Assembly (NCBI RefSeq): GCF_000381065.1
Contig: NZ_KB905840.1
Coordinates: 1-64,000 of the forward strand
Origin: Propionispira raffinosivorans DSM 20765
GTDB taxonomy: Bacteria; Bacillota; Negativicutes; Selenomonadales; Selenomonadaceae
Reading direction: 5' to 3'
Length of the DNA: 64,000 bases
Made by a program: the position numbers and the translations under genes. The notes under the pieces were generated by a model that did no database searches, was not told the origin of the DNA, and saw only the letters and a list, made by a program, of their open reading frames with translations. Shown here piece after piece: positions 1 through 64,000 of this stretch; position 1 is the first letter of the stretch; each line of letters begins with the position of its first letter.

Positions 1-280
1 CTATTTTGTGGATACGGTAGGAAGAAATAAAAAGCAGATAGAGAACTACATTAGGAATCAGCTAGAACAAGATCAAATAACAGAACAAATGAGTTTAAAA
101 GAGTTTGTGGACCCGTTTACGGGTAGCAAGAAGCAAAAGGCATAAATAAAAAGCCCCTTTAGGGGTCGCCCGAAAAAGTAAAACGTTGGTTAGACCATTC
201 GGACGCCCCTTGAGGGGCTTATGTTAGTAATATGCCCTTCCAGGGCTTGAGCAAGCCTCCGGTTTACCGGAGGTCATGAC
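1..280 (+). mobile_element. 3' end of an IS200/IS605-type insertion sequence
   Basis: The window opens inside the transposase gene of an IS200/IS605-like element and continues through about 135 bases of non-coding right end. That end holds four compact hairpins: 152-165 (GCCCC/GGGG), 205-218 (perfect GCCCCTTGAGGGGC), 234-246 (GCCCT/AGGGC) and 256-273 (perfect 8-bp stem, CCTCCGGT/ACCGGAGG). Subterminal hairpins recognised by TnpA are a hallmark of this family. The element ends about 12 bases from the padR stop codon. The exact cleavage site is not determined; it probably lies just after the last hairpin, near 274-285. Confidence 0.75.
2..145 (+). CDS. tnpA: IS200/IS605 family transposase TnpA, C-terminal fragment
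   Basis: Only the last 47 codons are in the window; the 5' part lies upstream. The frame opens with YFVDTVGRNKKQIENYIRNQ and ends at TAA 143-145. This matches the C-terminal helix of the HUH-type Y1 transposases, where the tyrosine of the YIRNQ segment (residue 16 of the fragment) is the nucleophile that attacks single-stranded DNA. The DPFTG tail is also common in the family. Nothing suggests a frameshift in the visible part, so the element could be intact. No TnpB gene follows before padR, so it is IS200-like on this side. Confidence 0.85.
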   Translation, partial: YFVDTVGRNKKQIENYIRNQLEQDQITEQMSLKEFVDPFTGSKKQKA

Positions 281-285
281 TATTG

Positions 286-819
286 TTATTTTTGTATATA
301 AGCAAGCGATTCGTTGAGCCATTCGATTTGCGTGCGTAGATGAGCAATGGCTCCTTTTAGTAAAAGATAATCACCGATTTTTGCGGTAGGAATATCTGAG
401 GAATCATATTCATTGAATTTGACTGTATAGCGGGTCAGTAAAAGTTGACATTTATCAAGCTGCTTTTCAAATTTGCCGCAGAGTTCTTGGCTGGTGAGTT
501 GTTCGGAAAAATATAGGCGAAGCTTGAAAATGTCTTTGCTCTGTGAAAGTGGGGGTTCATCTTCATGCATCCAGGCCGCGAGTTCTTCTTTTCCTTTTGT
601 TGTAATGGAATAAACTTTTTTTTCAAGCACTTCGCCTTGAATGACAACTTCATATTCAATCAAAGCAGCATCAACGAGCTTTTTTAATTCTGTATAAATT
701 TGACTTTGTTTGGCACTCCAAAAATCAGCAACACTATCACTGAAAATTTTTGTTAAATCATAGCCAGTGACTTTATCTTTATCAATTAATCCCAAAATGG
801 CATAAGCTAATGTATTCAT
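286..819 (-). CDS. padR: PadR family transcriptional regulator
   Basis: A 177-residue PadR-type repressor. The N-terminal winged helix starts with the family motif MNTLAYAILGLI, followed by GYDL and a recognition region QSQIYTELKKL. The C-terminal half (from about residue 90) is the helical dimerisation region (Vir_act_alpha_C type). It is divergent from padC with a perfect inverted repeat between them, so it almost certainly represses padC and is relieved by phenolic acids such as p-coumarate or ferulate, as known for Bacillus and Lactobacillus PadR. The start is supported by AGGAG nine bases upstream. Its 3' end abuts the IS right end. Confidence 0.9.
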   Translation of the reverse strand: MNTLAYAILGLIDKDKVTGYDLTKIFSDSVADFWSAKQSQIYTELKKLVDAALIEYEVVIQGEVLEKKVYSITTKGKEELAAWMHEDEPPLSQSKDIFKLRLYFSEQLTSQELCGKFEKQLDKCQLLLTRYTVKFNEYDSSDIPTAKIGDYLLLKGAIAHLRTQIEWLNESLAYIQK

Positions 820-879
820 GGCATATTTCTCCTAACAATTTGACTTGACTTTGTTTCTTCTATTATATATAATAAATAT

Positions 880-919
880 ATAAATTACAACATGTATAAA
901 ATGACATGTTGTAATTTAT
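880..919. promoter_or_regulatory. PadR operator between padR and padC
   Basis: A perfect inverted repeat with 16-bp arms (880-895 and 904-919) separated by 8 bases. Its centre contains ATGT-N8-ACAT, the established PadR box of Bacillus subtilis and lactic acid bacteria. It lies 36 bp before padC and 60 bp before padR, so it can control both genes. Confidence 0.9.
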
Positions 920-954
920 TAAAATGAAAGAATTAATAGAAAGAGGTAATTTAC

Positions 955-1464
955 ATGAGTGAATCTTCACGTAAAGAAGAATTGAAAAATTTAGTTGGTA
1001 AACATTTTATTTATACATATGATAATGGCTGGCAGTATGAAGTTTATATAAAAAGTGAAACGGTTTTTGATTATCGGATTCATAGTGGTATTGTTGGTGG
1101 ACGCTGGGTAACTGGGCAAGAAGCCTATATTGTAAAAATGTCTGAGGATGTTTTTAAGATTTCGTGGGATGAACCAACGGGGACTTGTGTGAGCTTGGCA
1201 TTTAATTTGGCAACACGTAAAATCCATGGTACGATTTTCTTTCCAGCTTGGGTTGGCAAAGATCCACAAAAAACAGTATGTTATCAAAATGAACATTTAG
1301 ATCTCATGCAGAAATACCGCGATCAAGGACCAACGTATCCTAAAATGCTAGTAGATGAGTTTGCAAAAATAACGTTCTTAGAAGAATGTGGACGCGATCG
1401 TGATGATGTTATAAATTGTGCTTCAAAAGATTTGCCGAAAGGTTATACCCTACGTAAAAATTAA
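955..1464 (+). CDS. padC: Phenolic acid decarboxylase
   Basis: A 169-residue cytoplasmic enzyme that decarboxylates p-coumaric, ferulic or caffeic acid to the vinyl phenol, a detoxification of plant phenolics. The signature blocks are clear: GKHFIYTYDNGWQYE, the DYRIHSG segment, GRWVTGQEA, GTIFFPAW, and YQNEHLDLM. Length and collinearity match PadC/Pdc of Bacillus. The start ATG has AGAGG eight bases upstream. It is a single-gene unit closed by a terminator at 1478-1529 and is controlled by the divergent PadR. No partner genes are visible. Confidence 0.95.
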   Translation: MSESSRKEELKNLVGKHFIYTYDNGWQYEVYIKSETVFDYRIHSGIVGGRWVTGQEAYIVKMSEDVFKISWDEPTGTCVSLAFNLATRKIHGTIFFPAWVGKDPQKTVCYQNEHLDLMQKYRDQGPTYPKMLVDEFAKITFLEECGRDRDDVINCASKDLPKGYTLRKN

Positions 1465-1477
1465 AATAATGTTTATG

Positions 1478-1529
1478 GTAAGGCTTGGATAAAACATATA
1501 AACTGTTTTTTTTCGAGTCTTGCTTTTTT
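1478..1529 (+). terminator. Intrinsic terminator after padC
   Basis: A 10-bp stem (1478-1487 with 1514-1523, including G-T wobbles) is followed by six T. It lies 14 bases past the padC stop. Confidence 0.75.
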
Positions 1530-1606
1530 ATTGTCTATGGTTTGATTTTTAAAGTGCTTCTATTATAATTATAGGTAGATGCTATTAGAAAAGAAGGTCG
1601 AGATAT

Positions 1607-2521
1607 TTGCTTGATTTAGGAATTTGTACAGTTTGTCCATGGCAATGCGGCGTTAATCGCTTAGCTGGTGAGACCGGTGCCTGTGGCGCAGGTGCTTTGC
1701 CAAAGGTGGCATTGGTTTCACTTCATCAATGGGAAGAACCTTGTTTTGTTGGCGAACATGGAGCGGGAACTGTGTTTTTTTCATATTGTAATCTACATTG
1801 TGTTTTTTGTCAAAATCATGAGATTAGTCAAGCTGGGGTGGGAGAAGAAATATCGATTGCCAGATTGGCTGAAATTTTTTTAGAGCAGCAAAATAGAGGC
1901 GCTCAGTCTTTAGATTTGGTATCGCCTACCCAGTATGTGCCGCAGATTATTGAAGCATTGGATCTTGCAAAAGTTAGTGGTCTTTGTCTACCTGTCGTAT
2001 ATAATTCAAATGGCTATGAAAATGTGCAAACACTGGAGTCTTTAGCTGGGTATGTAGATGTGTTTCTGCCAGATTTAAAGTATAAAAACATCGCGGCTGC
2101 ACAGAAATATTCCCAGGCTGCGGATTATTTTTCCGTGGCAAGTAAGGCGATTCAAAAAATGGTTGAGCTGGTCGGACCGCCTGTTTTTGATGCGCAGGGT
2201 ATGATGAAACGAGGCGTATTGGTTCGGCATCTTATCATTCCCGGGCAAATGAAAGATAGTAAAGCTTTGCTGGATTGGCTGTGGGATACGTTTGGCGATC
2301 GGATTTATTTAAGTTTAATGAATCAATTTACACCTTTATATGAAGTCGGTGCTTATAAAGAAATTAATCGCAAGCTTACAACCTATGAATATGATCAAGT
2401 TGTCGAGCATACACTGAATTTAGGAATAAAGCAGTGCTTTATTCAAGAAGGTAAAACGTCGTCCGTCGACTTTGTACCAGTATTTAATGGTCGTGGTGTT
2501 TTGACGGCAGACAAGGAATAA
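1607..2521 (+). CDS. Radical SAM protein, PflA-like (COG1313 type)
   Basis: A 304-residue radical SAM protein resembling pyruvate-formate-lyase activating enzyme relatives. The SAM-cluster motif is C61-x3-C65-x2-C68 (CNLHCVFCQN). Extra cysteines at 7, 10 and 14 (CTVCPWQC) and C26 are typical of this uncharacterised subfamily and may hold a further metal site. The start is TTG at 1607 with AAGAAGG about ten bases upstream; no ATG fits. The substrate is unknown. Neighbours (padC upstream, molybdenum hydroxylase downstream) do not settle it, since both have their own promoters or terminators. Confidence 0.85.
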   Translation: MLDLGICTVCPWQCGVNRLAGETGACGAGALPKVALVSLHQWEEPCFVGEHGAGTVFFSYCNLHCVFCQNHEISQAGVGEEISIARLAEIFLEQQNRGAQSLDLVSPTQYVPQIIEALDLAKVSGLCLPVVYNSNGYENVQTLESLAGYVDVFLPDLKYKNIAAAQKYSQAADYFSVASKAIQKMVELVGPPVFDAQGMMKRGVLVRHLIIPGQMKDSKALLDWLWDTFGDRIYLSLMNQFTPLYEVGAYKEINRKLTTYEYDQVVEHTLNLGIKQCFIQEGKTSSVDFVPVFNGRGVLTADKE

Positions 2522-2561
2522 ATAGAAACTTCACAACATGTCTCATATTGAGATTTTTTCC

Positions 2562-2695
2562 TTGACGAAACGTCTTATTGCTGATAAAATTTTTATAAAA
2601 TAAGATTTAAATCAGCAATGAAGCTGTTCCGCGGGTCTACTATGGAATTGCAAGTTGCATTTCTAAAGCGTTCACAGTTGTGGATGCTTTTTTTA
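2562..2695 (+). promoter_or_regulatory. Promoter and attenuator-like leader of the molybdenum hydroxylase gene
   Basis: A near-consensus promoter: TTGACG at 2562-2567, a 17-bp spacer, and TAAAAT at 2585-2590 with an extended TG. An inverted repeat (ATTGCTGAT 2577-2585 / ATCAGCAAT 2611-2619) brackets the -10 and start region. A stem-loop at 2645-2663 follows, then a classic terminator (11-bp stem 2665-2675/2680-2690, loop AGTT, T run to 2695), all before the ribosome site at about 2731. A terminator inside the 5' UTR implies conditional read-through, by riboswitch or protein. I do not recognise the RNA class; it lacks the purine riboswitch core. Confidence 0.65.
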
Positions 2696-2741
2696 TTAAT
2701 TAAGCTGCCATTGTAGTCGCTGCATAGAGAAGGAGAATGGT

Positions 2742-5300
2742 ATGTTTAAATTTAAAGTGAATGGAACGTCAGTTACAGCCGATAAAGAGCAAAATTTATT
2801 GACCTATCTGAGAGATGAGTTACGAGTGACATCGGTAAAGGATGGGTGTAGTGAAGGAGCCTGCGGAACTTGTACGGTTCTGATTGATGGCAAAAAAATT
2901 AAAGCCTGTATCCCTAAACTTTCTTCCCTTGTTGGCAAATCGATTGTTACAGTTGAAGGTCTTTCCCTAAGGGAAAAAGAAGTCTACGTGCATTGTTTTG
3001 CTCAGGCAGGGGCGGTACAGTGCGGGTATTGTATTCCAGGCATGGTGATTTCGGCAAAGAGCCTGCTCGATGTAAATCTAAATCCGACTCGGCTAGAGGT
3101 AAAAAAGGCAATTCGTGGCAATCTTTGCCGCTGTACCGGTTATGTTAAAATCGAAGAAGCTATTTTGCAGGCAGCAGATTTTTTTCGTGAGGATTTGCCA
3201 ATTCCGCAGCGTGAGACGCAGGCACTTCTTAATACTCGTTTTAAAAGAGTGGATGCAGAAGAAAAAATATTGGGAACGGGACAGTTTGTTGATGATTTGA
3301 TTTTGCCGGATATGATTTATGCGAAGGCATTACGCTCAAAATATCCCCGGGCGGTTGTCAATCGGATTGATTTGTCGAAAGCTTTGGCGCATCCAGATTG
3401 TATAAGAATTTTAACGGAAAAAGATGTACCGAATAAAAAAATTGGTCATCTGGTTACGGATTGGGATGTGATGATTGCAGAGGGGGGAACGACACGCTAT
3501 ATTGGCGATGCCTTAGCCTTGGTTGCTACACAGCACAAAGAAACGCTCGATGAAGTCCTAGCCTTAATTGAAGTTGATTATACCGAGTTAGTACCGATCA
3601 CCTGTCCGACAGATGCTCTGAAAGCATCGGCACCGCTTATCCATGAGCAGGGCAATATTATGCGCAAAGAAGTCCTCAAACGCGGCAATGCTGATGCGGC
3701 GATTAAAAATTCAAAGTATGTTGTGACACGTAAATACAGTACGCCGTTTAATGATCATGCATTTATGGAGCCGGAGTGTGCAATTGCATTACCAGAAGGG
3801 GAGGATGGACTCTTACTTTATACAGGGTCACAATCCGTTTATGATGAACGCCATGAAATTTCGCATATGTTAGCGATTCCAGAAGAAAAAATACATTGCC
3901 ATTCGATGCTCGTTGGGGGCGGATTTTGCGGCAAAGAAGATATGAGTGTGCAGCATCATGCCGCATTGATGGCTTGGTATACGAAAAAACCGGTGAAAGT
4001 GAAGTTTTCGCGACAGGAAAGTTTAAATTATCATACCAAACGTCATGCAATGGAAATGGAATTTACGACAGCCTGTGATGAACAGGGAATTCTTACGGCA
4101 ATGAAAGCGATTTTGATTGCGGATACGGGTGCCTATGCATCGTTGGGTGGTCCAGTACTCCAACGCGCCTGTACCCATGCGGCTGGTCCTTATAATTATC
4201 AAAATATAGATATTTTAGGGATGTCGGTTTATACGAATAATGTAATTGGTGGAGCTTATCGCGGTTTTGGCGTAACCCAAAGTTGTTTTGCCACGGAAAA
4301 TAATATCAACCTTTTAGCTGAAATGGCAGGACTTTCTCCTTGGGAAATGCGTTATAAAAATGCAATCCGTCCGGGGCAGGTTTTGCCAAATGGACAGATC
4401 GCAGATCCAAATTGTGCGATTGTGGAATGTTTAGAGGCAGTTAAGGCTGTTTACGAAGCGAATCCTTATGCGGGAATTGCTTGCGCTTTTAAAAACAGTG
4501 GGACTGGTGTGGGACTTAAGGATATTGGACGCTGCCTGCTCTCGATTGAAAAGGGACTTGTTCACATTCGAACTTCGGCAGCTTGTATGGGGCAGGGGAT
4601 TGCGACAATGTGTACGCATATGGTATGCCAGGAAACTGGTTTAGATCCAGCTCTGATCGTGCATGAACGTCCCGATACCAACAGAACACCCAATTCAGGA
4701 ACTAGTACAGCCTCCAGGCAGACAGTCGTGACGGGTGAAGCTACACGCCGTGCCGCGCAAAAGCTTAAAGCAGCTTTGGCTGGTGGCAAGAGTGTAGCAG
4801 ATTTAAACGGACAGGAATTTTATGATGAATTTTCTGCGATTACCGACCCGATGGGGTCACCAAAGGATTTTCCGGTCAGTCATGTAAGTTATAGCTACGG
4901 GGCACAGGTGGTCATTTTAGATTCACAGGGAAAAGTTGAAAAAGTAGTTGCAGCATATGATGTCGGAACACCAGTCAATATTCAATCGGTTGAAGGTCAG
5001 ATTGAGGGCGGAATCATAATGGGTCTGGGATTTGCTCTTACCGAGGATTTTCCGGTTCAAGGTGGATATCCACTGTTGAAATTTGGGACACTCGGATTGA
5101 TGCGGGCAACGGAGGCACCGCCGGTTGAAGTTCATCTGGTACAAGCGCCAGGTGAAAAACTTCCTTATGCATTTGGAGCCAAAGGTGTTGGCGAACTTTG
5201 TCTCATTCCGACCTCGCCAGCCTGCTCTCATGCGTATTATCGCTACGATGGGAAATTCAGGACGTCTCTACCGCTGAGAGAAACCTATTATAAAAAATAA
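2742..5300 (+). CDS. Fused Fe-S/molybdopterin hydroxylase, xanthine dehydrogenase type
   Basis: 852 residues combining, in order, a plant-type 2Fe-2S domain (C36, C41, C44, C56), a second 2Fe-2S helical domain (C94, C97, C129, C131) and, from about residue 165, the two-part molybdopterin catalytic region (VGGGFCGKE near 390, AYRGFG near 508, and the proton-accepting Glu in GAKGVGELCLIP near the C-terminus). There is no FAD domain. This single-chain arrangement is that of Desulfovibrio aldehyde oxidoreductase and of the so-called selenium-dependent xanthine dehydrogenase family; the latter seems more likely by length. Substrate is undetermined (purine or aldehyde). The start has GAAGGAG upstream. 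Confidence 0.85.
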   Translation: MFKFKVNGTSVTADKEQNLLTYLRDELRVTSVKDGCSEGACGTCTVLIDGKKIKACIPKLSSLVGKSIVTVEGLSLREKEVYVHCFAQAGAVQCGYCIPGMVISAKSLLDVNLNPTRLEVKKAIRGNLCRCTGYVKIEEAILQAADFFREDLPIPQRETQALLNTRFKRVDAEEKILGTGQFVDDLILPDMIYAKALRSKYPRAVVNRIDLSKALAHPDCIRILTEKDVPNKKIGHLVTDWDVMIAEGGTTRYIGDALALVATQHKETLDEVLALIEVDYTELVPITCPTDALKASAPLIHEQGNIMRKEVLKRGNADAAIKNSKYVVTRKYSTPFNDHAFMEPECAIALPEGEDGLLLYTGSQSVYDERHEISHMLAIPEEKIHCHSMLVGGGFCGKEDMSVQHHAALMAWYTKKPVKVKFSRQESLNYHTKRHAMEMEFTTACDEQGILTAMKAILIADTGAYASLGGPVLQRACTHAAGPYNYQNIDILGMSVYTNNVIGGAYRGFGVTQSCFATENNINLLAEMAGLSPWEMRYKNAIRPGQVLPNGQIADPNCAIVECLEAVKAVYEANPYAGIACAFKNSGTGVGLKDIGRCLLSIEKGLVHIRTSAACMGQGIATMCTHMVCQETGLDPALIVHERPDTNRTPNSGTSTASRQTVVTGEATRRAAQKLKAALAGGKSVADLNGQEFYDEFSAITDPMGSPKDFPVSHVSYSYGAQVVILDSQGKVEKVVAAYDVGTPVNIQSVEGQIEGGIIMGLGFALTEDFPVQGGYPLLKFGTLGLMRATEAPPVEVHLVQAPGEKLPYAFGAKGVGELCLIPTSPACSHAYYRYDGKFRTSLPLRETYYKK

Positions 5301-5312
5301 AAAATTTCTTTG

Positions 5313-5345
5313 AACAACACATGCTAATTGTATGTGTTGTTTTTT
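5313..5345 (+). terminator. Intrinsic terminator after the molybdenum hydroxylase gene
   Basis: A 10-bp stem AACAACACAT (5313-5322) with ATGTGTTGTT (5332-5341) runs into a T tract, 13 bases past the stop codon. Confidence 0.85.
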
Positions 5346-5374
5346 ATAAGAGCTCGCGGCATTTTTTCCCAATA

Positions 5375-5500
5375 TGCTATAATAAAGACATCTAGTGGCA
5401 CTGCTTTCTCCGTAAGATCACTAAACCCGATAGCCCATTACGGATGATTGCTATATAGAAAAATCCGATTTTACGGGTAGTGTTTTTGTAAAATGAATTA
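5375..5500 (+). promoter_or_regulatory. Promoter and structured leader with alternative pairings, upstream of the EgsA-like gene
   Basis: An extended -10 (TG then TATAAT at 5378-5383) starts a leader of about 175 nt. Within it TCCGTAA (5409-5415) pairs with TTACGGA (5438-5444), while CACT..ACCCG (5419-5429) can instead pair with CGGGTAGTG (5474-5482), which is followed by five T. The two structures overlap and look mutually exclusive, like an anti-terminator and terminator. ATAGC/GCTAT (5430-5434/5449-5453) is a further stem. The ligand and class are unknown to me. Confidence 0.55.
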
Positions 5501-5565
5501 CCCCAAATTACCGATTTTTATCATAGTCTTTTTCGAAGAACTAAAAATAGATGGAGGCATATAAA

Positions 5566-6906
5566 ATGGATTGGAATCGTTATTTGAATAAAGAAATAGA
5601 ATGTTCCTGCGGCAGGACACATCGTTGCGCTATTAAGCATGTTGCGATTGGTCTTGCTGCCATTGACGGTTTAACAGCGTATATCAAAGAAAACGGTTAT
5701 CAGCATGTGTCCGTAGTTGTTGATAAAAACACCGAAAAAGCAGCCGGAGAAATGGTGTATGGCGTTTTAGAAAAAGACGGAATCTTTTTTGACAAAATCA
5801 GATTAGAAGCCGCTGAAATTATACCGGATGAAATTACGTTAGGAAATCTTATTGCTGATATAGCAGCGGAAACCGATTTGATTATAGCCGTGGGTTCAGG
5901 AACGATCAATGATTCCTGCCGGTTTATTTCTCATAAAATGAAGATTGATTATTTTATTGTTGGTACCGCACCATCGATGGACGGTTATGCTTCGGATGTT
6001 ACACCAATGTTAATTCATAATTTAAAAATAACCTATGAAAAAATGGGTCATGCTAAAGCAATTCTTGGTGATGTGGATGTTTTGTCAAAAGCACCTATGC
6101 GGATGATTACGGCTGGTGTTGGTGATGTTTTTGGCAAATATATCTGCCTTACGGAATGGAAATTATCTCATTTGATTACGGGAGAATATTATTGTGAGTT
6201 TGTTGATGGTATTATGCAGGATGCCTTAAAAACCCTGGAAACATCCATTGATGGGATCCCTTCACGCAATAAAAAAGCGATGGGGGCTATTATGGAAGGG
6301 CTGGTACTCGCCGGAGTAGGGATGAGTTATGTAGGTAATTCAAGACCGGCATCGGGCAGCGAACATCATTTAGCGCATTACTGGGAGATGATGTTTTTAC
6401 AAAGTGGTCAAGAGGATCCGCTGCATGGAACAAAAGTCGGTGTCGGTACGGTTATTGCATTATTACTTTATCAATATGCAAAAAAAATAGTGGCAAGTGG
6501 CAAAGTTTTTCCACAGCCTTCATTTGATGAGAAGGTTTGGATAAAATTCATCAAAAAAGCTTATGGAATATCTGCTCCTGGGGTTTTGTCGTTAGAAGAA
6601 AATGTGCACAAAAATAGTGATGCCGCAGTAGCTAAACGATTAGCCGTATTGCAACAGCATCGAGAAGACTTTATAAAATTGGCGAATGCCTTGCCTACAC
6701 CGGAAAAAATCATTGCCGCCATGAAAAAAATTCAGGCACCGTATCTGCCAAAAGAGATTGGTGTGACGCCTGAATTGCTCAAAAATAGTATTGTTTACGC
6801 CAAAGAATTGCGTAATCGTTATGGAATATTACAGTTATTGTTTGATATGGGCGAGTTGGAAAATGCCGCGAACTGCGTATGCAAACAGATTGAACAATAT
6901 AAATAG
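5566..6906 (+). CDS. sn-glycerol-1-phosphate dehydrogenase, AraM/EgsA family
   Basis: About 446 residues of the iron-alcohol-dehydrogenase/EgsA superfamily, which reduces dihydroxyacetone phosphate to sn-glycerol-1-phosphate with NAD(P)H. The dinucleotide site AVGSGTINDSCRF lies near residue 115. Metal ligands appear in SMDGYASD (Asp), GSEHHLAHYWE (His) and DPLHGTKVG (His). Bacterial AraM is the characterised relative (B. subtilis, a nickel enzyme). The start is ATG 5566, with GGAGG nine bases upstream; an upstream ATG at 5551 overlaps that site. It is the first gene after a structured leader. Confidence 0.85.
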   Translation: MDWNRYLNKEIECSCGRTHRCAIKHVAIGLAAIDGLTAYIKENGYQHVSVVVDKNTEKAAGEMVYGVLEKDGIFFDKIRLEAAEIIPDEITLGNLIADIAAETDLIIAVGSGTINDSCRFISHKMKIDYFIVGTAPSMDGYASDVTPMLIHNLKITYEKMGHAKAILGDVDVLSKAPMRMITAGVGDVFGKYICLTEWKLSHLITGEYYCEFVDGIMQDALKTLETSIDGIPSRNKKAMGAIMEGLVLAGVGMSYVGNSRPASGSEHHLAHYWEMMFLQSGQEDPLHGTKVGVGTVIALLLYQYAKKIVASGKVFPQPSFDEKVWIKFIKKAYGISAPGVLSLEENVHKNSDAAVAKRLAVLQQHREDFIKLANALPTPEKIIAAMKKIQAPYLPKEIGVTPELLKNSIVYAKELRNRYGILQLLFDMGELENAANCVCKQIEQYK

Positions 6907-6987
6907 TGAAATTTTTATTGCTAGAAGCATCTGCCTAGGGTAAACTATATTCGATAGCTGGACTGTAGGAAAAAAGGAGGAAACCTT

Positions 6988-7497
6988 ATGGATAGAGCTT
7001 TAGCAGATGTCATGCAGGTTAAATTAATTCATAAAATGATTGACTATTATGCTGGGGATGCAAGACGGGTTCAACATTTTATGAAAGTCTATGACTTTGC
7101 AAAACTTATTGGAAAATCAGAAAACCTGCCGGAAAATGTGCAGTTTCTTTTAGAAATAACAGCGATTGTTCATGATATTGGCATTAAAGTGAGTGAAGAA
7201 AAATATCAGAGCAGTGCGGGATCTTATCAGGAAAAAGAAGGTCCGGCCATTGCTAAGCCTATGTTACTTTCTGTAGGTTATACCGAAGCGGTGATTGAGC
7301 GAGTCTGCTATTTGATAGGGCATCATCACACCTATAAGGATATTGATGGGCTCGATTATCAAATTCTGGTAGAAGCGGATTTTTTGGTAAATATATATGA
7401 AGACGGGATTTCGCAACAGGCGATTCAAAGCATTGAAGAGAAAATTTTTAAAACAAAAACGGGCAAACATTTACTGGAAACAATGTTTAGGTGTTGA
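6988..7497 (+). CDS. HD-domain phosphohydrolase, HDIG type
   Basis: A 169-residue stand-alone HD-domain protein. The metal-binding signature is AIVHDIGIKVSEEKY near residue 63, with further histidines in GHHHTYKDIDGLDY near residue 115 and a late Asp (VEADFLVN). Such short HD proteins hydrolyse phosphate mono- or diesters of nucleotides; the substrate cannot be read from the sequence. It follows the EgsA-like gene by 81 bases with a strong AAAAAGGAGG site and may be co-transcribed with it. A strong terminator follows at 7634. Confidence 0.85.
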   Translation: MDRALADVMQVKLIHKMIDYYAGDARRVQHFMKVYDFAKLIGKSENLPENVQFLLEITAIVHDIGIKVSEEKYQSSAGSYQEKEGPAIAKPMLLSVGYTEAVIERVCYLIGHHHTYKDIDGLDYQILVEADFLVNIYEDGISQQAIQSIEEKIFKTKTGKHLLETMFRC

Positions 7498-7633
7498 TTT
7501 TTGAAAACAAAAAAACCTAAATTCAATATCAAAATATTTACTAAAAAAATAAATGATCTTTGTGCATTATTAACATTGACGAGAGGATTATTGAATGGTA
7601 GAATGAAGGAAATAATAAATTTGTTGAGTAATG

Positions 7634-7678
7634 GCGCTCACGAGTATTTTAGAATACTTGTGAGCGCTGTTTTTTTTA
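7634..7678 (+). terminator. Intrinsic terminator after the HD-domain gene
   Basis: A perfect 15-bp stem (7634-7648 with 7653-7667), a 4-base loop and eight or more T. The 7498-7845 gap otherwise holds only a second, weaker terminator and the next ribosome site. Confidence 0.9.
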
Positions 7679-7717
7679 TTATCGATGGTTGGAATCAATA
7701 AGTAAATAAAGCAGATC

Positions 7718-7755
7718 AAAAAAGCAAAGATGCTAATAAAAGATCTTTGCTTTTT
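7718..7755 (+). terminator. Second hairpin terminator before the ABC operon
   Basis: AAAAGCAAAGAT (to 7731) pairs with ATCTTTGCTTTT (7743-7754), followed by T-rich DNA. It sits about 90 bases before the next gene, so it could be either a backup terminator or an attenuator in that operon's leader. Confidence 0.6.
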
Positions 7756-7845
7756 GTGCTTTTTTAGTAGTGATTTCCGTTACAGTACATATTCCAACCG
7801 TTGAAATAGGGTGTTAAATAACACGGAAAGATGCTGGAGGTAATT

Positions 7846-8565
7846 ATGTTTAATATATATAAGTTAGGGAAAAAATTTGGTGATTTAGACGTATTAAAGA
7901 GTATCAGCATGAATATTGAAAAAGGTGAAGTCGTTTGCATTATTGGACCGTCGGGCTCAGGGAAAAGCACGTTTTTGCGGTGCTTGAATTTATTAGAAGT
8001 ACCAACGAGTGGGAAGGTTTATTATAATGGAATCATTTTGGATGCGGATTTAGATAGTAAGAAGCTTCGCCGGGAAGTGGGCATGGTTTTCCAGCGGTTT
8101 AATCTCTTTCCTATGTTTACGGTATTGAAAAATATTACGTATGCACCGATTCATATCAATCATATGAAAAAAGAAGCGGCAAAGGAACTGGCTATGAGTT
8201 TGCTGGAAAAAGTCGGACTAGCTGATAAGGCCGATGTTTATCCAGCCACGTTATCAGGTGGACAGCAGCAGCGGGTAGCGATTGCTCGGGCCCTGGCGAT
8301 GCAGCCGAATATGCTTTTGTTTGATGAACCAACGTCTGCTTTAGATCCTGAACTGGTGGGTGATGTTCTGGAAGTTATGAAACAACTGGCTGCAGATGGA
8401 ATGACCATGGTAGTTGTGACACATGAAATGGGATTTGCGAGAGATGTGGCCGACCGTGTTATTTTTATGGATAAAGGTTATATTGTCGAAGAAGGTCCAC
8501 CAGAAAAAATATTTAATAACCCTAAACATGAGCGTACGCAGGCGTTTTTGGCAAGAGTTTTATAA
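7846..8565 (+). CDS. Polar amino acid ABC transporter, ATP-binding protein
   Basis: A 239-residue cytoplasmic ATPase of the GlnQ/HisP group. Walker A is GPSGSGKST near residue 35, the signature [16 protein letters not shown] near 132, and Walker [14 protein letters not shown] near 158, followed by the H-loop VVTHEMG. The start is ATG 7846 with CTGGAGG seven bases upstream; an in-frame upstream ATG at 7831 overlaps the site and is unlikely. It is the first gene of a three-gene importer (ATPase, permease, binding protein). Substrate specificity is not readable but polar amino acids are the family norm. Confidence 0.92.
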
Positions 8566-8580
8566 GGAGGTCCAGATTAT

Positions 8581-9291
8581 ATGAACACTTTAATGCAGCT
8601 TCATTTTGGCCAAGCCGCTGAACTATTAGTTCCTTCCCTTATGCATGGTTTTGGCGTTGTTATTCAAGCAACTGTTTTAGGCTTTTTATTGGCAACAATC
8701 ATTGGGATGATTATTGCTATCGGCAGACTTTCTAGTCTGAAAATCATCAAAGGCATTTTATATGTTTTTTTAGAAATAATTCGTGGCACGCCACTTTTGG
8801 TACAGTTGGTTTATATCTACTATGTAGTACCATTATTAATTAATTTACTGGCAAGTTTATTTGGCTATAAAATAGATATGCAGATAGCACCGTTGACTGC
8901 AGGGATCTTGGGACTGGGTGTCAACTATGGCTGTTATATGTCAGAAGTCATTCGCGGGGCTATTATTGCCGTGGATAGTGGACAAACGGAAGCTGCCCTT
9001 GTATTGGGCTTCGGAAAATATCAGGCATTGTTTCGTATTGTGATTCCGCAGGCCTTGCGAAGCATTATTCCATCATTAGGTAATTATTTGGTTATGATGG
9101 TAAAAGATACTTCGCTGCTGGCATATGTTGCAGTGAATGAATTGCTGCTTAGGACACAGAGCTTTGCCTCACAAACATTTTTTACAATAGAATCTTATAC
9201 GTATTTGGCTTTGGCATATTTGGTGATTAGTATACCATTGTCACATCTTGTAAAATTCATTGAATATAAATTAAAAACAAATCGTCGTTGA
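8581..9291 (+). CDS. Polar amino acid ABC transporter, permease
   Basis: A 236-residue inner-membrane permease of the HisM/GlnP type with about five hydrophobic segments. The ATPase-coupling EAA loop is visible as EAALVLGFGKYQALFRIVIPQA-like sequence near residues 140-162. It follows the ATPase by 15 bases with an excellent AAGGAGG site and is followed by the lipoprotein gene. Because only one permease is present, it probably works as a homodimer. Confidence 0.92.
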   Translation: MNTLMQLHFGQAAELLVPSLMHGFGVVIQATVLGFLLATIIGMIIAIGRLSSLKIIKGILYVFLEIIRGTPLLVQLVYIYYVVPLLINLLASLFGYKIDMQIAPLTAGILGLGVNYGCYMSEVIRGAIIAVDSGQTEAALVLGFGKYQALFRIVIPQALRSIIPSLGNYLVMMVKDTSLLAYVAVNELLLRTQSFASQTFFTIESYTYLALAYLVISIPLSHLVKFIEYKLKTNRR

Positions 9292-9374
9292 ATTTTATTG
9301 TAATAACTCGAAAATAGGGTATATTTCAAGGTTTCCGTTATAATTTATCTTTATTAAAGAGAGGTTGATAAACT

Positions 9375-10271
9375 ATGAATAATTTGTGTAAAAAATTTAC
9401 CTTTTTGACAGTGTGTATGTTTGTATTCGCTATGCTTGTATCCGGATGTGGATCTTCTGACGAGGCGGCAAAATCAAGTGCTCCAGCGACGAAAACTGAT
9501 TCCGGAACCAGTAAAACCTTGACGGCGTTAAGAGAAAAAGGGGTATTGGTTGTGGGATCATCCAATGATGCTCCGTTTGCTTATATGGATGCAAGTACAA
9601 ATCAATTTTCTGGTGTCGATGCGGTGATTATTAAAGAAGTTGCGAAACGACTGGGAATTGAAAAAGTAGAAATGAAACAGATTCCGTTTGAAAACCTCTT
9701 GTTGGAGTTAAACAATAAAACGATTGATATGGTAACCGATGCGATGTATATCAAAAAAGAACGCTTGGATAAAGCCTTGTTTACAGATGTTTGGTATAAA
9801 GAGGGCGAAGCCGTTGTTGTGAAAAAAGACTCCACGATTCAAACAAAAGATGATTTAAAAGATAAAGTTCTTGGTGGACAAAAAGGAACAGCATTCCTGG
9901 AAGTTGCTCAAAAATGGCTGGATGCTGGTAAAGCAAAAGATTTAAAAATATTTAACAGCCAGGCTGAACTTATGATGGCAGTTAATACTGGTAAGATTGA
10001 TGCCTGTGTAACGGATGGTATTGTAGCTTCTTATACACTTAAGCAAAATTCCAGCTTGGATCTTCGTGTATTAAGTCCATATGATGCAGAAGCAGCTGGT
10101 AAAATAGGGGCGGCTTTACGCTTTGAAGACAAAGATTTCTTAGCGGAAGTCAATAAAACGCTCAATGATATGAAAGCGGATGGAACATTGACTAAAATAT
10201 TAGAAGGTTTTGGGTTGAATAAAGATTATGTTGTATCAGTAGATGAAGGCAAAACTACGAACACAAAATAA
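9375..10271 (+). CDS. Amino acid ABC transporter substrate-binding lipoprotein
   Basis: 298 residues with a signal peptide ending in the lipobox LVSGCGSS (Cys near residue 27), then a type II periplasmic binding fold (SBP_bac_3). The ligand-binding start GVLVVGSSNDAPFAYMD and the DMVTDAMYIKKERLD segment are family-typical. It would be lipid-anchored and deliver substrate to the permease encoded just upstream. It closes the operon, with a terminator at 10289. The nearby chemoreceptor might sense the same ligand, but that is only proximity. Confidence 0.9.
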   Translation: MNNLCKKFTFLTVCMFVFAMLVSGCGSSDEAAKSSAPATKTDSGTSKTLTALREKGVLVVGSSNDAPFAYMDASTNQFSGVDAVIIKEVAKRLGIEKVEMKQIPFENLLLELNNKTIDMVTDAMYIKKERLDKALFTDVWYKEGEAVVVKKDSTIQTKDDLKDKVLGGQKGTAFLEVAQKWLDAGKAKDLKIFNSQAELMMAVNTGKIDACVTDGIVASYTLKQNSSLDLRVLSPYDAEAAGKIGAALRFEDKDFLAEVNKTLNDMKADGTLTKILEGFGLNKDYVVSVDEGKTTNTK

Positions 10272-10288
10272 TAATAGTATTTAGAAAA

Positions 10289-10335
10289 AACAAGCTGAAA
10301 TAACTCTTATGAGAGTGTTTTCAGCTTGTTTTTTT
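10289..10335 (+). terminator. Intrinsic terminator after the ABC operon
   Basis: A 12-bp stem AACAAGCTGAAA (10289-10300) with TTTCAGCTTGTT (10319-10330), then a T tract. An inner CTCTTATGAGAG stem strengthens it. Confidence 0.9.
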
Positions 10336-10601
10336 GACTCTACAATAAATATGTTTTGGAGGTGTAGTATAAAATAGAAATAGTTTACATTTTTGTAAAC
10401 TGGTAAAAATAAGCACTTTGGCTACTGTGCAGTGTATTTTTCATATGATATAATTATAATCTATAGTTATCGTTTCGATAATTGCAAAAAATAGAACTGC
10501 AATTGATTTTGCTAAAAGTAGAGGGCAGATTGTCTTGCCGCAAGCATTTTCAAATTTGTGGTTTTTATTATAAAAAGAAAAAGAATAGGGTTGTGGTAAA
10601 T

Positions 10602-12626
10602 TTGAATTTTAAAAATGTGCAGACAAAATTTTTAGTCATGCTAATGCCGATCTTTATTTTAAGCTTTCTTATTTTATCGGGTATCAGCTATTATATGGCG
10701 AATACTTCGTTAAATAGGGCAAATAATGAAACAGTAAAGGCAATGGGACAAAAAGCTGCAACAGAAGTGGAACAGGGAATCGATGAACGCGTTATTCGGT
10801 TGGAAGAGCTGGGAACGGATAAAGTCCTACGGGGCGCAGATGATAACGCTAAAATAGCATATTTGGCAGAATCACAAAAACGATTGGGTTTTGACTCCTT
10901 ATATTATTCAGATTTGAATGGGAACTGTGTTCGTGCCGATGGTAAGCATTTTAATCGGGCTGATCGGGAATACTTCAAAAAAGTAAAAGAAACAAAAAAA
11001 GCCTATGTACCATCGCCGGTAGTTTCGGCAGATACTGGTAAACTTATTTTGGTTTTGACAGCACCAGCTTTTGAAAATGGTAAATTTGTTGGTATGATGA
11101 TGGGGAGCATTACGCTGGAAAAATTGTCAAAAGTATTGGATCAAGTCGAATTCCAGACTTCAGGATATGGATATATCGCTGAAACAGAAGGGGTAGTTAT
11201 TGCAAATAACAAAAACCCTGAACTGATTAACACTTTGAATTTGACAGAAAAGCAGATTAATCCAGCTATCAAAGCTGATAAAATGGAATTGGATAAAAAT
11301 TTGATGGCAGCATTTAAAACGGTCGTGGAAAAAGGGACCGCCGAAGTTGTTTCTTATACGGATTTATTTGGTCGTGCAGATATAGCTGAATTGACACCGA
11401 TTGAACTTTATGGACAAAGGTGGGTTATGGTCATTACGGCTCCAGAAGCTGAAGTTGCTGCTCCGATTAAGAAATTATCCACATATATGATTGGTATATC
11501 AATCTTTTTTATTATCATTGCTAGTGCATTTATTTATTTATTTGCAAAAAAAATTGCGGAACCAATCCGCTTGATGCGTGATGAATGCAAACTCTTAAAT
11601 GATGGAGATTTTCAAGATAAGCCAATTAGTGTTCAGGGTGAAGATGAATTTGGGCAGCTGGCGACAGGGTTCCGTGATATGAGGACGACCTTGCGCACAC
11701 TGATTAAAAAGATCCAAAATGAATCACAACAAGTTGCCTCATCCAGTGAAATGCTCAAGGAAAGTGCGGGTCAGTCAGCCGAAGCATCCAATCAGGTGGC
11801 TGTTTCTATTACTGGTATCGCCGAAGGCGTAGAAAAACAATCCAATGCAGCTAAAACGGTAAATGGAATAGCGAATGGTGTTGCCCAGACGGCAGCGGAA
11901 ATTGCCTTGAAGGCCAAAGGTGTGGGGGAAGTTACACATAAAGCGAATGATGATGTTGATTTAGGGCGCAGTGCAATTGCGAATGCAGTGGAACAGATGC
12001 AGCAGATCAGCACGGGGTCAGAACAAATCCAGCAAGCCGTGGAAGAATTAGCCCAAGGATCACAAGAAATCAGCAATATCGTTGATGTGATCGCCAATAT
12101 TGCTGGACAAACCAATTTACTGGCACTTAATGCTGCGATTGAAGCAGCCAGAGCTGGCGAGCAAGGTCGCGGTTTTGCGGTTGTCGCTGAGGAAGTACGG
12201 AAACTAGCGGAAGAATCGCATAAATCATCGCAACAAATTGCTGAACTGGTGAAGCGCAATCAAATAGATATGGAAAAAGCCGTTATGGTTAGTAAAGATG
12301 GAAAAGCAAGTATTATTAGTGGTATCGAAGCTGTGAATTCAGCCGATGAAACATTTAAAAATATAGTTCAAGTTATCCATCATCTATCGGATGAGATAGC
12401 AGCTATTTCTGGGTCGATTGATACTATGGCGGATGGTAGTAAGGATATGCTGCACTCAATAGAAGAAATCGACGCAATCAGTAAAAACAGTTCAGCGGAA
12501 GCACAGTCCGTATCTGCGGCAACCGAAGAACAATCCGCATCAATGCAGGAAATTGCCGCAGCCAGTCAGAGCTTAGCTCATTTGGCTACAGAACTGCAAG
12601 ATCTCATTGTTAAGTTTAAAGTCTAA
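10602..12626 (+). CDS. Methyl-accepting chemotaxis protein with Cache sensor
   Basis: About 674 residues: a first membrane helix (near residues 8-30), a large extracellular dCache-type sensor to about 290, a second membrane helix, HAMP, and a C-terminal signalling domain with the hairpin tip [22 protein letters not shown]. Dimeric MCPs of this kind relay ligand binding to CheA/CheW. Start choice is uncertain: the frame is open from 10482, but a TTG at 10602 (sequence [13 protein letters not shown]) starts just before the membrane helix, as expected; GTG 10593 is the alternative. The C-terminus FKV matches the second MCP at 14675, so the two share a recent common design. Confidence 0.88.
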
Positions 12627-12641
12627 ATAGTAGAAAATGAA

Positions 12642-12688
12642 AAAAGCCGATGAAACCTGCAGGGGGACTGCTAGTTTCATCGGCTTTT
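12642..12688. terminator. Bidirectional terminator between the MCP gene and lysP
   Basis: GCCGATGAAAC (12646-12656) pairs with GTTTCATCGGC (12674-12684). A tract on the left and T tract on the right serve both converging genes. Confidence 0.88.
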
Positions 12689-12717
12689 GTTATGTTATAT
12701 AATCTTTATCAATAGGA

Positions 12718-14223
12718 TTAGTGATCGCTTAAGTTTGTTGGGTCAAGATCAATTTCTTTTAATGGAATTAATTTTGTTTTATGTTTAATTTTATACCAGA
12801 AATAGAAAATCAATATAATAGGAATACCAATATAAGTTGCTAAGGCACCGTTCCAGTCGACGGAACTTCCCATAAAGGCACCATAATTTTGTCCAAGCAT
12901 TACGACCAGGCATAATGCTAAAGCGAAAAATGAACCGAAAGGGAATAGTGTAGCACGATATTTTAAAGTACTTAAATCTTTTCCCTGTGCAACAAAGGCA
13001 CGGCGGAAGCGATAATGGCAAATGGCGATGCCTACCCAAACGACAAATCCAGTCATGCCTGATAGATTGAGCAGCCAGGTATAAGCTGTTCCTTCCCCGA
13101 GTAAAGAGGTAAGAAATGCTAATAAACCGAAGATCGTTGTAAGGAATAACGCATTTGTCGGTACTCCGCGACGATTGACTTTGGTAAACATAGCTGGTGC
13201 TTTGCCTTCTTTTGCCATTGCATATAACATGCGTGTTGAAGCATAAAGTCCGGAATTTCCGCAGGATAATACGGAGGTTAAAATAACAAAATTCATTAAT
13301 GATGCAGCAGCATTGAAGCCGGCACGATCAAGTGCCAGGGTAAATGGACTTACCGCAACGCTTTCAACATCTGTTTTTAAAAGGTTAGCATCCGTATACG
13401 GTAATAGAAAACCGATGACAATCATGGTACCAATATAAAATAGCAAGATGCGCCAAAAAACATTATTAATTGCTTTCGGAACATTTTTTTCAGGGTCTTC
13501 ACTCTCGCCGGCAGCAATGCCGACTAATTCAGTTCCTTGGAAAGAAAAGGCAGCAATCATGAAGATGCCGACAATGGAACCAGCACCGCCAACAAATGGT
13601 GCATCACCATTTGTCCAGTTGGAAAAACCAGGCGATGGTCCACCGATTACACCAAAAATCAACAAGGTACCGATAATTAGAAAAACCACAACCATCGCAA
13701 CTTTAATACTGGCAAACCAATATTCACTTTCGCCATAGGCGCGGGTTGATAAATAATTCAATACAAATAAAATAATTAAAAAAGCAGCACTCCAGATAAT
13801 TGCGGGCGTATCGGGAAACCAAAATTTCATGACCAATGCACCCGCAACGATTTCTACCGCTAATGTAATGGCCCAGTTAAGCCAATAATTCCAGCCAATT
13901 GCAAAGCCTAAAGCGGGGTCGACAAACCGCGAAGCATAGGTGCCGAATGAGCCTGATACCGGCAAATACGTTGCCATTTCGCCTAAACTTGTCATAATAA
14001 AATATACCATAATACCGATTACGGCGTATGCAGTTAAAGCACCGCCTGGACCTGCTGTGCTGATGGAAGCACCACTTGCCAAAAATAAGCCTGTTCCCAG
14101 GGCCCCGCCGATGGCAATCATATTCATATGACGCGTCTTAAGACTTCTTTTAAGTTGTTGTGGCTGCGCAGCCTCTGCTTCTTTTCCCATAGGGAGGGAA
14201 AGTTCTTCTTCGTTAATACTCAC
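12718..14223 (-). CDS. lysP: Lysine-specific permease
   Basis: About 501 residues, an amino acid-polyamine-organocation permease with 12 predicted membrane segments. It is closely collinear with E. coli LysP, including the N-terminal RHMNMIAIGGALGTGLF, GPGGALTAY, FSFQGTELVGIAAGESEDP and SGMTGFVVW blocks, so proton-driven L-lysine uptake is likely. The start is best placed at GTG 14223, eight bases after GGAG; the in-frame GTG at 14232 sits on that site. The roughly 450-bp upstream gap contains an inverted-repeat element but no lysine riboswitch that I can see. Confidence 0.85.
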   Translation of the reverse strand: MSINEEELSLPMGKEAEAAQPQQLKRSLKTRHMNMIAIGGALGTGLFLASGASISTAGPGGALTAYAVIGIMVYFIMTSLGEMATYLPVSGSFGTYASRFVDPALGFAIGWNYWLNWAITLAVEIVAGALVMKFWFPDTPAIIWSAAFLIILFVLNYLSTRAYGESEYWFASIKVAMVVVFLIIGTLLIFGVIGGPSPGFSNWTNGDAPFVGGAGSIVGIFMIAAFSFQGTELVGIAAGESEDPEKNVPKAINNVFWRILLFYIGTMIVIGFLLPYTDANLLKTDVESVAVSPFTLALDRAGFNAAASLMNFVILTSVLSCGNSGLYASTRMLYAMAKEGKAPAMFTKVNRRGVPTNALFLTTIFGLLAFLTSLLGEGTAYTWLLNLSGMTGFVVWVGIAICHYRFRRAFVAQGKDLSTLKYRATLFPFGSFFALALCLVVMLGQNYGAFMGSSVDWNGALATYIGIPIILIFYFWYKIKHKTKLIPLKEIDLDPTNLSDH

Positions 14224-14315
14224 CGAATACACTCCATTCTCTTTAAACTAAAAGTTTTACCGTTTATCTTTTGCCTGATTTTCATTTTGCTGCAACTGTA
14301 GCTTCTATATTGAGA

Positions 14316-14371
14316 TTACATCTTTTCTGGAAAAGGGATGTGTAAAGGTCTCTTTTCGACAAAAGATGTAA
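14316..14371. repeat. Two-tier inverted repeat upstream of lysP
   Basis: Perfect 11-bp arms TTACATCTTTT (14316-14326) and AAAAGATGTAA (14361-14371) enclose a second 6-bp stem (GAAAAG/CTTTTC) across a small internal loop. It lies about 95 bp before the lysP start, with no T tract on either side, so it is not a terminator. It is either an operator or a leader hairpin. The rest of 14224-14674 has no gene: there is a small GAGATTTC/GAAATCTC stem near 14530 and the hairpin at 14592. Confidence 0.6.
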
Positions 14372-14591
14372 AACATAGGCACGATATTCTTATTTTACAC
14401 GAAAATAAAATTATACGCTATTTTTTATTTGTGTAAAAGCCAAATATTATCCTGCATCAAGTGAATTTAGACAAAAAAATTTCATAGTAAAAATTCCCGC
14501 AAGAGACGATGCTTTATCGAATCGAACGGAGATTTCGCCTATGAAATCTCATACACAAGTACTATCTATAGAATAATATACGGTGTCGCAT

Positions 14592-14643
14592 ATGTCCACA
14601 AAAATAGTATTTTATTTTCAAATGATATTGTATTTGTGGACAT
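14592..14643. repeat. Long inverted repeat downstream of the second MCP gene
   Basis: Perfect 11-bp arms ATGTCCACAAA (14592-14602) and TTTGTGGACAT (14633-14643) around an A/T-rich, partly self-complementary centre. It lies about 30 bases past the stop of the minus-strand MCP gene and lacks a T tract, so it is a weak terminator candidate at best; mRNA 3'-end protection is possible. Confidence 0.55.
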
Positions 14644-14674
14644 GAATAAAAAAATTGCCTGATTTAAAAATTTT

Positions 14675-16402
14675 CTAAACTTTGAAATTGTGAATCGTTG
14701 TCTGCAGGTCGAGAGCCATACTGTTTAACTTTTGACTCGAGGCAGCGATTTCTTCCATCGAGGCAGATTGCTCTTCGGTTGCAGCGGAGATGGTCTGCGT
14801 TTGTTCGGCACTACGCTTGCTTTCCTGTGCAATTTTCTCTGCTGAATCGATAACACTTTGGCTGCCACTGGCTAACTGCTCACTGGCAGCGGAAATTTCA
14901 TGGATCTGTTCAGAGATCTGCTGTACCATTTGCACGATGCCAGTAAAACTTTGTCCGGCGATATTTACAACGGCAGTTCCGGCATTTACTTCCTTTTTGC
15001 TGTCTGTCATGAACGTTACAGCATTATTTGTTTTAGCTTGAATTTCTGTGATTAAATCGATGATTTCTTTTGTCGATTGACTGGATTGCTCAGCAAGCTT
15101 TCGGACCTCTTCAGCAACAACGGAAAAGCCGCGACCGGCATCTCCAGCACGGGCTGCTTCAATGGCTGCATTTAAAGCCAGCAGATTTGTTTGTCCGGCT
15201 ATATTGGAGATGACTTCCACAATCTTACCAATTTGTTTGGACTTTTCTTCTAATTCACTGACAACAGTAGCGGTATGGTGCGTCTTTTCTTCAATGACCT
15301 GCATTTGGTGTACTGCAGTCTGGATTGCTTTTCCGCCTTCATCTGCGGTTAATGATGTTTTTTGGGCAGATTCTGCGACAATCATGGTATTGTTTGTAAC
15401 CTGCTGAATACCTTTTGTCATTTCATTGACGACTGTACTCGTTATATTGGCTAGTTCCAGTTGTTTATTGGCTCCCAGGGCAACGGTGGTTATGGACTGG
15501 GCCACTTGATTGGATGCTTGCGCTGATTGTTCAGCACTTGCTGATAAACCTTGTGAGGAATCGGCGAGGTTCGCTGAGGTAGTTGTAAGTTGTTGAATTA
15601 AATTGCGGTTGCTTTTATTCATTTTGTCGACCGCTTTGGATAAGGTGCCAAATTCACTGTGATCAAGCAGACTGTGCTGGGGGACATCTTGAGAAAAATC
15701 ACCATCGGCAATTTTAGCTAAAAAATGGACAGCATCATTCAGTCTTGTACTAATTTGTGTAACAATAATGAATCCCAAAGTGAGTCCGGCCAAAATTGAA
15801 ATCACAATAATACCGGAAAATATAGAGATGGTAGTTGTAAAGCTCGCTTGAGCAGTCTGATTCATTTGATCAGCGGCTTTTTTTGCTAAATCGGTCATGA
15901 CTTCCATTTTATGAACAAATTCTCTTGATAGCGGAGCAACTTTTGTTTTATATAAGAGGTTGGCTTCGGCATTTTTATTTTGCATGGATAATTCAATGGT
16001 TTCTTTGCGCGCTGCGCGATAGGCTGGCAGTGCTTTACGAAGTTCATCTAAATTATTTGTTTCTTCTGAATTTAATGATAATTTTTCATACTTGTCAAGA
16101 TTTTCATCAAAATCATTGACTTTTTGGTTGATATCATTATAAAATGTCTTTTTTTCGGTGATATTTGTGGTCGCCATTAAACTTGCCATATTGGATTCGA
16201 TTCGACCGGTGATAAATTTGTTAGAATGTGCTAAATCAATACCAGTTAATTCATTCGTATACAGTGAATTCATATTTTGATTTACTTGCTGTAACGAATA
16301 AAATCCTACAACCCCAACTCCTATTAGACCAATGCTGAATACGGCAATCAAAAGAAGTAATTTTTGTTTTACATTTAAAGCATTCAATGGATTCATCATC
16401 AT
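14675..16402 (-). CDS. Methyl-accepting chemotaxis protein with four-helix-bundle sensor
   Basis: About 575 residues: a membrane helix near residues 12-33, a four-helix-bundle ligand domain (4HB_MCP) containing the [15 protein letters not shown] and YRAARKE segments, a second membrane helix near 190-210, HAMP, then the cytoplasmic signalling domain with tip [22 protein letters not shown]. Start: three consecutive ATG codons at 16402-16394 follow AAAGGGGCG; any may be used, and the first is listed. It is monocistronic on the minus strand. The ligand is unknown. Confidence 0.88.
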
Positions 16403-16748
16403 ACGCCCCTTTTTCTTAAGTCTACATCTATTATTTTGGTGCACTTTGTCATCAATTATGTATAGAATATTAAGAAAAAACCATGTAGTATTTATTTCCT
16501 ATTATACCCCCTTTTTTGTATTTCGTCCAAGCAAGTCCGTGAATTTCAAAATAAATTATGGTATGCTAAAGTAAGAAAACAAGTCTGCAAAGATAAAATT
16601 TAGCTTTTAGCTTTTATTGTTTGATGGAATGCACAGTCGTATCTTAAAAAAGCAGCATAGATGTATTTTTAAGAAAAACTATATTCAGTTTCATAGCAGA
16701 TTGTCTAATGGTTGTGGATTTATAGCAAAGTAAAATGGGAATAAAATA
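16403..16748. other. Intergenic region without recognisable gene
   Basis: A/T-rich DNA between the divergent MCP gene and the orphan binding-protein gene. I see no coding region, repeat or strong hairpin here; it should contain the MCP promoter on the minus strand. Confidence 0.5.
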
Positions 16749-16850
16749 TTGCATTATAAAAAATATAATGGTATTATATTACACAGCAAAGGCTGATCAG
16801 ACATCTGAAGGTCAAAGTTACTCTGGATAGGGTGGACTTTGACCTTTTTT
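16749..16850 (+). promoter_or_regulatory. Promoter and attenuator hairpin before the orphan binding-protein gene
   Basis: TTGCAT (16749-16754), 17-bp spacer, TATTAT (16772-16777) form a plausible promoter. Some 30 bases on, AAGGTCAAAGT (16808-16818) pairs perfectly with ACTTTGACCTT (16836-16846), running into a T tract, about 40 bases before the GTG start. The terminator is thus inside the leader and should make expression conditional, or end a short RNA of about 70 nt. Confidence 0.65.
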
Positions 16851-16889
16851 AGCCTATATTTATTGCAAACGAGACTGGGAGGTTTTTTA

Positions 16890-17663
16890 GTGTCAAAAAA
16901 AGTTGTAAGTGTAATTTTGTTATTATTCCTTTTCATTATAGGATTAGCGGGGTGCGGCAAACAAGAGCCTACCGCAGGTAAAACCCTTAAAGTCGGAACG
17001 GATGCTTCTTATGCACCATTTGGTTTTCAAGATGAAAAGACGAAGGATTATATTGGCTTTGATATTGATTTGATTAAAGCGGTTGCCAAACAAGCCGGGT
17101 TTGACGTGGAAATTAATAATTTGAATTTTGATGGTTTAATCCCGGCATTACAGACTGGTAATTTGGACATTGCCATTTCTGATATGACAATCGATGCGGA
17201 TCGATCGCAAAAAGTGGGGTTTTCACAATCCTATTATAAAGCAGGTCTGGGAATTGTGGTTCGTGCGAATAATACTGATATTAAGTCGGTAGCTGATTTA
17301 GCAGGGAAAAATGTGGCGGTCTCGATTGGTTCGACTGGAGCTGAAGCCGCACGTAAGATAGAAAATGTAAAAATCCGTGAATTCAATACCATTGCAGATG
17401 CCTTTTTGGAATTAAAGGCGGGTGGTGTAGATGCCGTTATTAATGATATTCCGGTAAATGAATATTACACATTACAAGATAAAAGCAAAGAAACCAAAAC
17501 GGTTGATACACCAATTAATAGTGAAGATCTAGGGATTGCTGTGGCAAAAAACAATACGGAACTCTTGGCTAAAATTGATAAGGGTTTGGCAGAGATCAAA
17601 CAAAACGGAGAATATGAAAAGATCTATGTGAAATGGTTTGGTAAAAAACCGCCAGTTGAATAG
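16890..17663 (+). CDS. Orphan amino acid-binding lipoprotein, SBP_bac_3 family
   Basis: 257 residues: signal peptide, lipobox GLAGCGKQ (Cys near residue 22), then the polar-amino-acid binding fold (TLKVGTDASYAPFGFQ, DIAISDMTIDADRSQKVGFS). The start is GTG 16890 with GGGAGG ten bases upstream. No permease or ATPase follows; mmuM is next, 69 bases on. It may feed a transporter elsewhere or, as with some solitary binding proteins, act as a chemosensory partner. Pairing with mmuM hints at a methionine-related ligand, which is inference only. Confidence 0.85.
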   Translation: MSKKVVSVILLLFLFIIGLAGCGKQEPTAGKTLKVGTDASYAPFGFQDEKTKDYIGFDIDLIKAVAKQAGFDVEINNLNFDGLIPALQTGNLDIAISDMTIDADRSQKVGFSQSYYKAGLGIVVRANNTDIKSVADLAGKNVAVSIGSTGAEAARKIENVKIREFNTIADAFLELKAGGVDAVINDIPVNEYYTLQDKSKETKTVDTPINSEDLGIAVAKNNTELLAKIDKGLAEIKQNGEYEKIYVKWFGKKPPVE

Positions 17664-17732
17664 GTTGCAGTAAGTTCGCCTCTTTACGTATAATAGAAGA
17701 ACAGAGAAAATGCAAGCTGGAGGTTAGGAAAA

Positions 17733-18674
17733 ATGGATAATGCAATTCAATCTATATTAAAAGAGTTTCCATTGGTTATTTTAGATGGAGCTTTTTCAAC
17801 GGAACTTGAGCGGCGGGGCTGCGATATTAATGATGAACTTTGGTCTGCTAAAATTTTAATGGAGCAGCCGGAGATGATTGGGAAAGTCCATGCTGATTAT
17901 TTTACGGCGGGTGCCGATGTGGCGATTACAGCAAGTTATCAGGCCACAATTGAAGGTTTTATGCGTCGTGGAATGAAAAAAGAAGAAGCTTTGTCATTAA
18001 TCCGTTTGTCGGTCGAGATTGCTAAAAAAGAGCGTGATGAATTTTGGGCGCACCCTGAAAACAGGACGAATCGTCCCAAACCTGTGGTTGCCGCATCTGT
18101 AGGGCCTTATGGAGCTTTTTTAGCAGATGGGTCTGAATATCGAGGTCATTATAAGATTGGGGAATGTGAATTATGTGATTTTCACGCACCGCGTTTAAAA
18201 GCTTTGATTGAGGCACAGCCGGATATTTTAGCTTGTGAAACCTTGCCGTGTTTAGCGGAGGCAAAAGCGATTGTTGCCGTACTGCAAGCGTATAAAGATA
18301 TGTCGGCATGGATTAGTTTTAGTGCCAAAGATGAAGAACATATTAGTAGTGGCGAAAAAATACTGGATTGTGCAGCCTGGCTTGATCAGCAGAATCAAGT
18401 AGCGGCGATCGGCATCAATTGCACGGCGCCGCAATATGTAAAATCGCTTATAGAAATCATTCGTTCACAAACCAATAAACCGATTCTTGTTTATCCAAAT
18501 TCAGGTGAACAATATGATGCAACAACAAAAGACTGGCATGGGGCTTCGGCGGAAACTTCTTTTGCTGATTATACAAAACAATGGTATAAGGCGGGGGCTC
18601 GGGCAATTGGCGGCTGTTGCCGGACAACGCCGGATGATATTCGGGCGATTGCAAAATGGGCTCGTAATAAGTAA
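17733..18674 (+). CDS. mmuM: Homocysteine S-methyltransferase
   Basis: 313 residues of the MmuM/YbgG type, transferring a methyl group from S-methylmethionine or SAM to homocysteine to give methionine. The barrel begins with LDGAFSTELERRGCD. The zinc-binding cysteines are in GINCTAPQ (near residue 230) and the C-terminal pair GGCCRTTPDD (near 295). The length is that of the stand-alone enzyme, without cobalamin domains. It is preceded by a GCTGGAGG site and probably co-transcribed with the binding lipoprotein upstream, so its expression would also fall under that leader. Confidence 0.9.
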   Translation: MDNAIQSILKEFPLVILDGAFSTELERRGCDINDELWSAKILMEQPEMIGKVHADYFTAGADVAITASYQATIEGFMRRGMKKEEALSLIRLSVEIAKKERDEFWAHPENRTNRPKPVVAASVGPYGAFLADGSEYRGHYKIGECELCDFHAPRLKALIEAQPDILACETLPCLAEAKAIVAVLQAYKDMSAWISFSAKDEEHISSGEKILDCAAWLDQQNQVAAIGINCTAPQYVKSLIEIIRSQTNKPILVYPNSGEQYDATTKDWHGASAETSFADYTKQWYKAGARAIGGCCRTTPDDIRAIAKWARNK

Positions 18675-18679
18675 AAAAA

Positions 18680-18756
18680 CAGATAAAAATAGGGAAAACT
18701 TGGCATTCATTTTACAGATGTTCAATGAAATAACAGGTTTTCTTTTATTTTATCTG
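18680..18756 (+). terminator. Long hairpin after mmuM, probable terminator
   Basis: CAGATAAAA (18680-18688) pairs with TTTTATCTG (18748-18756) and an inner GGAAAAC/GTTTTC stem continues it. The T tract after it is weak. Confidence 0.55.
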
Positions 18757-18863
18757 CTTATATTAAGTTGAAAAATGATTTTCCGAATTTAATAATGTTT
18801 TTTTTGAATTGTATTAACAATTCACTATAATTACACAATTGTCCGTATTTCGTGAAAAATATG

Positions 18864-18971
18864 TTGACTCTCTATCTTTTTTGGTATATGTTATATGTAA
18901 ATCCAAAATTAAATATAGGTACAAAGAGGTATCAATTGACCGTTTTTCAATTCGGTTGGTTGATTTTTTTT
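18864..18971 (+). promoter_or_regulatory. Promoter followed at once by an intrinsic terminator, anf leader
   Basis: TTGACT (18864-18869), 17-bp spacer, TATGTT (18887-18892). Transcription should begin near 18899. A 12-bp hairpin (18931-18942 with 18953-18964, including wobbles) then runs into seven T. The anfH start is about 450 bases further on with no gene between, so this terminator lies in the putative nitrogenase leader. It either ends a small RNA or must be bypassed to express the operon. Confidence 0.6.
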
Positions 18972-19000
18972 ATTTTATTTTGACAATTGAATAAAATTGT

Positions 19001-19088
19001 TTCATGGATACCACGAATATCCAGGGAACTTTGCCAGCTTTATCGTTTTTCTATCCCAGTGGTGCTAGGTCTATTAACTTTACCCATT
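19001..19088 (+). ncRNA. Pseudoknot-capable leader element, copy 1
   Basis: First of two copies of an unrecognised element upstream of anfH. Block A (19001-19023) holds a hairpin TGGATA-CCACGAA-TATCCA. A variable 31-base middle follows. Block B (19055-19088) begins CCCAGTGGT and ends TTTACCCATT. The loop ACCAC can pair with GTGGT of block B, giving a pseudoknot. Both blocks are shared with copy 2 (block A 23/23 identical; block B 31/34), but they fall in different reading frames in the two copies, so conservation is not for a peptide. RNA aptamer or DNA site cannot be decided from one genome. Confidence 0.55.
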
Positions 19089-19196
19089 TTTATATTCAAG
19101 ACGCTAGCTATTGTTCGATAAAGGCAAACTCATTTGATTTTAAGAGTATATCGCAAGGAGGTGGTCAAACGAATAAAATTCGAAAAAATAAAAAGC

Positions 19197-19277
19197 TTCA
19201 TGGATACCACGAATATCCATGAAGCGCAGGCAAATCTTTTATTCCCAGTGGTACTAGGTCTATTTAATTTACCCATT
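19197..19277 (+). ncRNA. Pseudoknot-capable leader element, copy 2
   Basis: Second copy, 196 bp after copy 1 and about 150 bp before anfH. Here the block A hairpin is extended to 11 bp (CTTCATGGATA with TATCCATGAAG) around the same CCACGAA loop. The middle is 24 bases, and block B spans 19244-19277. The loop-to-block-B pairing (ACCAC/GTGGT) is retained. The remaining leader to 19427 shows only a short ACAAA/TTTGT hairpin with a T tract near 19368-19386 and the anfH ribosome site. Confidence 0.55.
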
Positions 19278-19415
19278 CTCGATTATAACAGGTTGATTTT
19301 CTTTTTTCAAGAACAATGTAAAAAGAGGCGGGCGGATTTTGGCAATCGTGGGAGCAGCACTTTTTATACAAAGAGTTTGTTTTTTTAGCAATGGATAAAA
19401 AGTATGTAAATATGA

Positions 19416-20255
<840 letters not shown>

Positions 20256-20283
20256 ATACTAAAACGTAAGGGGGCAGTTATTT

Positions 20284-20610
20284 ATGATTATGGTTCGTGC
20301 AATTATCAGACCAGATAAAAAAGACAGTGTTCTTCAGGAACTTTCACGAGCGGGGTTTAATGCCGCCACTGTTGTTGATGTTGTGGGGCGCGGGAAACAA
20401 AATGGTATTAAATTTGGCGATATTGTTTATGATGAGATTCCGAAAAGCCTTATTATGGTAGTTATTGAAGAGGCCGAAAAAGATAAAATACTGGATGTTA
20501 TTTTACGTCATGCAAAAGTCGGTGAAAATGGATCATTTGGTGATGGGAAAATCTTTATCAGTGCAATCGATGAAGTTTATACGGTTTCCAGCGGCTTGGC
20601 TGGGTTATAA
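20284..20610 (+). CDS. nifI1: PII-family nitrogenase regulator NifI1
   Basis: 108-residue GlnB-like protein. PII hallmarks are the N-terminal MVRAIIRPDKKDSVLQEL strand-helix and the C-terminal GDGKIFISAIDEVYTV. The T-loop region (GRGKQNGIKFGDIVYDEIPK) is of the NifI1 type and lacks the uridylylated tyrosine context of GlnB. NifI1 and NifI2 form a complex that inhibits dinitrogenase in response to 2-oxoglutarate and ATP, as shown in methanogens. It lies between anfH and anfD, the standard place for this pair. RBS AAGGGGG is upstream. Confidence 0.93.
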   Translation: MIMVRAIIRPDKKDSVLQELSRAGFNAATVVDVVGRGKQNGIKFGDIVYDEIPKSLIMVVIEEAEKDKILDVILRHAKVGENGSFGDGKIFISAIDEVYTVSSGLAGL

Positions 20611-20622
20611 GGGAGTGGCGTT

Positions 20623-21030
20623 ATGAAAGAAATCATAGCTGTGATTCGAATGAATAAAGTTGGTCCTACAAAAAAAGCTTTAGTTGAGGCTGGTGTGGCG
20701 GGGTTTACTGCCTTAAAAGCGATAGGCCGCGGTAAAGTGGTGGAAAATATAGAAATCATTGCTGACCGTAAAAAACAATTGCTGGCGAAGACGAATCCGG
20801 AAGATCCCAAGGCAGAACAGGTAGCAACTGAGTTTTTAGATGGCCGGGGATTATTTCCCTGCCGAATGTTTACGATTTTGGCTCATGATGAGCAGGTTCA
20901 AACAATCGTTCAAGCCATTATTAAAGTTAATAAAACCCAGCATAACGTGGGCGATGGGAAAATATTTATTCTGCCATTATTGGATGCTGTGCGTGTCAGA
21001 ACGAATGAACATGGTGACGCAGCAATTTAA
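20623..21030 (+). CDS. nifI2: PII-family nitrogenase regulator NifI2
   Basis: 135 residues, the longer partner of NifI1, starting MKEIIAVIRMNKVGPTKKAL and ending with the PII strand VGDGKIFILPLLDAVRVRT. The insertion carrying KTNPEDPKAEQ and FLDGRGLFPCRMFTIL is characteristic of NifI2. It begins 12 bases after nifI1 with its own AAGGGAG site, so the two are translationally linked. Its presence implies rapid, reversible shut-off of the Fe-only enzyme on ammonium addition; this follows from family knowledge rather than anything tested here. Confidence 0.93.
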   Translation: MKEIIAVIRMNKVGPTKKALVEAGVAGFTALKAIGRGKVVENIEIIADRKKQLLAKTNPEDPKAEQVATEFLDGRGLFPCRMFTILAHDEQVQTIVQAIIKVNKTQHNVGDGKIFILPLLDAVRVRTNEHGDAAI

Positions 21031-21063
21031 GGGACTGCTCAGTAAATGAATGAATCTTTGTGA

Positions 21064-22635
<1,572 letters not shown>

Positions 22636-22649
22636 GGAGGTGCTGGAGA

Positions 22650-23000
22650 ATGGATGATTCAAGAAAAGACAAGGTTGAGCAGCTTGTGGATTATATAATG
22701 AAATGGTGTTTATGGCAGTTTCATTCACGGGCCTGGGATCGTGAAAAACAAAATGAGGGTGTATTAACGAAAACAATGCAGCTTTTATGTGAGGAACCGG
22801 TTGATTGTGCAACGCCTGCGGATAAATGTTATTGGGTCGATGCGATGGTTTTAGCCAAAGATTTTAAAGAAACCTATCCATGGCTTGGTGCAATGGATAA
22901 AAAGGATATTAAACTTCTTATGCAGGACCTGAAAGATCGCATAGATTATTTGACAATTACGGGTTCATTAAATAAAGAACTTACCGATCAACGGTATTAA
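22650..23000 (+). CDS. anfG: Fe-only nitrogenase delta subunit
   Basis: 116 residues, the small third subunit that exists only in alternative nitrogenases and sits on the alpha subunit. Diagnostic segments are [19 protein letters not shown] near the N-terminus, [13 protein letters not shown] in the middle and [18 protein letters not shown] at the C-terminus, matching AnfG better than VnfG. It lacks the 15-20 residue N-terminal extension of the Azotobacter protein. It starts 14 bases after anfD with a strong AAGGAGG site. Confidence 0.95.
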
Positions 23001-23065
23001 ACTAGTTAAATAAATACGGTGCGCTGTTACAGCGGCAAAGAAAATCAAAAAGGGAGTCGATTTTT

Positions 23066-24457
23066 ATGATGTCTTGTGAAGTGAAAGAAAAAGAGCGTGC
23101 CGGCATTATCAACCCGATCTTTACCTGTCAGCCTTGCGGTGCTCAATATGCCAGCATCGGAATCAAAGATTGTATTGCGATTGTTCATGGTGGTCAAGGC
23201 TGCGTAATGTTTGTTCGGCTGTTATTTGCTCAGCATTTTAAAGATAATTTTGATATAGCCTCTTCGTCCGTCCATGAAGATGGTGCTGTATTCGGGGCGG
23301 TTCATCGTGTTGAAGAAGCCGTAGATGTTCTTTTGATGCGATACCCGGATGTGAAGGTGATTCCAATCATCACGACTTGTTCAACGGAAGTAATTGGTGA
23401 TGATGTTGATGGGGTTGTTCGTAAATTAAATGCTGGACTACTCAAAGAAAAATATGCTGGTCGTGAAGTTCATTTGATTAGTGTTCATACGCCAAGCTTT
23501 AAAGGAAGTCAGGTTACTGGCTATGATGTGGCTTTAGATGCTTTTGTCAGAACTTTGGCGAAAAAAGATCAACCCAATGGGAAAATTAATTTGTTTACGG
23601 GTTGGGTTAATCCGGGAGATGTAACGGCACTGAAGCATCTTTTGGCTGAAATGGATATTGCCGCTACGGTTCTGTTTGAAATCGAGAGTTTTGATTCACC
23701 ATTAATGCCAAATGGTGATGCCGTCTCACATGGCAGCACACCGGTTGAAGATATCATTGGAACGGCGAATGCTATGGGGACGATTGCGCTAAATCGGTAT
23801 GAGGGCGGCGCTGCAGCGGAATACCTAGAAAGTGAATTTAACGTTCCGGCGGTGATTGGACCAACACCGATTGGTATCCGTAATACGGACACATTTTTAC
23901 AAAATCTAAAAAAAATGACAGGTAAAGAAATTCCGCTTTCTTTAGTGCGGGAACGCGGTATTGCTATTGATGCCTTAACGGACTTGGTACACATGTTTTT
24001 TGCCGATAAAAAAGTGGCTATTTATGGCCATCCAGATTTAGTGATTGGTTTGGCGGAATTTTGTTTGGATCTAGAAATGAAACCGGTATTACTGCTTTTA
24101 GGGGATGACAATTCAACTTATAAGAAAGATGCTCGTCTTAAAGCTTTTGAAGAAAAAGTCGATTTCGAGATGGAGGTCATAACCAATGCTGATTTATGGG
24201 AATTGGAAAGTCGGATCAAAAATAAAGAAATTGAACTAGATCTTATTTTAGGACACTCCAAAGGGCGGTTTATTTCAATTGATTATAATATCCCGATGGT
24301 ACGTGTCGGCTTCCCAACTTATGATCGTGCTGGTCTATATCGTCACCCCGTTGTAGGTTATGCTGGTGCTACTTGGTTGGCTGAAACCATGGCCAATACG
24401 ATATTTGAGGATATGGAACATAAGAAAAACAAAGAATGGTTACTCAATGTATGGTAA
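23066..24457 (+). CDS. anfK: Fe-only nitrogenase FeFe protein beta subunit
   Basis: 463 residues. P-cluster cysteines are C21 (NPIFTCQP), C46 (GGQGCVMF) and C105 ([12 protein letters not shown]). The sequence tracks AnfK, including [14 protein letters not shown] and the C-terminal [21 protein letters not shown]. With AnfD it holds the P-cluster at the subunit interface. Two ATGs (23066 and 23069) follow AAAAAGGGAG; either is possible, and the second would fit the Azotobacter numbering. A region able to form alternative hairpins separates it from the next gene. Confidence 0.95.
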
Positions 24458-24481
24458 GCTGAATCACATTTTAGCAGTGCA

Positions 24482-24552
24482 GCGGCATTGTAAATAGAAT
24501 AAATAGTAGACAATGCTGCCAGTTTCTGATGGTGATCAGTTCTGGCAGCATT
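24482..24552 (+). promoter_or_regulatory. Intercistronic region with mutually exclusive hairpins after anfK
   Basis: Three arms: A 24482-24491 (GCGGCATTGT), B 24511-24522 (ACAATGCTGCCAG region) and C 24542-24552 (CTGGCAGCATT). B can pair with A over 10 bp or with C over 11 bp (plus an inner CTGAT/ATCAG), not both. No T tract follows C; the AAGAGG ribosome site of the next gene lies just downstream. This may attenuate, stabilise or process the anf mRNA. Confidence 0.5.
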
Positions 24553-24575
24553 CCTAAAAAAAGAGGCTGAAAATT

Positions 24576-25001
24576 ATGATTAATAGCATACAAAATGAAG
24601 CAGCTATCGATAGTTTTGTCGAAGCCTATCATACGGCGCAGGGTTTCCATCATCGAGCGGAGAATTTCTTACAGGAAGGTCAAGCGAATAGTGTGGTGTT
24701 CAATGTGGCAGCTATTGCCTTGGAAAATTATTTAATTGCTTTATCGAATCTGCATGGTGTAGAGCCACGAAATCATAATTATATCTGCCTTATGGACTCC
24801 ATTGAAACTTTTATGATCATTCCTCCTTTATTAAGTGCCGAAATAAGATCTTTGGATGTAATTTTTGGAATTTGTTCACTGGAAAATTATCATCATGGGA
24901 CACCAGAGGAAGAAGATGGTAAGCGCGTTCTTAGCTTATGCCAAAAAGTACAAGGTTTATTTGATCAACATAAAATTTCTGCCTTGAAAAGTAAAATTTG
25001 A
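24576..25001 (+). CDS. Small HEPN-like helical protein downstream of anfK
   Basis: 141 residues, apparently all-helical and cytoplasmic. The pattern AIALENYLIALSNLHGVEPRNHNYICLMDSI (around residues 47-76) and a C-terminal LENYHHGTPEEEDGKRVLSLCQKVQGLF resemble PF05168-type HEPN domains, in which a paired-helix core ends in a segment rich in tyrosine and acidic residues. The catalytic Rx4-6H of HEPN ribonucleases is not evident, so it may be a non-nuclease member. It occupies the place where anfO or anfR sits in other anf operons but resembles neither. Assignment is by eye and tentative. Confidence 0.6.
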   Translation: MINSIQNEAAIDSFVEAYHTAQGFHHRAENFLQEGQANSVVFNVAAIALENYLIALSNLHGVEPRNHNYICLMDSIETFMIIPPLLSAEIRSLDVIFGICSLENYHHGTPEEEDGKRVLSLCQKVQGLFDQHKISALKSKI

Positions 25002-25034
25002 GCTTTATGAGCCGTTAAGAAGGGATTGAAAACG

Positions 25035-25748
25035 ATGCGACTCCATTATTTACAGCATGTTCCATTTGAAAATCCTGGTAGTATTTTGGTCTGGGCTGAA
25101 AAAAATCAGTATACCGTAACGAGTACTCATTTATATAAAAATGAAATTTTACCGAAACAGAGCGAGTTTGACTGGCTGGTTATTATGGGCGGGCCCATGA
25201 ATATTTATGAGGAAGAACAATATCCTTGGCTGGCAGCTGAAAAAGAGTTTATTAAAAAATCCATTCAGCAAGATAAAGTTATTATTGGTTTATGTCTGGG
25301 CGCACAACTCATTGCCGATGTGATTGGCGGGAAAGTTACCAAAAATGCGCAGCTGGAAATTGGCTGGTTTCCGGTCCAGCTAAGTGAAGCGGCAAGAAAA
25401 TCTCCCTTGTTTTCCTTTTTTCCACCAGAGCCCATTGTTTTTGAGTGGCATGGAGATACCTTCAGTCTTTTGCCGGAGGAGGCAATCTGTATTGCTGAAA
25501 ATGAAGCTTGTAAAAACCAAGCTTTTATCTATAAGAAAAAAATTTTTGGGTTTCAGTTCCATCTGGAAAATACAGTTGAAATAATTCAGGCACTGGTGGC
25601 GCATTGTAAAAATGAAATGAGACCAGGCCCCTATGTGCAGTCGAAAGAAGAATTGGAAGCTCATGCAGAATATATTAAACAGGATAATCAATGGATGTTT
25701 GATTTTCTCACGCAATTGGCAAAAATGGATAGAGAGGGTGTTCTTTGA
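25035..25748 (+). CDS. Class I glutamine amidotransferase-like protein
   Basis: 237 residues of the GuaA-N/YfeJ type. The oxyanion strand VIMGGPMNIYEEEQYPWL, the nucleophile Cys in GLCLGAQLIAD (near residue 85) and the catalytic His-Glu in FQFHLENTVE (near 175) are all present, so glutamine hydrolysis is likely; the acceptor is unknown. Start: ATG 25035, with AAGAAGGG about ten bases upstream; the upstream in-frame TTG 25026 is too close to that site. Its stop TGA overlaps the next ATG (TGATG), so the two genes are translationally coupled. Confidence 0.85.
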   Translation: MRLHYLQHVPFENPGSILVWAEKNQYTVTSTHLYKNEILPKQSEFDWLVIMGGPMNIYEEEQYPWLAAEKEFIKKSIQQDKVIIGLCLGAQLIADVIGGKVTKNAQLEIGWFPVQLSEAARKSPLFSFFPPEPIVFEWHGDTFSLLPEEAICIAENEACKNQAFIYKKKIFGFQFHLENTVEIIQALVAHCKNEMRPGPYVQSKEELEAHAEYIKQDNQWMFDFLTQLAKMDREGVL

Positions 25749-26266
25749 TGGAGGCGGTTCGGTATACGCAGCGAATTTGCAGTGATCAACAACAAATTGA
25801 AGATTTTCTTTTATCATCCCGCATTGGCATACTTGCTTTAACGGGTGAATCTTTTCCTTATGCAGTACCGGTTAATTATATCTGGCATAAAAACGCCATC
25901 TATTTTCATGGGATGGGATCAGGCAAGAAAAATGTCCTTCTTGCTCAGAACCCGCCAGTGTGTTTTACGATTTATGCAGAACACGGTACTGTAATCGATC
26001 CAGTACCGTGTCATGCTGATACAGCTTATATGAGTGTCATGATTTTTGGCAAAGCAGAAAAATTAATTGATTTTGCAGAATCGGCAGTTATTATGCAAAA
26101 AATGATAGACAAATATATGCCAAACTATTATAGTCAGCCGTTAACGGGAAATCTAATGGAAAAATATAAATCTTCACTCGATGGAAATGGTGTAGGTATA
26201 TATCGAATTCAGGCGGATATCGTAACTGCTAAAGAAAATGCCGTAAATCCTCAAAATATTTTCTAG
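25748..26266 (+). CDS. Pyridoxamine 5'-phosphate oxidase-like flavin protein (NimA type)
   Basis: 172 residues with the split-barrel FMN-binding fold. Recognisable pieces are the N-terminal RIGILALTGESFPYAVPVNYIW, then IYFHGMGSGKKN, VCFTIYAE and SVMIFGKAEKL. Small proteins of this group include nitroimidazole reductases and heme-binding members; the reaction cannot be assigned. Translation starts at ATG 25748, whose A is the last base of the upstream stop codon. It ends the two-gene unit before a bidirectional terminator shared with fumC. Confidence 0.8.
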   Translation: MEAVRYTQRICSDQQQIEDFLLSSRIGILALTGESFPYAVPVNYIWHKNAIYFHGMGSGKKNVLLAQNPPVCFTIYAEHGTVIDPVPCHADTAYMSVMIFGKAEKLIDFAESAVIMQKMIDKYMPNYYSQPLTGNLMEKYKSSLDGNGVGIYRIQADIVTAKENAVNPQNIF

Positions 26267-26295
26267 ATAAGTCGAGGAACATCACTGTATTTTAT

Positions 26296-26350
26296 AAAAA
26301 AAGACATATCAATCAAAGGTTGGAAAATCCTTTGTTTGATATGTCTTTTT
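26296..26350. terminator. Bidirectional terminator between the flavin-protein gene and fumC
   Basis: AAAAAGACATATCA pairs perfectly with TGATATGTCTTTTT, with an inner TCAAAGG/CCTTTG stem. A and T tracts flank both sides. Confidence 0.9.
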
Positions 26351-26352
26351 GG

Positions 26353-27747
26353 TTAACCTTGTGATTGTGGTTTTGTGAGGCGGGCGGGGTCCATGTAATG
26401 ATTATAGATGGCTGCATCTACATAGCCAGTTGCTAAAGCAGCTTCTTTTAGGGTAATGCCCTCTTTTTCAGCTCGATGGGCAATTTCAGCGGCTTTATCG
26501 TAGCCAATTAATGGTACCAAACCAGTAACTAAAATAAGGGATTGACTTAAGTTGAATTCAATTTTTTCGCGGTTTGGTTCAATACCAACCAGACAGTTAT
26601 GATTAAAAGAATTCATACTGCCACTCAGTAAGCGGATGCTTTGAATTAAGTTATAAGCCATAACTGGCATAAATACATTCAACTGGAAATTTCCCTGACT
26701 GGCCGCAAATGAAACGGTAGTATCATTGCCAAAGACTTGTGTGACCACCATGGTTAAGGCTTCAGCCTGGGTTGGATTTACTTTTGATGGCATGATTGAA
26801 CTGCCTGGTTCGTTGGCAGGAATCGTGATTTCACCGAGTCCGCAACGAGGTCCGCTGGCAAGCCACCGTACATCATTGGCTATTTTCATAAGATCAGCGG
26901 CTAATGCTTTGAGCAAGCCATGGACAGCAGCAATTTCATCTCGGCTCGATAATGCTTGGAACTTATTGGGTGCGGTTTGGAAATGTTCATTAGTCAATTT
27001 ACTGATTTCTTCGGCAATTTTTACGGCGAACAAGGGATGGGTATTGATTCCTGTTCCGACGGCAGTGCCTCCCATAGCGAGATCACGCAGAAAATTGATA
27101 CCAGCAGTCAACATTTCCTGATTGCGGCGTATCATTCGTGCCCAGCCGCTAATTTCCTGCCCTAATGTGAGCGGGGTAGCATCCATAAGATGTGTGCGTC
27201 CGGTTTTGACAACATCCATAAAATCTTTTGACTTTTTTTCAAGCGTTGCAGCTAGATCGTCCAGTGCGGGAAAAAGCTGTTTTTTAATGAGGGTGAGACC
27301 AACCACGTGTAAGGCCGTGGGAAATATATCATTTGAGCTTTGAGAGCAATTTACATGATCATTTGGATGGACGGCAATTTCTTTGCCTTGTTCGGCTAAA
27401 ATTTGTGCAGCCCGATGAGCCAGAACTTCATTCATATTCATATTAAACTGTGTGCCGCTGCCTGTCTGCCATACAGCTAGTGGAAAATTCCCGTCAAGTT
27501 TACCAGCTAATACTTCGTCACAGGCTTCAATAATTGCATCGGCTCTGCCAGAATCTAGTGTTTCTAAATTTTTGTTTACGGCCGCAGAGGCACGTTTTAA
27601 TAAAGCGAAGACTTTCACCATTTCCTGGGGGATTTTTTCGGTGCCAATTTGAAAGTTTTCGAAAGAACGCTGTGTTTGAGCACCCCATAATTTATCTGCT
27701 GGAACCTTAATTTCTCCGAGCGAGTCCTTTTCAATACGATATTCCAT
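26353..27747 (-). CDS. fumC: Fumarate hydratase class II
   Basis: 464 residues; interconverts fumarate and L-malate without an Fe-S cluster. The family signature GSSIMPSKVNP lies near residue 315, with GRTHLMDATPLTLGQE, the catalytic His in HPNDHVNCSQSSND and the N-terminal WGAQTQRS. Length and order match FumC of E. coli and Bacillus. The start is ATG 27747 with AAAGGAG eight bases upstream; a GTG at 27756 overlaps that site. It stands alone, converging with the flavin-protein gene. Confidence 0.95.
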   Translation of the reverse strand: MEYRIEKDSLGEIKVPADKLWGAQTQRSFENFQIGTEKIPQEMVKVFALLKRASAAVNKNLETLDSGRADAIIEACDEVLAGKLDGNFPLAVWQTGSGTQFNMNMNEVLAHRAAQILAEQGKEIAVHPNDHVNCSQSSNDIFPTALHVVGLTLIKKQLFPALDDLAATLEKKSKDFMDVVKTGRTHLMDATPLTLGQEISGWARMIRRNQEMLTAGINFLRDLAMGGTAVGTGINTHPLFAVKIAEEISKLTNEHFQTAPNKFQALSSRDEIAAVHGLLKALAADLMKIANDVRWLASGPRCGLGEITIPANEPGSSIMPSKVNPTQAEALTMVVTQVFGNDTTVSFAASQGNFQLNVFMPVMAYNLIQSIRLLSGSMNSFNHNCLVGIEPNREKIEFNLSQSLILVTGLVPLIGYDKAAEIAHRAEKEGITLKEAALATGYVDAAIYNHYMDPARLTKPQSQG

Positions 27748-27901
27748 GTAAATCACTCCTTTAACTACTTTGTTTTAATTTTAGACTTCCACTTATAGGA
27801 TATAGCAAATTGTAAGAAAATTCAAATGTTAAATAGATGAGTATTGTTATCAATTACAGTTTAGTATAAAATCACAACAAAGTCAAAGGTAGAGGGCTTT
27901 T

Positions 27902-28324
27902 TTATCGCAGTAAGGGCATATTGCCAGTCAATTTGTTTATTTTGCGGCTCGAACCATAGAGGCCGATACCTAAGTACTGAAACATGGCAGAGGGAATGGA
28001 TTTAACTTTTTCTTTATAAATTTGATAATCTTTGCAAGTTTGGGCCGTGTTAGAAAAATCAACGATGACTAGATCATTCCAGTTATTATTCTTGATTTTT
28101 TCTAGTACTTCATGTATTGTTGTCATGCTCCCGTTTAAAATTGGGATGGGAATATTGGTTATACCAAGATGTTTTGTCTGAGAAGCGTCAATGAGATCTT
28201 CTCCGATAATGCTATTGAGTTTATGGCCAAGAGTAATACCAAGAATTGCTGAAGTGTTGGCAATCAAGCCAAGCGGCAGGGTTGAATCGATAATCATTAC
28301 ACATTTATTTTCTTCTATTGACAT
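27902..28324 (-). CDS. DUF2000 family protein
   Basis: 140 residues. The KCVMIIDSTLPLGLIANTSAILGITLGHKL block, GEDLIDASQTKHLGI and the central IPIPILNGS are typical of DUF2000, a small family of unknown function often found next to AraC regulators. No membrane segment or signal peptide. It begins 12 bases after the AraC-type gene on the same strand (RBS GAGGAG), so the two form an operon, which fits that association. Confidence 0.8.
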   Translation of the reverse strand: MSIEENKCVMIIDSTLPLGLIANTSAILGITLGHKLNSIIGEDLIDASQTKHLGITNIPIPILNGSMTTIHEVLEKIKNNNWNDLVIVDFSNTAQTCKDYQIYKEKVKSIPSAMFQYLGIGLYGSSRKINKLTGNMPLLR

Positions 28325-28336
28325 ACAAAATTCTCC

Positions 28337-29176
28337 TCATTTTTTATGTTTTGTCTCCGTTATAAAAATATTCATATATTGTTTTGGTGTGAGCCCAATG
28401 ATTCTTTTGAAGAAATTTGAAAAATGACTTTGGTCTGAGAAACCTGTTTGCAAGGCGACGTTTAGTGGTGAACATTGTTGTTCTAGCAGCTTTTTTGCTG
28501 CGCTGATACGAATCGCTTCTAAATAACAGTAAGGCGATATGCCTTTTTGTTTTGTGAACGATCGTAATAAGTGGTATTTGCTTATGTTAGCTAACTGACT
28601 CAGATCATTTAATTTTATGTTTTCACTGTAATTCGCTTGTAAAAAATCACAAATGATTTTTATTTCAGCGGAAGGTTCTATTGAATTTTGATCAAAGATC
28701 GTATCGGCGTGTTCAAAAATTAATTCTTCCATGATCAGCAAAAACAATTCATCTTTTTTGAAGTCTTTTTCCTGTTGCATAAGCATTTCATGCAAATCAT
28801 GTAAGGCAGAGACCAATTCGCTGTCGCATAATACTGGTTCTGTAAAGTAGGGCAGATATGTTTTCTGCGTTATTTCCCGGACGATTTTTTGCATATTGTC
28901 TACAGAAATGTTAATACAGCGATAATCTAATGGCTCATTATCCAGCTGCTGACACATATGGCTGTCTTGTGGATTAAAAATAATTAAAGTGTCGCGTTCT
29001 ACTATATAATGTTTGTTTTTACAAAATAATTCCCGGCGACCATTTTCAATAAAACCGATTACATAATATTCATGGAAATGTGTAGGAAATTTTTGCCTGA
29101 TTCCTTTAAAACTATAGGCTTCAATATTTAAATCGGCATCAAAACAAACAGTCCTTGTTTCAGGTACCATCGACAT
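28337..29176 (-). CDS. AraC family transcriptional regulator
   Basis: 279 residues: an N-terminal cupin ligand domain (FPTHFHEYYVIGFIENGRRE, FNPQDSHMCQ) and two C-terminal helix-turn-helix motifs (LNDLSQLANISKYHLLRSF near 195 and ALQTGFSDQSHFSNFFKRIIGLTPKQY near 245-272). It is divergent from the amino-acid permease at 29376, a common arrangement in which the regulator controls both itself with DUF2000 and the transporter. The effector is unknown. Confidence 0.9.
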   Translation of the reverse strand: MSMVPETRTVCFDADLNIEAYSFKGIRQKFPTHFHEYYVIGFIENGRRELFCKNKHYIVERDTLIIFNPQDSHMCQQLDNEPLDYRCINISVDNMQKIVREITQKTYLPYFTEPVLCDSELVSALHDLHEMLMQQEKDFKKDELFLLIMEELIFEHADTIFDQNSIEPSAEIKIICDFLQANYSENIKLNDLSQLANISKYHLLRSFTKQKGISPYCYLEAIRISAAKKLLEQQCSPLNVALQTGFSDQSHFSNFFKRIIGLTPKQYMNIFITETKHKK

Positions 29177-29375
29177 CGCTCCTTTGTTCGTCTTTCGTAA
29201 TCATACTATAAAACAATAGGGATTTCTTGTATGATATTGACCTATTTTGTACCAAGGTAAAGAAACTATTGTACAACCGCTTTGTAATAGAAAATTTTTT
29301 TATGTGAATTGTTTTACAAATCAGCAGGTGGGTGGTATTCTAATAGGAATAAATTTCGCTAAGAAGGAGAATTTA

Positions 29376-30632
29376 ATGAATAAAAGTAAGGGGATTGGTC
29401 TTTTTTCACTTTGCGGCCTTATTATTGGTCCGATTATTGGGTCAGCCATTTTATTATTGCCACCGATTATTTATGCTAAGATTGGTGACTGGGCAATTGT
29501 GGCTTGGTTGGTGATTATGGTATTAGGCAGTGTATTTGCCTATGTATTTATCTATTTAAGTTTGAAAAGTCCAGGGAATGAAGGGGTTGCTTTGGCGGTG
29601 GGGAAAATGCTGGGGCCTTTCTGGCAAGAACTTTGCTCTAATTTTCTTACGACGGCTGTTTTCTTCGGTCCGATGGCGGTTTTGTTGACGGCAGCTGGAT
29701 TTTTAAAAAACTTCAGCTTTCTTAAGATGCTAAATAGCGAATTTATTGTATGTATTTTAGTTTTTATTTGTATTGGCTTACTTGTAAGCGGCGTTAAATC
29801 CTTTGCCCGGTTTAATTTACTCGTTACGGCTTGTACGGTTGTCTCATTAGCGGCCGGTAGTTTATATACTTTAGTGACGGCAGCCGATATTCAATTACCA
29901 CAGACGATGGTCTCCTTGCATGATTTTGGTTATAGCTTGTTACTTTTGTTTTGGGCTATTGTTGGCTGGGAGGTTATTGGTAATTATATCGAGGACATCA
30001 AGAATCCTGAAAGAACATTACGTAAAGCCATGACGATCAGTGTTATCATTATAAGTGGTGTCTACCTTCTGGTGGCCTTATCACTGCAGAGTTTTTTAGG
30101 TGAACATACAATAATCGCTATTATGCAGCCTTTATTTGGTAGTCTAGCTGTGCCGTTTTTAAGTATTGTAGCGGCAGGACTTTGTATTTCTACATATCTT
30201 ATGATTGTTGGTGCTGTTACCAGAATGAATGCAAAACGAGCTGAAAATGGCAGGCTGCCAGCTTATTTGGCACAAACGAATCGCTATGGAAGTCCGGTCA
30301 ATGCTATTTTTACACTTACGGGAATTCATATGATTACACTGAGTTTGCTTGCTGGGGATGTTTTAACATTGGATAGTTTGGTTGCCTGTGCTAATGTTTT
30401 TTTCTTGGCAAATGCCATGATTGGTTTAGCGGCAGGGTTTCGTATTTTAGATAATGTAAAATTGAAATTTGCGATTTCAATTTTAATGATCGCTTTCGCA
30501 GGCTTACTAAGCAAAGCAACACTCTGGAGTCTGTTCATTTTTGTGCTGGTCTTTTTCGTATCATGGAAAGCCCATCAAAGACATAAACGCACTCGAAAAG
30601 CAGAACCTGTTTATCGCTCGGATATGCATTAA
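29376..30632 (+). CDS. Amino acid permease, YjeH-like APC family
   Basis: 418 residues with about 12 membrane segments. The first segment carries GLFSLCGLIIGPIIGSAILLLPP, and EVIGNYIEDIKNPERTLRKA near 205-225 is an APC-superfamily loop. Length and pattern resemble YjeH, a methionine and branched-chain amino acid exporter, but direction of transport is not certain. The start is ATG 29376 with AAGGAG seven bases upstream; the open frame extends 43 codons further upstream without a ribosome site and over the promoter region. It is divergent from the AraC regulator. Confidence 0.82.
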   Translation: MNKSKGIGLFSLCGLIIGPIIGSAILLLPPIIYAKIGDWAIVAWLVIMVLGSVFAYVFIYLSLKSPGNEGVALAVGKMLGPFWQELCSNFLTTAVFFGPMAVLLTAAGFLKNFSFLKMLNSEFIVCILVFICIGLLVSGVKSFARFNLLVTACTVVSLAAGSLYTLVTAADIQLPQTMVSLHDFGYSLLLLFWAIVGWEVIGNYIEDIKNPERTLRKAMTISVIIISGVYLLVALSLQSFLGEHTIIAIMQPLFGSLAVPFLSIVAAGLCISTYLMIVGAVTRMNAKRAENGRLPAYLAQTNRYGSPVNAIFTLTGIHMITLSLLAGDVLTLDSLVACANVFFLANAMIGLAAGFRILDNVKLKFAISILMIAFAGLLSKATLWSLFIFVLVFFVSWKAHQRHKRTRKAEPVYRSDMH

Positions 30633-30870
30633 GGGTCAATATTTCAGCATGATATTTTGCCCTTTAATGGTGGCTGAAAAATATTATTCTTAATGAATCA
30701 AAGGAGTTAAAGATAAAATACAGAAATTACTTATGTATATAGAACGCATTAAAGAAATTACATCCGATTGCCATATAAAATGTTTAATGCCATATATAGA
30801 TAAGACTACAAATAAATTAGGCAATATAAAAAAATAACGGGTCGGTTTTAGAAAAAAGGAGTGTGGTCGT

Positions 30871-31437
30871 ATGTACAAACCAATTGAAAATAGAGTAGCT
30901 CATTTGAGTGAAAATTTAATTGGGTTAAATATAAGCTTATTGATTTTAGCTTTTTTGGTCATTGGCATGGATCATATGGGGTATTTAGGGACGAATTTGT
31001 CCTTTCGTGCGATCAAAGGAATTGGTAAAGAATTTGGTACTATAACAATTATCATCGCCATAATTGCTTTTATGAATTACGTATTGCGGGAAATTTATCT
31101 TCAAATCACACGCAATAAAATTGCTCTTTCGCAAACGATGAACCGGCTATATAAGAATCTAATGAAAGATGTTCGCTTGTTGCATCCTTTGGTCGGTACG
31201 GTAGCAATTTATGCCGGAATCTTGCACGTTTATTTTGTGTGGTTTCGTGGGGTACATAATTTTAATCTTAGTATTGCTTTTGGGATTTTGGCACTTTTGT
31301 TGTTATTATTTTTATTGTATATAGGACATAAAATTCGATGCATGCCGCAAAATAAAAAGTTGCGAACGATCCATAAAATGATAGCATATTCATTTTTGGT
31401 CTTTTATGTTTTACATATTGCCATAAAAAGTGATTGA
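30871..31437 (+). CDS. Four-to-five-helix membrane protein with two His-x13-His pairs, ferric-reductase-like
   Basis: 188 residues, strongly hydrophobic, with membrane segments near 20-37, 55-72, 105-123, 134-152 and 168-185. H105 and H119 are 14 apart within one helix, and H168 and H182 are 14 apart in another. That spacing is the bis-heme ligand pattern of the ferric reductase/NADPH oxidase/MsrQ membrane domain, so a two-heme b-type cytochrome is inferred. There is no flavin or NAD domain. The next gene starts 31 bases downstream. RBS AAAAAGGAG precedes the ATG. Confidence 0.6.
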   Translation: MYKPIENRVAHLSENLIGLNISLLILAFLVIGMDHMGYLGTNLSFRAIKGIGKEFGTITIIIAIIAFMNYVLREIYLQITRNKIALSQTMNRLYKNLMKDVRLLHPLVGTVAIYAGILHVYFVWFRGVHNFNLSIAFGILALLLLLFLLYIGHKIRCMPQNKKLRTIHKMIAYSFLVFYVLHIAIKSD

Positions 31438-31468
31438 TTGTATCAAGGGAAATAGGGGAGGAATTGTT

Positions 31469-31783
31469 ATGAAGCAAGTAAGTACGACATTTGAAACTTT
31501 TTTAAAAGAAGCCCCAAAGCACGCTCAGGTTTGGCTGGATGCGGTCAAAAAATTAGATGATGCCAGTACCTTGGATGCAAAAACAGAAGAAATTGCGTAT
31601 ATTGCAGTACTTAGTACGGTTGGACTATTGACGGGTCTGCCATTTCACGTAAAACATGCAAAAGAATTAGGCGCAACAAGAGACGAAATAAAAAGTGCAG
31701 TTTTGCTGCCACTTCCAGCCGTTGGCAATAAAGTTGTTGCGGCTTTACCAATAGCGCTGCATGCCTATGATGAAGAAGATTAA
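31469..31783 (+). CDS. Carboxymuconolactone decarboxylase/AhpD-like protein lacking cysteines
   Basis: 104 residues with the helical AhpD-like fold: AYIAVLSTVGLLTGLPFHVKHAKELGATRDEIKSAV. In redox-active members the sequence is CxxC-x2-H; here the place of the cysteines is taken by TGLPFH and the protein has no cysteine at all, so thiol peroxidase-reductase activity is excluded. The histidines remain. The start is ATG 31469 with GGGGAGG eight bases upstream. Probably co-transcribed with the membrane protein before it. Confidence 0.75.
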   Translation: MKQVSTTFETFLKEAPKHAQVWLDAVKKLDDASTLDAKTEEIAYIAVLSTVGLLTGLPFHVKHAKELGATRDEIKSAVLLPLPAVGNKVVAALPIALHAYDEED

Positions 31784-31810
31784 CGGATTTGTTATTGACG
31801 ATGAATGAAA

Positions 31811-31858
31811 AATAAAAGAGCACCGTGCATTTTTGCGCCCGGTGCTCTTTTATTTTAT
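31811..31858. terminator. Bidirectional terminator between the AhpD-like gene and the PhoH gene
   Basis: AATAAAAGAGCACCG (31811-31825) pairs with CGGTGCTCTTTTATT (31840-31854); flanking A and T tracts serve both converging genes and overlap the PhoH stop codon. Confidence 0.9.
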
Positions 31859-33240
31859 AACCGCATAGCAGCTTCGGCGGCAAGCGGTGATCGTTCACAT
31901 TCTTCTGGCAGCATCGTCACTTGAAAGCAGAGTTTGGAACCCATCATTTTTTCACTCGCATAACTGAGACCATTTGATTGGCTGTCCAACAATGGATTAT
32001 CGATTTGTGCTGGATCCCCAAGTAAAATTATTTTTGTGCCAAGCCCCGGTCTGGTTAAAACGGCTTTTGCCTGGCGTGGGGTAGAGTTTTGCATTTCATC
32101 AAAAATTACCCAGTATTTTTGCAAGGAACGACCGCGTTGGTAAGCCAGTGCTTCGGTTTGGATGATTCGTTTTTCAAATAACATATTGACTGTATCTTCG
32201 GTTTGCAGGACATCTTTTTCTTCCGTAGAGTTGCTGCCTGACATTAAGGTAAATAAATTATCTTTAATGGCACGCATATAAGGTTCAATTTTTTCGGCTT
32301 CCGTACCAGGCAGGAAACCAATCCCTTCATCAAGCATGGCATTGGGGCGGCAAATCAGGATATGCTGATATACTTTTGGCTGGCAGTCCATGTAATTGTG
32401 GAGCCCCACGGCTAAGGAATAAAACGTTTTGGCAGTTCCAGAGATTCCTTTTAAGATAACAAGCGGAGCTTCGGTAGAGTTCATCATGAGACATTCTTGC
32501 ATAAAGATCTGCCCAACATTTTTTGGTGTAACGCCAAATGGATTGGTTTTTTGATAGCGCAAATGAACGATTTTTTTCCCATCAAAACGTCCTAGAGCGG
32601 TATGCCGCTCTTTGTCGGTTGATTTTATCAAGAGAAATTGGTTGGTGACGAACGTGGCTGAAGTTAAGACGCTGGCTGATTCATCAAAAATATACAAATT
32701 TGCTGGATCAATTGTTTGCGCATCGTCTTTGTGGAAGTCATTGATGATATCACTCGAAGTATAGGCAACGACACGTCCAGTATATTGTTGATCAATACTG
32801 GAAACTTTGTCGTTACGAAAGTCTTCAGCTTGAATATTTAAAATGGAGGCTTTTACTCGCATATTTGTATCACGGCTGACTAAAATCGTTTGATTGCCGC
32901 TTTCTGCTAAACCTTTGCAGACTTGCAGGATACGATTGTCGGCATTTGATTTGTCCCAATGTGACGGCATTTGTGTAGCTGTATGGTTTGCTTCCAGAAT
33001 CAAAATACCACCGTTATCATTCAGTGAGACGCCTTCGAGTAAATTTCCCTGCAGACGCAGCCGATCAATGATGCGGCTAATATGACGGCTGTTTGCACCA
33101 CGTTCCGTGGATTCTTTTTTAAAGCGATCTAATTCCTCGATAACAACTTCAGGAATGACGACATTGTGTTCACTAAATGCATATAAAGCATTCGGTGAAT
33201 GCAGCAAAACATTGGTATCTATGACATAGTACTTTTTCAT
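31855..33240 (-). CDS. PIN-domain/PhoH-like ATPase (YlaK type)
   Basis: 461 residues. The N-terminal PIN ribonuclease domain starts YYVIDTNVLLHSP, with acidic residues in VIEELDRFKKE and LVSRDTNMRVKA. From about 240 comes the PhoH P-loop ATPase: LKGISGTAKTFYSLAVG (Walker A) and WVIFDEMQNSTPRQAKAVLTRPG (Walker B). The PIN-PhoH fusion (PhoH2) is known as an RNA helicase/RNase, which suggests RNA processing. The start is ATG 33240 with GAGGGGG upstream. It is monocistronic. Confidence 0.9.
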   Translation of the reverse strand: MKKYYVIDTNVLLHSPNALYAFSEHNVVIPEVVIEELDRFKKESTERGANSRHISRIIDRLRLQGNLLEGVSLNDNGGILILEANHTATQMPSHWDKSNADNRILQVCKGLAESGNQTILVSRDTNMRVKASILNIQAEDFRNDKVSSIDQQYTGRVVAYTSSDIINDFHKDDAQTIDPANLYIFDESASVLTSATFVTNQFLLIKSTDKERHTALGRFDGKKIVHLRYQKTNPFGVTPKNVGQIFMQECLMMNSTEAPLVILKGISGTAKTFYSLAVGLHNYMDCQPKVYQHILICRPNAMLDEGIGFLPGTEAEKIEPYMRAIKDNLFTLMSGSNSTEEKDVLQTEDTVNMLFEKRIIQTEALAYQRGRSLQKYWVIFDEMQNSTPRQAKAVLTRPGLGTKIILLGDPAQIDNPLLDSQSNGLSYASEKMMGSKLCFQVTMLPEECERSPLAAEAAMRL

Positions 33241-33488
33241 AGTATCCCCCTCTTCACTGAGAACATCTTCTCAACTCTAGAATAGAGTTTATATAGCTTG
33301 TTTGCGTTAAGAAATGATTAATGTTGTGTTAATATTTTTAAAGTTTTGCCATATAGAATATTTAATGCAAATTATAATAGATATCTTTTTTATACATAAA
33401 CATTTTGTTTACAAAGAACAAACTTTGTTGACAATGAAAATGATTCGACTTATGATAGATACATTAACAAACAAAGGAAGTGCAGACA

Positions 33489-34097
33489 ATGAAACGAGGC
33501 ATAAAACTTATTTTAGGGTGCTTATTGATAAGTCTAAGCATTTTGATTTTTAAACATGCGCATATTACGACGGGTGGAACAACGGGGCTTGCATTGAATT
33601 TATCCTACATATTATCGGTTCCGTTTGATTATGTATTTTTTATGGTGAATTTACCATTTTATATTTTATCGATTCGTGGTATGGGATGGAACTTCACGGT
33701 GGCAACGGCTTTTTCAGTTGGAATCGTTTCTTGCTTTACTGGTATCGAACGCTTTTTGCCGGAACTGGTGATTTCACCGTGGAGTGGTGCTTTATTTGGC
33801 GGCTGTTTAATGGGAATCGGACTTGCTATTTTGTTTTCGGGCAGAAGCTCAATTGCTGGAACGGGTGTCGTAACTGTTTATCTGCAAAAGCGTTTTGGCT
33901 GGAATCCAGGGCGGCTTAATTTGGTTTTTGACAGTGTTATTATCGGATTAGGAACATTTGCTGTGAGTTTAACGGATACTTTGTTTTCCGCATTGTCGAT
34001 TGTTGTAATATCGCTTATTTTAAGCTTTTTCAAAAATCGTATTGCCAATACGTATACATCTGAACCGGCAGTGGGAAGCCTTCGAGTAAATAATTGA
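33489..34097 (+). CDS. YitT/DUF161 family membrane protein
   Basis: 202 residues with five or six membrane helices. The GGTTGLALNLSYILSVPF motif after the first helix and the internal repeat SSIAGTGVVTVYLQKRFGWNPGRLNLVFD are characteristic of the YitT/YczE group, whose function is not established. The start is ATG 33489 with AAAGGAAG eight bases upstream; a GTG at 33480 lies within that site. The next gene starts about 50 bases on, so they may be one unit. Confidence 0.8.
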   Translation: MKRGIKLILGCLLISLSILIFKHAHITTGGTTGLALNLSYILSVPFDYVFFMVNLPFYILSIRGMGWNFTVATAFSVGIVSCFTGIERFLPELVISPWSGALFGGCLMGIGLAILFSGRSSIAGTGVVTVYLQKRFGWNPGRLNLVFDSVIIGLGTFAVSLTDTLFSALSIVVISLILSFFKNRIANTYTSEPAVGSLRVNN

Positions 34098-34150
34098 ATT
34101 GAAAAAAACTGCCGCAAATGGTATTTTATATAGAGAAGGCGGTGGCAGTT

Positions 34151-34762
34151 TTGGAAAAAAAAGAAGCCTTAGAATTTTTGAACCGAGTTGCGGCTGGGTT
34201 GGCAAACATGTTCGGAAATTCTTGTGAGACACTCATTCATGATATGAACAATAAAAAATCATCGATTGTTTCCATCTATCATGGACAAGTAACACAGCGT
34301 AAACAGGGTGAGAGTCTGACGATTTTGGGAGTTAAAGAGGTTGATGATTTTTTTGAGGGCAAAGATTTGGTTAATTGTTTAGGCAAAACGAAAGATGGAC
34401 GTTTGCTTAAAAGTTCAACGTTTCATTTACGCGGCGACGATTATCATTATGCATTAGGCATCAATTATGATTACACGCATTTGGCTATGGCAAAAGCATC
34501 CTTGGAAGAATTTACGGCGGTCGGGCAGCCGATTGAAGAAGCCATTTCTTCATCGAGTAATTTATTGCAGGATATTTTTGATGAATGTTTGAAAATAGTG
34601 GGAAAGCCAGTGGTTATGTTTAATCGAGGCGATCGTCTAAAAATGATTGAATTGCTTATGGAACGTGGTGCTTTTGACTTTACGAAGGGCATTCCAATTA
34701 TTGCTGAAAAATTAAACATTTCTCGTTATACAATTTATAAATACTTAAAGCCTCGGGCTTAA
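34151..34762 (+). CDS. YheO-like PAS/HTH transcriptional regulator
   Basis: About 203 residues. The N-terminal two-thirds is a YheO-type PAS domain (FGNSCETLIHDMNNKKSSIVSI, GDDYHYALGINYDYTHL) and the C-terminus is a helix-turn-helix (GIPIIAEKLNISRYTIYKYLKPRA) as in the HTH_22 group. Such regulators are thought to sense small molecules through the PAS-like domain. The start is uncertain: TTG 34151 follows AGAAGGCGG and fits best; the frame is open back to 34118 (ATG). A terminator follows. Confidence 0.8.
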   Translation: MEKKEALEFLNRVAAGLANMFGNSCETLIHDMNNKKSSIVSIYHGQVTQRKQGESLTILGVKEVDDFFEGKDLVNCLGKTKDGRLLKSSTFHLRGDDYHYALGINYDYTHLAMAKASLEEFTAVGQPIEEAISSSSNLLQDIFDECLKIVGKPVVMFNRGDRLKMIELLMERGAFDFTKGIPIIAEKLNISRYTIYKYLKPRA

Positions 34763-34781
34763 TTCGTATAAAATAGAAAAT

Positions 34782-34818
34782 AAAAAGCAGATAACTGAAT
34801 AAAGTTGTCTGCTTTTTA
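34782..34818 (+). terminator. Intrinsic terminator after the YheO-like gene
   Basis: AAAAAGCAGA-AACT (34782-34796) pairs with AGTT-TCTGCTTTTT (34803-34818), ending in T. Confidence 0.85.
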
Positions 34819-34845
34819 TACAATATATATAGGAGGTTAATTTTA

Positions 34846-35325
34846 ATGGCAGTGAAAGAAATACTTAAATTAGGTAATTCATGTCTTTACGATATATCAA
34901 AACCTGTTTTGCTCAAAGAATGGTCTATGCTGGAAGTGGTTATGAAAGATCTTCATGATACTTTAATGGACTTTCGCCATACATATAAAGCGGGGCGGGC
35001 TGTCGCGGCGCCACAAATTGGAATAATGAAGCGGCTTATTTATTTGAATATAGGTGAACCTAAACTTTTAGTGAATCCAAGTCTGTGCTTTCCCGATACG
35101 GAGATGATAGAGTTATGGGATGATTGCATGAGCTTTCCTAATTTATTGGTCAAGGTACAGCGGTTCAAACGCTGCCAGCTTGAATATACAGATTTTTTTG
35201 GTAAACAGCAAAGCACTTTATTAGAAGGTGATTTAGCTGAATTGATTCAGCATGAATATGACCATTTAGATGGTATTCTGGCGACAGACCGTGCCATAGA
35301 TAAACGTTCTCTGGCTTTAAAATAA
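34846..35325 (+). CDS. Divergent peptide deformylase
   Basis: 159 residues; peptide deformylases remove the formyl group from nascent proteins using a metal. Motif 1 is AGRAVAAPQIG (near residue 48), motif 2 DDCMSFP (near 90) instead of the usual EGCLS, and motif 3 QHEYDHLDG (near 132). The metal ligands (one Cys, two His) and the catalytic Glu are kept, so activity is possible, but motif 2 is unusual. These type-2/3-like paralogs often lie away from fmt. The start has ATAGGAGG upstream. Confidence 0.85.
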   Translation: MAVKEILKLGNSCLYDISKPVLLKEWSMLEVVMKDLHDTLMDFRHTYKAGRAVAAPQIGIMKRLIYLNIGEPKLLVNPSLCFPDTEMIELWDDCMSFPNLLVKVQRFKRCQLEYTDFFGKQQSTLLEGDLAELIQHEYDHLDGILATDRAIDKRSLALK

Positions 35326-35741
35326 GGCTGATACGGGTGACATTTTGTGGATTGACTAAAGTCTTGAGGGAGCTTGTGATTTTGATGTAGTTCGTTCCGT
35401 ATGCTGAGCCTAATAAATTTGCATTGCATTTAAAGTTATAGGTTAAAATGGATGGAATGCTTAAGCGAATATTTCGCCTTGTCTTAGATTTAAGAAGATA
35501 CGGAACGGATATTAACTTTTATTTAATAATAATTAACGCTAAATAAAATTATTATGAGAAGAGAAAAAAGGATACTTTAATATCAGATTTATCAATGTCT
35601 GCTATAGAAATTTGACTAACCCTTATATTATAAGGGTTGAGCGTTGCTCAAGATCATGACAGCGTATTTGATAAGAAAAACAAGTATAAATGATATTAAT
35701 GATAAAACTCATAAATCTGTGATTTTGATTTATTGCATATC
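35326..35741. other. Gene-free region with palindromes upstream of suf
   Basis: No coding region is visible. It holds a perfect 21-base palindrome (35618-35638; arms AACCCTTATA and TATAAGGGTT) directly after a TTGACT, and next to it a TTGAGC-GTT-GCTCAA hairpin (35637-35651). A GCGAA/TTCGC element lies near 35467. The palindrome is a good candidate for a repressor operator, perhaps for an Rrf2/IscR-type regulator, but it lies about 105 bp upstream of the predicted suf promoter. Confidence 0.5.
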
Positions 35742-35770
35742 TTGACAGCGGATAAAAAAAGCAATACAAT
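35742..35770 (+). promoter_or_regulatory. Consensus promoter of the suf operon
   Basis: TTGACA at 35742-35747, a 17-bp spacer and TACAAT at 35765-35770. It lies 82 bp before the sufC start. Confidence 0.75.
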
Positions 35771-35852
35771 AAATTTAATTCCTAGTATTTCGATAAGGAT
35801 AGTTTACTTTTAATATAAATTGCAGATGATTGCTAGAATAAGAGGTGTAAAA

Positions 35853-36590
35853 ATGGCAGAAAAATTTTTAGAAATACGTGGGTTACATGCAGCCATTGAC
35901 GGAAAAGAAATCTTGAAGGGGTTAGATCTTCAAGTAAATAAAGGTGAAATTCATGTCATCTTAGGTCCGAATGGTTCAGGAAAATCTACATTAATGAATT
36001 TGATTATGGGACATCCCAAATATGAAATAATCGCGGGATCAATTGCTTTTGAAGGAGAAGACCTTACAACACTTAAAACGTATGAACGTGCGAGAAGGGG
36101 TCTTTTTTTATCGTTTCAAAATCCAGAAGAAATTCCTGGTATTACGGTGGAAAACTTACTTCGGACAGCAAAAAAATCGATTGATGGCGAAAATATAAAA
36201 ATAATGGCTTTTAAAAAATCATTAGAAAAAACGATGGCAACGCTAAAAATGGATGAGTCTTATGCATCTCGTTATATGAATGTTGGCTTTTCCGGCGGTG
36301 AAAAAAAACGCAATGAAATTTTGCAAATGATGATGATTAATCCAAAACTGGCAATGCTAGATGAAACGGATTCCGGGCTCGATGTCGATGCAGTGCAGAT
36401 CGTATCGGCTGGTGTAAAACATTTTCATACCAAAGAAAATTCCTGTTTGATTATTACACATAACACAAAGATATTAGAACATCTAAAAGTGGATCATGTA
36501 CATATCTTAATGGATGGGAAGATTATTAAACATGGTGATGCGACACTTATTGATGAAATTAGTGAAAATGGTTTCCTTCATTTGAAATAA
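35853..36590 (+). CDS. sufC: Fe-S cluster assembly ATPase SufC
   Basis: 245 residues, an ABC-type cytoplasmic ATPase that powers the SufBCD scaffold. Walker A GPNGSGKST (near 37), Q-loop FQNPEEIPG, the SufC-specific signature SGGEKKRNEILQMM and Walker B LAMLDETDSGLDVDA are all seen. The start is ATG 35853 with AGAGG upstream; the upstream in-frame ATG at 35820 lacks a site. It opens the sufCBDSU operon behind a consensus promoter. Demand from the nitrogenase and other Fe-S proteins in this window makes the system physiologically central. Confidence 0.95.
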   Translation: MAEKFLEIRGLHAAIDGKEILKGLDLQVNKGEIHVILGPNGSGKSTLMNLIMGHPKYEIIAGSIAFEGEDLTTLKTYERARRGLFLSFQNPEEIPGITVENLLRTAKKSIDGENIKIMAFKKSLEKTMATLKMDESYASRYMNVGFSGGEKKRNEILQMMMINPKLAMLDETDSGLDVDAVQIVSAGVKHFHTKENSCLIITHNTKILEHLKVDHVHILMDGKIIKHGDATLIDEISENGFLHLK

Positions 36591-36649
36591 TGAAGGTATA
36601 AACAGGATTTTTTGATTTAGAATTGATATAAGTGAGGTGATCCAAGTTT

Positions 36650-38056
36650 ATGGAGAAGAAAAAAACATTTGTCGAAGATATTGAACGCAGTCTTTATGAT
36701 ATAAAAAATGAAGATCGCTATAGTTATAAAGCAAACCAAGGCTTGACGGAAGACATCGTCCGAGCAATTTCAAAAGAAAAAAATGATCCGGATTGGATGC
36801 TGGATTTCAGGCTTCGGTCACTTGAAGTTTATAATAATACAGCACTTCCTAGTTGGGGACCAGCCCTTGATGAACTAGATATGGATCATATTGTTACCTA
36901 CGTTCGCCCTGACACGACAATGAAGGGCGATTGGAAAGAAGTTCCAGAAGATATTAAAAATACGTTTGATCGTTTGGGTATTCCACAAGCAGAGAAAGAA
37001 TCACTCGCTGGAGTCGGTGCGCAATATGATTCAGAAGTTGTTTACCATAGCATTAAAGAAGATTTGGTGAAGCAGGGTGTAGTTTACACAGATATGGAAA
37101 GTGCGCTTCGCGACTATGAATCCATGGTCAAAGAATATTTTATGCAGTTGGTGACACCAAAAGATCATAAATTTGTCGCATTGCATGGTGCAGTATGGTC
37201 AGGAGGATCTTTTGTTTATGTACCACCTGGCGTGCATGTTGATATTCCGCTGCAATCGTATTTTCGTTTAAATTCACCAGGAGCCGGGCAGTTTGAACAT
37301 ACGTTGATTATTGTCGATAAAGAGGCGAGCCTTCACTTTATTGAAGGTTGTTCGGCACCGAAATATAATGTAACGAATCTACATGCTGGTTGTGTAGAAT
37401 TATATGTAAAAGAAGGGGCACGTCTCCGGTATTCAACAATTGAAAACTGGTCACGTAATATGTTGAATCTCAATACCAAACGTGCCTTAGTGGATAAAGA
37501 TGGTTTAATTGAATGGGTTTCGGGATCATTCGGATCGAAAATTTCAATGCTGTATCCGCGTAGTATTTTGCGTGGCGAGCATGCTCGGGCAGAATTTACG
37601 GGTGTTACGTTTGCTGCGAAAGGGCAGACCTTGGATACAGGCGCGGCTGTGATTCATGCGGCACCGTATACCTCTTCTAATATTAGTACACGTTCTATTT
37701 CCAAAGATGGTGGGGTTGTTGTATATCGTGGTGCTATTAAAGTTGCTCCGAATGCGCATCATTCGAAATCCTCGGTTAATTGTGAATCGTTGATGCTGGA
37801 TGATCTTTCCCGGTCGGATACACTCCCAGTTATGGACATTTTAAATGATGATGTAGATATCGGTCATGAAGCGAAAATTGGTCGTATCAGTGATGAGGCG
37901 ATTTTTTACTTGATGAGTCGTGGCATTAGCGAAGAAGAAGCAAAAGCAATGATTGTCAGAGGTTTTGTGGAACCGATTGCGAAAGAACTGCCACTCGAAT
38001 ATGCGGTGGAAATGAATAACTTAGTTAATCTTGAACTTGAAGGTACGATGGGATAG
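36650..38056 (+). CDS. sufB: Fe-S cluster scaffold protein SufB
   Basis: 468 residues of the right-handed beta-helix SufB family. Conserved features include KANQGLTEDIVRAIS at the N-terminus, VWSGGSFVYVPPGV, the cysteine-bearing EGCSAPKYN and HAGCVEL, and the C-terminal VNCESLMLDD and SDEAIFYLMSRGISEEEA. It receives sulfur from SufSU and assembles the nascent cluster with SufC and SufD. RBS GTGAGGTG precedes ATG 36650, 59 bases after sufC. Confidence 0.95.
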   Translation: MEKKKTFVEDIERSLYDIKNEDRYSYKANQGLTEDIVRAISKEKNDPDWMLDFRLRSLEVYNNTALPSWGPALDELDMDHIVTYVRPDTTMKGDWKEVPEDIKNTFDRLGIPQAEKESLAGVGAQYDSEVVYHSIKEDLVKQGVVYTDMESALRDYESMVKEYFMQLVTPKDHKFVALHGAVWSGGSFVYVPPGVHVDIPLQSYFRLNSPGAGQFEHTLIIVDKEASLHFIEGCSAPKYNVTNLHAGCVELYVKEGARLRYSTIENWSRNMLNLNTKRALVDKDGLIEWVSGSFGSKISMLYPRSILRGEHARAEFTGVTFAAKGQTLDTGAAVIHAAPYTSSNISTRSISKDGGVVVYRGAIKVAPNAHHSKSSVNCESLMLDDLSRSDTLPVMDILNDDVDIGHEAKIGRISDEAIFYLMSRGISEEEAKAMIVRGFVEPIAKELPLEYAVEMNNLVNLELEGTMG

Positions 38057-38067
38057 GGGATGATAGT

Positions 38068-39168
38068 ATGGAAAAATATAATACAATTGTAAATCCTATT
38101 CCAGTACGGACTTGGAACTGGTTGGGGGTTAATGGAACCAAGCTGGAAAATGAAATCCCAGCAATCGGGACCTATAAAAAGCAGCCGCTTAAAACAAGCA
38201 ATCCGGCTGTTTCAATTATAAATCTGGATCAGAACAATCAAGAATATCCGGTTTTAGACGAATTGAATGCAGGGCTAAATGAAGAATTGCAAGAATTTGT
38301 GCAAGTCAATCAAAACAGCGGCTTTTACATTGAAATAGCAGCAAACGATCAGGTGAAAGATCCGATTTTGCTTCAATATGAACTTGATGATCAAGATAAG
38401 ACGCTTGTTGATCAGCATATGATTCTTGCTCGCAAAAACAGTGAAGCCACAATCGTCATTGGCTATCAAGCAGCGGATGAATCCAGAGGATTTCATAATG
38501 GGATTACCAAAGTTTATGCCGAACAAGGTGCCAGCGTTCATTTGATAAAAGTACAAATGTTATCCGAGCAGGATATTCATCTAGATGCCATCAATGTATT
38601 TGTTGAATCGGATGCACAGGTGGATATTACAACGGTTGAGCTTGGTGCAGCACAGGCAATTACAAGCTGTAGGACGAACTTAGCAGGTGATAACAGCACG
38701 GTGCAGGTACAGGCGATTTACTTTGGTGATAAAGAACGCAAATTGGATATGAATTATGTAGTTTCACATAAAGGTAAAAAATCAATCGGGAACATGGAAA
38801 TTCATGGTGCATTGATGGATAAAAGTCAAAAAACATTTAGAGGAACATTAGATTTTCTCAAAGGTTCTCGTGGTGCAATTGGCAATGAAGCGGAAGAAAT
38901 TGTTTTGCTCAGTCCTAACGTGCGAAATCGTTCCGTGCCACTTATGCTTTCGGGTGAATCAGATGTTGAAGGTCATCATGCCGTCAGTATCGGGAAAATG
39001 GATGAAGATAAATTATTTTATCTCATGAGCCGGGGACTTAGTTTGAGTGATGCAGAAAAATTAGTTGTAGAAGCTTCTTTTCAGCCAGCGCTTGATAAAA
39101 TCCCCGTGTCTGAAATCAAAACACAAATTTCGACTTATATTAGGAGGCGGTTGAGCCATGCCGAATGA
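38068..39168 (+). CDS. sufD: Fe-S cluster assembly protein SufD
   Basis: 366 residues, the SufB paralog that completes the scaffold complex. The N-terminal RTWNWLGVNGTKL is typical, and the C-terminus carries GRT-like repeats of the beta-helix followed by GESDVEGHHAVSIGKMDEDKLFYLMSRGLSLSDAEKLVV, including the conserved His implicated in iron entry. It starts 11 bases after sufB and its last 11 bases overlap sufS, indicating translational coupling. Confidence 0.93.
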   Translation: MEKYNTIVNPIPVRTWNWLGVNGTKLENEIPAIGTYKKQPLKTSNPAVSIINLDQNNQEYPVLDELNAGLNEELQEFVQVNQNSGFYIEIAANDQVKDPILLQYELDDQDKTLVDQHMILARKNSEATIVIGYQAADESRGFHNGITKVYAEQGASVHLIKVQMLSEQDIHLDAINVFVESDAQVDITTVELGAAQAITSCRTNLAGDNSTVQVQAIYFGDKERKLDMNYVVSHKGKKSIGNMEIHGALMDKSQKTFRGTLDFLKGSRGAIGNEAEEIVLLSPNVRNRSVPLMLSGESDVEGHHAVSIGKMDEDKLFYLMSRGLSLSDAEKLVVEASFQPALDKIPVSEIKTQISTYIRRRLSHAE

Positions 39169-40384
39169 ATATATAAAAGATTTTCCGATTTTACAAAAAC
39201 CAATGAATGGCAAATCGCTGGTTTACTTAGATAATGGGGCAACAACGCAAAAACCTCTTTCGGTAATTCAAGCGGTTGATGACTATTACACGACATTTAA
39301 TGCCAACCCGCATCGTGGGGCTTATGATTTAAGCGTTAAGGCTACAGAAATCTATGAAGGTGCTCGTGAAACGGTACAAAAATTTATTGGTGCGGCAAAC
39401 TCGTATGAAGTTATTTTTACGAAAAATGCGACAGAATCTTTAAATTTATTAGCCTATAGTTATGGAATGAATTTTATTGAATCTGGCGATGAGATTGTAA
39501 TTTCGATTGCCGAACATCATAGTAATCTTGTGCCATGGCAGCAGGTGGCGAAAGCCAAAGGTGCTACTTTAAAATATATATATCTGGATTCAGTCGGACG
39601 GATTACGCAACAAGAACTTGATGCGAAAATTACTGATAAAACAAAAATTGTTGCGGTAACGCAAGTCTCAAATGTTTTGGGGATTATAAATCCGATCGCT
39701 GATATTGTGAAAAAAGCGCACAGTGTAGGCGCTATAGTGATTGTGGATGGGGCACAAAGTGTACCACATTTTAAAGTTGATGTACAAGCGTTAGATATTG
39801 ATTTTCTTGTTTTTTCCGGTCATAAGATGCTTTCACCAATGGGGATTGGCGTACTTTATGGAAAAGAAGCACTTCTTGATAAAATGCCGCCATTTTTATG
39901 CGGTGGTGATATGATTGATTATGTATGGGAGCAAGAGACGACCTTTGCACCGCTTCCGGCTAAATTTGAAGCTGGTACGCAAAATGTCGGGGGGGCGGCA
40001 GGTCTCGCAGCAGCTATTGAATATATTGGGAAAATTGGCTTTGACAAAATAGAAGCGATTGAAGCGGATTTGATTCAGTATGCCATTCCAAAATTGAAGG
40101 CACTTCCCTATATTACACTTTATGGCAGTGACGATTTATCGGTTAAAACAGGCGTTATTGCTTTTAATGTTGCCGATATACATCCACATGATGTATCGAC
40201 GATCTTAGATGCGGATGGTGTTGCGATTCGTGCCGGTCATCATTGTGCGCATCCATTGATGCAGTATTTAGGTGTGAATGCAACATGCAGGGCGAGTCTT
40301 TATTTTTATAATACACGTGAGGATGTAGATAAGCTGATTGACAGCCTAAGCCGCGTGAGAGGAGTATTAGGTTATGGATCTTAG
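39158..40384 (+). CDS. sufS: Cysteine desulfurase SufS
   Basis: 408 residues, a class II PLP-dependent cysteine desulfurase releasing sulfur as a persulfide. The PLP lysine is in VFSGHKMLSPMG (near 225), and the active-site Cys in RAGHHCAHPLMQYLG (near 365); CRASLYFYNT closes the active site. Its start overlaps the sufD end and its end overlaps sufU, with a GGAGGCGG site just before the ATG. SufU downstream serves as sulfur acceptor. Confidence 0.96.
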   Translation: MPNEYIKDFPILQKPMNGKSLVYLDNGATTQKPLSVIQAVDDYYTTFNANPHRGAYDLSVKATEIYEGARETVQKFIGAANSYEVIFTKNATESLNLLAYSYGMNFIESGDEIVISIAEHHSNLVPWQQVAKAKGATLKYIYLDSVGRITQQELDAKITDKTKIVAVTQVSNVLGIINPIADIVKKAHSVGAIVIVDGAQSVPHFKVDVQALDIDFLVFSGHKMLSPMGIGVLYGKEALLDKMPPFLCGGDMIDYVWEQETTFAPLPAKFEAGTQNVGGAAGLAAAIEYIGKIGFDKIEAIEADLIQYAIPKLKALPYITLYGSDDLSVKTGVIAFNVADIHPHDVSTILDADGVAIRAGHHCAHPLMQYLGVNATCRASLYFYNTREDVDKLIDSLSRVRGVLGYGS

Positions 40385-40805
40385 TGGTGTCTATACAGAA
40401 ATGATTGCCGAGCATAATAAATCGGGTCGTAATAAAAAACATTTAGTGGAACCGACGATTGTGCTAAAGGGACGAAATCCAAGCTGTGGCGATGAAATTT
40501 CTTTGGAACTGAAAGTTTGTAATGGTGTGATTGAAGATGCAGCCTTTACCGGAATTGGTTGTGCCATATCACAGGCATCTACTTCAATGATGATTGATCT
40601 GATTCGTGGACAGAATGTTGAAAAAGCCCAAGAATTCATTGATACATTTTTAGGCATGATTAAACGTGAAATTACGGATGATGATGATTTGGAAATTTTA
40701 GATGAAGCTATTGCTTTAAAAAACATTTCGAATATGCCGGCAAGGGTGAAGTGTGCTGTTTTATCCTGGCATACGCTTGAATCGGCCATTAAAGACGAAA
40801 AATAA
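40374..40805 (+). CDS. sufU: Zinc-dependent sulfurtransferase SufU
   Basis: 143 residues, IscU-like fold. The zinc-binding set is complete: C-containing NPSCGDEISL (near 41), GIGCAISQASTSMM (near 66) and VKCAVLSW (near 128), with Asp43. The 18-21 residue insertion around GQNVEKAQEFIDTFLGM that marks SufU rather than IscU is present. It accepts persulfide from SufS and passes it to SufB. It is the last gene before the suf terminator. Confidence 0.94.
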   Translation: MDLSGVYTEMIAEHNKSGRNKKHLVEPTIVLKGRNPSCGDEISLELKVCNGVIEDAAFTGIGCAISQASTSMMIDLIRGQNVEKAQEFIDTFLGMIKREITDDDDLEILDEAIALKNISNMPARVKCAVLSWHTLESAIKDEK

Positions 40806-40823
40806 TATAAATAGTAAGAAGTG

Positions 40824-40875
40824 TAGGCCATCTTTTATCTGGAATTGAATTCTATATAAAAGATGGCCTATTTTT
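40824..40875 (+). terminator. Terminator of the suf operon
   Basis: A perfect 15-bp stem (40824-40838 with 40856-40870) followed by TTTTTG. The rest of the 309-bp gap to 41113 contains repeat copy 1 of the duplicated upstream block (41000-41040) and a GTATCAAT/ATTGATA palindrome near 41059-41078. Confidence 0.92.
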
Positions 40876-40999
40876 GTTTTAACATACATGTTTTCAAAAG
40901 AAGGTGAAAAGTGATGTTTATTGCCATCATAATACTGCAGGCTTGCTTGTCATTTTTTACGAGTGTCCCTGAATGACTGAAAAATTATGGAACATTCGC

Positions 41000-41040
41000 A
41001 GGATTTTTTGTGTGTGTGAAGAATAATTTATGCAGGGTAC
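41000..41040 (+). repeat. Duplicated upstream block, copy 1
   Basis: A roughly 40-base block, AGGATTTTTT-TGTGTGTG-AGAATAATTTATG-AGG, which recurs at 41749-41790 with about 90% identity ahead of the second paralog. It may hold the promoter of each gene. It shows that the duplication unit covered more than the coding region. Confidence 0.7.
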
Positions 41041-41113
41041 AAAAACTAGAATTATCTGTGTATCAATGGATTGATATACATCTCTAGTCAATATCATGGA
41101 GGAGGACGATATT

Positions 41114-41722
41114 ATGTATATTACCAAAACAAGCACGGCACGTATATTTCAACAGACGCTGCAAACGAGTCGGCAAAAGGCTGATGCCGCAGTTGTTGCA
41201 GTGAATGACAGCGAAAATGAAGCTTCGAATGACTTTGGCATGCCTTATAAACAAGTGTATGGACTGGATATCAAATTAAAGAGTTCGCAGCGTTACTTAA
41301 AAAGTACGCAAAAAGATCTGGAATCAATGAAGAAGCAGGATCATGAAATGTCCTTATATGGTCCTGTATTGGATGAAACAAAGGCTCTGCGAACGAAAAG
41401 AGAAGATGTCTTGACAAAACAAGTTGATACGTATACAAAAGATATCAAAGACACGGAAGATTCATTAAGGACAGCTGTGAAAAATATAGATGCTGGGGCC
41501 GTCGCGGAGATTTCAGAGTTGGCGGATAAAGACGTGGCGAGAATGTTTGGGGAAAAAGTCGTAGATGATGGGGTAACGATTGATGCAATTATCGCTAAAT
41601 ATTATAAAAAACATCAGGCAGGTCAAAACGCCATGCTCAGCTTACTGCCGAGTACGGCAACTGCTCATGATTCGGGCAGGGGCGGAAGTTCTGTGCCACA
41701 TAATTTAGATTGTACGGTATGA
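41114..41722 (+). CDS. Unrecognised protein, tandem paralog 1, C-terminal DCTV
   Basis: 202 residues from ATG 41114 (GGAGGAGG eight bases upstream). I do not recognise the family. It begins MYITKTSTARIFQQ. A hydrophilic, probably coiled-coil middle (LKSSQRYLKSTQKDLESMKKQD) leads to LYGPVLDETKALR, KQVDTYTKDIKD, and ADKDVARMFGEKVVDDG-TIDAIIAKYY. It ends NLDCTV, the Cys being four from the end and the only cysteine. No signal peptide or membrane segment. About two-thirds identical to the next gene, with ends and centre most conserved. Confidence 0.8.
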   Translation: MYITKTSTARIFQQTLQTSRQKADAAVVAVNDSENEASNDFGMPYKQVYGLDIKLKSSQRYLKSTQKDLESMKKQDHEMSLYGPVLDETKALRTKREDVLTKQVDTYTKDIKDTEDSLRTAVKNIDAGAVAEISELADKDVARMFGEKVVDDGVTIDAIIAKYYKKHQAGQNAMLSLLPSTATAHDSGRGGSSVPHNLDCTV

Positions 41723-41748
41723 TTTTAAGTTTAGGAGGTTTCACAGGA

Positions 41749-41790
41749 TTTTTTTTGTGTGTGGAGAATAATTTATGTAGGATGTAAGAG
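41749..41790 (+). repeat. Duplicated upstream block, copy 2
   Basis: Matches 41000-41040 with a few substitutions and one or two extra T. It begins 27 bases after the stop of paralog 1 and ends 30 bases before the start of paralog 2, so the second gene could have its own promoter. No terminator is seen between the paralogs. Confidence 0.7.
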
Positions 41791-41819
41791 ATATAAATAT
41801 CATGGCGGAGGAAGCGGGT

Positions 41820-42434
41820 ATGAATATTAGTAAAACGAGTACGGCAAGTGTATTTCAGCCGTATTTACAAAAAAGTGGAACCGGTCAAACGCAGGTTGCC
41901 AGTGAACGGGATACGGCAACGATAAGTGCCGCGGCAAGAGATGAGGATGCCTACACGAAATTTGGAAATTCATTTAAACAGGTATTTGGTTTAAATATAA
42001 AACTAAAGAGTTCACAGCGCTATCTGGTAAGTGCAAAAAAAGACTTAGAATCTATGAAAAAACAAGATACAGAATTTGCTCTTTATGGTCCAGTATCTGA
42101 TGAAACACAGGCGCTTCGCGATAAAAAAGAAGATGCTTTGAGTAAGCAAGTGGATACCTATACGAAAGATATCAAAGACTCACAAGATGCTCTAGGTGAA
42201 GCGGCGAAAACGATTAATTCTTCAGCGGTGGATGAAATTGAACAACTTGCAGATAAAACTGTGGCAAGAATGTTTGGCGAAAAAGTAAAGGATGATGGTA
42301 CAACGATTGATTCAATTATTGACAAGTATTATCAACAAAAGCAAGATAGTATGGCATCTATGCTGAATTCTTTGCCAGATGCAAAAAGTTCTATTATACC
42401 AACAACGACACATACAATTGATTGTTCTGTATAA
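41820..42434 (+). CDS. Unrecognised protein, tandem paralog 2, C-terminal DCSV
   Basis: 204 residues from ATG 41820 with GGCGGAGGAAG upstream. It is collinear with paralog 1: MNISKTSTASVFQP, FKQVFGLNIKLKSSQRYL, DLESMKKQDTEFALYGPVSDET, SKQVDTYTKDIKDSQ, ADKTVARMFGEKVKDDGTTID and a final TIDCSV. Divergence is greatest at residues 15-40 and in the Ser/Thr-rich stretch before the C-terminus. The single cysteine at position -4 is kept. Function unknown; retention of both ends suggests they contact partners or are processed. Confidence 0.8.
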   Translation: MNISKTSTASVFQPYLQKSGTGQTQVASERDTATISAAARDEDAYTKFGNSFKQVFGLNIKLKSSQRYLVSAKKDLESMKKQDTEFALYGPVSDETQALRDKKEDALSKQVDTYTKDIKDSQDALGEAAKTINSSAVDEIEQLADKTVARMFGEKVKDDGTTIDSIIDKYYQQKQDSMASMLNSLPDAKSSIIPTTTHTIDCSV

Positions 42435-42498
42435 AGAATTTTGTCTTGTCGGTTTTAGTTAACAAATTGCTTAAAAAAATTTTGTAAATAAGAAAGAT

Positions 42499-42542
42499 AA
42501 TTGGATTGTTTATGTTGAGGCATAGAAACAATCCAATTTTTC
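42499..42542 (+). terminator. Terminator after the tandem paralogs
   Basis: A 13-bp stem AATTGGATTGTTT (42499-42511) with AAACAATCCAATT (42526-42538), followed by T. Confidence 0.9.
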
Positions 42543-42661
42543 TATTTTGTTCATACTGTTTGTGAGATATGATGGAATAAAAGCATATGTTTTGTATAAA
42601 AATAAAAAAAGCCTGTTTTTGTCTATATCTATATGAAATATCATAGTATAATGAAAGTAGC

Positions 42662-42704
42662 AACGATGCTTTTCGGACGGGAGTCTGAGAGTATCGTTTT
42701 TTTT
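42662..42704 (+). terminator. Leader terminator just upstream of the MerR-type gene
   Basis: AACGAT (42662-42667) pairs with ATCGTT (42693-42698), with an inner TC-GAC/GTC-GA stem, and runs into eight T. A TATAAT at 42647-42652 lies just before it, so the transcript would start almost at the hairpin. Either it attenuates the regulator gene or it ends a very short RNA. Confidence 0.6.
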
Positions 42705-42745
42705 GTAAATTTAAAGTGTGAAGTCAATTAGGGAGGGTATTTGAT

Positions 42746-43549
42746 ATGAAAGAATTATATTCGATTGGAGATACCGCAAGAATTATGGGTATTTCAGTGC
42801 AGTCGCTGCGTAATTATTCGAATTTAAAATTATTGGAACCCCAGCATATCGATTATGAAACGGGTTACCGATACTATTCTTTCAAACAATTTCATTATAT
42901 TGATCGGATCAAATATTTAAGAAAATTAGGCCTTTCCTTAACGGAAATTGACGAGATTTTAAAAGATGGAAAAACGGATAAAATACTGTCCTACCTCGAA
43001 ATTCAAAAAGAAAGACTTGCCCGAGAATTAGCGGAGATCGAAGATACCTATGATGATATTCGTTGGTATATCGATTATTTCAAGTATTTGGACCGGCATC
43101 ATTTTGATAATATACCCTATGTGTCTTCTTTTGCAACTCGTTATTTGATGTATGTAGATTATTTGCCGGATGATACGGTTGAAAGTGTTGAAACACGACT
43201 GGCGAAATTGAAAAGTCGTGAAAATTTGAAACATAGACGACAATACGGCTATATAGCTGATTTTCATAATTTAATAAATAAAAAATTTGTTCCAAATAAA
43301 TATTTTATTTATTTAAAAGAAAAACCATTGGTAGATGCACCATGGCTTATGGAATTGCCGGCGGGAGAATATATGTGCTTTCGCGGGAAAATCCGTACGG
43401 ATGATTGGAATCCTGATTTTGTTGCTGAATATTTTAAGAATTATGCAAAGCCGAGTTATATCATAGCCAATGAATATGAGGATAATCTAGTCGAATATCA
43501 TGCTTGTCCTTATGAGGTGCAGATTTTTCTCAATGATTTAAGGGAATAA
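42746..43549 (+). CDS. MerR family transcriptional regulator
   Basis: 267 residues. The N-terminal winged helix (YSIGDTARIMGISVQSLRNYSNLKLLEP, GYRYYSFKQFHYIDRIKYLRKLGLSLTEID) and a long dimerisation helix (70-115) are clear. The C-terminal 150 residues resemble the GyrI-like effector domains of BmrR-type members. A 19-bp-spacer promoter, the DNA signature of MerR activators, lies just downstream at 43564 and drives the sulfur-amino-acid genes. This makes it their likely activator. RBS AGGGAGGG precedes the ATG. Confidence 0.88.
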   Translation: MKELYSIGDTARIMGISVQSLRNYSNLKLLEPQHIDYETGYRYYSFKQFHYIDRIKYLRKLGLSLTEIDEILKDGKTDKILSYLEIQKERLARELAEIEDTYDDIRWYIDYFKYLDRHHFDNIPYVSSFATRYLMYVDYLPDDTVESVETRLAKLKSRENLKHRRQYGYIADFHNLINKKFVPNKYFIYLKEKPLVDAPWLMELPAGEYMCFRGKIRTDDWNPDFVAEYFKNYAKPSYIIANEYEDNLVEYHACPYEVQIFLNDLRE

Positions 43550-43563
43550 TGCCAAATGAAGGG

Positions 43564-43594
43564 TTGACTCTATATCAAATATAGACTATACAAT
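43564..43594 (+). promoter_or_regulatory. MerR-type promoter of the sulfur-amino-acid genes
   Basis: TTGACT (43564-43569) and TACAAT (43589-43594) are separated by 19 bp, too long for ordinary sigma-70 promoters and characteristic of MerR-activated ones. The spacer contains the dyad CTATAT-CAA-ATATAG. The transcript then has a TTGAGTCATT/AATGGCTCAA hairpin (about 43623-43650) before the start of the first lyase gene. Confidence 0.8.
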
Positions 43595-43690
43595 GACATC
43601 GTCCAAAGGCGGATATTCAGGTTTGAGTCATTTTACATTGAATGGCTCAAGAGTATGTGTCTTTGGTTATTTGATATGGAGGGATTCTTG

Positions 43691-44887
43691 ATGGATAAAA
43701 AAATGCAATTCAGTGAAGCAACAGGTCTTTTGTATGAAGGCGAAACGATAAAGGGAAATGAACTTAAAGCAGAATCTTTCCCTATTTTTTTAACGACAGC
43801 ATTCACTATGGGGGATTTAGAGGATGTACAAAACACATATGATGAAAAAGGTTACACGTATATTAGAACTCGCAACCCGAATCGAAATGCACTCGGTGAA
43901 GTAATTTCTTATCTGGAAAAAGGAAAATATACTTTGATTTTTTCTTCAGGAATGGGCGCTATTACAACAACATTTTTTTCACTTTTAAAACCTGGTGATC
44001 ATTTTTTAGCGAATACGAATATTTATGGTGAAACCTTTGATGCCATTAATTTACTTTTAAGAGACTATGGAATTGCGGTTGATTATGTTGATTTTGGTGA
44101 TTTGGCTGCCGTTGCCGCAGCGATTCGGCCACAAACAAAAATGATTTATACGGAAGTTGTTAGTAATCCAACCGATCATTTAGCCGATATTGAAGCTTTA
44201 GCAAAACTTGCCCATCAGGCTGGGGCCTTACTGATGATTGATAATACGTTTACAACACCGATTGCAGTTAAGCCGTTAGTGCTCGGTGCCGATATTGTCA
44301 TTCATAGTTTAACGAAGTATATAAATGGGCATAGTGATGCTTTGGCAGGATCTATTACGCTGAAAGATGAGGCAGTTTTTCAAAAAATCCATACAATTCG
44401 CATGCTTACAGGGACATCGGGGTGTCCTTTCAGTGCTTGGCTTGTTTATCGAGGAATTCATACGTTGGATTTGCGGGTGCGTAAACAAATGGAAAATGCT
44501 GCCTTGCTGGCGGAATTCTTAGAAAGTCATCCCGCTGTACTTGCGACGAATCATCCATCGTTAATTTCTCATCCACAAGCAGAGCTAGCGGCGCGACTTT
44601 TTAAAAATGCAAAAAGCATGACGGGGATGCTTAGTTTTGAAATGCCAAATGATGAAGAAAAAATAAATGCTTTTATGAATCGGCTCCATTTGGCACATTA
44701 TGCACCGACTCTAGGGGGAATTCGCACGACACTTTCGCATCCGTTACATTCTTCGCATCATCATGTACCAAAAGAAGAACTGAAAAAAATGGGTATTTCC
44801 TATGGACTTATGCGAGTTTCGGTAGGAATTGAAGACAGTGAAGATTTGATTGCTGATTTCAAACAAGCATTAGCCGTATTTGAATAA
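43691..44887 (+). CDS. Cys/Met metabolism PLP enzyme, methionine gamma-lyase type (1)
   Basis: 398 residues of the trans-sulfuration family. The PLP lysine is in VIHSLTKYINGHSDALAG (near 210). TRNPNRNALGEVISYLEKG, SSGMGAITTTFFSLLKPGD and the Asp in MIDNTFTTP support cofactor binding. Gamma-lyases degrade methionine or cystathionine to a 2-oxo acid, ammonia and a thiol; family members cannot be separated by eye. The start is ATG 43691 after GGAGGG. It is the first gene behind the MerR-type promoter. A second, related enzyme is encoded at 48964. Confidence 0.88.
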   Translation: MDKKMQFSEATGLLYEGETIKGNELKAESFPIFLTTAFTMGDLEDVQNTYDEKGYTYIRTRNPNRNALGEVISYLEKGKYTLIFSSGMGAITTTFFSLLKPGDHFLANTNIYGETFDAINLLLRDYGIAVDYVDFGDLAAVAAAIRPQTKMIYTEVVSNPTDHLADIEALAKLAHQAGALLMIDNTFTTPIAVKPLVLGADIVIHSLTKYINGHSDALAGSITLKDEAVFQKIHTIRMLTGTSGCPFSAWLVYRGIHTLDLRVRKQMENAALLAEFLESHPAVLATNHPSLISHPQAELAARLFKNAKSMTGMLSFEMPNDEEKINAFMNRLHLAHYAPTLGGIRTTLSHPLHSSHHHVPKEELKKMGISYGLMRVSVGIEDSEDLIADFKQALAVFE

Positions 44888-44914
44888 GTCGTATGAATAG
44901 AGGGGGCAGTGGCA

Positions 44915-45646
44915 ATGGAAGCGATAGAGATTAGAATTGAACGTATTATTAAAGAAATTCTTTTGCCCCATCAAGATTTTTTTCGTGAGCCGATTATAGG
45001 TTATGCAGCGGCGAATGATCCTTTATATGATAAGTTGAGCCAAATTTTACAAGCAAAGCATTATCATCCAAGAGAAATACTGCCTCATGCGCAAACGGTA
45101 GTGGTTTATTTTATTCCTCATTCGCTGGCTGTGATAAGAAAAATCAAAGGAAGACAAAAGATTGTAAAAGAATGGTCAGAAAATTATACCTTAGCTAATC
45201 GAGTTTTGTCTGAAATTGGTGAGCAATTGAAATTGGATTTACAGACATATGGTGTTGAGTCGGCAACCGAACCACCGATTGGTAACTATGATACGATTGA
45301 ACTGACAACAAGTTGGTCACATAAAGCATCTGCAGTTATTGCCGGAATCGGAACATTTGGGTTGAACCATCTGGTGATAACTCGCAGCGGCACCGCTGGA
45401 AGATTCGGCAGTATCATTATTGATGCGACGATTCGTCCAACGGAGCGACCGACACAATCTTATTGTTTGTATTATAAGACGGGGCAATGCAAAGTGTGTG
45501 TGGAAAAGTGTCCGAGTGGTGCTCTACTTGAACAAAGCTTTGACCGGTTTCGCTGTAATGCCTATTTAGACGGGAAAAATATCCATGAATTACAGCAAGG
45601 GTGTGGTATGTGTAGTTCGGGGCCCTGCGCAAGCAAAGGGTTTTAG
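44915..45646 (+). CDS. Epoxyqueuosine-reductase-like 4Fe-4S protein
   Basis: 243 residues resembling the QueG N-terminal and ferredoxin modules but shorter. The C-terminal iron-sulfur region reads GQCKVCVEKCPSGALL, then FRCNAYLDG and GCGMCSSGPCASKGF, enough cysteines for two 4Fe-4S clusters. HYHPREILPHAQTVVVYFIPHS and ASAVIAGIGTFGLNHLVIT match the family. It probably reduces a small molecule with a corrinoid or similar cofactor; the role in this cluster is unknown. The start is ATG 44915 with GAGGGGG upstream. Confidence 0.78.
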   Translation: MEAIEIRIERIIKEILLPHQDFFREPIIGYAAANDPLYDKLSQILQAKHYHPREILPHAQTVVVYFIPHSLAVIRKIKGRQKIVKEWSENYTLANRVLSEIGEQLKLDLQTYGVESATEPPIGNYDTIELTTSWSHKASAVIAGIGTFGLNHLVITRSGTAGRFGSIIIDATIRPTERPTQSYCLYYKTGQCKVCVEKCPSGALLEQSFDRFRCNAYLDGKNIHELQQGCGMCSSGPCASKGF

Positions 45647-45668
45647 TAAAATGGCAGGTGAAATAAAG

Positions 45669-46439
45669 ATGAGTGTATATACAGATCGATCCCATGAGGC
45701 GGCCCTCCGTCAGACATTATATTGGCAGGCAAAAAAACCGGAGACATCAGCAGATATTTTTCAGTATGGAGAGTACTTATTTGGCTTAAAAGATTATAGA
45801 AACGCTGTTTTGCAGTATGTAAAAGCAGCAAAGCTAGGGAATATATCAGCTATGTATACCTTGGCATATTGTATGAAAATGCAGCAAGGCTGTGCAGCAA
45901 ATCCGGTGGATGAAGCTAGATTGTTTCGCGAGGTTATTGAAAATGACTTGATGAGTGATGAGAAAAAAGCCGCATATCGTTTAGGAATGTGTTATACCTA
46001 TGGTTTTGGCACGGCGATAGATATGGGGAAAGGATTTTCTTATTTTCAAAAGATCAGCGCAACAGATGGTCATGCCATGTATGAACTTGGTCTGTTTTAC
46101 AAGCTGGGTAAAAATGGAGTGGTTGTTGACTTGGAGCAAGCTGAAAAATATTTTCGGCAGGCCTATGATGCTGATTGTGAGCAGGCAATTTTTGACTTGT
46201 ATGAAATATTTTCCGAAGAGTTTTTAAACTTTCCTTATAAAAGGGAACTAACGCAGGCCTATGCTTTTAAACTTGGTCGCTTGTTGCGAGTGGCAGAAGT
46301 CAATCCGTCTAAAGATGCCTTAAATAGATTGGCGGAGTTTTATCAAAAAGGTTTCCCTGGGGATGATTTGGTAAATATAAAGAAATTTAGGTGTTTAGCG
46401 GATTCTTATCGGCAACAAGCAGATAGTTTTGTTGATTAA
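45669..46439 (+). CDS. Sel1-like repeat protein
   Basis: 256 residues built from Sel1-type TPR repeats: AAKLGNISAMYTLAYCMKMQQGC, AAYRLGMCYTYGFGTAIDMGKGFSYF, GHAMYELGLFYKLGKNGVVVDLEQAEKYF and a less regular final unit. Such solenoids mediate protein-protein contacts. No signal peptide. The start is ATG 45669 with AGGTGA eight bases upstream, 22 bases after the QueG-like gene, so it is co-transcribed. The terminator at 46527 ends this unit. Confidence 0.8.
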   Translation: MSVYTDRSHEAALRQTLYWQAKKPETSADIFQYGEYLFGLKDYRNAVLQYVKAAKLGNISAMYTLAYCMKMQQGCAANPVDEARLFREVIENDLMSDEKKAAYRLGMCYTYGFGTAIDMGKGFSYFQKISATDGHAMYELGLFYKLGKNGVVVDLEQAEKYFRQAYDADCEQAIFDLYEIFSEEFLNFPYKRELTQAYAFKLGRLLRVAEVNPSKDALNRLAEFYQKGFPGDDLVNIKKFRCLADSYRQQADSFVD

Positions 46440-46526
46440 ATTATGCTGTTTAGAGTAAAGCGCGTATTGACTTTATGCTCGGTATAGAGTTTATAATGAA
46501 GAAAAATCACATATAGGATTCCAATG

Positions 46527-46574
46527 AAAACAAAGGTGTTTTTACTAACAAGTAGAGGACCTTTGTTTTTTTTT
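46527..46574 (+). terminator. Terminator between the Sel1 gene and the ABC operon
   Basis: AAAACAAAGGT (46527-46537) pairs with ACCTTTGTTTT (46559-46569), followed by further T. Confidence 0.85.
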
Positions 46575-46644
46575 ATATCTAAATACAAATGAAAATTGAC
46601 GGTGTTTATATTGGAAAATCGAAAGAGAAAGAGAGTGTTTACTT

Positions 46645-47454
46645 ATGAAAAAATTGGTGATTGTTATATCTTTGTTATCGATGATGGTTTTGCTGCTGAC
46701 GGGCTGCGGGGGTAGTGATTCAGTAAAAAGTTCCGGTGAGGCGAAAAAACAAAAAATTACCATTATAACGTATGCAAATTGGAACCCTTTTGAATATCTT
46801 GATAAGGGCGAATTGGTTGGGTTTGATGTCGATTTAGCCAAAGCGTTAGCAGAAGAAGCTGGCTATGAATATGAAATTAAAAATGTTGGCTGGGATGCGA
46901 TGTTTGCTGAGTTAAAAAATAAAACAGCTGATGTGGGGATATCTGGGATTACAATTACGGATGAACGTAAACAGACCTACGATTTTTCGCATCCTTATTT
47001 TGTATCAAGGCAGTCAATTGTAGTAAAACAAGACAGTTCCGTTCAAACCGGCGAAGATTTAAAAGAAAAAATTGTTGCTGTACAAAGTGGTTCCACTGGG
47101 CAGGAAGCTGTTGAAAAATTGATGGGAAAAAATAATGAAAAGATTAAAAAAGAAAAAAGCGGACTGACGTATATGGATATGATTCACGGTGATGCAGATG
47201 CTGTAGTCGGCGATGATACGAGTAATAAAGCTTTTGTCAGCAGTAATAGCAATGAAAAAGTTCGTATTATTCAAGATGAAAAAACATTTTCACCAGAATA
47301 CTTCGGTATAATGTATCAGAAAGACAGTGCGGTAAAGGCAGCGTTTGATAAAGCACTGCATACATTATATGAAAATGGGAAATATGCAGAACTCTACAAA
47401 AAATGGTTTAAAGTTGAACCGAACATGGAAGAACTAAAAGCGCAGGAAAAATAA
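46645..47454 (+). CDS. Amino acid (probably sulfur amino acid) ABC transporter binding lipoprotein
   Basis: 269 residues: signal peptide, lipobox LLTGCGGS (Cys near residue 21), then an SBP_bac_3 fold (IITYANWNPFEYLDKGELVGFDVDLAKAL, DVGISGITITDERKQTYDFS). Lipid-anchored solute capture for the permease and ATPase that follow. Location between two lyases of the Cys/Met family suggests cystine, cysteine or methionine as ligand; this is inference from context. An AAAGAGAAAGAGAG ribosome region precedes the ATG. Confidence 0.85.
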   Translation: MKKLVIVISLLSMMVLLLTGCGGSDSVKSSGEAKKQKITIITYANWNPFEYLDKGELVGFDVDLAKALAEEAGYEYEIKNVGWDAMFAELKNKTADVGISGITITDERKQTYDFSHPYFVSRQSIVVKQDSSVQTGEDLKEKIVAVQSGSTGQEAVEKLMGKNNEKIKKEKSGLTYMDMIHGDADAVVGDDTSNKAFVSSNSNEKVRIIQDEKTFSPEYFGIMYQKDSAVKAAFDKALHTLYENGKYAELYKKWFKVEPNMEELKAQEK

Positions 47455-47520
47455 TCTTAGCGTAAATAAATTTTCAGGAAGCTATGCGGGTACAGGCTTC
47501 CAAGCAAAGGGGAGAGTTCA

Positions 47521-48180
47521 ATGGTAGATTTTAGATTTGATATTATTGCTGAATACTCGCATTTCTTTTTAATGGGAACATTATTGACAATAGGGTTATC
47601 TTTGGCAGGCATCTTTTTTGGCACAATATTAGGTTTGTTTATTGCGTTAGGCAAGTTAGTAGAAAATAAACTCGTGTCGTTTTTCTTTACGTGTTATATT
47701 GGCTTTTTTCGCGGAACGCCGCTGCTTGTACAAATTTTGATTATTTATTTTGGGGTTGTACCTTATTTTATGGGACAGTCGAATGGAATTGCGGCTGGTA
47801 TTTTGGCTTTGTCATTGAATGCTTCAGCCTATATTGCAGAAACGGTTCGGGCTGGCATTCAGTCGATTCATAAGGGGCAGACGGAAGCTTCAAGGTCTTT
47901 GGGCATGACGCATGTGCAGGCGATGCGTTATATTATTTTGCCACAGGCAATCCGCCGTATTTTACCGCCGTTAGGCAATGAGTTTATCAGTTTGATCAAA
48001 GATTCTTCCCTCGTTTCGACGATTGCAACCCCTGAACTTATGTACTGGGCACAGGCAATGAATGCACAATATTATCGGGTATGGGAATCTTATGTTACAA
48101 CAGCCGTTATTTATTTACTGTTAACGGTTTCGACAAGTTACTTTTTAAGCAGATTTGAGAGGAGACTAAGCGTAAAATGA
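47521..48180 (+). CDS. Amino acid ABC transporter permease
   Basis: 219 residues, HisM/TcyB-type permease with about five membrane segments and the coupling loop [29 protein letters not shown] (residues 125-153). It starts 66 bases after the binding-protein gene with a GGGGAGAG site, and its stop overlaps the ATPase start by four bases (ATGA). Likely a homodimer in the membrane. Confidence 0.9.
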
Positions 48181-48926
48181 TTAAAGTGAAGCATTTGAAA
48201 AAAGTCTTTGGTGAAAATGAAATCTTAAAAGATATTAATTTAACAATTAAACCGCAGGAAGTCGTTGTTGTTATTGGTCCTTCCGGTGCGGGGAAATCAA
48301 CTTTTTTGCGATGTATTAATCGTTTGGAATCTATCTCCGATGGTCATATTTATATAGAAGATGTCGATATTACCGATAATGCAACGGATATCAATAAAAT
48401 ACGTGAAAAAGTAGGTATGGTTTTTCAAGACTTTAATTTATTTCCGCACATGAGTGTTTTAGAAAACATCATGCTGTCACCGCTCAAGGTGAGTAAACTG
48501 CCACGGGATATTGTTTATAAACGAGCCATGGATCTTTTAAAGAAAGTCGATCTAGAAAATAAAGCAGATGTTTATCCTGATTCGTTATCGGGTGGACAAA
48601 AACAGCGCATCGCAATCGCCCGGGCACTGGCAATGGAACCGGATATTATGCTTTTTGATGAGCCAACTTCGGCACTTGATCCTGAAATGGTGGGCGAAGT
48701 TTTAGATGTAATGAAACAATTAGCCAAAGATGGTATGACGATGGTTGTTGTTACGCATGAAATGGGATTTGCACGTGAAGTAGGTGATCGTTTGATTTTT
48801 ATGGATGGCGGCTATATTGTCGAAGAAAATCAACCGAATGAATTATTTGATCATCCATGTCAAACGCGTACCAAAACATTTCTTAGCAAGGTGTTATCGA
48901 TGGGGCAACCGTTGGCAATCGTTTAA
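48177..48926 (+). CDS. Amino acid ABC transporter ATP-binding protein
   Basis: 249 residues, GlnQ/TcyC type. Walker [10 protein letters not shown] (near 34), signature [17 protein letters not shown], Walker [20 protein letters not shown] and the H-loop TVVVTHEMG-like segment are intact. It is about 60% similar to the ATPase at 7846, as expected within the subfamily. Translation is coupled to the permease by a four-base overlap, and the second lyase gene follows 37 bases on. Confidence 0.92.
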
Positions 48927-48963
48927 CTAGCTTAGTAAGAACAGTGAAAAAGGAGGAGCGCAT

Positions 48964-50160
48964 ATGTTTAAAGAAGCAGATAAGGAATTTTCGTATGAAA
49001 CGGAACTTTTACGACAAGGTGCCTATATTCGCGAAAAAGCGACAAATCCGGAAACGGCACCGATTTATTTAACAACAGCGTTTAATGTCGATGATTTGGA
49101 CGATTTGCAAGATCGTTATGATGAAAAAGGGTTTTGCTATAATCGGAACAGAAATCCAAATCGCAGTGCTTTAGTAGAGCTGATGACCTATCTAGAGGGC
49201 GGTGAGGCTTCAATTGTATGCAGTTCGGGTATGGCGGCTATTTCGACAGCTGTGCTGTCAATTGTACAAGCAGGGGATCATATTCTTTCCGATCAGACAT
49301 TATATGGGGAAAGTATTGATATTTTCAGTAAGGTTTTAAATAAATATAATATTGCTGTCAGTTATGTCGATTTTACGAATCTTACTGCTGTGGAAGCGGC
49401 TATACAGCCAAATACAAAAATTTTCTATGCAGAAACTATTTCAAATCCAATGATTTCAGTTGTTGATGTTGAGAAAATCGCGAATCTGGCCCATGAAAAT
49501 AATGCGATTTTTGTGGTAGATAATACCTTTATGACCTCCGTTGGCTTAAAACCACTCGATTATGGCGCGGATCTTGTAGTGAACAGTTTGACAAAGTTTG
49601 CGAATGGGCATAGCGATGCAGTCTGTGGTGCTGTGACTGGTTCCAAGAAGTTAATTGACAAGGCGTATGAGTTACAGGTTTTAATTGGTTCTACAGCGGA
49701 TGCATTTACTTCGTGGTTGGTTCAACGCGGTATGCGAACGATGTCGCTTCGTTTAGAAAAGCAAATGGCGAATGCTGAAAAGCTCGCCGTGGCCTTAGAG
49801 GCATCACCTTATGTTCTTAAGGTGAATTATCCAGCATTAACATCTCACGCACAACATAAATTAGCGAAAAAAATGTTTAAAAATGGTTACGGCGGTATGC
49901 TCAGTATTGTATTGCCCGATGATAAAGAAAAAATGAACCAATTTATGCAAAATTTAAATTTGGCACATTATGCAATGACTTTGGGCGGGTATCGTACAAC
50001 ACTATCTCATCCTGTGATGTCTTCACATTATGATGTTCCGGAAGAAGATCGAAAGAAAATCGGCATTACTTTTGGCTTGCTGCGTATTTCAGTGGGAATT
50101 GAAAATGCAGATGATTTAGTAGAAGATTTTTTACAGGCGCTTAATGTCTACGCAAAATAA
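48964..50160 (+). CDS. Cys/Met metabolism PLP enzyme, methionine gamma-lyase type (2)
   Basis: 398 residues, the same size as and clearly paralogous to the enzyme at 43691. The PLP lysine is in VNSLTKFANGHSDAVCG, with RNRNPNRSALVELMTYLEGG, SSGMAAISTAVLS and FVVDNTFMTS. It ends the importer operon, preceded by AAAGGAGGAG. Co-transcription with the transporter suggests that the imported compound is its substrate. Gamma-lyase, cystathionine lyase or O-acetylhomoserine sulfhydrylase cannot be distinguished here. A very strong terminator follows. Confidence 0.88.
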   Translation: MFKEADKEFSYETELLRQGAYIREKATNPETAPIYLTTAFNVDDLDDLQDRYDEKGFCYNRNRNPNRSALVELMTYLEGGEASIVCSSGMAAISTAVLSIVQAGDHILSDQTLYGESIDIFSKVLNKYNIAVSYVDFTNLTAVEAAIQPNTKIFYAETISNPMISVVDVEKIANLAHENNAIFVVDNTFMTSVGLKPLDYGADLVVNSLTKFANGHSDAVCGAVTGSKKLIDKAYELQVLIGSTADAFTSWLVQRGMRTMSLRLEKQMANAEKLAVALEASPYVLKVNYPALTSHAQHKLAKKMFKNGYGGMLSIVLPDDKEKMNQFMQNLNLAHYAMTLGGYRTTLSHPVMSSHYDVPEEDRKKIGITFGLLRISVGIENADDLVEDFLQALNVYAK

Positions 50161-50182
50161 TAGTTAAATTTGCAGGTATCAA

Positions 50183-50242
50183 AAAATGAGGGGTATCACA
50201 TAAGCGATCAATATATCGTTTATGTGATACCCCTCATTTTAT
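50183..50242. terminator. Very strong terminator after the second lyase gene
   Basis: A perfect stem of about 19 bp (ATGAGGGGTATCACATAA with TTATGTGATACCCCTCAT), an inner CGAT/ATCG stem, and A/T tracts on both sides. It is the strongest hairpin in the window. Confidence 0.95.
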
Positions 50243-50638
50243 TGAAATAAAAGTATTGAAAACATTGATTTGCGTCTTGTAATGTATTCAGACAAAGAAC
50301 AAAAATATTTTCAAACAAATGTTTTTTATGAGAGTACATTTTGATGAAGGTAATGGCTTGTAATGGGGAACTGTTCTCAAACAAATGAGGTCGATACATA
50401 TAGTTACTTGTTTTACAAGGGTAATTATATGATTTAGAATTTATTGTTTGCTTGTAGTTCTTTGCGATGGTCCATTGAGAAAAGACACGATAATAATTTT
50501 TTATTGTAATTCTTTATATGTTTCAATAAATTCAATAATTTTTTTGCAAGAATGTGTATAAAAGAGTAGAATAGTCTATGGTAACAAGACACATATTGTT
50601 TTAATGGTTTATTTAATTATGATTTGAGAGGGGAACGT
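50243..50638. other. Gene-free A/T-rich region before the ProY-like permease
   Basis: No gene or strong hairpin is seen. It presumably holds the promoter of the next gene; a repeated CTCAAACAAATG-like string occurs near 50310 and 50374 but is too short to interpret. Confidence 0.4.
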
Positions 50639-50641
50639 TTG

Positions 50642-52045
50642 GTGGAAGAGAAAGAATTAAGCCGTGGGCTGAAAGCACGCCATATTGAATTGATTGCTTT
50701 AGGCGGTACGATCGGCGTAGGGTTATTCATGGGATCAGCAAGTACGATTAAATGGGCGGGGCCATCCGTGCTGCTTGCGTATGCTTTAGCTGGAGCTGTG
50801 ATGTTTTTTGTCATGCGTATTATGGGAGAAATGCTTTTTTTAGAACCAGTTACGGGTTCTTTTGCAACCTATGCGAATAAGTATATCAGTCCGTGGGCTG
50901 GTTATCTAACTGCTTGGTGTTATTGGTTTTTATGGGTAACTGTCGGGATGTCAGAAGTTACGGCCATTGGTATTTATATGAATTATTGGTTTACAGATCT
51001 GCCAGCTTGGCTACCGGCCTTGATTGGTGTGGGCATTGTCGCTGCCGCTAACTTAGCTTCTGTAAAATATTATGGTGAATGTGAATTTTGGTTTGCATTG
51101 ATTAAAGTTGTGACTATTTTAGCGATGCTGTTGATTGGCTTTGGTATGATATTTTTTGGTTTTGGCAATGGCGGACAGGCCGTTGGCCTAGGTAATTTGT
51201 ATAATAACGGTGGCTTTTTTGCCGGTGGCTGGCAAGGGTTTGTCTTTGCGCTTTGTCTGGTAACTGCTTCTTACCAAGGGGTTGAATTGGTTGGTATTAC
51301 AGCTGGCGAAGCACAAGACCCGAAAAATACCCTTAGAAAGGCAACAAAAAATATTATTTGGCGTATTTTGATTTTTTATATTGGAGCAATTTTTGTTATT
51401 ACAACAATTTATCCATGGGATCAAATTAGCACATTAGGTAGTCCGTTTGTTTTGACCTTTGCCAAAATAGGTATTGCGGCAGCGGCTGGAATTATTAATT
51501 TTGTGGTGCTTACAGCTGCCATGTCGGGCTGTAACAGTGGAATCTATAGTGCAGGTCGAATGCTTTATACGTTAGCGGAAAATGGACAGGCTCCCAAATT
51601 TTTAGGGAAAATTTCAAAAAATGGTGTTCCGGCGAATGCAATTAAGGTGACGATTGCCTGTTTGCTAGTGGGTGTCTTGTTAAATTATATCTATCCTCAT
51701 TCGAAGCTTTTTGTTTATATTTATAGTGCCAGTATTTTGCCGGGAATGATTCCCTGGGTTGTGTTATGCATTAGTCAAATTAAATTTCGGAAAAAATGGG
51801 CAGAGAAAATGAAAGATCATCCGTTTAAATCCCTATTTTTCCCAATCAGTAATTATGTTGTAATTGTTTTTTTATGTTTGGTTCTTATTGGGATGTGCTT
51901 TAATGAAGAAACGCAGCTATCCTTGTTGGTGGGCGCGGCTTTTTGTATTATCATCACGATTTGCTATTATGCTTTTGGTATTAACAAACAAAATATTGAT
52001 GAATCGGCAGATGAATCTTTATTTGCTCTGACCGAACGAAAATAA
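50642..52045 (+). CDS. Amino acid permease, ProY/GabP-like APC family
   Basis: About 467 residues with 12 membrane segments. [82 protein letters not shown] and [28 protein letters not shown] follow the proline/aromatic/GABA permease branch, closest by eye to ProY. Starts: GTG 50642 or TTG 50639 both lie within range of GAGAGGGG; the in-frame TTG at 50624 precedes that site. Monocistronic with a terminator at 52057. Confidence 0.85.
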
Positions 52046-52056
52046 AAAAATGCTTA

Positions 52057-52090
52057 GGACTGCCTTACAACGTAAGGTAGTCTTTTTTCT
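52057..52090 (+). terminator. Terminator after the ProY-like permease
   Basis: GACTGCCTTAC-AAC-GTAAGGTAGTC, an 11-bp stem with one G-T pair and a 3-base loop, followed by six T. Confidence 0.92.
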
Positions 52091-52227
52091 AGTGCGCCCT
52101 AAAAAGTTGTCGGAAATTTTCTGAAAAATATTGAAAAGTTTAAAAGAATGGGCTATAGTGATAATGCTAAACTTGTTTAAAAAATAGTCTTTTTAACATA
52201 TAAAAAGAGCAGAATGAGGTTGAGTTC

Positions 52228-53928
52228 GTGAGGACAAATCAAAAAAAATGGAAGCTTTTGCGTGTAGCTGGCTGGGTGCAAAAACTTTTTCAAAATAATT
52301 TTGGGTTTATGGGTTTGTTGTTTTTATTGAATTATACGACAATGGCTTGGTCCCTTTGGCGTGCGAAAGAAATAGAACTTGTGATTGGGTATGGATTTAG
52401 CCTTTTTATGGCTGTGACGGCAGTGACTATGGTGATGCAAATTTTTCCTACCGTTAAAATAAAAAATGTGCTGAAGGGAATTTTGCTTTTCATCAGTGGT
52501 CTACCGTTTCTTATCGAAATGTTTGCTATGTATAATTATAAAGCATTAATTGGTGCCGGAATTATCAATGCTGTTTTAGAAACGAACTCGCATGAAGCAG
52601 TTGAGTTTTGGAAAATGTATATTGGCTTTCAAGGTGTAGCAGCAGTTGTTGGTATGATTTTATTTTTAGTCTTTGTGCAGCGATATCGTATATTGGCTCG
52701 GATAAAAATAAGTCGGCGCAAACAAAATCGACTGGTGTTTTTATTATTAATCGTAAGCAGCCTTGCAACGCTGCGTATTTGTACAGCTTATGCAGGCTTG
52801 CTTGAAAATGGTTCCTTGGACTTGCCAGTGCAGCGTACTTATACATCCATGCAGACGGCAATTAATAATATTGAAGCTTATCAGGAACTGTCTTCGAAAC
52901 TGAATGTAAAGAGCAGCATTACGGATAATAAAAGTGAAATTCCGCAGGTTGTATTTATTTTAGGAGAGGCAACAAACCGTCAGCACATGCATTTATATGG
53001 TTATAATTTGCCAAACACACCCAATTTAGATGAACTAAAACGCAAAAATGAAATCAGTGTATTTACCGATTGCATCAGTCCACATTCAACAACGGTGTCT
53101 GTACTTCGCGATTTATTTACCTTTGCTGACTATGAATCAGATAAGGAATGGTATGAGTACAACAATTTGATTGACGTCATGAATAACGCTGGTTACAAGA
53201 CATTTTGGCTGTCCAATCAGGAAAGTGCAGGTATTTGGGGGAATGTAGCCCAGCTTTATGCTAAACGGAGCACGAAACATGAATTTACGCGCCTGCGTGA
53301 TTCTCATGAAGATTTTGGCAGTTTAGATGGCGAATTATTTCCGATGATCGACGGTGCTATGCAAGAACAAGCGGCCAAGAATTTTTATGTGATTCATCTT
53401 ATGGGGGGACATAGTTTGTATTATAGTCGTTTCCCTTATAGCTTTGCTAAATTTACGAAAGATGATATTACGCGCGAAGCGACCGAAGAACAGAAAATTG
53501 TTTTAGCGCAATATGCGAATGCAATTTACTATAATGATTATATTGTAAGTGGTATTATCGATAAGTTTAGAGAGCAGGAGGCACTGGTTATTTATCTGCC
53601 GGATCATGGTGAAACGATTTATGATAACAGTAATTTTGCGGGTCATGTGGAAGAAAACCCGAATCGTTATATGCTGGAAGTACCGATGATTATTTGGGCA
53701 TCGGATCTGTTTAAAGCGAAATACCCGGAAAAATGGCGACAGATTCAAGCCGCTGTTAACAAACCTTATATGACGGATGATATGATTCATACGGTATTGG
53801 ATCTTGTTGACATAAAGACCAGTGAATTTGATCCGACGAAAAGTATCATTAACGCAAAGTTTGATGCTGGTCGTAAAAGGATGATACAGGGTCGTGACTA
53901 TGACACGGAGATTAAGCCTGTGAATTAA
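52228..53928 (+). CDS. Phosphoethanolamine transferase, EptA/CptA-type sulfatase fold
   Basis: 566 residues: five N-terminal membrane helices (to about 185) and a C-terminal alkaline-phosphatase-like catalytic domain. Metal-site pieces are VVFILGEATNRQHMHLYGY (Glu), the nucleophile Thr in SPHSTTVSVLRDLF, and VIYLPDHGE with a late GHVEENP. These enzymes move phosphoethanolamine from phosphatidylethanolamine onto lipid A or another periplasmic glycan. That fits a diderm envelope. The start is GTG 52228 after GAGGTTGAG. It precedes glycerophosphodiesterase by 38 bases, a likely operon. Confidence 0.83.
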   Translation: MRTNQKKWKLLRVAGWVQKLFQNNFGFMGLLFLLNYTTMAWSLWRAKEIELVIGYGFSLFMAVTAVTMVMQIFPTVKIKNVLKGILLFISGLPFLIEMFAMYNYKALIGAGIINAVLETNSHEAVEFWKMYIGFQGVAAVVGMILFLVFVQRYRILARIKISRRKQNRLVFLLLIVSSLATLRICTAYAGLLENGSLDLPVQRTYTSMQTAINNIEAYQELSSKLNVKSSITDNKSEIPQVVFILGEATNRQHMHLYGYNLPNTPNLDELKRKNEISVFTDCISPHSTTVSVLRDLFTFADYESDKEWYEYNNLIDVMNNAGYKTFWLSNQESAGIWGNVAQLYAKRSTKHEFTRLRDSHEDFGSLDGELFPMIDGAMQEQAAKNFYVIHLMGGHSLYYSRFPYSFAKFTKDDITREATEEQKIVLAQYANAIYYNDYIVSGIIDKFREQEALVIYLPDHGETIYDNSNFAGHVEENPNRYMLEVPMIIWASDLFKAKYPEKWRQIQAAVNKPYMTDDMIHTVLDLVDIKTSEFDPTKSIINAKFDAGRKRMIQGRDYDTEIKPVN

Positions 53929-53966
53929 TGTTGTAGTAAAAAAATAGTAGTAAGGGAGAAGCTATC

Positions 53967-54692
53967 ATGATGATTTATGCCCACCGCGGTGCTCGCGGTT
54001 ATACACCAGAAAATACGATGGCTGCGTTTCAAAAAGCATTAGAGCTAAAGGTTGATGGTATAGAACTTGATGTACAGATGACCAAAGACGGAGAAATTGT
54101 TATTTGTCATGACCATACGATTGATCGCACCAGTAATGGAAGCGGTTGGATTCGTGACTTTACATTGCAAGAGCTCAAGCAATTTGATTTTGGCTCTTGG
54201 TTTGGTGAGCCTTTTTTAGAAATCAAAATTGTAACATTCATTGAGTTTTTTACGTGGTATGTAAAAACGCCTTTGTATTTAAATGTTGAAATTAAAAATG
54301 GTCCAGTCTTTTATGAAGGCATTGAAGAAAAATTAATTCATATCATGAAAACAATTGCACCGAAGGAGTTTGATCTTTATGGCAGAATCAACATATCTTC
54401 GTTTTATCATCCTTCTTTATGTAAAATTAAAGAGTTAGATAATCGTTTTAAAACAGGCGTATTATTTTCCTGCTACCCCGTAGATGTTCTTAGTTTCATT
54501 AAACAAACAAACGCCGATTACCTGCATTCACATTGGCATTATCTTGATGCAAAATGGATCAAGATAGCACATGATGCTGGAATCGGCGTTAATAGTTATA
54601 CAGTGAATACTTTGGAAGAATTTAACTTTGTCAAGAAGCTAAACATTCATGGGATTTTTAGCGATTATCCAGATTGTTGGTTAAAGCGATAG
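53967..54692 (+). CDS. ugpQ: Glycerophosphodiester phosphodiesterase
   Basis: 241 residues, a cytoplasmic GDPD without signal peptide, hydrolysing glycerophosphodiesters to glycerol-3-phosphate and alcohol. The catalytic signature YAHRGARGYTPENTMAAF is at the N-terminus, followed by GIELDVQMTKDGEIVICHDHTIDRTSNGSG (metal and catalytic residues) and YLNVEIKNG. It fits UgpQ, which acts on substrates imported by UgpABCE, encoded by the converging genes next door. The two units overlap by 12 bases at their 3' ends. Either ATG 53967 or 53970 may start; GGGAGAAG is upstream. Confidence 0.9.
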   Translation: MMIYAHRGARGYTPENTMAAFQKALELKVDGIELDVQMTKDGEIVICHDHTIDRTSNGSGWIRDFTLQELKQFDFGSWFGEPFLEIKIVTFIEFFTWYVKTPLYLNVEIKNGPVFYEGIEEKLIHIMKTIAPKEFDLYGRINISSFYHPSLCKIKELDNRFKTGVLFSCYPVDVLSFIKQTNADYLHSHWHYLDAKWIKIAHDAGIGVNSYTVNTLEEFNFVKKLNIHGIFSDYPDCWLKR

Positions 54693-55772
54693 TTGTACAA
54701 TAGCCATAGACTTTTCGCTGCCTTTGGCAAAAATATGCAAATCACCTTTACCCGGTATCACAAACAGAATTTCGCCGATTTCCGGCAAAGTTTGTGGTAC
54801 TGGGATTTTTATAGCTATTTTTTCATGTCCCACGTCACAATGAATAATGGCTTCGGAACCGATATTTTCTACAATCAATACTTGGGCTGAAAAAGAATTG
54901 GGAGTTTTTTCGGTGCATAGGTGCAGATTTTCAGGACGTATACCAAGATAAATTTCTGACGCTGCTTCACCTCGACCTTGTAGGTTTAGTGCAAAACCAT
55001 CGCCTTGGAAAATAAGATTTTCTTCATTTTTAACAATAGAGCCACTTAAAAATTGCATGGGTGGCGCACCGATGAATTCGGCAACAAACCGATTGACGGG
55101 TCGATTATATAAGTCGATCGGTTTCCCTATTTGCTGAACAAAACCATCTTTCATAATGACGATTCGAGTCCCCATCGTCATCGCTTCGACTTGATCATGG
55201 GTTACGTAGACGATGGTGGTCTTGAGTTTATTGTGTAAAGCAATCAGTTCAGCACGTGTTTGAACACGGAGCTTGGCATCGAGATTACTGAGTGGTTCAT
55301 CCATAAGGAATACCTTAGGCTGCCGCACAATAGCCCGACCTAATGCTACCCGTTGCTGCTGACCGCCAGACAGTTCACGGGGATATCGTTTAAGCAAATC
55401 TTTCAGTCCTAACATTGCAGCTGCTTTTTCAACGGCAGCTGCAATTTGTGACTTTGATAATTTACGCAGTTTTAAGGCGTAGGACATATTATCATATACA
55501 TTCATATGTGGATATAAAGCATAATTTTGAAAAACCATCGCAATATCACGATCTTTAGGTTCGCAATTTGTAATATCTTTTTCATCAAGGAATAGCTGTC
55601 CGGCACTTGGTGTCTCTAAGCCCGCTAATATTCGCAGCGTAGTTGTTTTGCCACAGCCGGAGGGACCAACCAGTACGAGAAATTCACCATCTTCGATTGT
55701 TAAGTCAAATGGCGCTACGGCAATATGGTCTGTAAATGCTTTGCTTATTTGTTGTAGTTTTATTGTAGCCAT
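54681..55772 (-). CDS. ugpC: sn-glycerol-3-phosphate ABC transporter ATPase UgpC
   Basis: 363 residues of the MalK/UgpC group: an N-terminal ATPase domain (Walker A GPSGCGKTT, signature [19 protein letters not shown], Walker B VFLMDEPLSNLDAKLR) and a C-terminal OB-type regulatory domain from about 240 (YLGIRPENLHL). MalK-type ATPases of this form power CUT1 sugar and glycerol-phosphate importers. The start is ATG 55772 with AAAGGAA eight bases upstream; the longer frame to 55820 would overlap ugpB. Last gene of ugpAEBC; its 3' end overlaps that of ugpQ. Confidence 0.88.
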   Translation of the reverse strand: MATIKLQQISKAFTDHIAVAPFDLTIEDGEFLVLVGPSGCGKTTTLRILAGLETPSAGQLFLDEKDITNCEPKDRDIAMVFQNYALYPHMNVYDNMSYALKLRKLSKSQIAAAVEKAAAMLGLKDLLKRYPRELSGGQQQRVALGRAIVRQPKVFLMDEPLSNLDAKLRVQTRAELIALHNKLKTTIVYVTHDQVEAMTMGTRIVIMKDGFVQQIGKPIDLYNRPVNRFVAEFIGAPPMQFLSGSIVKNEENLIFQGDGFALNLQGRGEAASEIYLGIRPENLHLCTEKTPNSFSAQVLIVENIGSEAIIHCDVGHEKIAIKIPVPQTLPEIGEILFVIPGKGDLHIFAKGSEKSMAIVQLSL

Positions 55773-55785
55773 GGGCAATTCCTTT

Positions 55786-57141
55786 CTACTTGGTTGTTTG
55801 ATTATATCGTTCGATTGCACCGTTTACCGTATCAGTTGCTTTCTGAAGTGCATCATGTGGTGTACTCTGTCCGTTTAATACTTGTTCGATCGCGCTTTCA
55901 ATTTCTTGACGTGACTGCGTAAATACACCAAGCAAGCCACCCTGCGTATTACGATTAATTGGCGTATTGTGAAGTTGTTCAATCGCAACTTTAAATTGTG
56001 GATACTTTTCTTCATATTTTTTTAGGTCAGGGTCATCATATGCTGCTTTTGTTACTGGGAAGTAGCCTGTTTTTATATGCCAAAAAGCTTGTTGTTTGGC
56101 TGCTGTCATGAATTTAATGAATTCCCAGGAGGCTTTTTCTTCAGGGTCTGCATGACCGGCAAGCATCCAAAGCGAAGCGCCGCCAATGATAACGCCACCA
56201 TCTTTTGCATCAGCTGGATGTGGCATAAACCCTGTACCTACATCAAATTTTCCATTAACACCATCCATGATATCGCCGAGATTGCCAGTAGAATCAATCG
56301 TCATGGCTGTCTGACCGGCAATGAAGGCTTTTAATGTATCCGCTGTCTTTCGACCCATATTGGAAGCCGTACCATCTTTGACCATACCGGACCACCAAGT
56401 TAGTGTTTTTTCGCCTTGTGGTGAATTAAAAGAAACAGCAGTTGTCAGGCTGTCACGGCCATTCCCATTGTTTGTATAAGGAGCATTTTGTTCAGCCAAA
56501 AATTGTTCGAAAAACCAACCATAAATAGCTACTGAAAGCCCTGGTCTTGTAACAGTACCATTGGCATCTCTACTAGTCAATTTTTGAGCCGCAGCTGTAA
56601 CGTCTTCAAATGTTTTTGGCGGGTTTTCTGGATCTAATCCCGCTTCTTTAAACATTGTTTTGTTATAATATAAAATTGGCGTAGATGTATTAAATGGCAT
56701 TGAATATAATTTATTATCGACGGTATAATAGGCTAATATATTTGGTTCATAAGTGGACATATCAAATTTTTCCTGGTCAATCCATTTTTGAACAGGTACG
56801 ACAGCTTTGCTGTCAATCATAAAACGTGTACCAATATCATATACCTGCATTACATTTGGTGTCCCTTTCGAAGGGATGGATTGTTTCAATTTGTTAATGG
56901 CTGAATCATAATCACCTTGAAATACAGCTTCAACCTGAATATCGGGATGGGAGGAATTGAATTCATCAACGAGTGTTTTTGTAGCTTCACCTACTTTGCC
57001 ACCGACTGCATACCAAAAAACGATTTTTACAGGTTTGTTTTCAGAGACAGGTTCAGTTTTTGTGCCGCAGCCACTGATTGCAAATACTGTCATAATAAGT
57101 GTTGCGAAAGTAATTAATTTTTTAAAGAAACTTTTTGTCAT
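55786..57141 (-). CDS. ugpB: sn-glycerol-3-phosphate-binding lipoprotein UgpB
   Basis: 451 residues: signal peptide, lipobox FAISGCGTK (Cys near 25), then a large SBP_bac_1 fold. Segments such as IVFWYAVGGKVGEATKTLVDEFN, YSMPFNTSTPILYYNKTMFKEAGLDPENPP and GVIIGGASLWMLAG are as in UgpB, which binds glycerol-3-phosphate and glycerophosphodiesters. Unlike the E. coli protein it is lipid-anchored. RBS GAGGATGTG precedes ATG. Neighbouring ugpQ supports the assignment over a maltose-type ligand. Confidence 0.85.
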   Translation of the reverse strand: MTKSFFKKLITFATLIMTVFAISGCGTKTEPVSENKPVKIVFWYAVGGKVGEATKTLVDEFNSSHPDIQVEAVFQGDYDSAINKLKQSIPSKGTPNVMQVYDIGTRFMIDSKAVVPVQKWIDQEKFDMSTYEPNILAYYTVDNKLYSMPFNTSTPILYYNKTMFKEAGLDPENPPKTFEDVTAAAQKLTSRDANGTVTRPGLSVAIYGWFFEQFLAEQNAPYTNNGNGRDSLTTAVSFNSPQGEKTLTWWSGMVKDGTASNMGRKTADTLKAFIAGQTAMTIDSTGNLGDIMDGVNGKFDVGTGFMPHPADAKDGGVIIGGASLWMLAGHADPEEKASWEFIKFMTAAKQQAFWHIKTGYFPVTKAAYDDPDLKKYEEKYPQFKVAIEQLHNTPINRNTQGGLLGVFTQSRQEIESAIEQVLNGQSTPHDALQKATDTVNGAIERYNQTTK

Positions 57142-57166
57142 TTTGTCACATCCTCATATTTTATAT

Positions 57167-57976
57167 TTAACCCTTTGTAGACCCTGCAGTCAGCCCTCGG
57201 ACTAATTGTTTTTGCCCTAAGACCAGTAATAGGATGGTAGGTAAAGATACAAGCACGATACCTGCCATTGTCGTATTCCAAGAGATTCCTTGATCCCATT
57301 GCAGCATGGCTAAACCAATTTGTACCGTTCGCATATTATCGGTATTGGTTATTAATAAAGGCCACAGATATTGATTATATGTAGTTAAAAAAGCATATAC
57401 CGTTAATGTAGCCAGAGCCGGGCGCGATAATGGCAATACCATCGTGATAAAAAAACGAAAATGCCCACAGCCATCCATACGGGCAGCTTCAAAAATTTCT
57501 CGTGGTAAAGTTTGGAAATATTGCCGCAATAAAAACGTGCCAAAAGCTGAAGCAAAAAACGGCACGGAAAGTCCTTGATAGGTATCCAGCCATTCCAAGG
57601 AACGTATTGTAAAATAGTTCGGTATAATGGTAGATTCCCAGGGAATCATCATGGTAGAGAGAAATAGGGCAAATAGTAATTTTTTATAAGGAAACTCTAA
57701 AAAAGCAAAAGCAAAAGCCGCTAAACTACAGGTAACAACCTGTCCGGCTGTAACCAAAAGAGAAACAATAAAACTGTTTAAAATGAAATGGAAAATGGGA
57801 GCAGTAGCCATAGCTTTGCTGTAACTGTCCGTATAAAACCCTGAAGGAATAAATTGGGGCGGGAAAGTCGCAGCTTCTGATGCAGTCTCAAAACTGACGG
57901 CAGCAGCATATAAAAAAGGTGCTAGAATGAAAAAAGCGGCTGCTGTTAAAAAGAAATAACGAAGGATATTTTTCAT
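57167..57976 (-). CDS. ugpE: sn-glycerol-3-phosphate ABC transporter permease UgpE
   Basis: 269 residues with six membrane segments, MalG/UgpE type. The ATPase-coupling loop reads EAARMDGCGHFRFFITMVLPLSRPALATL (residues 160-190). FILAPFLYAAAVSFE opens the protein. It overlaps ugpA by four bases and is followed by ugpB after 25 bases. Together with UgpA it forms the heterodimeric channel. Confidence 0.88.
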   Translation of the reverse strand: MKNILRYFFLTAAAFFILAPFLYAAAVSFETASEAATFPPQFIPSGFYTDSYSKAMATAPIFHFILNSFIVSLLVTAGQVVTCSLAAFAFAFLEFPYKKLLFALFLSTMMIPWESTIIPNYFTIRSLEWLDTYQGLSVPFFASAFGTFLLRQYFQTLPREIFEAARMDGCGHFRFFITMVLPLSRPALATLTVYAFLTTYNQYLWPLLITNTDNMRTVQIGLAMLQWDQGISWNTTMAGIVLVSLPTILLLVLGQKQLVRGLTAGSTKG

Positions 57977-58866
57977 CGGTAAAACACCTTTCTTTCCAAT
58001 AACCAGAATTCAAATAAAGTAAGCAGCAAAATGATAAAGAATAATATAATCGACTCAGCACTTGCATAACTATAATTTAAGTTAAAAAAGCCCTCTCGAT
58101 AAATTGAATACACAATTACATTGGTGCTTTCGGATGGTCCGCCTTGGGTTAAAATATTAATTTCACCAAAAGTCTGCATAGAATTAATAATAGAAACAAT
58201 AAAAACAAAAAAGCTCGTTGGAGATAAGAGCGGCAAGGTAATGTCGATGAATTGCCGCCAGGGAGAGGCACCGTCCAGTCCAGCACTTTCATATAAATGT
58301 TTGGGAATGGATTGTAAGCCGCCCAGGAAAATAATGATGTTAAACCCCAGACCACGCCAAATTGCTATGAGGGAAACAGAGATAAGAGCCCAATTTGGAT
58401 CGGCTAGCCAAGAAATGGCCGGCAGATGAAATATTTGCAGAAAATAAGCAAAGACTCCGGCCGTTGGATTGAAAAGCATCATAAAAATCATCGATGCGCC
58501 AGCGACGGCAATCGATAAGGGAAAGGCAAAAATCGTCTGAAAAACAGCAATACCTCGCAGCTGCCAATTTGCAATATAGGCAAGACCCAGCGCAATTAGC
58601 ATACCAGGCAATACAGTGTATATTGTAAATAACACGGTTGCCCATAAGCTATGAAGGAACTGCAACGAAGAAAACATGTCGCTATAGCGTTGAAAGCCTA
58701 TATATATTGTTTCTTGTCCGATTAAATCGGTATTGAAGAGGCTGAGCTGTGCTGATTTTAATAAAGGATAGAATACAAAACATATAAACAATAAAAGGGA
58801 GGGAGCTAAATAGGATAAACTTTGAACCAGTTGCAATAGACGCTTCTTTTTTGACGAAATAAACAA
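57973..58866 (-). CDS. ugpA: sn-glycerol-3-phosphate ABC transporter permease UgpA
   Basis: 297 residues with six membrane segments, MalF/UgpA type without the long periplasmic loop. The coupling loop is ESAGLDGASPWRQFIDITLPLLSPTSFF (near 205-230) and TQGGPSESTNVIVYSIYREGF follows, typical of the subfamily. It is the promoter-proximal gene of ugpAEBC. RBS GAGAGGTG lies just upstream of ATG 58866. Phosphate-starvation control, known for ugp in E. coli, cannot be judged here. Confidence 0.88.
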   Translation of the reverse strand: MFISSKKKRLLQLVQSLSYLAPSLLLFICFVFYPLLKSAQLSLFNTDLIGQETIYIGFQRYSDMFSSLQFLHSLWATVLFTIYTVLPGMLIALGLAYIANWQLRGIAVFQTIFAFPLSIAVAGASMIFMMLFNPTAGVFAYFLQIFHLPAISWLADPNWALISVSLIAIWRGLGFNIIIFLGGLQSIPKHLYESAGLDGASPWRQFIDITLPLLSPTSFFVFIVSIINSMQTFGEINILTQGGPSESTNVIVYSIYREGFFNLNYSYASAESIILFFIILLLTLFEFWLLERKVFYR

Positions 58867-59222
58867 TAAAGATCACCTCTCAGATCGCAGTATACTATTT
58901 TTTATTACGGTAAAAGCATAGCATGCTATGCGGATGGTCATGTTATTAATTTGTTAAATAATACTTAAATTTCTGTTAAGGGTAAAGATATAATATAGGT
59001 TGCATGAAAGAATGCTGCCTTATATTACGGGGGTTTGGTTAAACTATAATAGGCGAAGCAAAGTGCTTGAAAATAGATATATTTCAAGAAGGACAAGGAA
59101 ATGTCCCTGAATAGAGCGAAGTAAACACAACAGGATGGATTTTTTTATAAATAAGAAGTAAATCTGGTAATGACAGAGAATTTAAAACTGTATATGAAAT
59201 ATATTTTAAGGGAGTTGTTATA
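58867..59222. other. Divergent intergenic region with a structured leader
   Basis: No gene. On the plus strand a TATAAT at 59045-59050 is followed by three stacked small hairpins: AAGCA/TGCTT (59056-59068), CTTGAAA/TTTCAAG (59066-59088, overlapping the first) and GGACA/TGTCC (59091-59106). No T tract follows. They lie in the probable 5' UTR of the DUF6765-like gene. I recognise no known riboswitch. Confidence 0.45.
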
Positions 59223-60362
59223 ATGCAAAAAGATTTCCATTATGATGTAGTTTATGTTTTAGCACAATGGGCAGGCTATAGTGCAGTTGAATCGGATACG
59301 ATAGCGCATAGCTCACAATATGTTGATGATGCCATTCACTCTGGTGTCGTCAAATTTACCAATGGAGCAATGTTTTCCAGGGTGAGTTCAGCTCATTCAG
59401 CTTTTGATCTATGCCATAATATAAATGAAATTGAAGATCAGTTTGTATGGGTTCCTTTTCATTTTTTACCAGGAAACTTAGGCTTACCTGCTGGACAGGC
59501 AGCGGAACAAGACATGACAGATCGCTTGATTTGCTATCCCAACAGCTATGTAGGTCGTGAAATGATATTGGAATGCCTAAAGCAAAAAGGCAGCCGAACA
59601 GAGCTGCATCGTTTGGGTATTACCCTGCATATCTATGCCGATAGCTGGGCACATCAAGGGTTTTCAGGGATCATCAGTAAAAAGAACCAAATAAAAAATC
59701 TGCAATATAAAGAAAGTGGTACCGGAATTATAAAAACTGTTGATGAATTTATTCTTAAAGCGGAAGATAAAACCCATGCTTGGATCAATAAATATCTGCC
59801 ACTCGGTCATGGGGCTGTATTCACATATCCGGATTTACCTTATGTGAGCGAATGGTCTTTTGAATATGAAGATGGCAGAAATCCAGGCGCCGGAACGGAA
59901 AACTTTATGAAGCGCAATAACATAGAGATTTTTATTGATGCAGCGAACCATATTTATAAAACCTTATGTTTATTCAAACAAGGCACGATTCCTGGAGATA
60001 TTGAAACAATGTTTGATACGACTATTGGGCTTTCGGCGGAACAAGAACAAATTTTGCGGAAAACATTTACCAATTTTACGGGTCATGAAACAGAGGTGCG
60101 GCATACTGACTGGCAGCGAGAAATAAATAGTCATTCGATTCCTGGTGTTGATGAAATTCCAGAATATTATAAGCAAGGTGAAAAATCATGGGAATATCTG
60201 GCGTTGGGAACAGAATTGGATGTTCATCAACTTGAGCAGACTGTCGAATATAGCGATGATTTTCTTCTGTCAGATTGGAAATTATTTCATGATGCGTTGC
60301 AAATTCACCGCACCTATATCTTAAATGAATTGCTGCCGAAATATGGGATTTGTGCGGTGTAA
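59223..60362 (+). CDS. DUF6765-like protein, possible metal-dependent hydrolase
   Basis: 379 residues. The opening MQKDFHYDVVYVLAQWAGYS and IAHSSQYVDDA resemble the DUF6765 family, function unknown. A central GITLHIYADSWAHQGFSG is rich in potential metal ligands (His, Asp, His), reminiscent of zinc phospholipase C/S1 nuclease folds, in which H-x3-D-x2-H elements bind zinc; that comparison is mine. No signal peptide or membrane helix, so probably cytoplasmic. The ATG follows AAGGGAG. It is monocistronic. Confidence 0.65.
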   Translation: MQKDFHYDVVYVLAQWAGYSAVESDTIAHSSQYVDDAIHSGVVKFTNGAMFSRVSSAHSAFDLCHNINEIEDQFVWVPFHFLPGNLGLPAGQAAEQDMTDRLICYPNSYVGREMILECLKQKGSRTELHRLGITLHIYADSWAHQGFSGIISKKNQIKNLQYKESGTGIIKTVDEFILKAEDKTHAWINKYLPLGHGAVFTYPDLPYVSEWSFEYEDGRNPGAGTENFMKRNNIEIFIDAANHIYKTLCLFKQGTIPGDIETMFDTTIGLSAEQEQILRKTFTNFTGHETEVRHTDWQREINSHSIPGVDEIPEYYKQGEKSWEYLALGTELDVHQLEQTVEYSDDFLLSDWKLFHDALQIHRTYILNELLPKYGICAV

Positions 60363-60739
60363 AGGGCTCTTTTATTTTGATGATTTATGATAAGCTAGAC
60401 AAAAGTTCTATTTTTTGTATGAAAAATGAATTTTTATTAAGTATTTTGCAAAACAACCGATAACTATATTGAAGCGATTGGACTGTATTTAGGTAATTAA
60501 TAGAATTGAAGTATCTCTCTATATAGAATTGAATTAAATATTTTATATGGCAATCGTCAGGAATTGGATATAGGATTGAGTGGCATTACGGAGGACGTAA
60601 ACGATGCCCTATAGCCAATTCCTGACAGCCTAATACGTTAGACGTAATTTCTTTAATGCATTATATATAAATATATAATATTGATTTTGCTGTGCATTGA
60701 GGGATATCAATGCTCTTGATTGAAGGGAGACATGGATGT
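60363..60739. other. Gene-free region with a long inverted repeat before the HD-GYP gene
   Basis: No coding region. The notable part is 60556-60626: arms GTCAGGAATTGG (60556-60567) and CCAATTCCTGAC (60615-60626) pair perfectly, then after one mismatch TATAGG pairs with CCTATA. The loop itself folds (GGCAT/ATGCC, TTACG/CGTAA around GAGGA). There is no T tract after it. It is followed by A/T-rich DNA that may contain the promoter of the next gene. Confidence 0.6.
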
Positions 60740-61786
60740 ATGGCAGCTAAATTAATGCCAGTAGACAATTTGATACCAGGAATGATTTTGGCGGATGCGG
60801 CACTTTCACTAAATGGAAAGGTATTACTCGGTAAAGGTGTAGACCTGACACCGCGGCATATCACTTTATTGATAACTTGGGATGTCCAAAGTGTTTTTGT
60901 TGATTCAACCGAAGCAGAGGCTGAACCAGTAGAAACGTTAGCAGAAAGACCGACCGAAAGTCTAGAGTGTTTAGCTTGTTTGAATGAGCAGAATGAAATT
61001 GTTCAAACGGTAGGCGTGAATTTTGATATTGTTCGTAAATTTGATATTATTCCGGTTGCACAGATAAGAAATTCAGTGCAGCTTATTTGTTCGGCAATTA
61101 GTCCGGTTCATAGTTTTGAAGTGATGAATGCCTTACTTATTAACCAAGCGACATTGACCGACTTTATTCCTCGTCATTCTGTTATGGTAGCTTACTTTTC
61201 GGGGATGATTGCTCATCAGCTAAAGTGGAGTGAAGCTGATATTGCGGGCGTTGTCATGGCAAGTTTGTTGCATGACATAGGAAATTTATCAATGCATTCA
61301 ATTGATGATTTGCGGATAAAAACTGATTTTGCAAAAACAGCAGCGTTGCTAAAAAAGACACAAGGCCTTTCCAATCAGGTTATTTTGGGGATTGTACAGC
61401 ATCGAGAACGTTCGGATGGTGGTGGGTATCCAACTGGTGCACAAGGCGATAAGATTCACCCTTATGCCAGAGTCATTGGTGTAGCTGATTTTTTTCATAA
61501 TGTAGCTTATAAGGATACGTGTAATAATCCATTTCCTGTCTTAGATACGCTTACGGCAGGTATGTTTGATAAATTTGATTTGAAAATTTGCATGATTTTT
61601 ATTGGACAAATAAAGAACAGCTTGCTTAACAATCGGATTATGCTTTCGAATGGAAAAGAAGCGCAAATCGTCTTTTTTAATTCTAGTGCCTATAGTTTAC
61701 CGATTGTAAAAACGTTGGATGGAGAATTTATTGATTTATCCAAAAATCCAAATATTCATATTGCAAAAATGATATCACCATTTTGA
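60740..61786 (+). CDS. Degenerate HD-GYP domain protein
   Basis: 348 residues. N-terminal part (to about 80) resembles the domain often preceding HD-GYP (MPVDNLIPGMILADAALSLNGKVLLGKG); the HD-GYP region follows from about 165: ASLLHDIGN near 180 and VQHRERSDGGGYP near 228. Active c-di-GMP phosphodiesterases have HDIGK and HHExxDGxGYP; here the Lys is Asn and the second His is Arg, so metal binding and catalysis may be impaired. It may be a binding-only c-di-GMP protein. The start is ATG 60740 with AAGGGAGA nine bases upstream. Confidence 0.8.
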   Translation: MAAKLMPVDNLIPGMILADAALSLNGKVLLGKGVDLTPRHITLLITWDVQSVFVDSTEAEAEPVETLAERPTESLECLACLNEQNEIVQTVGVNFDIVRKFDIIPVAQIRNSVQLICSAISPVHSFEVMNALLINQATLTDFIPRHSVMVAYFSGMIAHQLKWSEADIAGVVMASLLHDIGNLSMHSIDDLRIKTDFAKTAALLKKTQGLSNQVILGIVQHRERSDGGGYPTGAQGDKIHPYARVIGVADFFHNVAYKDTCNNPFPVLDTLTAGMFDKFDLKICMIFIGQIKNSLLNNRIMLSNGKEAQIVFFNSSAYSLPIVKTLDGEFIDLSKNPNIHIAKMISPF

Positions 61787-61825
61787 TAATTCATTTTAGT
61801 AGATACCGTAAGGTGTAGTGAAACT

Positions 61826-61872
61826 AAAAAAGATAACTCATAATTCTTTTATAGAATGCGAGTTATCTTTTT
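61826..61872. terminator. Bidirectional terminator between the HD-GYP and tetR genes
   Basis: AAAAAGATAACTC (61826-61838) pairs with GAGTTATCTTTTT (61860-61872), with an inner ATTC/GAAT stem. Confidence 0.9.
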
Positions 61873-61873
61873 G

Positions 61874-62473
61874 TTATTTATGTTCTTTTTTTTGTAGTGC
61901 GCCTTGAATGCCTAACAGTAAGGTCTGTATTACTTTGTTAACGAATCGATCATTCACTGGTTCATGCGTTATTAATAATCGATAAAAGATTGGGGCATAA
62001 ATCAAATCAATTGATAACTCAATATCGATATCTGCCCTAAATTCACCCGAGGCAATGCCTCGTTTTAAAATATGATGAGAATCAAGACGACGTGGCTTGA
62101 AATAGCGTTGTAAGTAAGCTTCTGCCAGGCCGGTATCGGATTGTCCATGACCAATTAAGGCGGTTAAGATTTTACCTTCGTGCGTATTTAAAAAATTTGC
62201 CAAGTTTGTTGCCTGCAGCGTAATATCTTTAATCGCTGAGCCAGTATCAGGCGGCGGAAGTTTTGCCGAAGCCGTTGCCATAAAGCTGTCCATGATTACC
62301 GCGGCTTTATTTGGCCACCATTTATAGATTGTGGCTTTACTAACTTTGGCTCGTTCCGCTATTTTATCAACGGTTATCGCAGCAAAATTATTTTCGAGCA
62401 GTAAATCATAGGAAGCGGCTAGTATAGCTTGTTCTGTCTGTGCACTACGGGGGCGTCCAGTTTTTTTATTCAA
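61874..62473 (-). CDS. TetR family repressor of the adjacent MFS transporter
   Basis: About 199 residues. The N-terminal helix-turn-helix reads AILAASYDLLLENNFAAITVDKIAERAKVSKATIYKWWPNKAAVIMDSF, as usual for TetR proteins; the C-terminal domain resembles the TetR_C_11-like ligand domain. The start is TTG 62473, six bases after GGGAGGT; an upstream in-frame TTG at 62488 precedes that site. Divergent from the MFS gene around a large inverted repeat, so it probably represses both and responds to a transported drug-like compound. Confidence 0.88.
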   Translation of the reverse strand: MNKKTGRPRSAQTEQAILAASYDLLLENNFAAITVDKIAERAKVSKATIYKWWPNKAAVIMDSFMATASAKLPPPDTGSAIKDITLQATNLANFLNTHEGKILTALIGHGQSDTGLAEAYLQRYFKPRRLDSHHILKRGIASGEFRADIDIELSIDLIYAPIFYRLLITHEPVNDRFVNKVIQTLLLGIQGALQKKEHK

Positions 62474-62563
62474 TAAAATACCTCCCAATTTATGGCCTGT
62501 ATTATAAAACTATACGTACATTATATAAAATAAAATTAAATTTGGGAAGCGAATAAAAAAAAC

Positions 62564-62626
62564 TTTACAAAACTGAACGTTTAGTTTATTATTAAATTAA
62601 TAAAACTAAACGTTCAGTTTTGTAAA
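62564..62626. promoter_or_regulatory. TetR operator, long perfect inverted repeat
   Basis: Two perfect 24-bp arms, 62564-62587 and 62603-62626, separated by 15 bp. Each arm contains its own near-palindrome AACTGAACGTTTAGTT, so the region is two TetR-type operator sites in mirror orientation between the divergent genes. It overlaps the likely promoters of both. Confidence 0.9.
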
Positions 62627-62655
62627 AGAAATAATAATGAATAGAGGTAGGAATA

Positions 62656-63846
62656 ATGAATATAAAATCTCAGGAAAATCAAAAAATTCCGCAGTGGTTG
62701 ATGCTTATGCTGGCAATAGCCTGTGGTGTTATTGTAGCAAATTTATATTTTGCGCAGCCGCTCATCGGACCAATCAGCCTGGCGTTAGGCATTTCACCAC
62801 AGCTATCAGGAATGATTGTTACGTTGACACAAATTGGTTATGGACTAGGGCTTCTGTTTATCGTGCCGCTGAGTGATCTGATCGAAAATAGAAAATTAAT
62901 TTTGTCCGTATTGGTGATTCTGTTACTGGCATTGCTGGCTCTCGTCGTAATTCCAACAGCAAGCATATTTTTCATCGCATCTTTTTTTATTGGAATAGGT
63001 GCTGTTGCTGTTCAAATTTTAGTTCCGTATGCGGCGTATCTCAGCTCCGATGAGCAACGCGGACGGGCTGTAGGAAATGTAATGAGTGGTTTATTATTTG
63101 GTATTATGCTGGCCAGACCAGTAGCCAGCTTTATTACGGCAGCCTGGGATTGGAATGCAGTTTTTATTTTAGCGGCAGTTTTGATTGTATTGATCATGGT
63201 CATGCTTAGAAAATATCTTCCTGAACGAAAGCCAGTACCTACGATGAAGTATGGACAACTGATCAAATCGTTATGGGGCCTTTTTACAACAATTTCTATT
63301 TTAAGACGTCGTGCCATCTACCAAGCGTTTTTATTCAGTGCCTTTAGTCTTTTTTGGACTGTTATGCCTTTGTGGCTGGTAGATGCGTTTGCTTTATCAC
63401 AAAATGGTATAGCTTTGTTTTCTTTAGCTGGAGTTGCTGGTGCGCTTGCCGCTCCAATTGCGGGAAGACTTGCTGACCGAGGCTGGACACGTTGCTTGAC
63501 GGGGGCAGCTTTTATACTTGGATCATTCGCCTTTTTGTTAACACATTTTTTGCAAGATACGGTTTTTGCTTTACCTATTTTGGTTGTGGCTGCTATTGTG
63601 TTAGATATGGCGGTTTCTGGAAATTTAATTTTAGGACAGCGAGCTATTTATTCTTTGGGAAGTGAAATACGAGGTCGGTTGAATGGTATTTTTATGGCAA
63701 TATTTTTCCTCGGTGGAGCGGTTGGTTCTGCTATAGGCGGCTGGTCTTATGCACAGTATGGATGGTTTTTTACATCTATAATTGGGCTGAGCATGCCGCT
63801 GGCTGCCTTTGTTTATTATCTTACAGAACAAAAAAATAAAGCATGA
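62656..63846 (+). CDS. MFS transporter, drug-efflux-like
   Basis: 396 residues with 12 predicted membrane helices. MFS motifs are seen in the loop after helix 2 (LFIVPLSDLIENRKLIL, a motif A variant) and its second-half counterpart AAPIAGRLADRGWTR. ANLYFAQPLIGPISLALGIS in helix 1-2 is typical of the YnfM/YgaY-like efflux group. The divergent TetR regulator supports inducible export of a toxic compound, but the substrate is unknown. RBS AGAGGTAGG precedes ATG 62656. A terminator follows. Confidence 0.88.
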   Translation: MNIKSQENQKIPQWLMLMLAIACGVIVANLYFAQPLIGPISLALGISPQLSGMIVTLTQIGYGLGLLFIVPLSDLIENRKLILSVLVILLLALLALVVIPTASIFFIASFFIGIGAVAVQILVPYAAYLSSDEQRGRAVGNVMSGLLFGIMLARPVASFITAAWDWNAVFILAAVLIVLIMVMLRKYLPERKPVPTMKYGQLIKSLWGLFTTISILRRRAIYQAFLFSAFSLFWTVMPLWLVDAFALSQNGIALFSLAGVAGALAAPIAGRLADRGWTRCLTGAAFILGSFAFLLTHFLQDTVFALPILVVAAIVLDMAVSGNLILGQRAIYSLGSEIRGRLNGIFMAIFFLGGAVGSAIGGWSYAQYGWFFTSIIGLSMPLAAFVYYLTEQKNKA

Positions 63847-63885
63847 ACAATTTTTCCCTGCTATAAACGATATCTTTATACAACA

Positions 63886-63933
63886 AGGGCTGTGCAGCCG
63901 CAGATTTATTTGCAGATGTACAGCCTCTTTTTT
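63886..63933 (+). terminator. Terminator after the MFS gene
   Basis: GGCTGT (63888-63893) pairs with ACAGCC (63920-63925), an inner TGCA stem adds to it, and a T tract follows. The remaining bases to 64000 show nothing assignable. Confidence 0.8.
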
Positions 63934-64000
63934 ATTTGGTGTGTTTAAGTTTTTGATGGGCAAAATCCAAAATAGGTTTTTCCAGGTAGTACCACGATAA

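Follow-up and report, generated by a model that had tools for sequence, protein, structure and literature searches.

We find that the repeated element upstream of the Fe-only nitrogenase (anf) operon of Propionispira raffinosivorans very probably contains, in the copy proximal to the operon, a small-RNA gene on the minus strand, which has a consensus sigma-70 promoter and an intrinsic terminator and is transcribed away from anfH. The best explanation of the whole, to which we give a probability of roughly 0.8 from sequence evidence, is a small-RNA gene whose product would act in antisense or in trans on nitrogenase leaders. As judged from the genomes compared, the same predicted small RNA and promoter precede nitrogenase operons in most nitrogen-fixing members of the class. 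To our knowledge, the control of nitrogenase in anaerobic Negativicutes has been little studied, and our search of the open-licence literature found no earlier report of this nitrogenase-leader small RNA. With its conservation, its near-invariant promoter, and its place opposite almost all nitrogenase operons of the class, such a small RNA would be a concrete and testable candidate regulator. The window is the whole stretch of DNA that was analyzed (64,000 nt; NZ_KB905840.1, positions 1 to 64,000), and its relevant features are as follows:

18864..18892, plus strand: likely promoter of the anf operon, TTGACT-17-TATGTT, read from the sequence
18918..18981, plus strand: ANTAR-like hexaloop hairpin, GGUAC-AAAGAG-GUAUC, overlapping an intrinsic terminator
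18990..19088, plus strand: distal copy of the element (second block and hairpin), a candidate binding site in the anf leader by its complementarity to the small RNA
19186..19277, minus strand: predicted small-RNA gene (proximal copy), ~90 nt; covariance model R1, 110 bits; fold z −5.5
19195..19225, minus strand: intrinsic terminator hairpin of the small RNA, containing the hairpin block of the sequence-only reading
19228..19274, minus strand: 5' domain of the small RNA, two stacked helices, from fold and covariation
19282..19310, minus strand: promoter of the small RNA, −35 TTGAAA at 19310-19305, N17, −10 TATAAT at 19287-19282
19428..20255, plus strand: anfH, the first gene of the anf operon (NCBIfam TIGR01287, 465 bits); the small RNA lies opposite the leader of this operon

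The sequence-only reading had described a two-copy element at this place, and both of its blocks are confirmed. The 23-nt hairpin block is identical in the two copies (19001-19023 and 19197-19219), and the 34/35-nt second block has three mismatches (19054-19088 vs. 19243-19277). The reported spacing of 196 bp holds from start to start of the hairpin blocks (196 nt) but not for the second blocks, which lie 189 nt apart. Shuffled sequences gave 0 matches to either block pattern, which places the repeats far beyond chance, and a genome search found no further close copy of the repeats in the window genome. The proposed tie to a Fe-only nitrogenase operon also stands, with anfH, AnfD, AnfG, and AnfK downstream; the gene order is anfH, two PII-like genes, anfD, anfG, and anfK. 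The blocks had been said to fall in different reading frames, which is true in part, although the hairpin-block ATG of copy 2 shares its frame with the second block. They are indeed not conserved as peptide, since frames shift between relatives and stops occur. A coding reading, in which the second block encodes FPVALGLFNLP in one frame, was rejected on the nonsynonymous changes, frame shifts, and stops found in relatives.

The proximal copy has the signals of a transcription unit directed away from anfH. The plus-strand sequence beyond each proximal copy is ATTATAAC...TTTCAAG or a near variant of it, which corresponds on the minus strand to a sigma-70 promoter, TTGAAA-N17-TATAAT/TATACT, that ends 8-10 nt ahead of a conserved GGT. 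All 19 proximal anf-type copies scored have this promoter at 10 or more of the 12 consensus positions, compared with 0 of 12 distal copies, and the 22 nif-type/anfD copies scored all carry the same promoter or a near variant. The promoter region lies outside the covariance model. At the other end, a GC-closed hairpin is followed by the U-run UUUUUAUUU (19194-19186, minus strand; an A-run on the plus strand), as in an intrinsic terminator. The small RNA is predicted to start near 19275-19277 and to end in the U-run near 19187. Only the proximal copy has the promoter, so the two copies are not equivalent.

Folding and covariation point to the same strand. The small RNA of the window folds at −34.8 kcal/mol (z −5.5) on the minus strand. 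Its 5' domain consists of a closing helix (GGGUAAAUU/GAUUUGCCU), an internal loop with AAAUA, and an inner hairpin (CCUAGU-ACC-ACUGGG); alone, it folds at −15.2 kcal/mol (z −3.6) on the minus strand vs. −3.8 kcal/mol (z +1.25) on the plus strand. The covariance-model search that the sequence-only reading had proposed returned matches that are nearly all opposite nifH/anfH leaders. Among 47 matches, 91.9% of cells are paired, compared with ~40% for slid partners, and 23 of 27 pairs show double changes, counts that lean towards structure because the alignment was fitted to it. The terminator hairpin contributes 12 pairs (98.8% of cells paired; double changes at 10 pairs). Its arms vary between copies and species with the pairing kept, and the loop CCACGAA and its variants are retained. 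The earlier claim of a structured, conserved RNA of no known family is thus borne out by covariation over the 47 matches and by the lack of an Rfam match: against all 4227 families, nothing in the window reached the gathering score (best subthreshold hit, 28.6 vs. 49 bits).

These data bear on two other explanations of the repeats. The first is the riboswitch that had been suggested, or another sensor RNA of the sense leader that uses a pseudoknot between ACCAC of the hairpin loop and GTGGT of the second block. Tandem hairpins do lie within the leader, with a plus-strand promoter and terminator upstream, and both pentamers are present in both window copies, where the pseudoknot could form. However, it is not conserved, because the second block of relatives often has GTGGC or GTGAC, and because the terminator loop is inverted in Pelosinus (genus g35; 6/6 genomes carrying AnfG). 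The 5' domain has no plus-strand fold, the element's own promoter and terminator lie on the minus strand, and at covarying pairs the wobble falls on that strand too (126 G·U vs. 27 A·C cells, minus strand read). A sense-leader sensor is thus very improbable, and a plus-strand hairpin with a consensus loop was itself rejected on the inverted loops of the six genomes. The second explanation, offered earlier as the alternative, is that the repeats are DNA palindromes bound by a protein as operator or activator sites. It would suit a near-perfect inverted repeat whose loop orientation is flexible across genera. Its arms nevertheless change freely and stay paired, even between copies in one genome, a freedom that a sequence-reading protein would not allow, which leaves this explanation with very little probability.

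Across genera, the terminator loop occurs in both orientations (e.g., TACCGCAAATA and TATTTGCGGTA). A template-switch mutation can invert a loop without touching its stems (PMC8794818), and two-way loops are as expected from such inversion. Strand-specific wobble pairs and loop inversions together make the locus a clean example of how a small-RNA gene can be told from a riboswitch.

The predicted small RNA is widespread in the class and closely associated with nitrogenase. When the proximal copy was used as the query, anf operons in other families of the class proved to have the element upstream, and at 24 loci around AnfG or AnfG-like matches the proximal copy is present almost everywhere and the distal copy often. 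Propionispira arboris (locus L083) is a close relative of the window genome. Of 380 genomes of the class, 48 matched a covariance model built from six copies, and 54 matched a broader model. Nitrogenase is present in 52 of these 54 genomes, compared with 9 of the other 326 (Fisher P = 5e-52; genomes of one class are related and the counts are not independent). With few exceptions, the matches are found opposite a nifH or anfH leader. At all 21 nifH loci measured, the RNA is on the opposite strand, 53-137 nt upstream of nifH, and matches without anf are mostly opposite the nifH leader with the same promoter. A sensor specific to molybdenum is unlikely, because most of these genomes have the same RNA in front of nif operons, which encode Mo-nitrogenase.

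No RNA match was found in nine nitrogenase-bearing genomes of the class. The window genome's own nif operon (contig C9, near 73764) has a hexaloop/terminator leader at nifH and no small-RNA copy. Outside the class, only the anf operon of Clostridium intestinale matched among 16 genomes tested; Desulfosporosinus and the other anf carriers searched gave no match. Three promoter-bearing copies have no adjoining nitrogenase (neighboring genes named by eye from their translations):

L229, 4001-4092, plus strand: copy opposite the start of an oxalate/formate-type transporter gene
L237, 642-729, plus strand: copy opposite focA
L230, near 4001-4088, minus strand: copy between a gene for a small secreted protein and an ACT/homoserine dehydrogenase pair

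The distal copy of the window is promoterless (best −35/−10 score, 8/12), has a weak U-run, and shows no significant fold on either strand; a second small-RNA gene at this position was rejected on these grounds. Relative to the proximal copy in each genome, distal copies show 52 differences that keep plus-strand pairing through G·U vs. 17 of the mirror kind. The predicted duplex between distal copy and small RNA is stronger than its mirrored control in 12 of 12 genomes from about nine lineages (in the window, −55.6 vs. −51.2 kcal/mol). In genome G045, with promoters on both copies, the duplex is not stronger than the mirrored control. Because G·U pairs preserve the complementarity of its plus strand to the small RNA, the distal copy may be a binding site for the small RNA in the anf leader. 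The bias could instead reflect base composition or sense-strand structure.

Further upstream, the anf leader carries plus-strand elements of its own. The likely anf promoter is kept as TTGACT-17-TATWNT in most relatives, and it is followed by a terminator (hairpin, 18931-18963; T-run, 18964-18981). ANTAR targets follow a hexaloop rule of A1 and G4, and other bacteria are reported to have such sites ahead of their nitrogenase genes (PMC3369931, Ramesh et al. 2012). At 18918-18981, we find what defines the P2 hairpin of such a target, an A1 and G4 hexaloop overlapping the terminator. The hexaloop is AAAGAG in the window and AAAGGG, AACGGG, or similar in most relatives, with G1 in one; just upstream of this hairpin, inspection by eye gave no clear common P1 hexaloop hairpin. 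The window genome encodes two ANTAR proteins. Leaders of similar make-up, with promoter and hexaloop, also stand before the nif operons of relatives and of the window genome itself (contig C9). Both kinds of leader resemble ANTAR-controlled leaders in carrying a hexaloop hairpin that overlaps a terminator. The ANTAR-like element is, however, a separate plus-strand feature, whereas the small RNA is encoded farther downstream, on the minus strand, and lacks the A1/G4 hexaloop pair.

Cis-encoded antisense RNAs of mRNA leaders are transcribed from a gene on the opposite strand, over the 5' leader, with a promoter and terminator of their own. The predicted small RNA is alike in its own promoter and terminator and in its position opposite the 5' leader of the neighboring gene. 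It goes beyond this general kind in its class-wide structured body, in the target-like promoterless copy of anf operons, and in its copies outside the host operon. Several genomes leave little room between the small-RNA promoter and nifH or anfH, so transcription of the operon would usually have to pass over the small-RNA gene. We propose that anfH is transcribed from the upstream plus-strand promoter, across this gene; as there is little room for another promoter, the anf mRNA would overlap the small RNA in antisense. The small RNA would then base-pair with the nitrogenase leader at the overlap and, in anf operons, with the promoterless distal copy, a course that we consider the most likely one, at about even odds. 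Such pairing may alter transcription elongation, RNase III processing, or translation, in a repressing or a stabilizing direction, and the small RNA might set a threshold on leaky nitrogenase expression.

The structured, conserved body of the small RNA and its copies outside nif and anf operons suggest that it is also free-acting, and, given the copies elsewhere, a broader role in trans is possible. A further explanation, which we consider less probable than leader pairing, is that the small RNA is trans-acting or protein-binding, with its targets or partner elsewhere. Its overlap with the leader would then be incidental, and its location would couple its expression to nitrogen status. A structured and conserved body exceeds the needs of pure antisense, and copies with the same promoter occur by formate/oxalate transport genes and at one further site, both of which accord with this explanation; but the only above-chance near-complementary sites in the window genome are in the anf leader, and the distal copy has kept its complementarity. 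The pairing of the small RNA with leaders can be extended, tentatively, to a class-wide family that is common to Mo and Fe-only nitrogenase operons, occurs at formate-transport genes too, and binds nitrogenase leaders, with the duplicated anf distal copy retained as a second site. If this is true, the nif, anf, and formate systems could be connected by a single small RNA.

Small RNAs tied to nitrogenase have been described in other prokaryotes. NfiS and NfiR of Pseudomonas stutzeri A1501 are reported to stabilize nifK/nifD mRNAs (PMC9170634). Compared by description, they share with the present RNA the connection to nitrogenase; as described, they differ from the present RNA, whose gene lies opposite the nitrogenase operon's own leader. 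sRNA154 of Methanosarcina mazei affects nifH mRNA (PMC9170634) and is, again by description only, alike in this connection, but it is archaeal and has several targets.

Between the two copies, a near-perfect ribosome-binding sequence, AAGGAGGTGG (19155-19164, plus strand), is kept in most relatives. It often precedes AUA or AUC, not AUG, at the proper distance, and several genomes have a short frame that opens with it and ends in the hairpin arm. A short conserved frame (like CKAELISLxxEKExxxxExLIDGFL) lies between the small-RNA promoter and the anf operon in five genomes (G047, G306, G310, G295, and G053).
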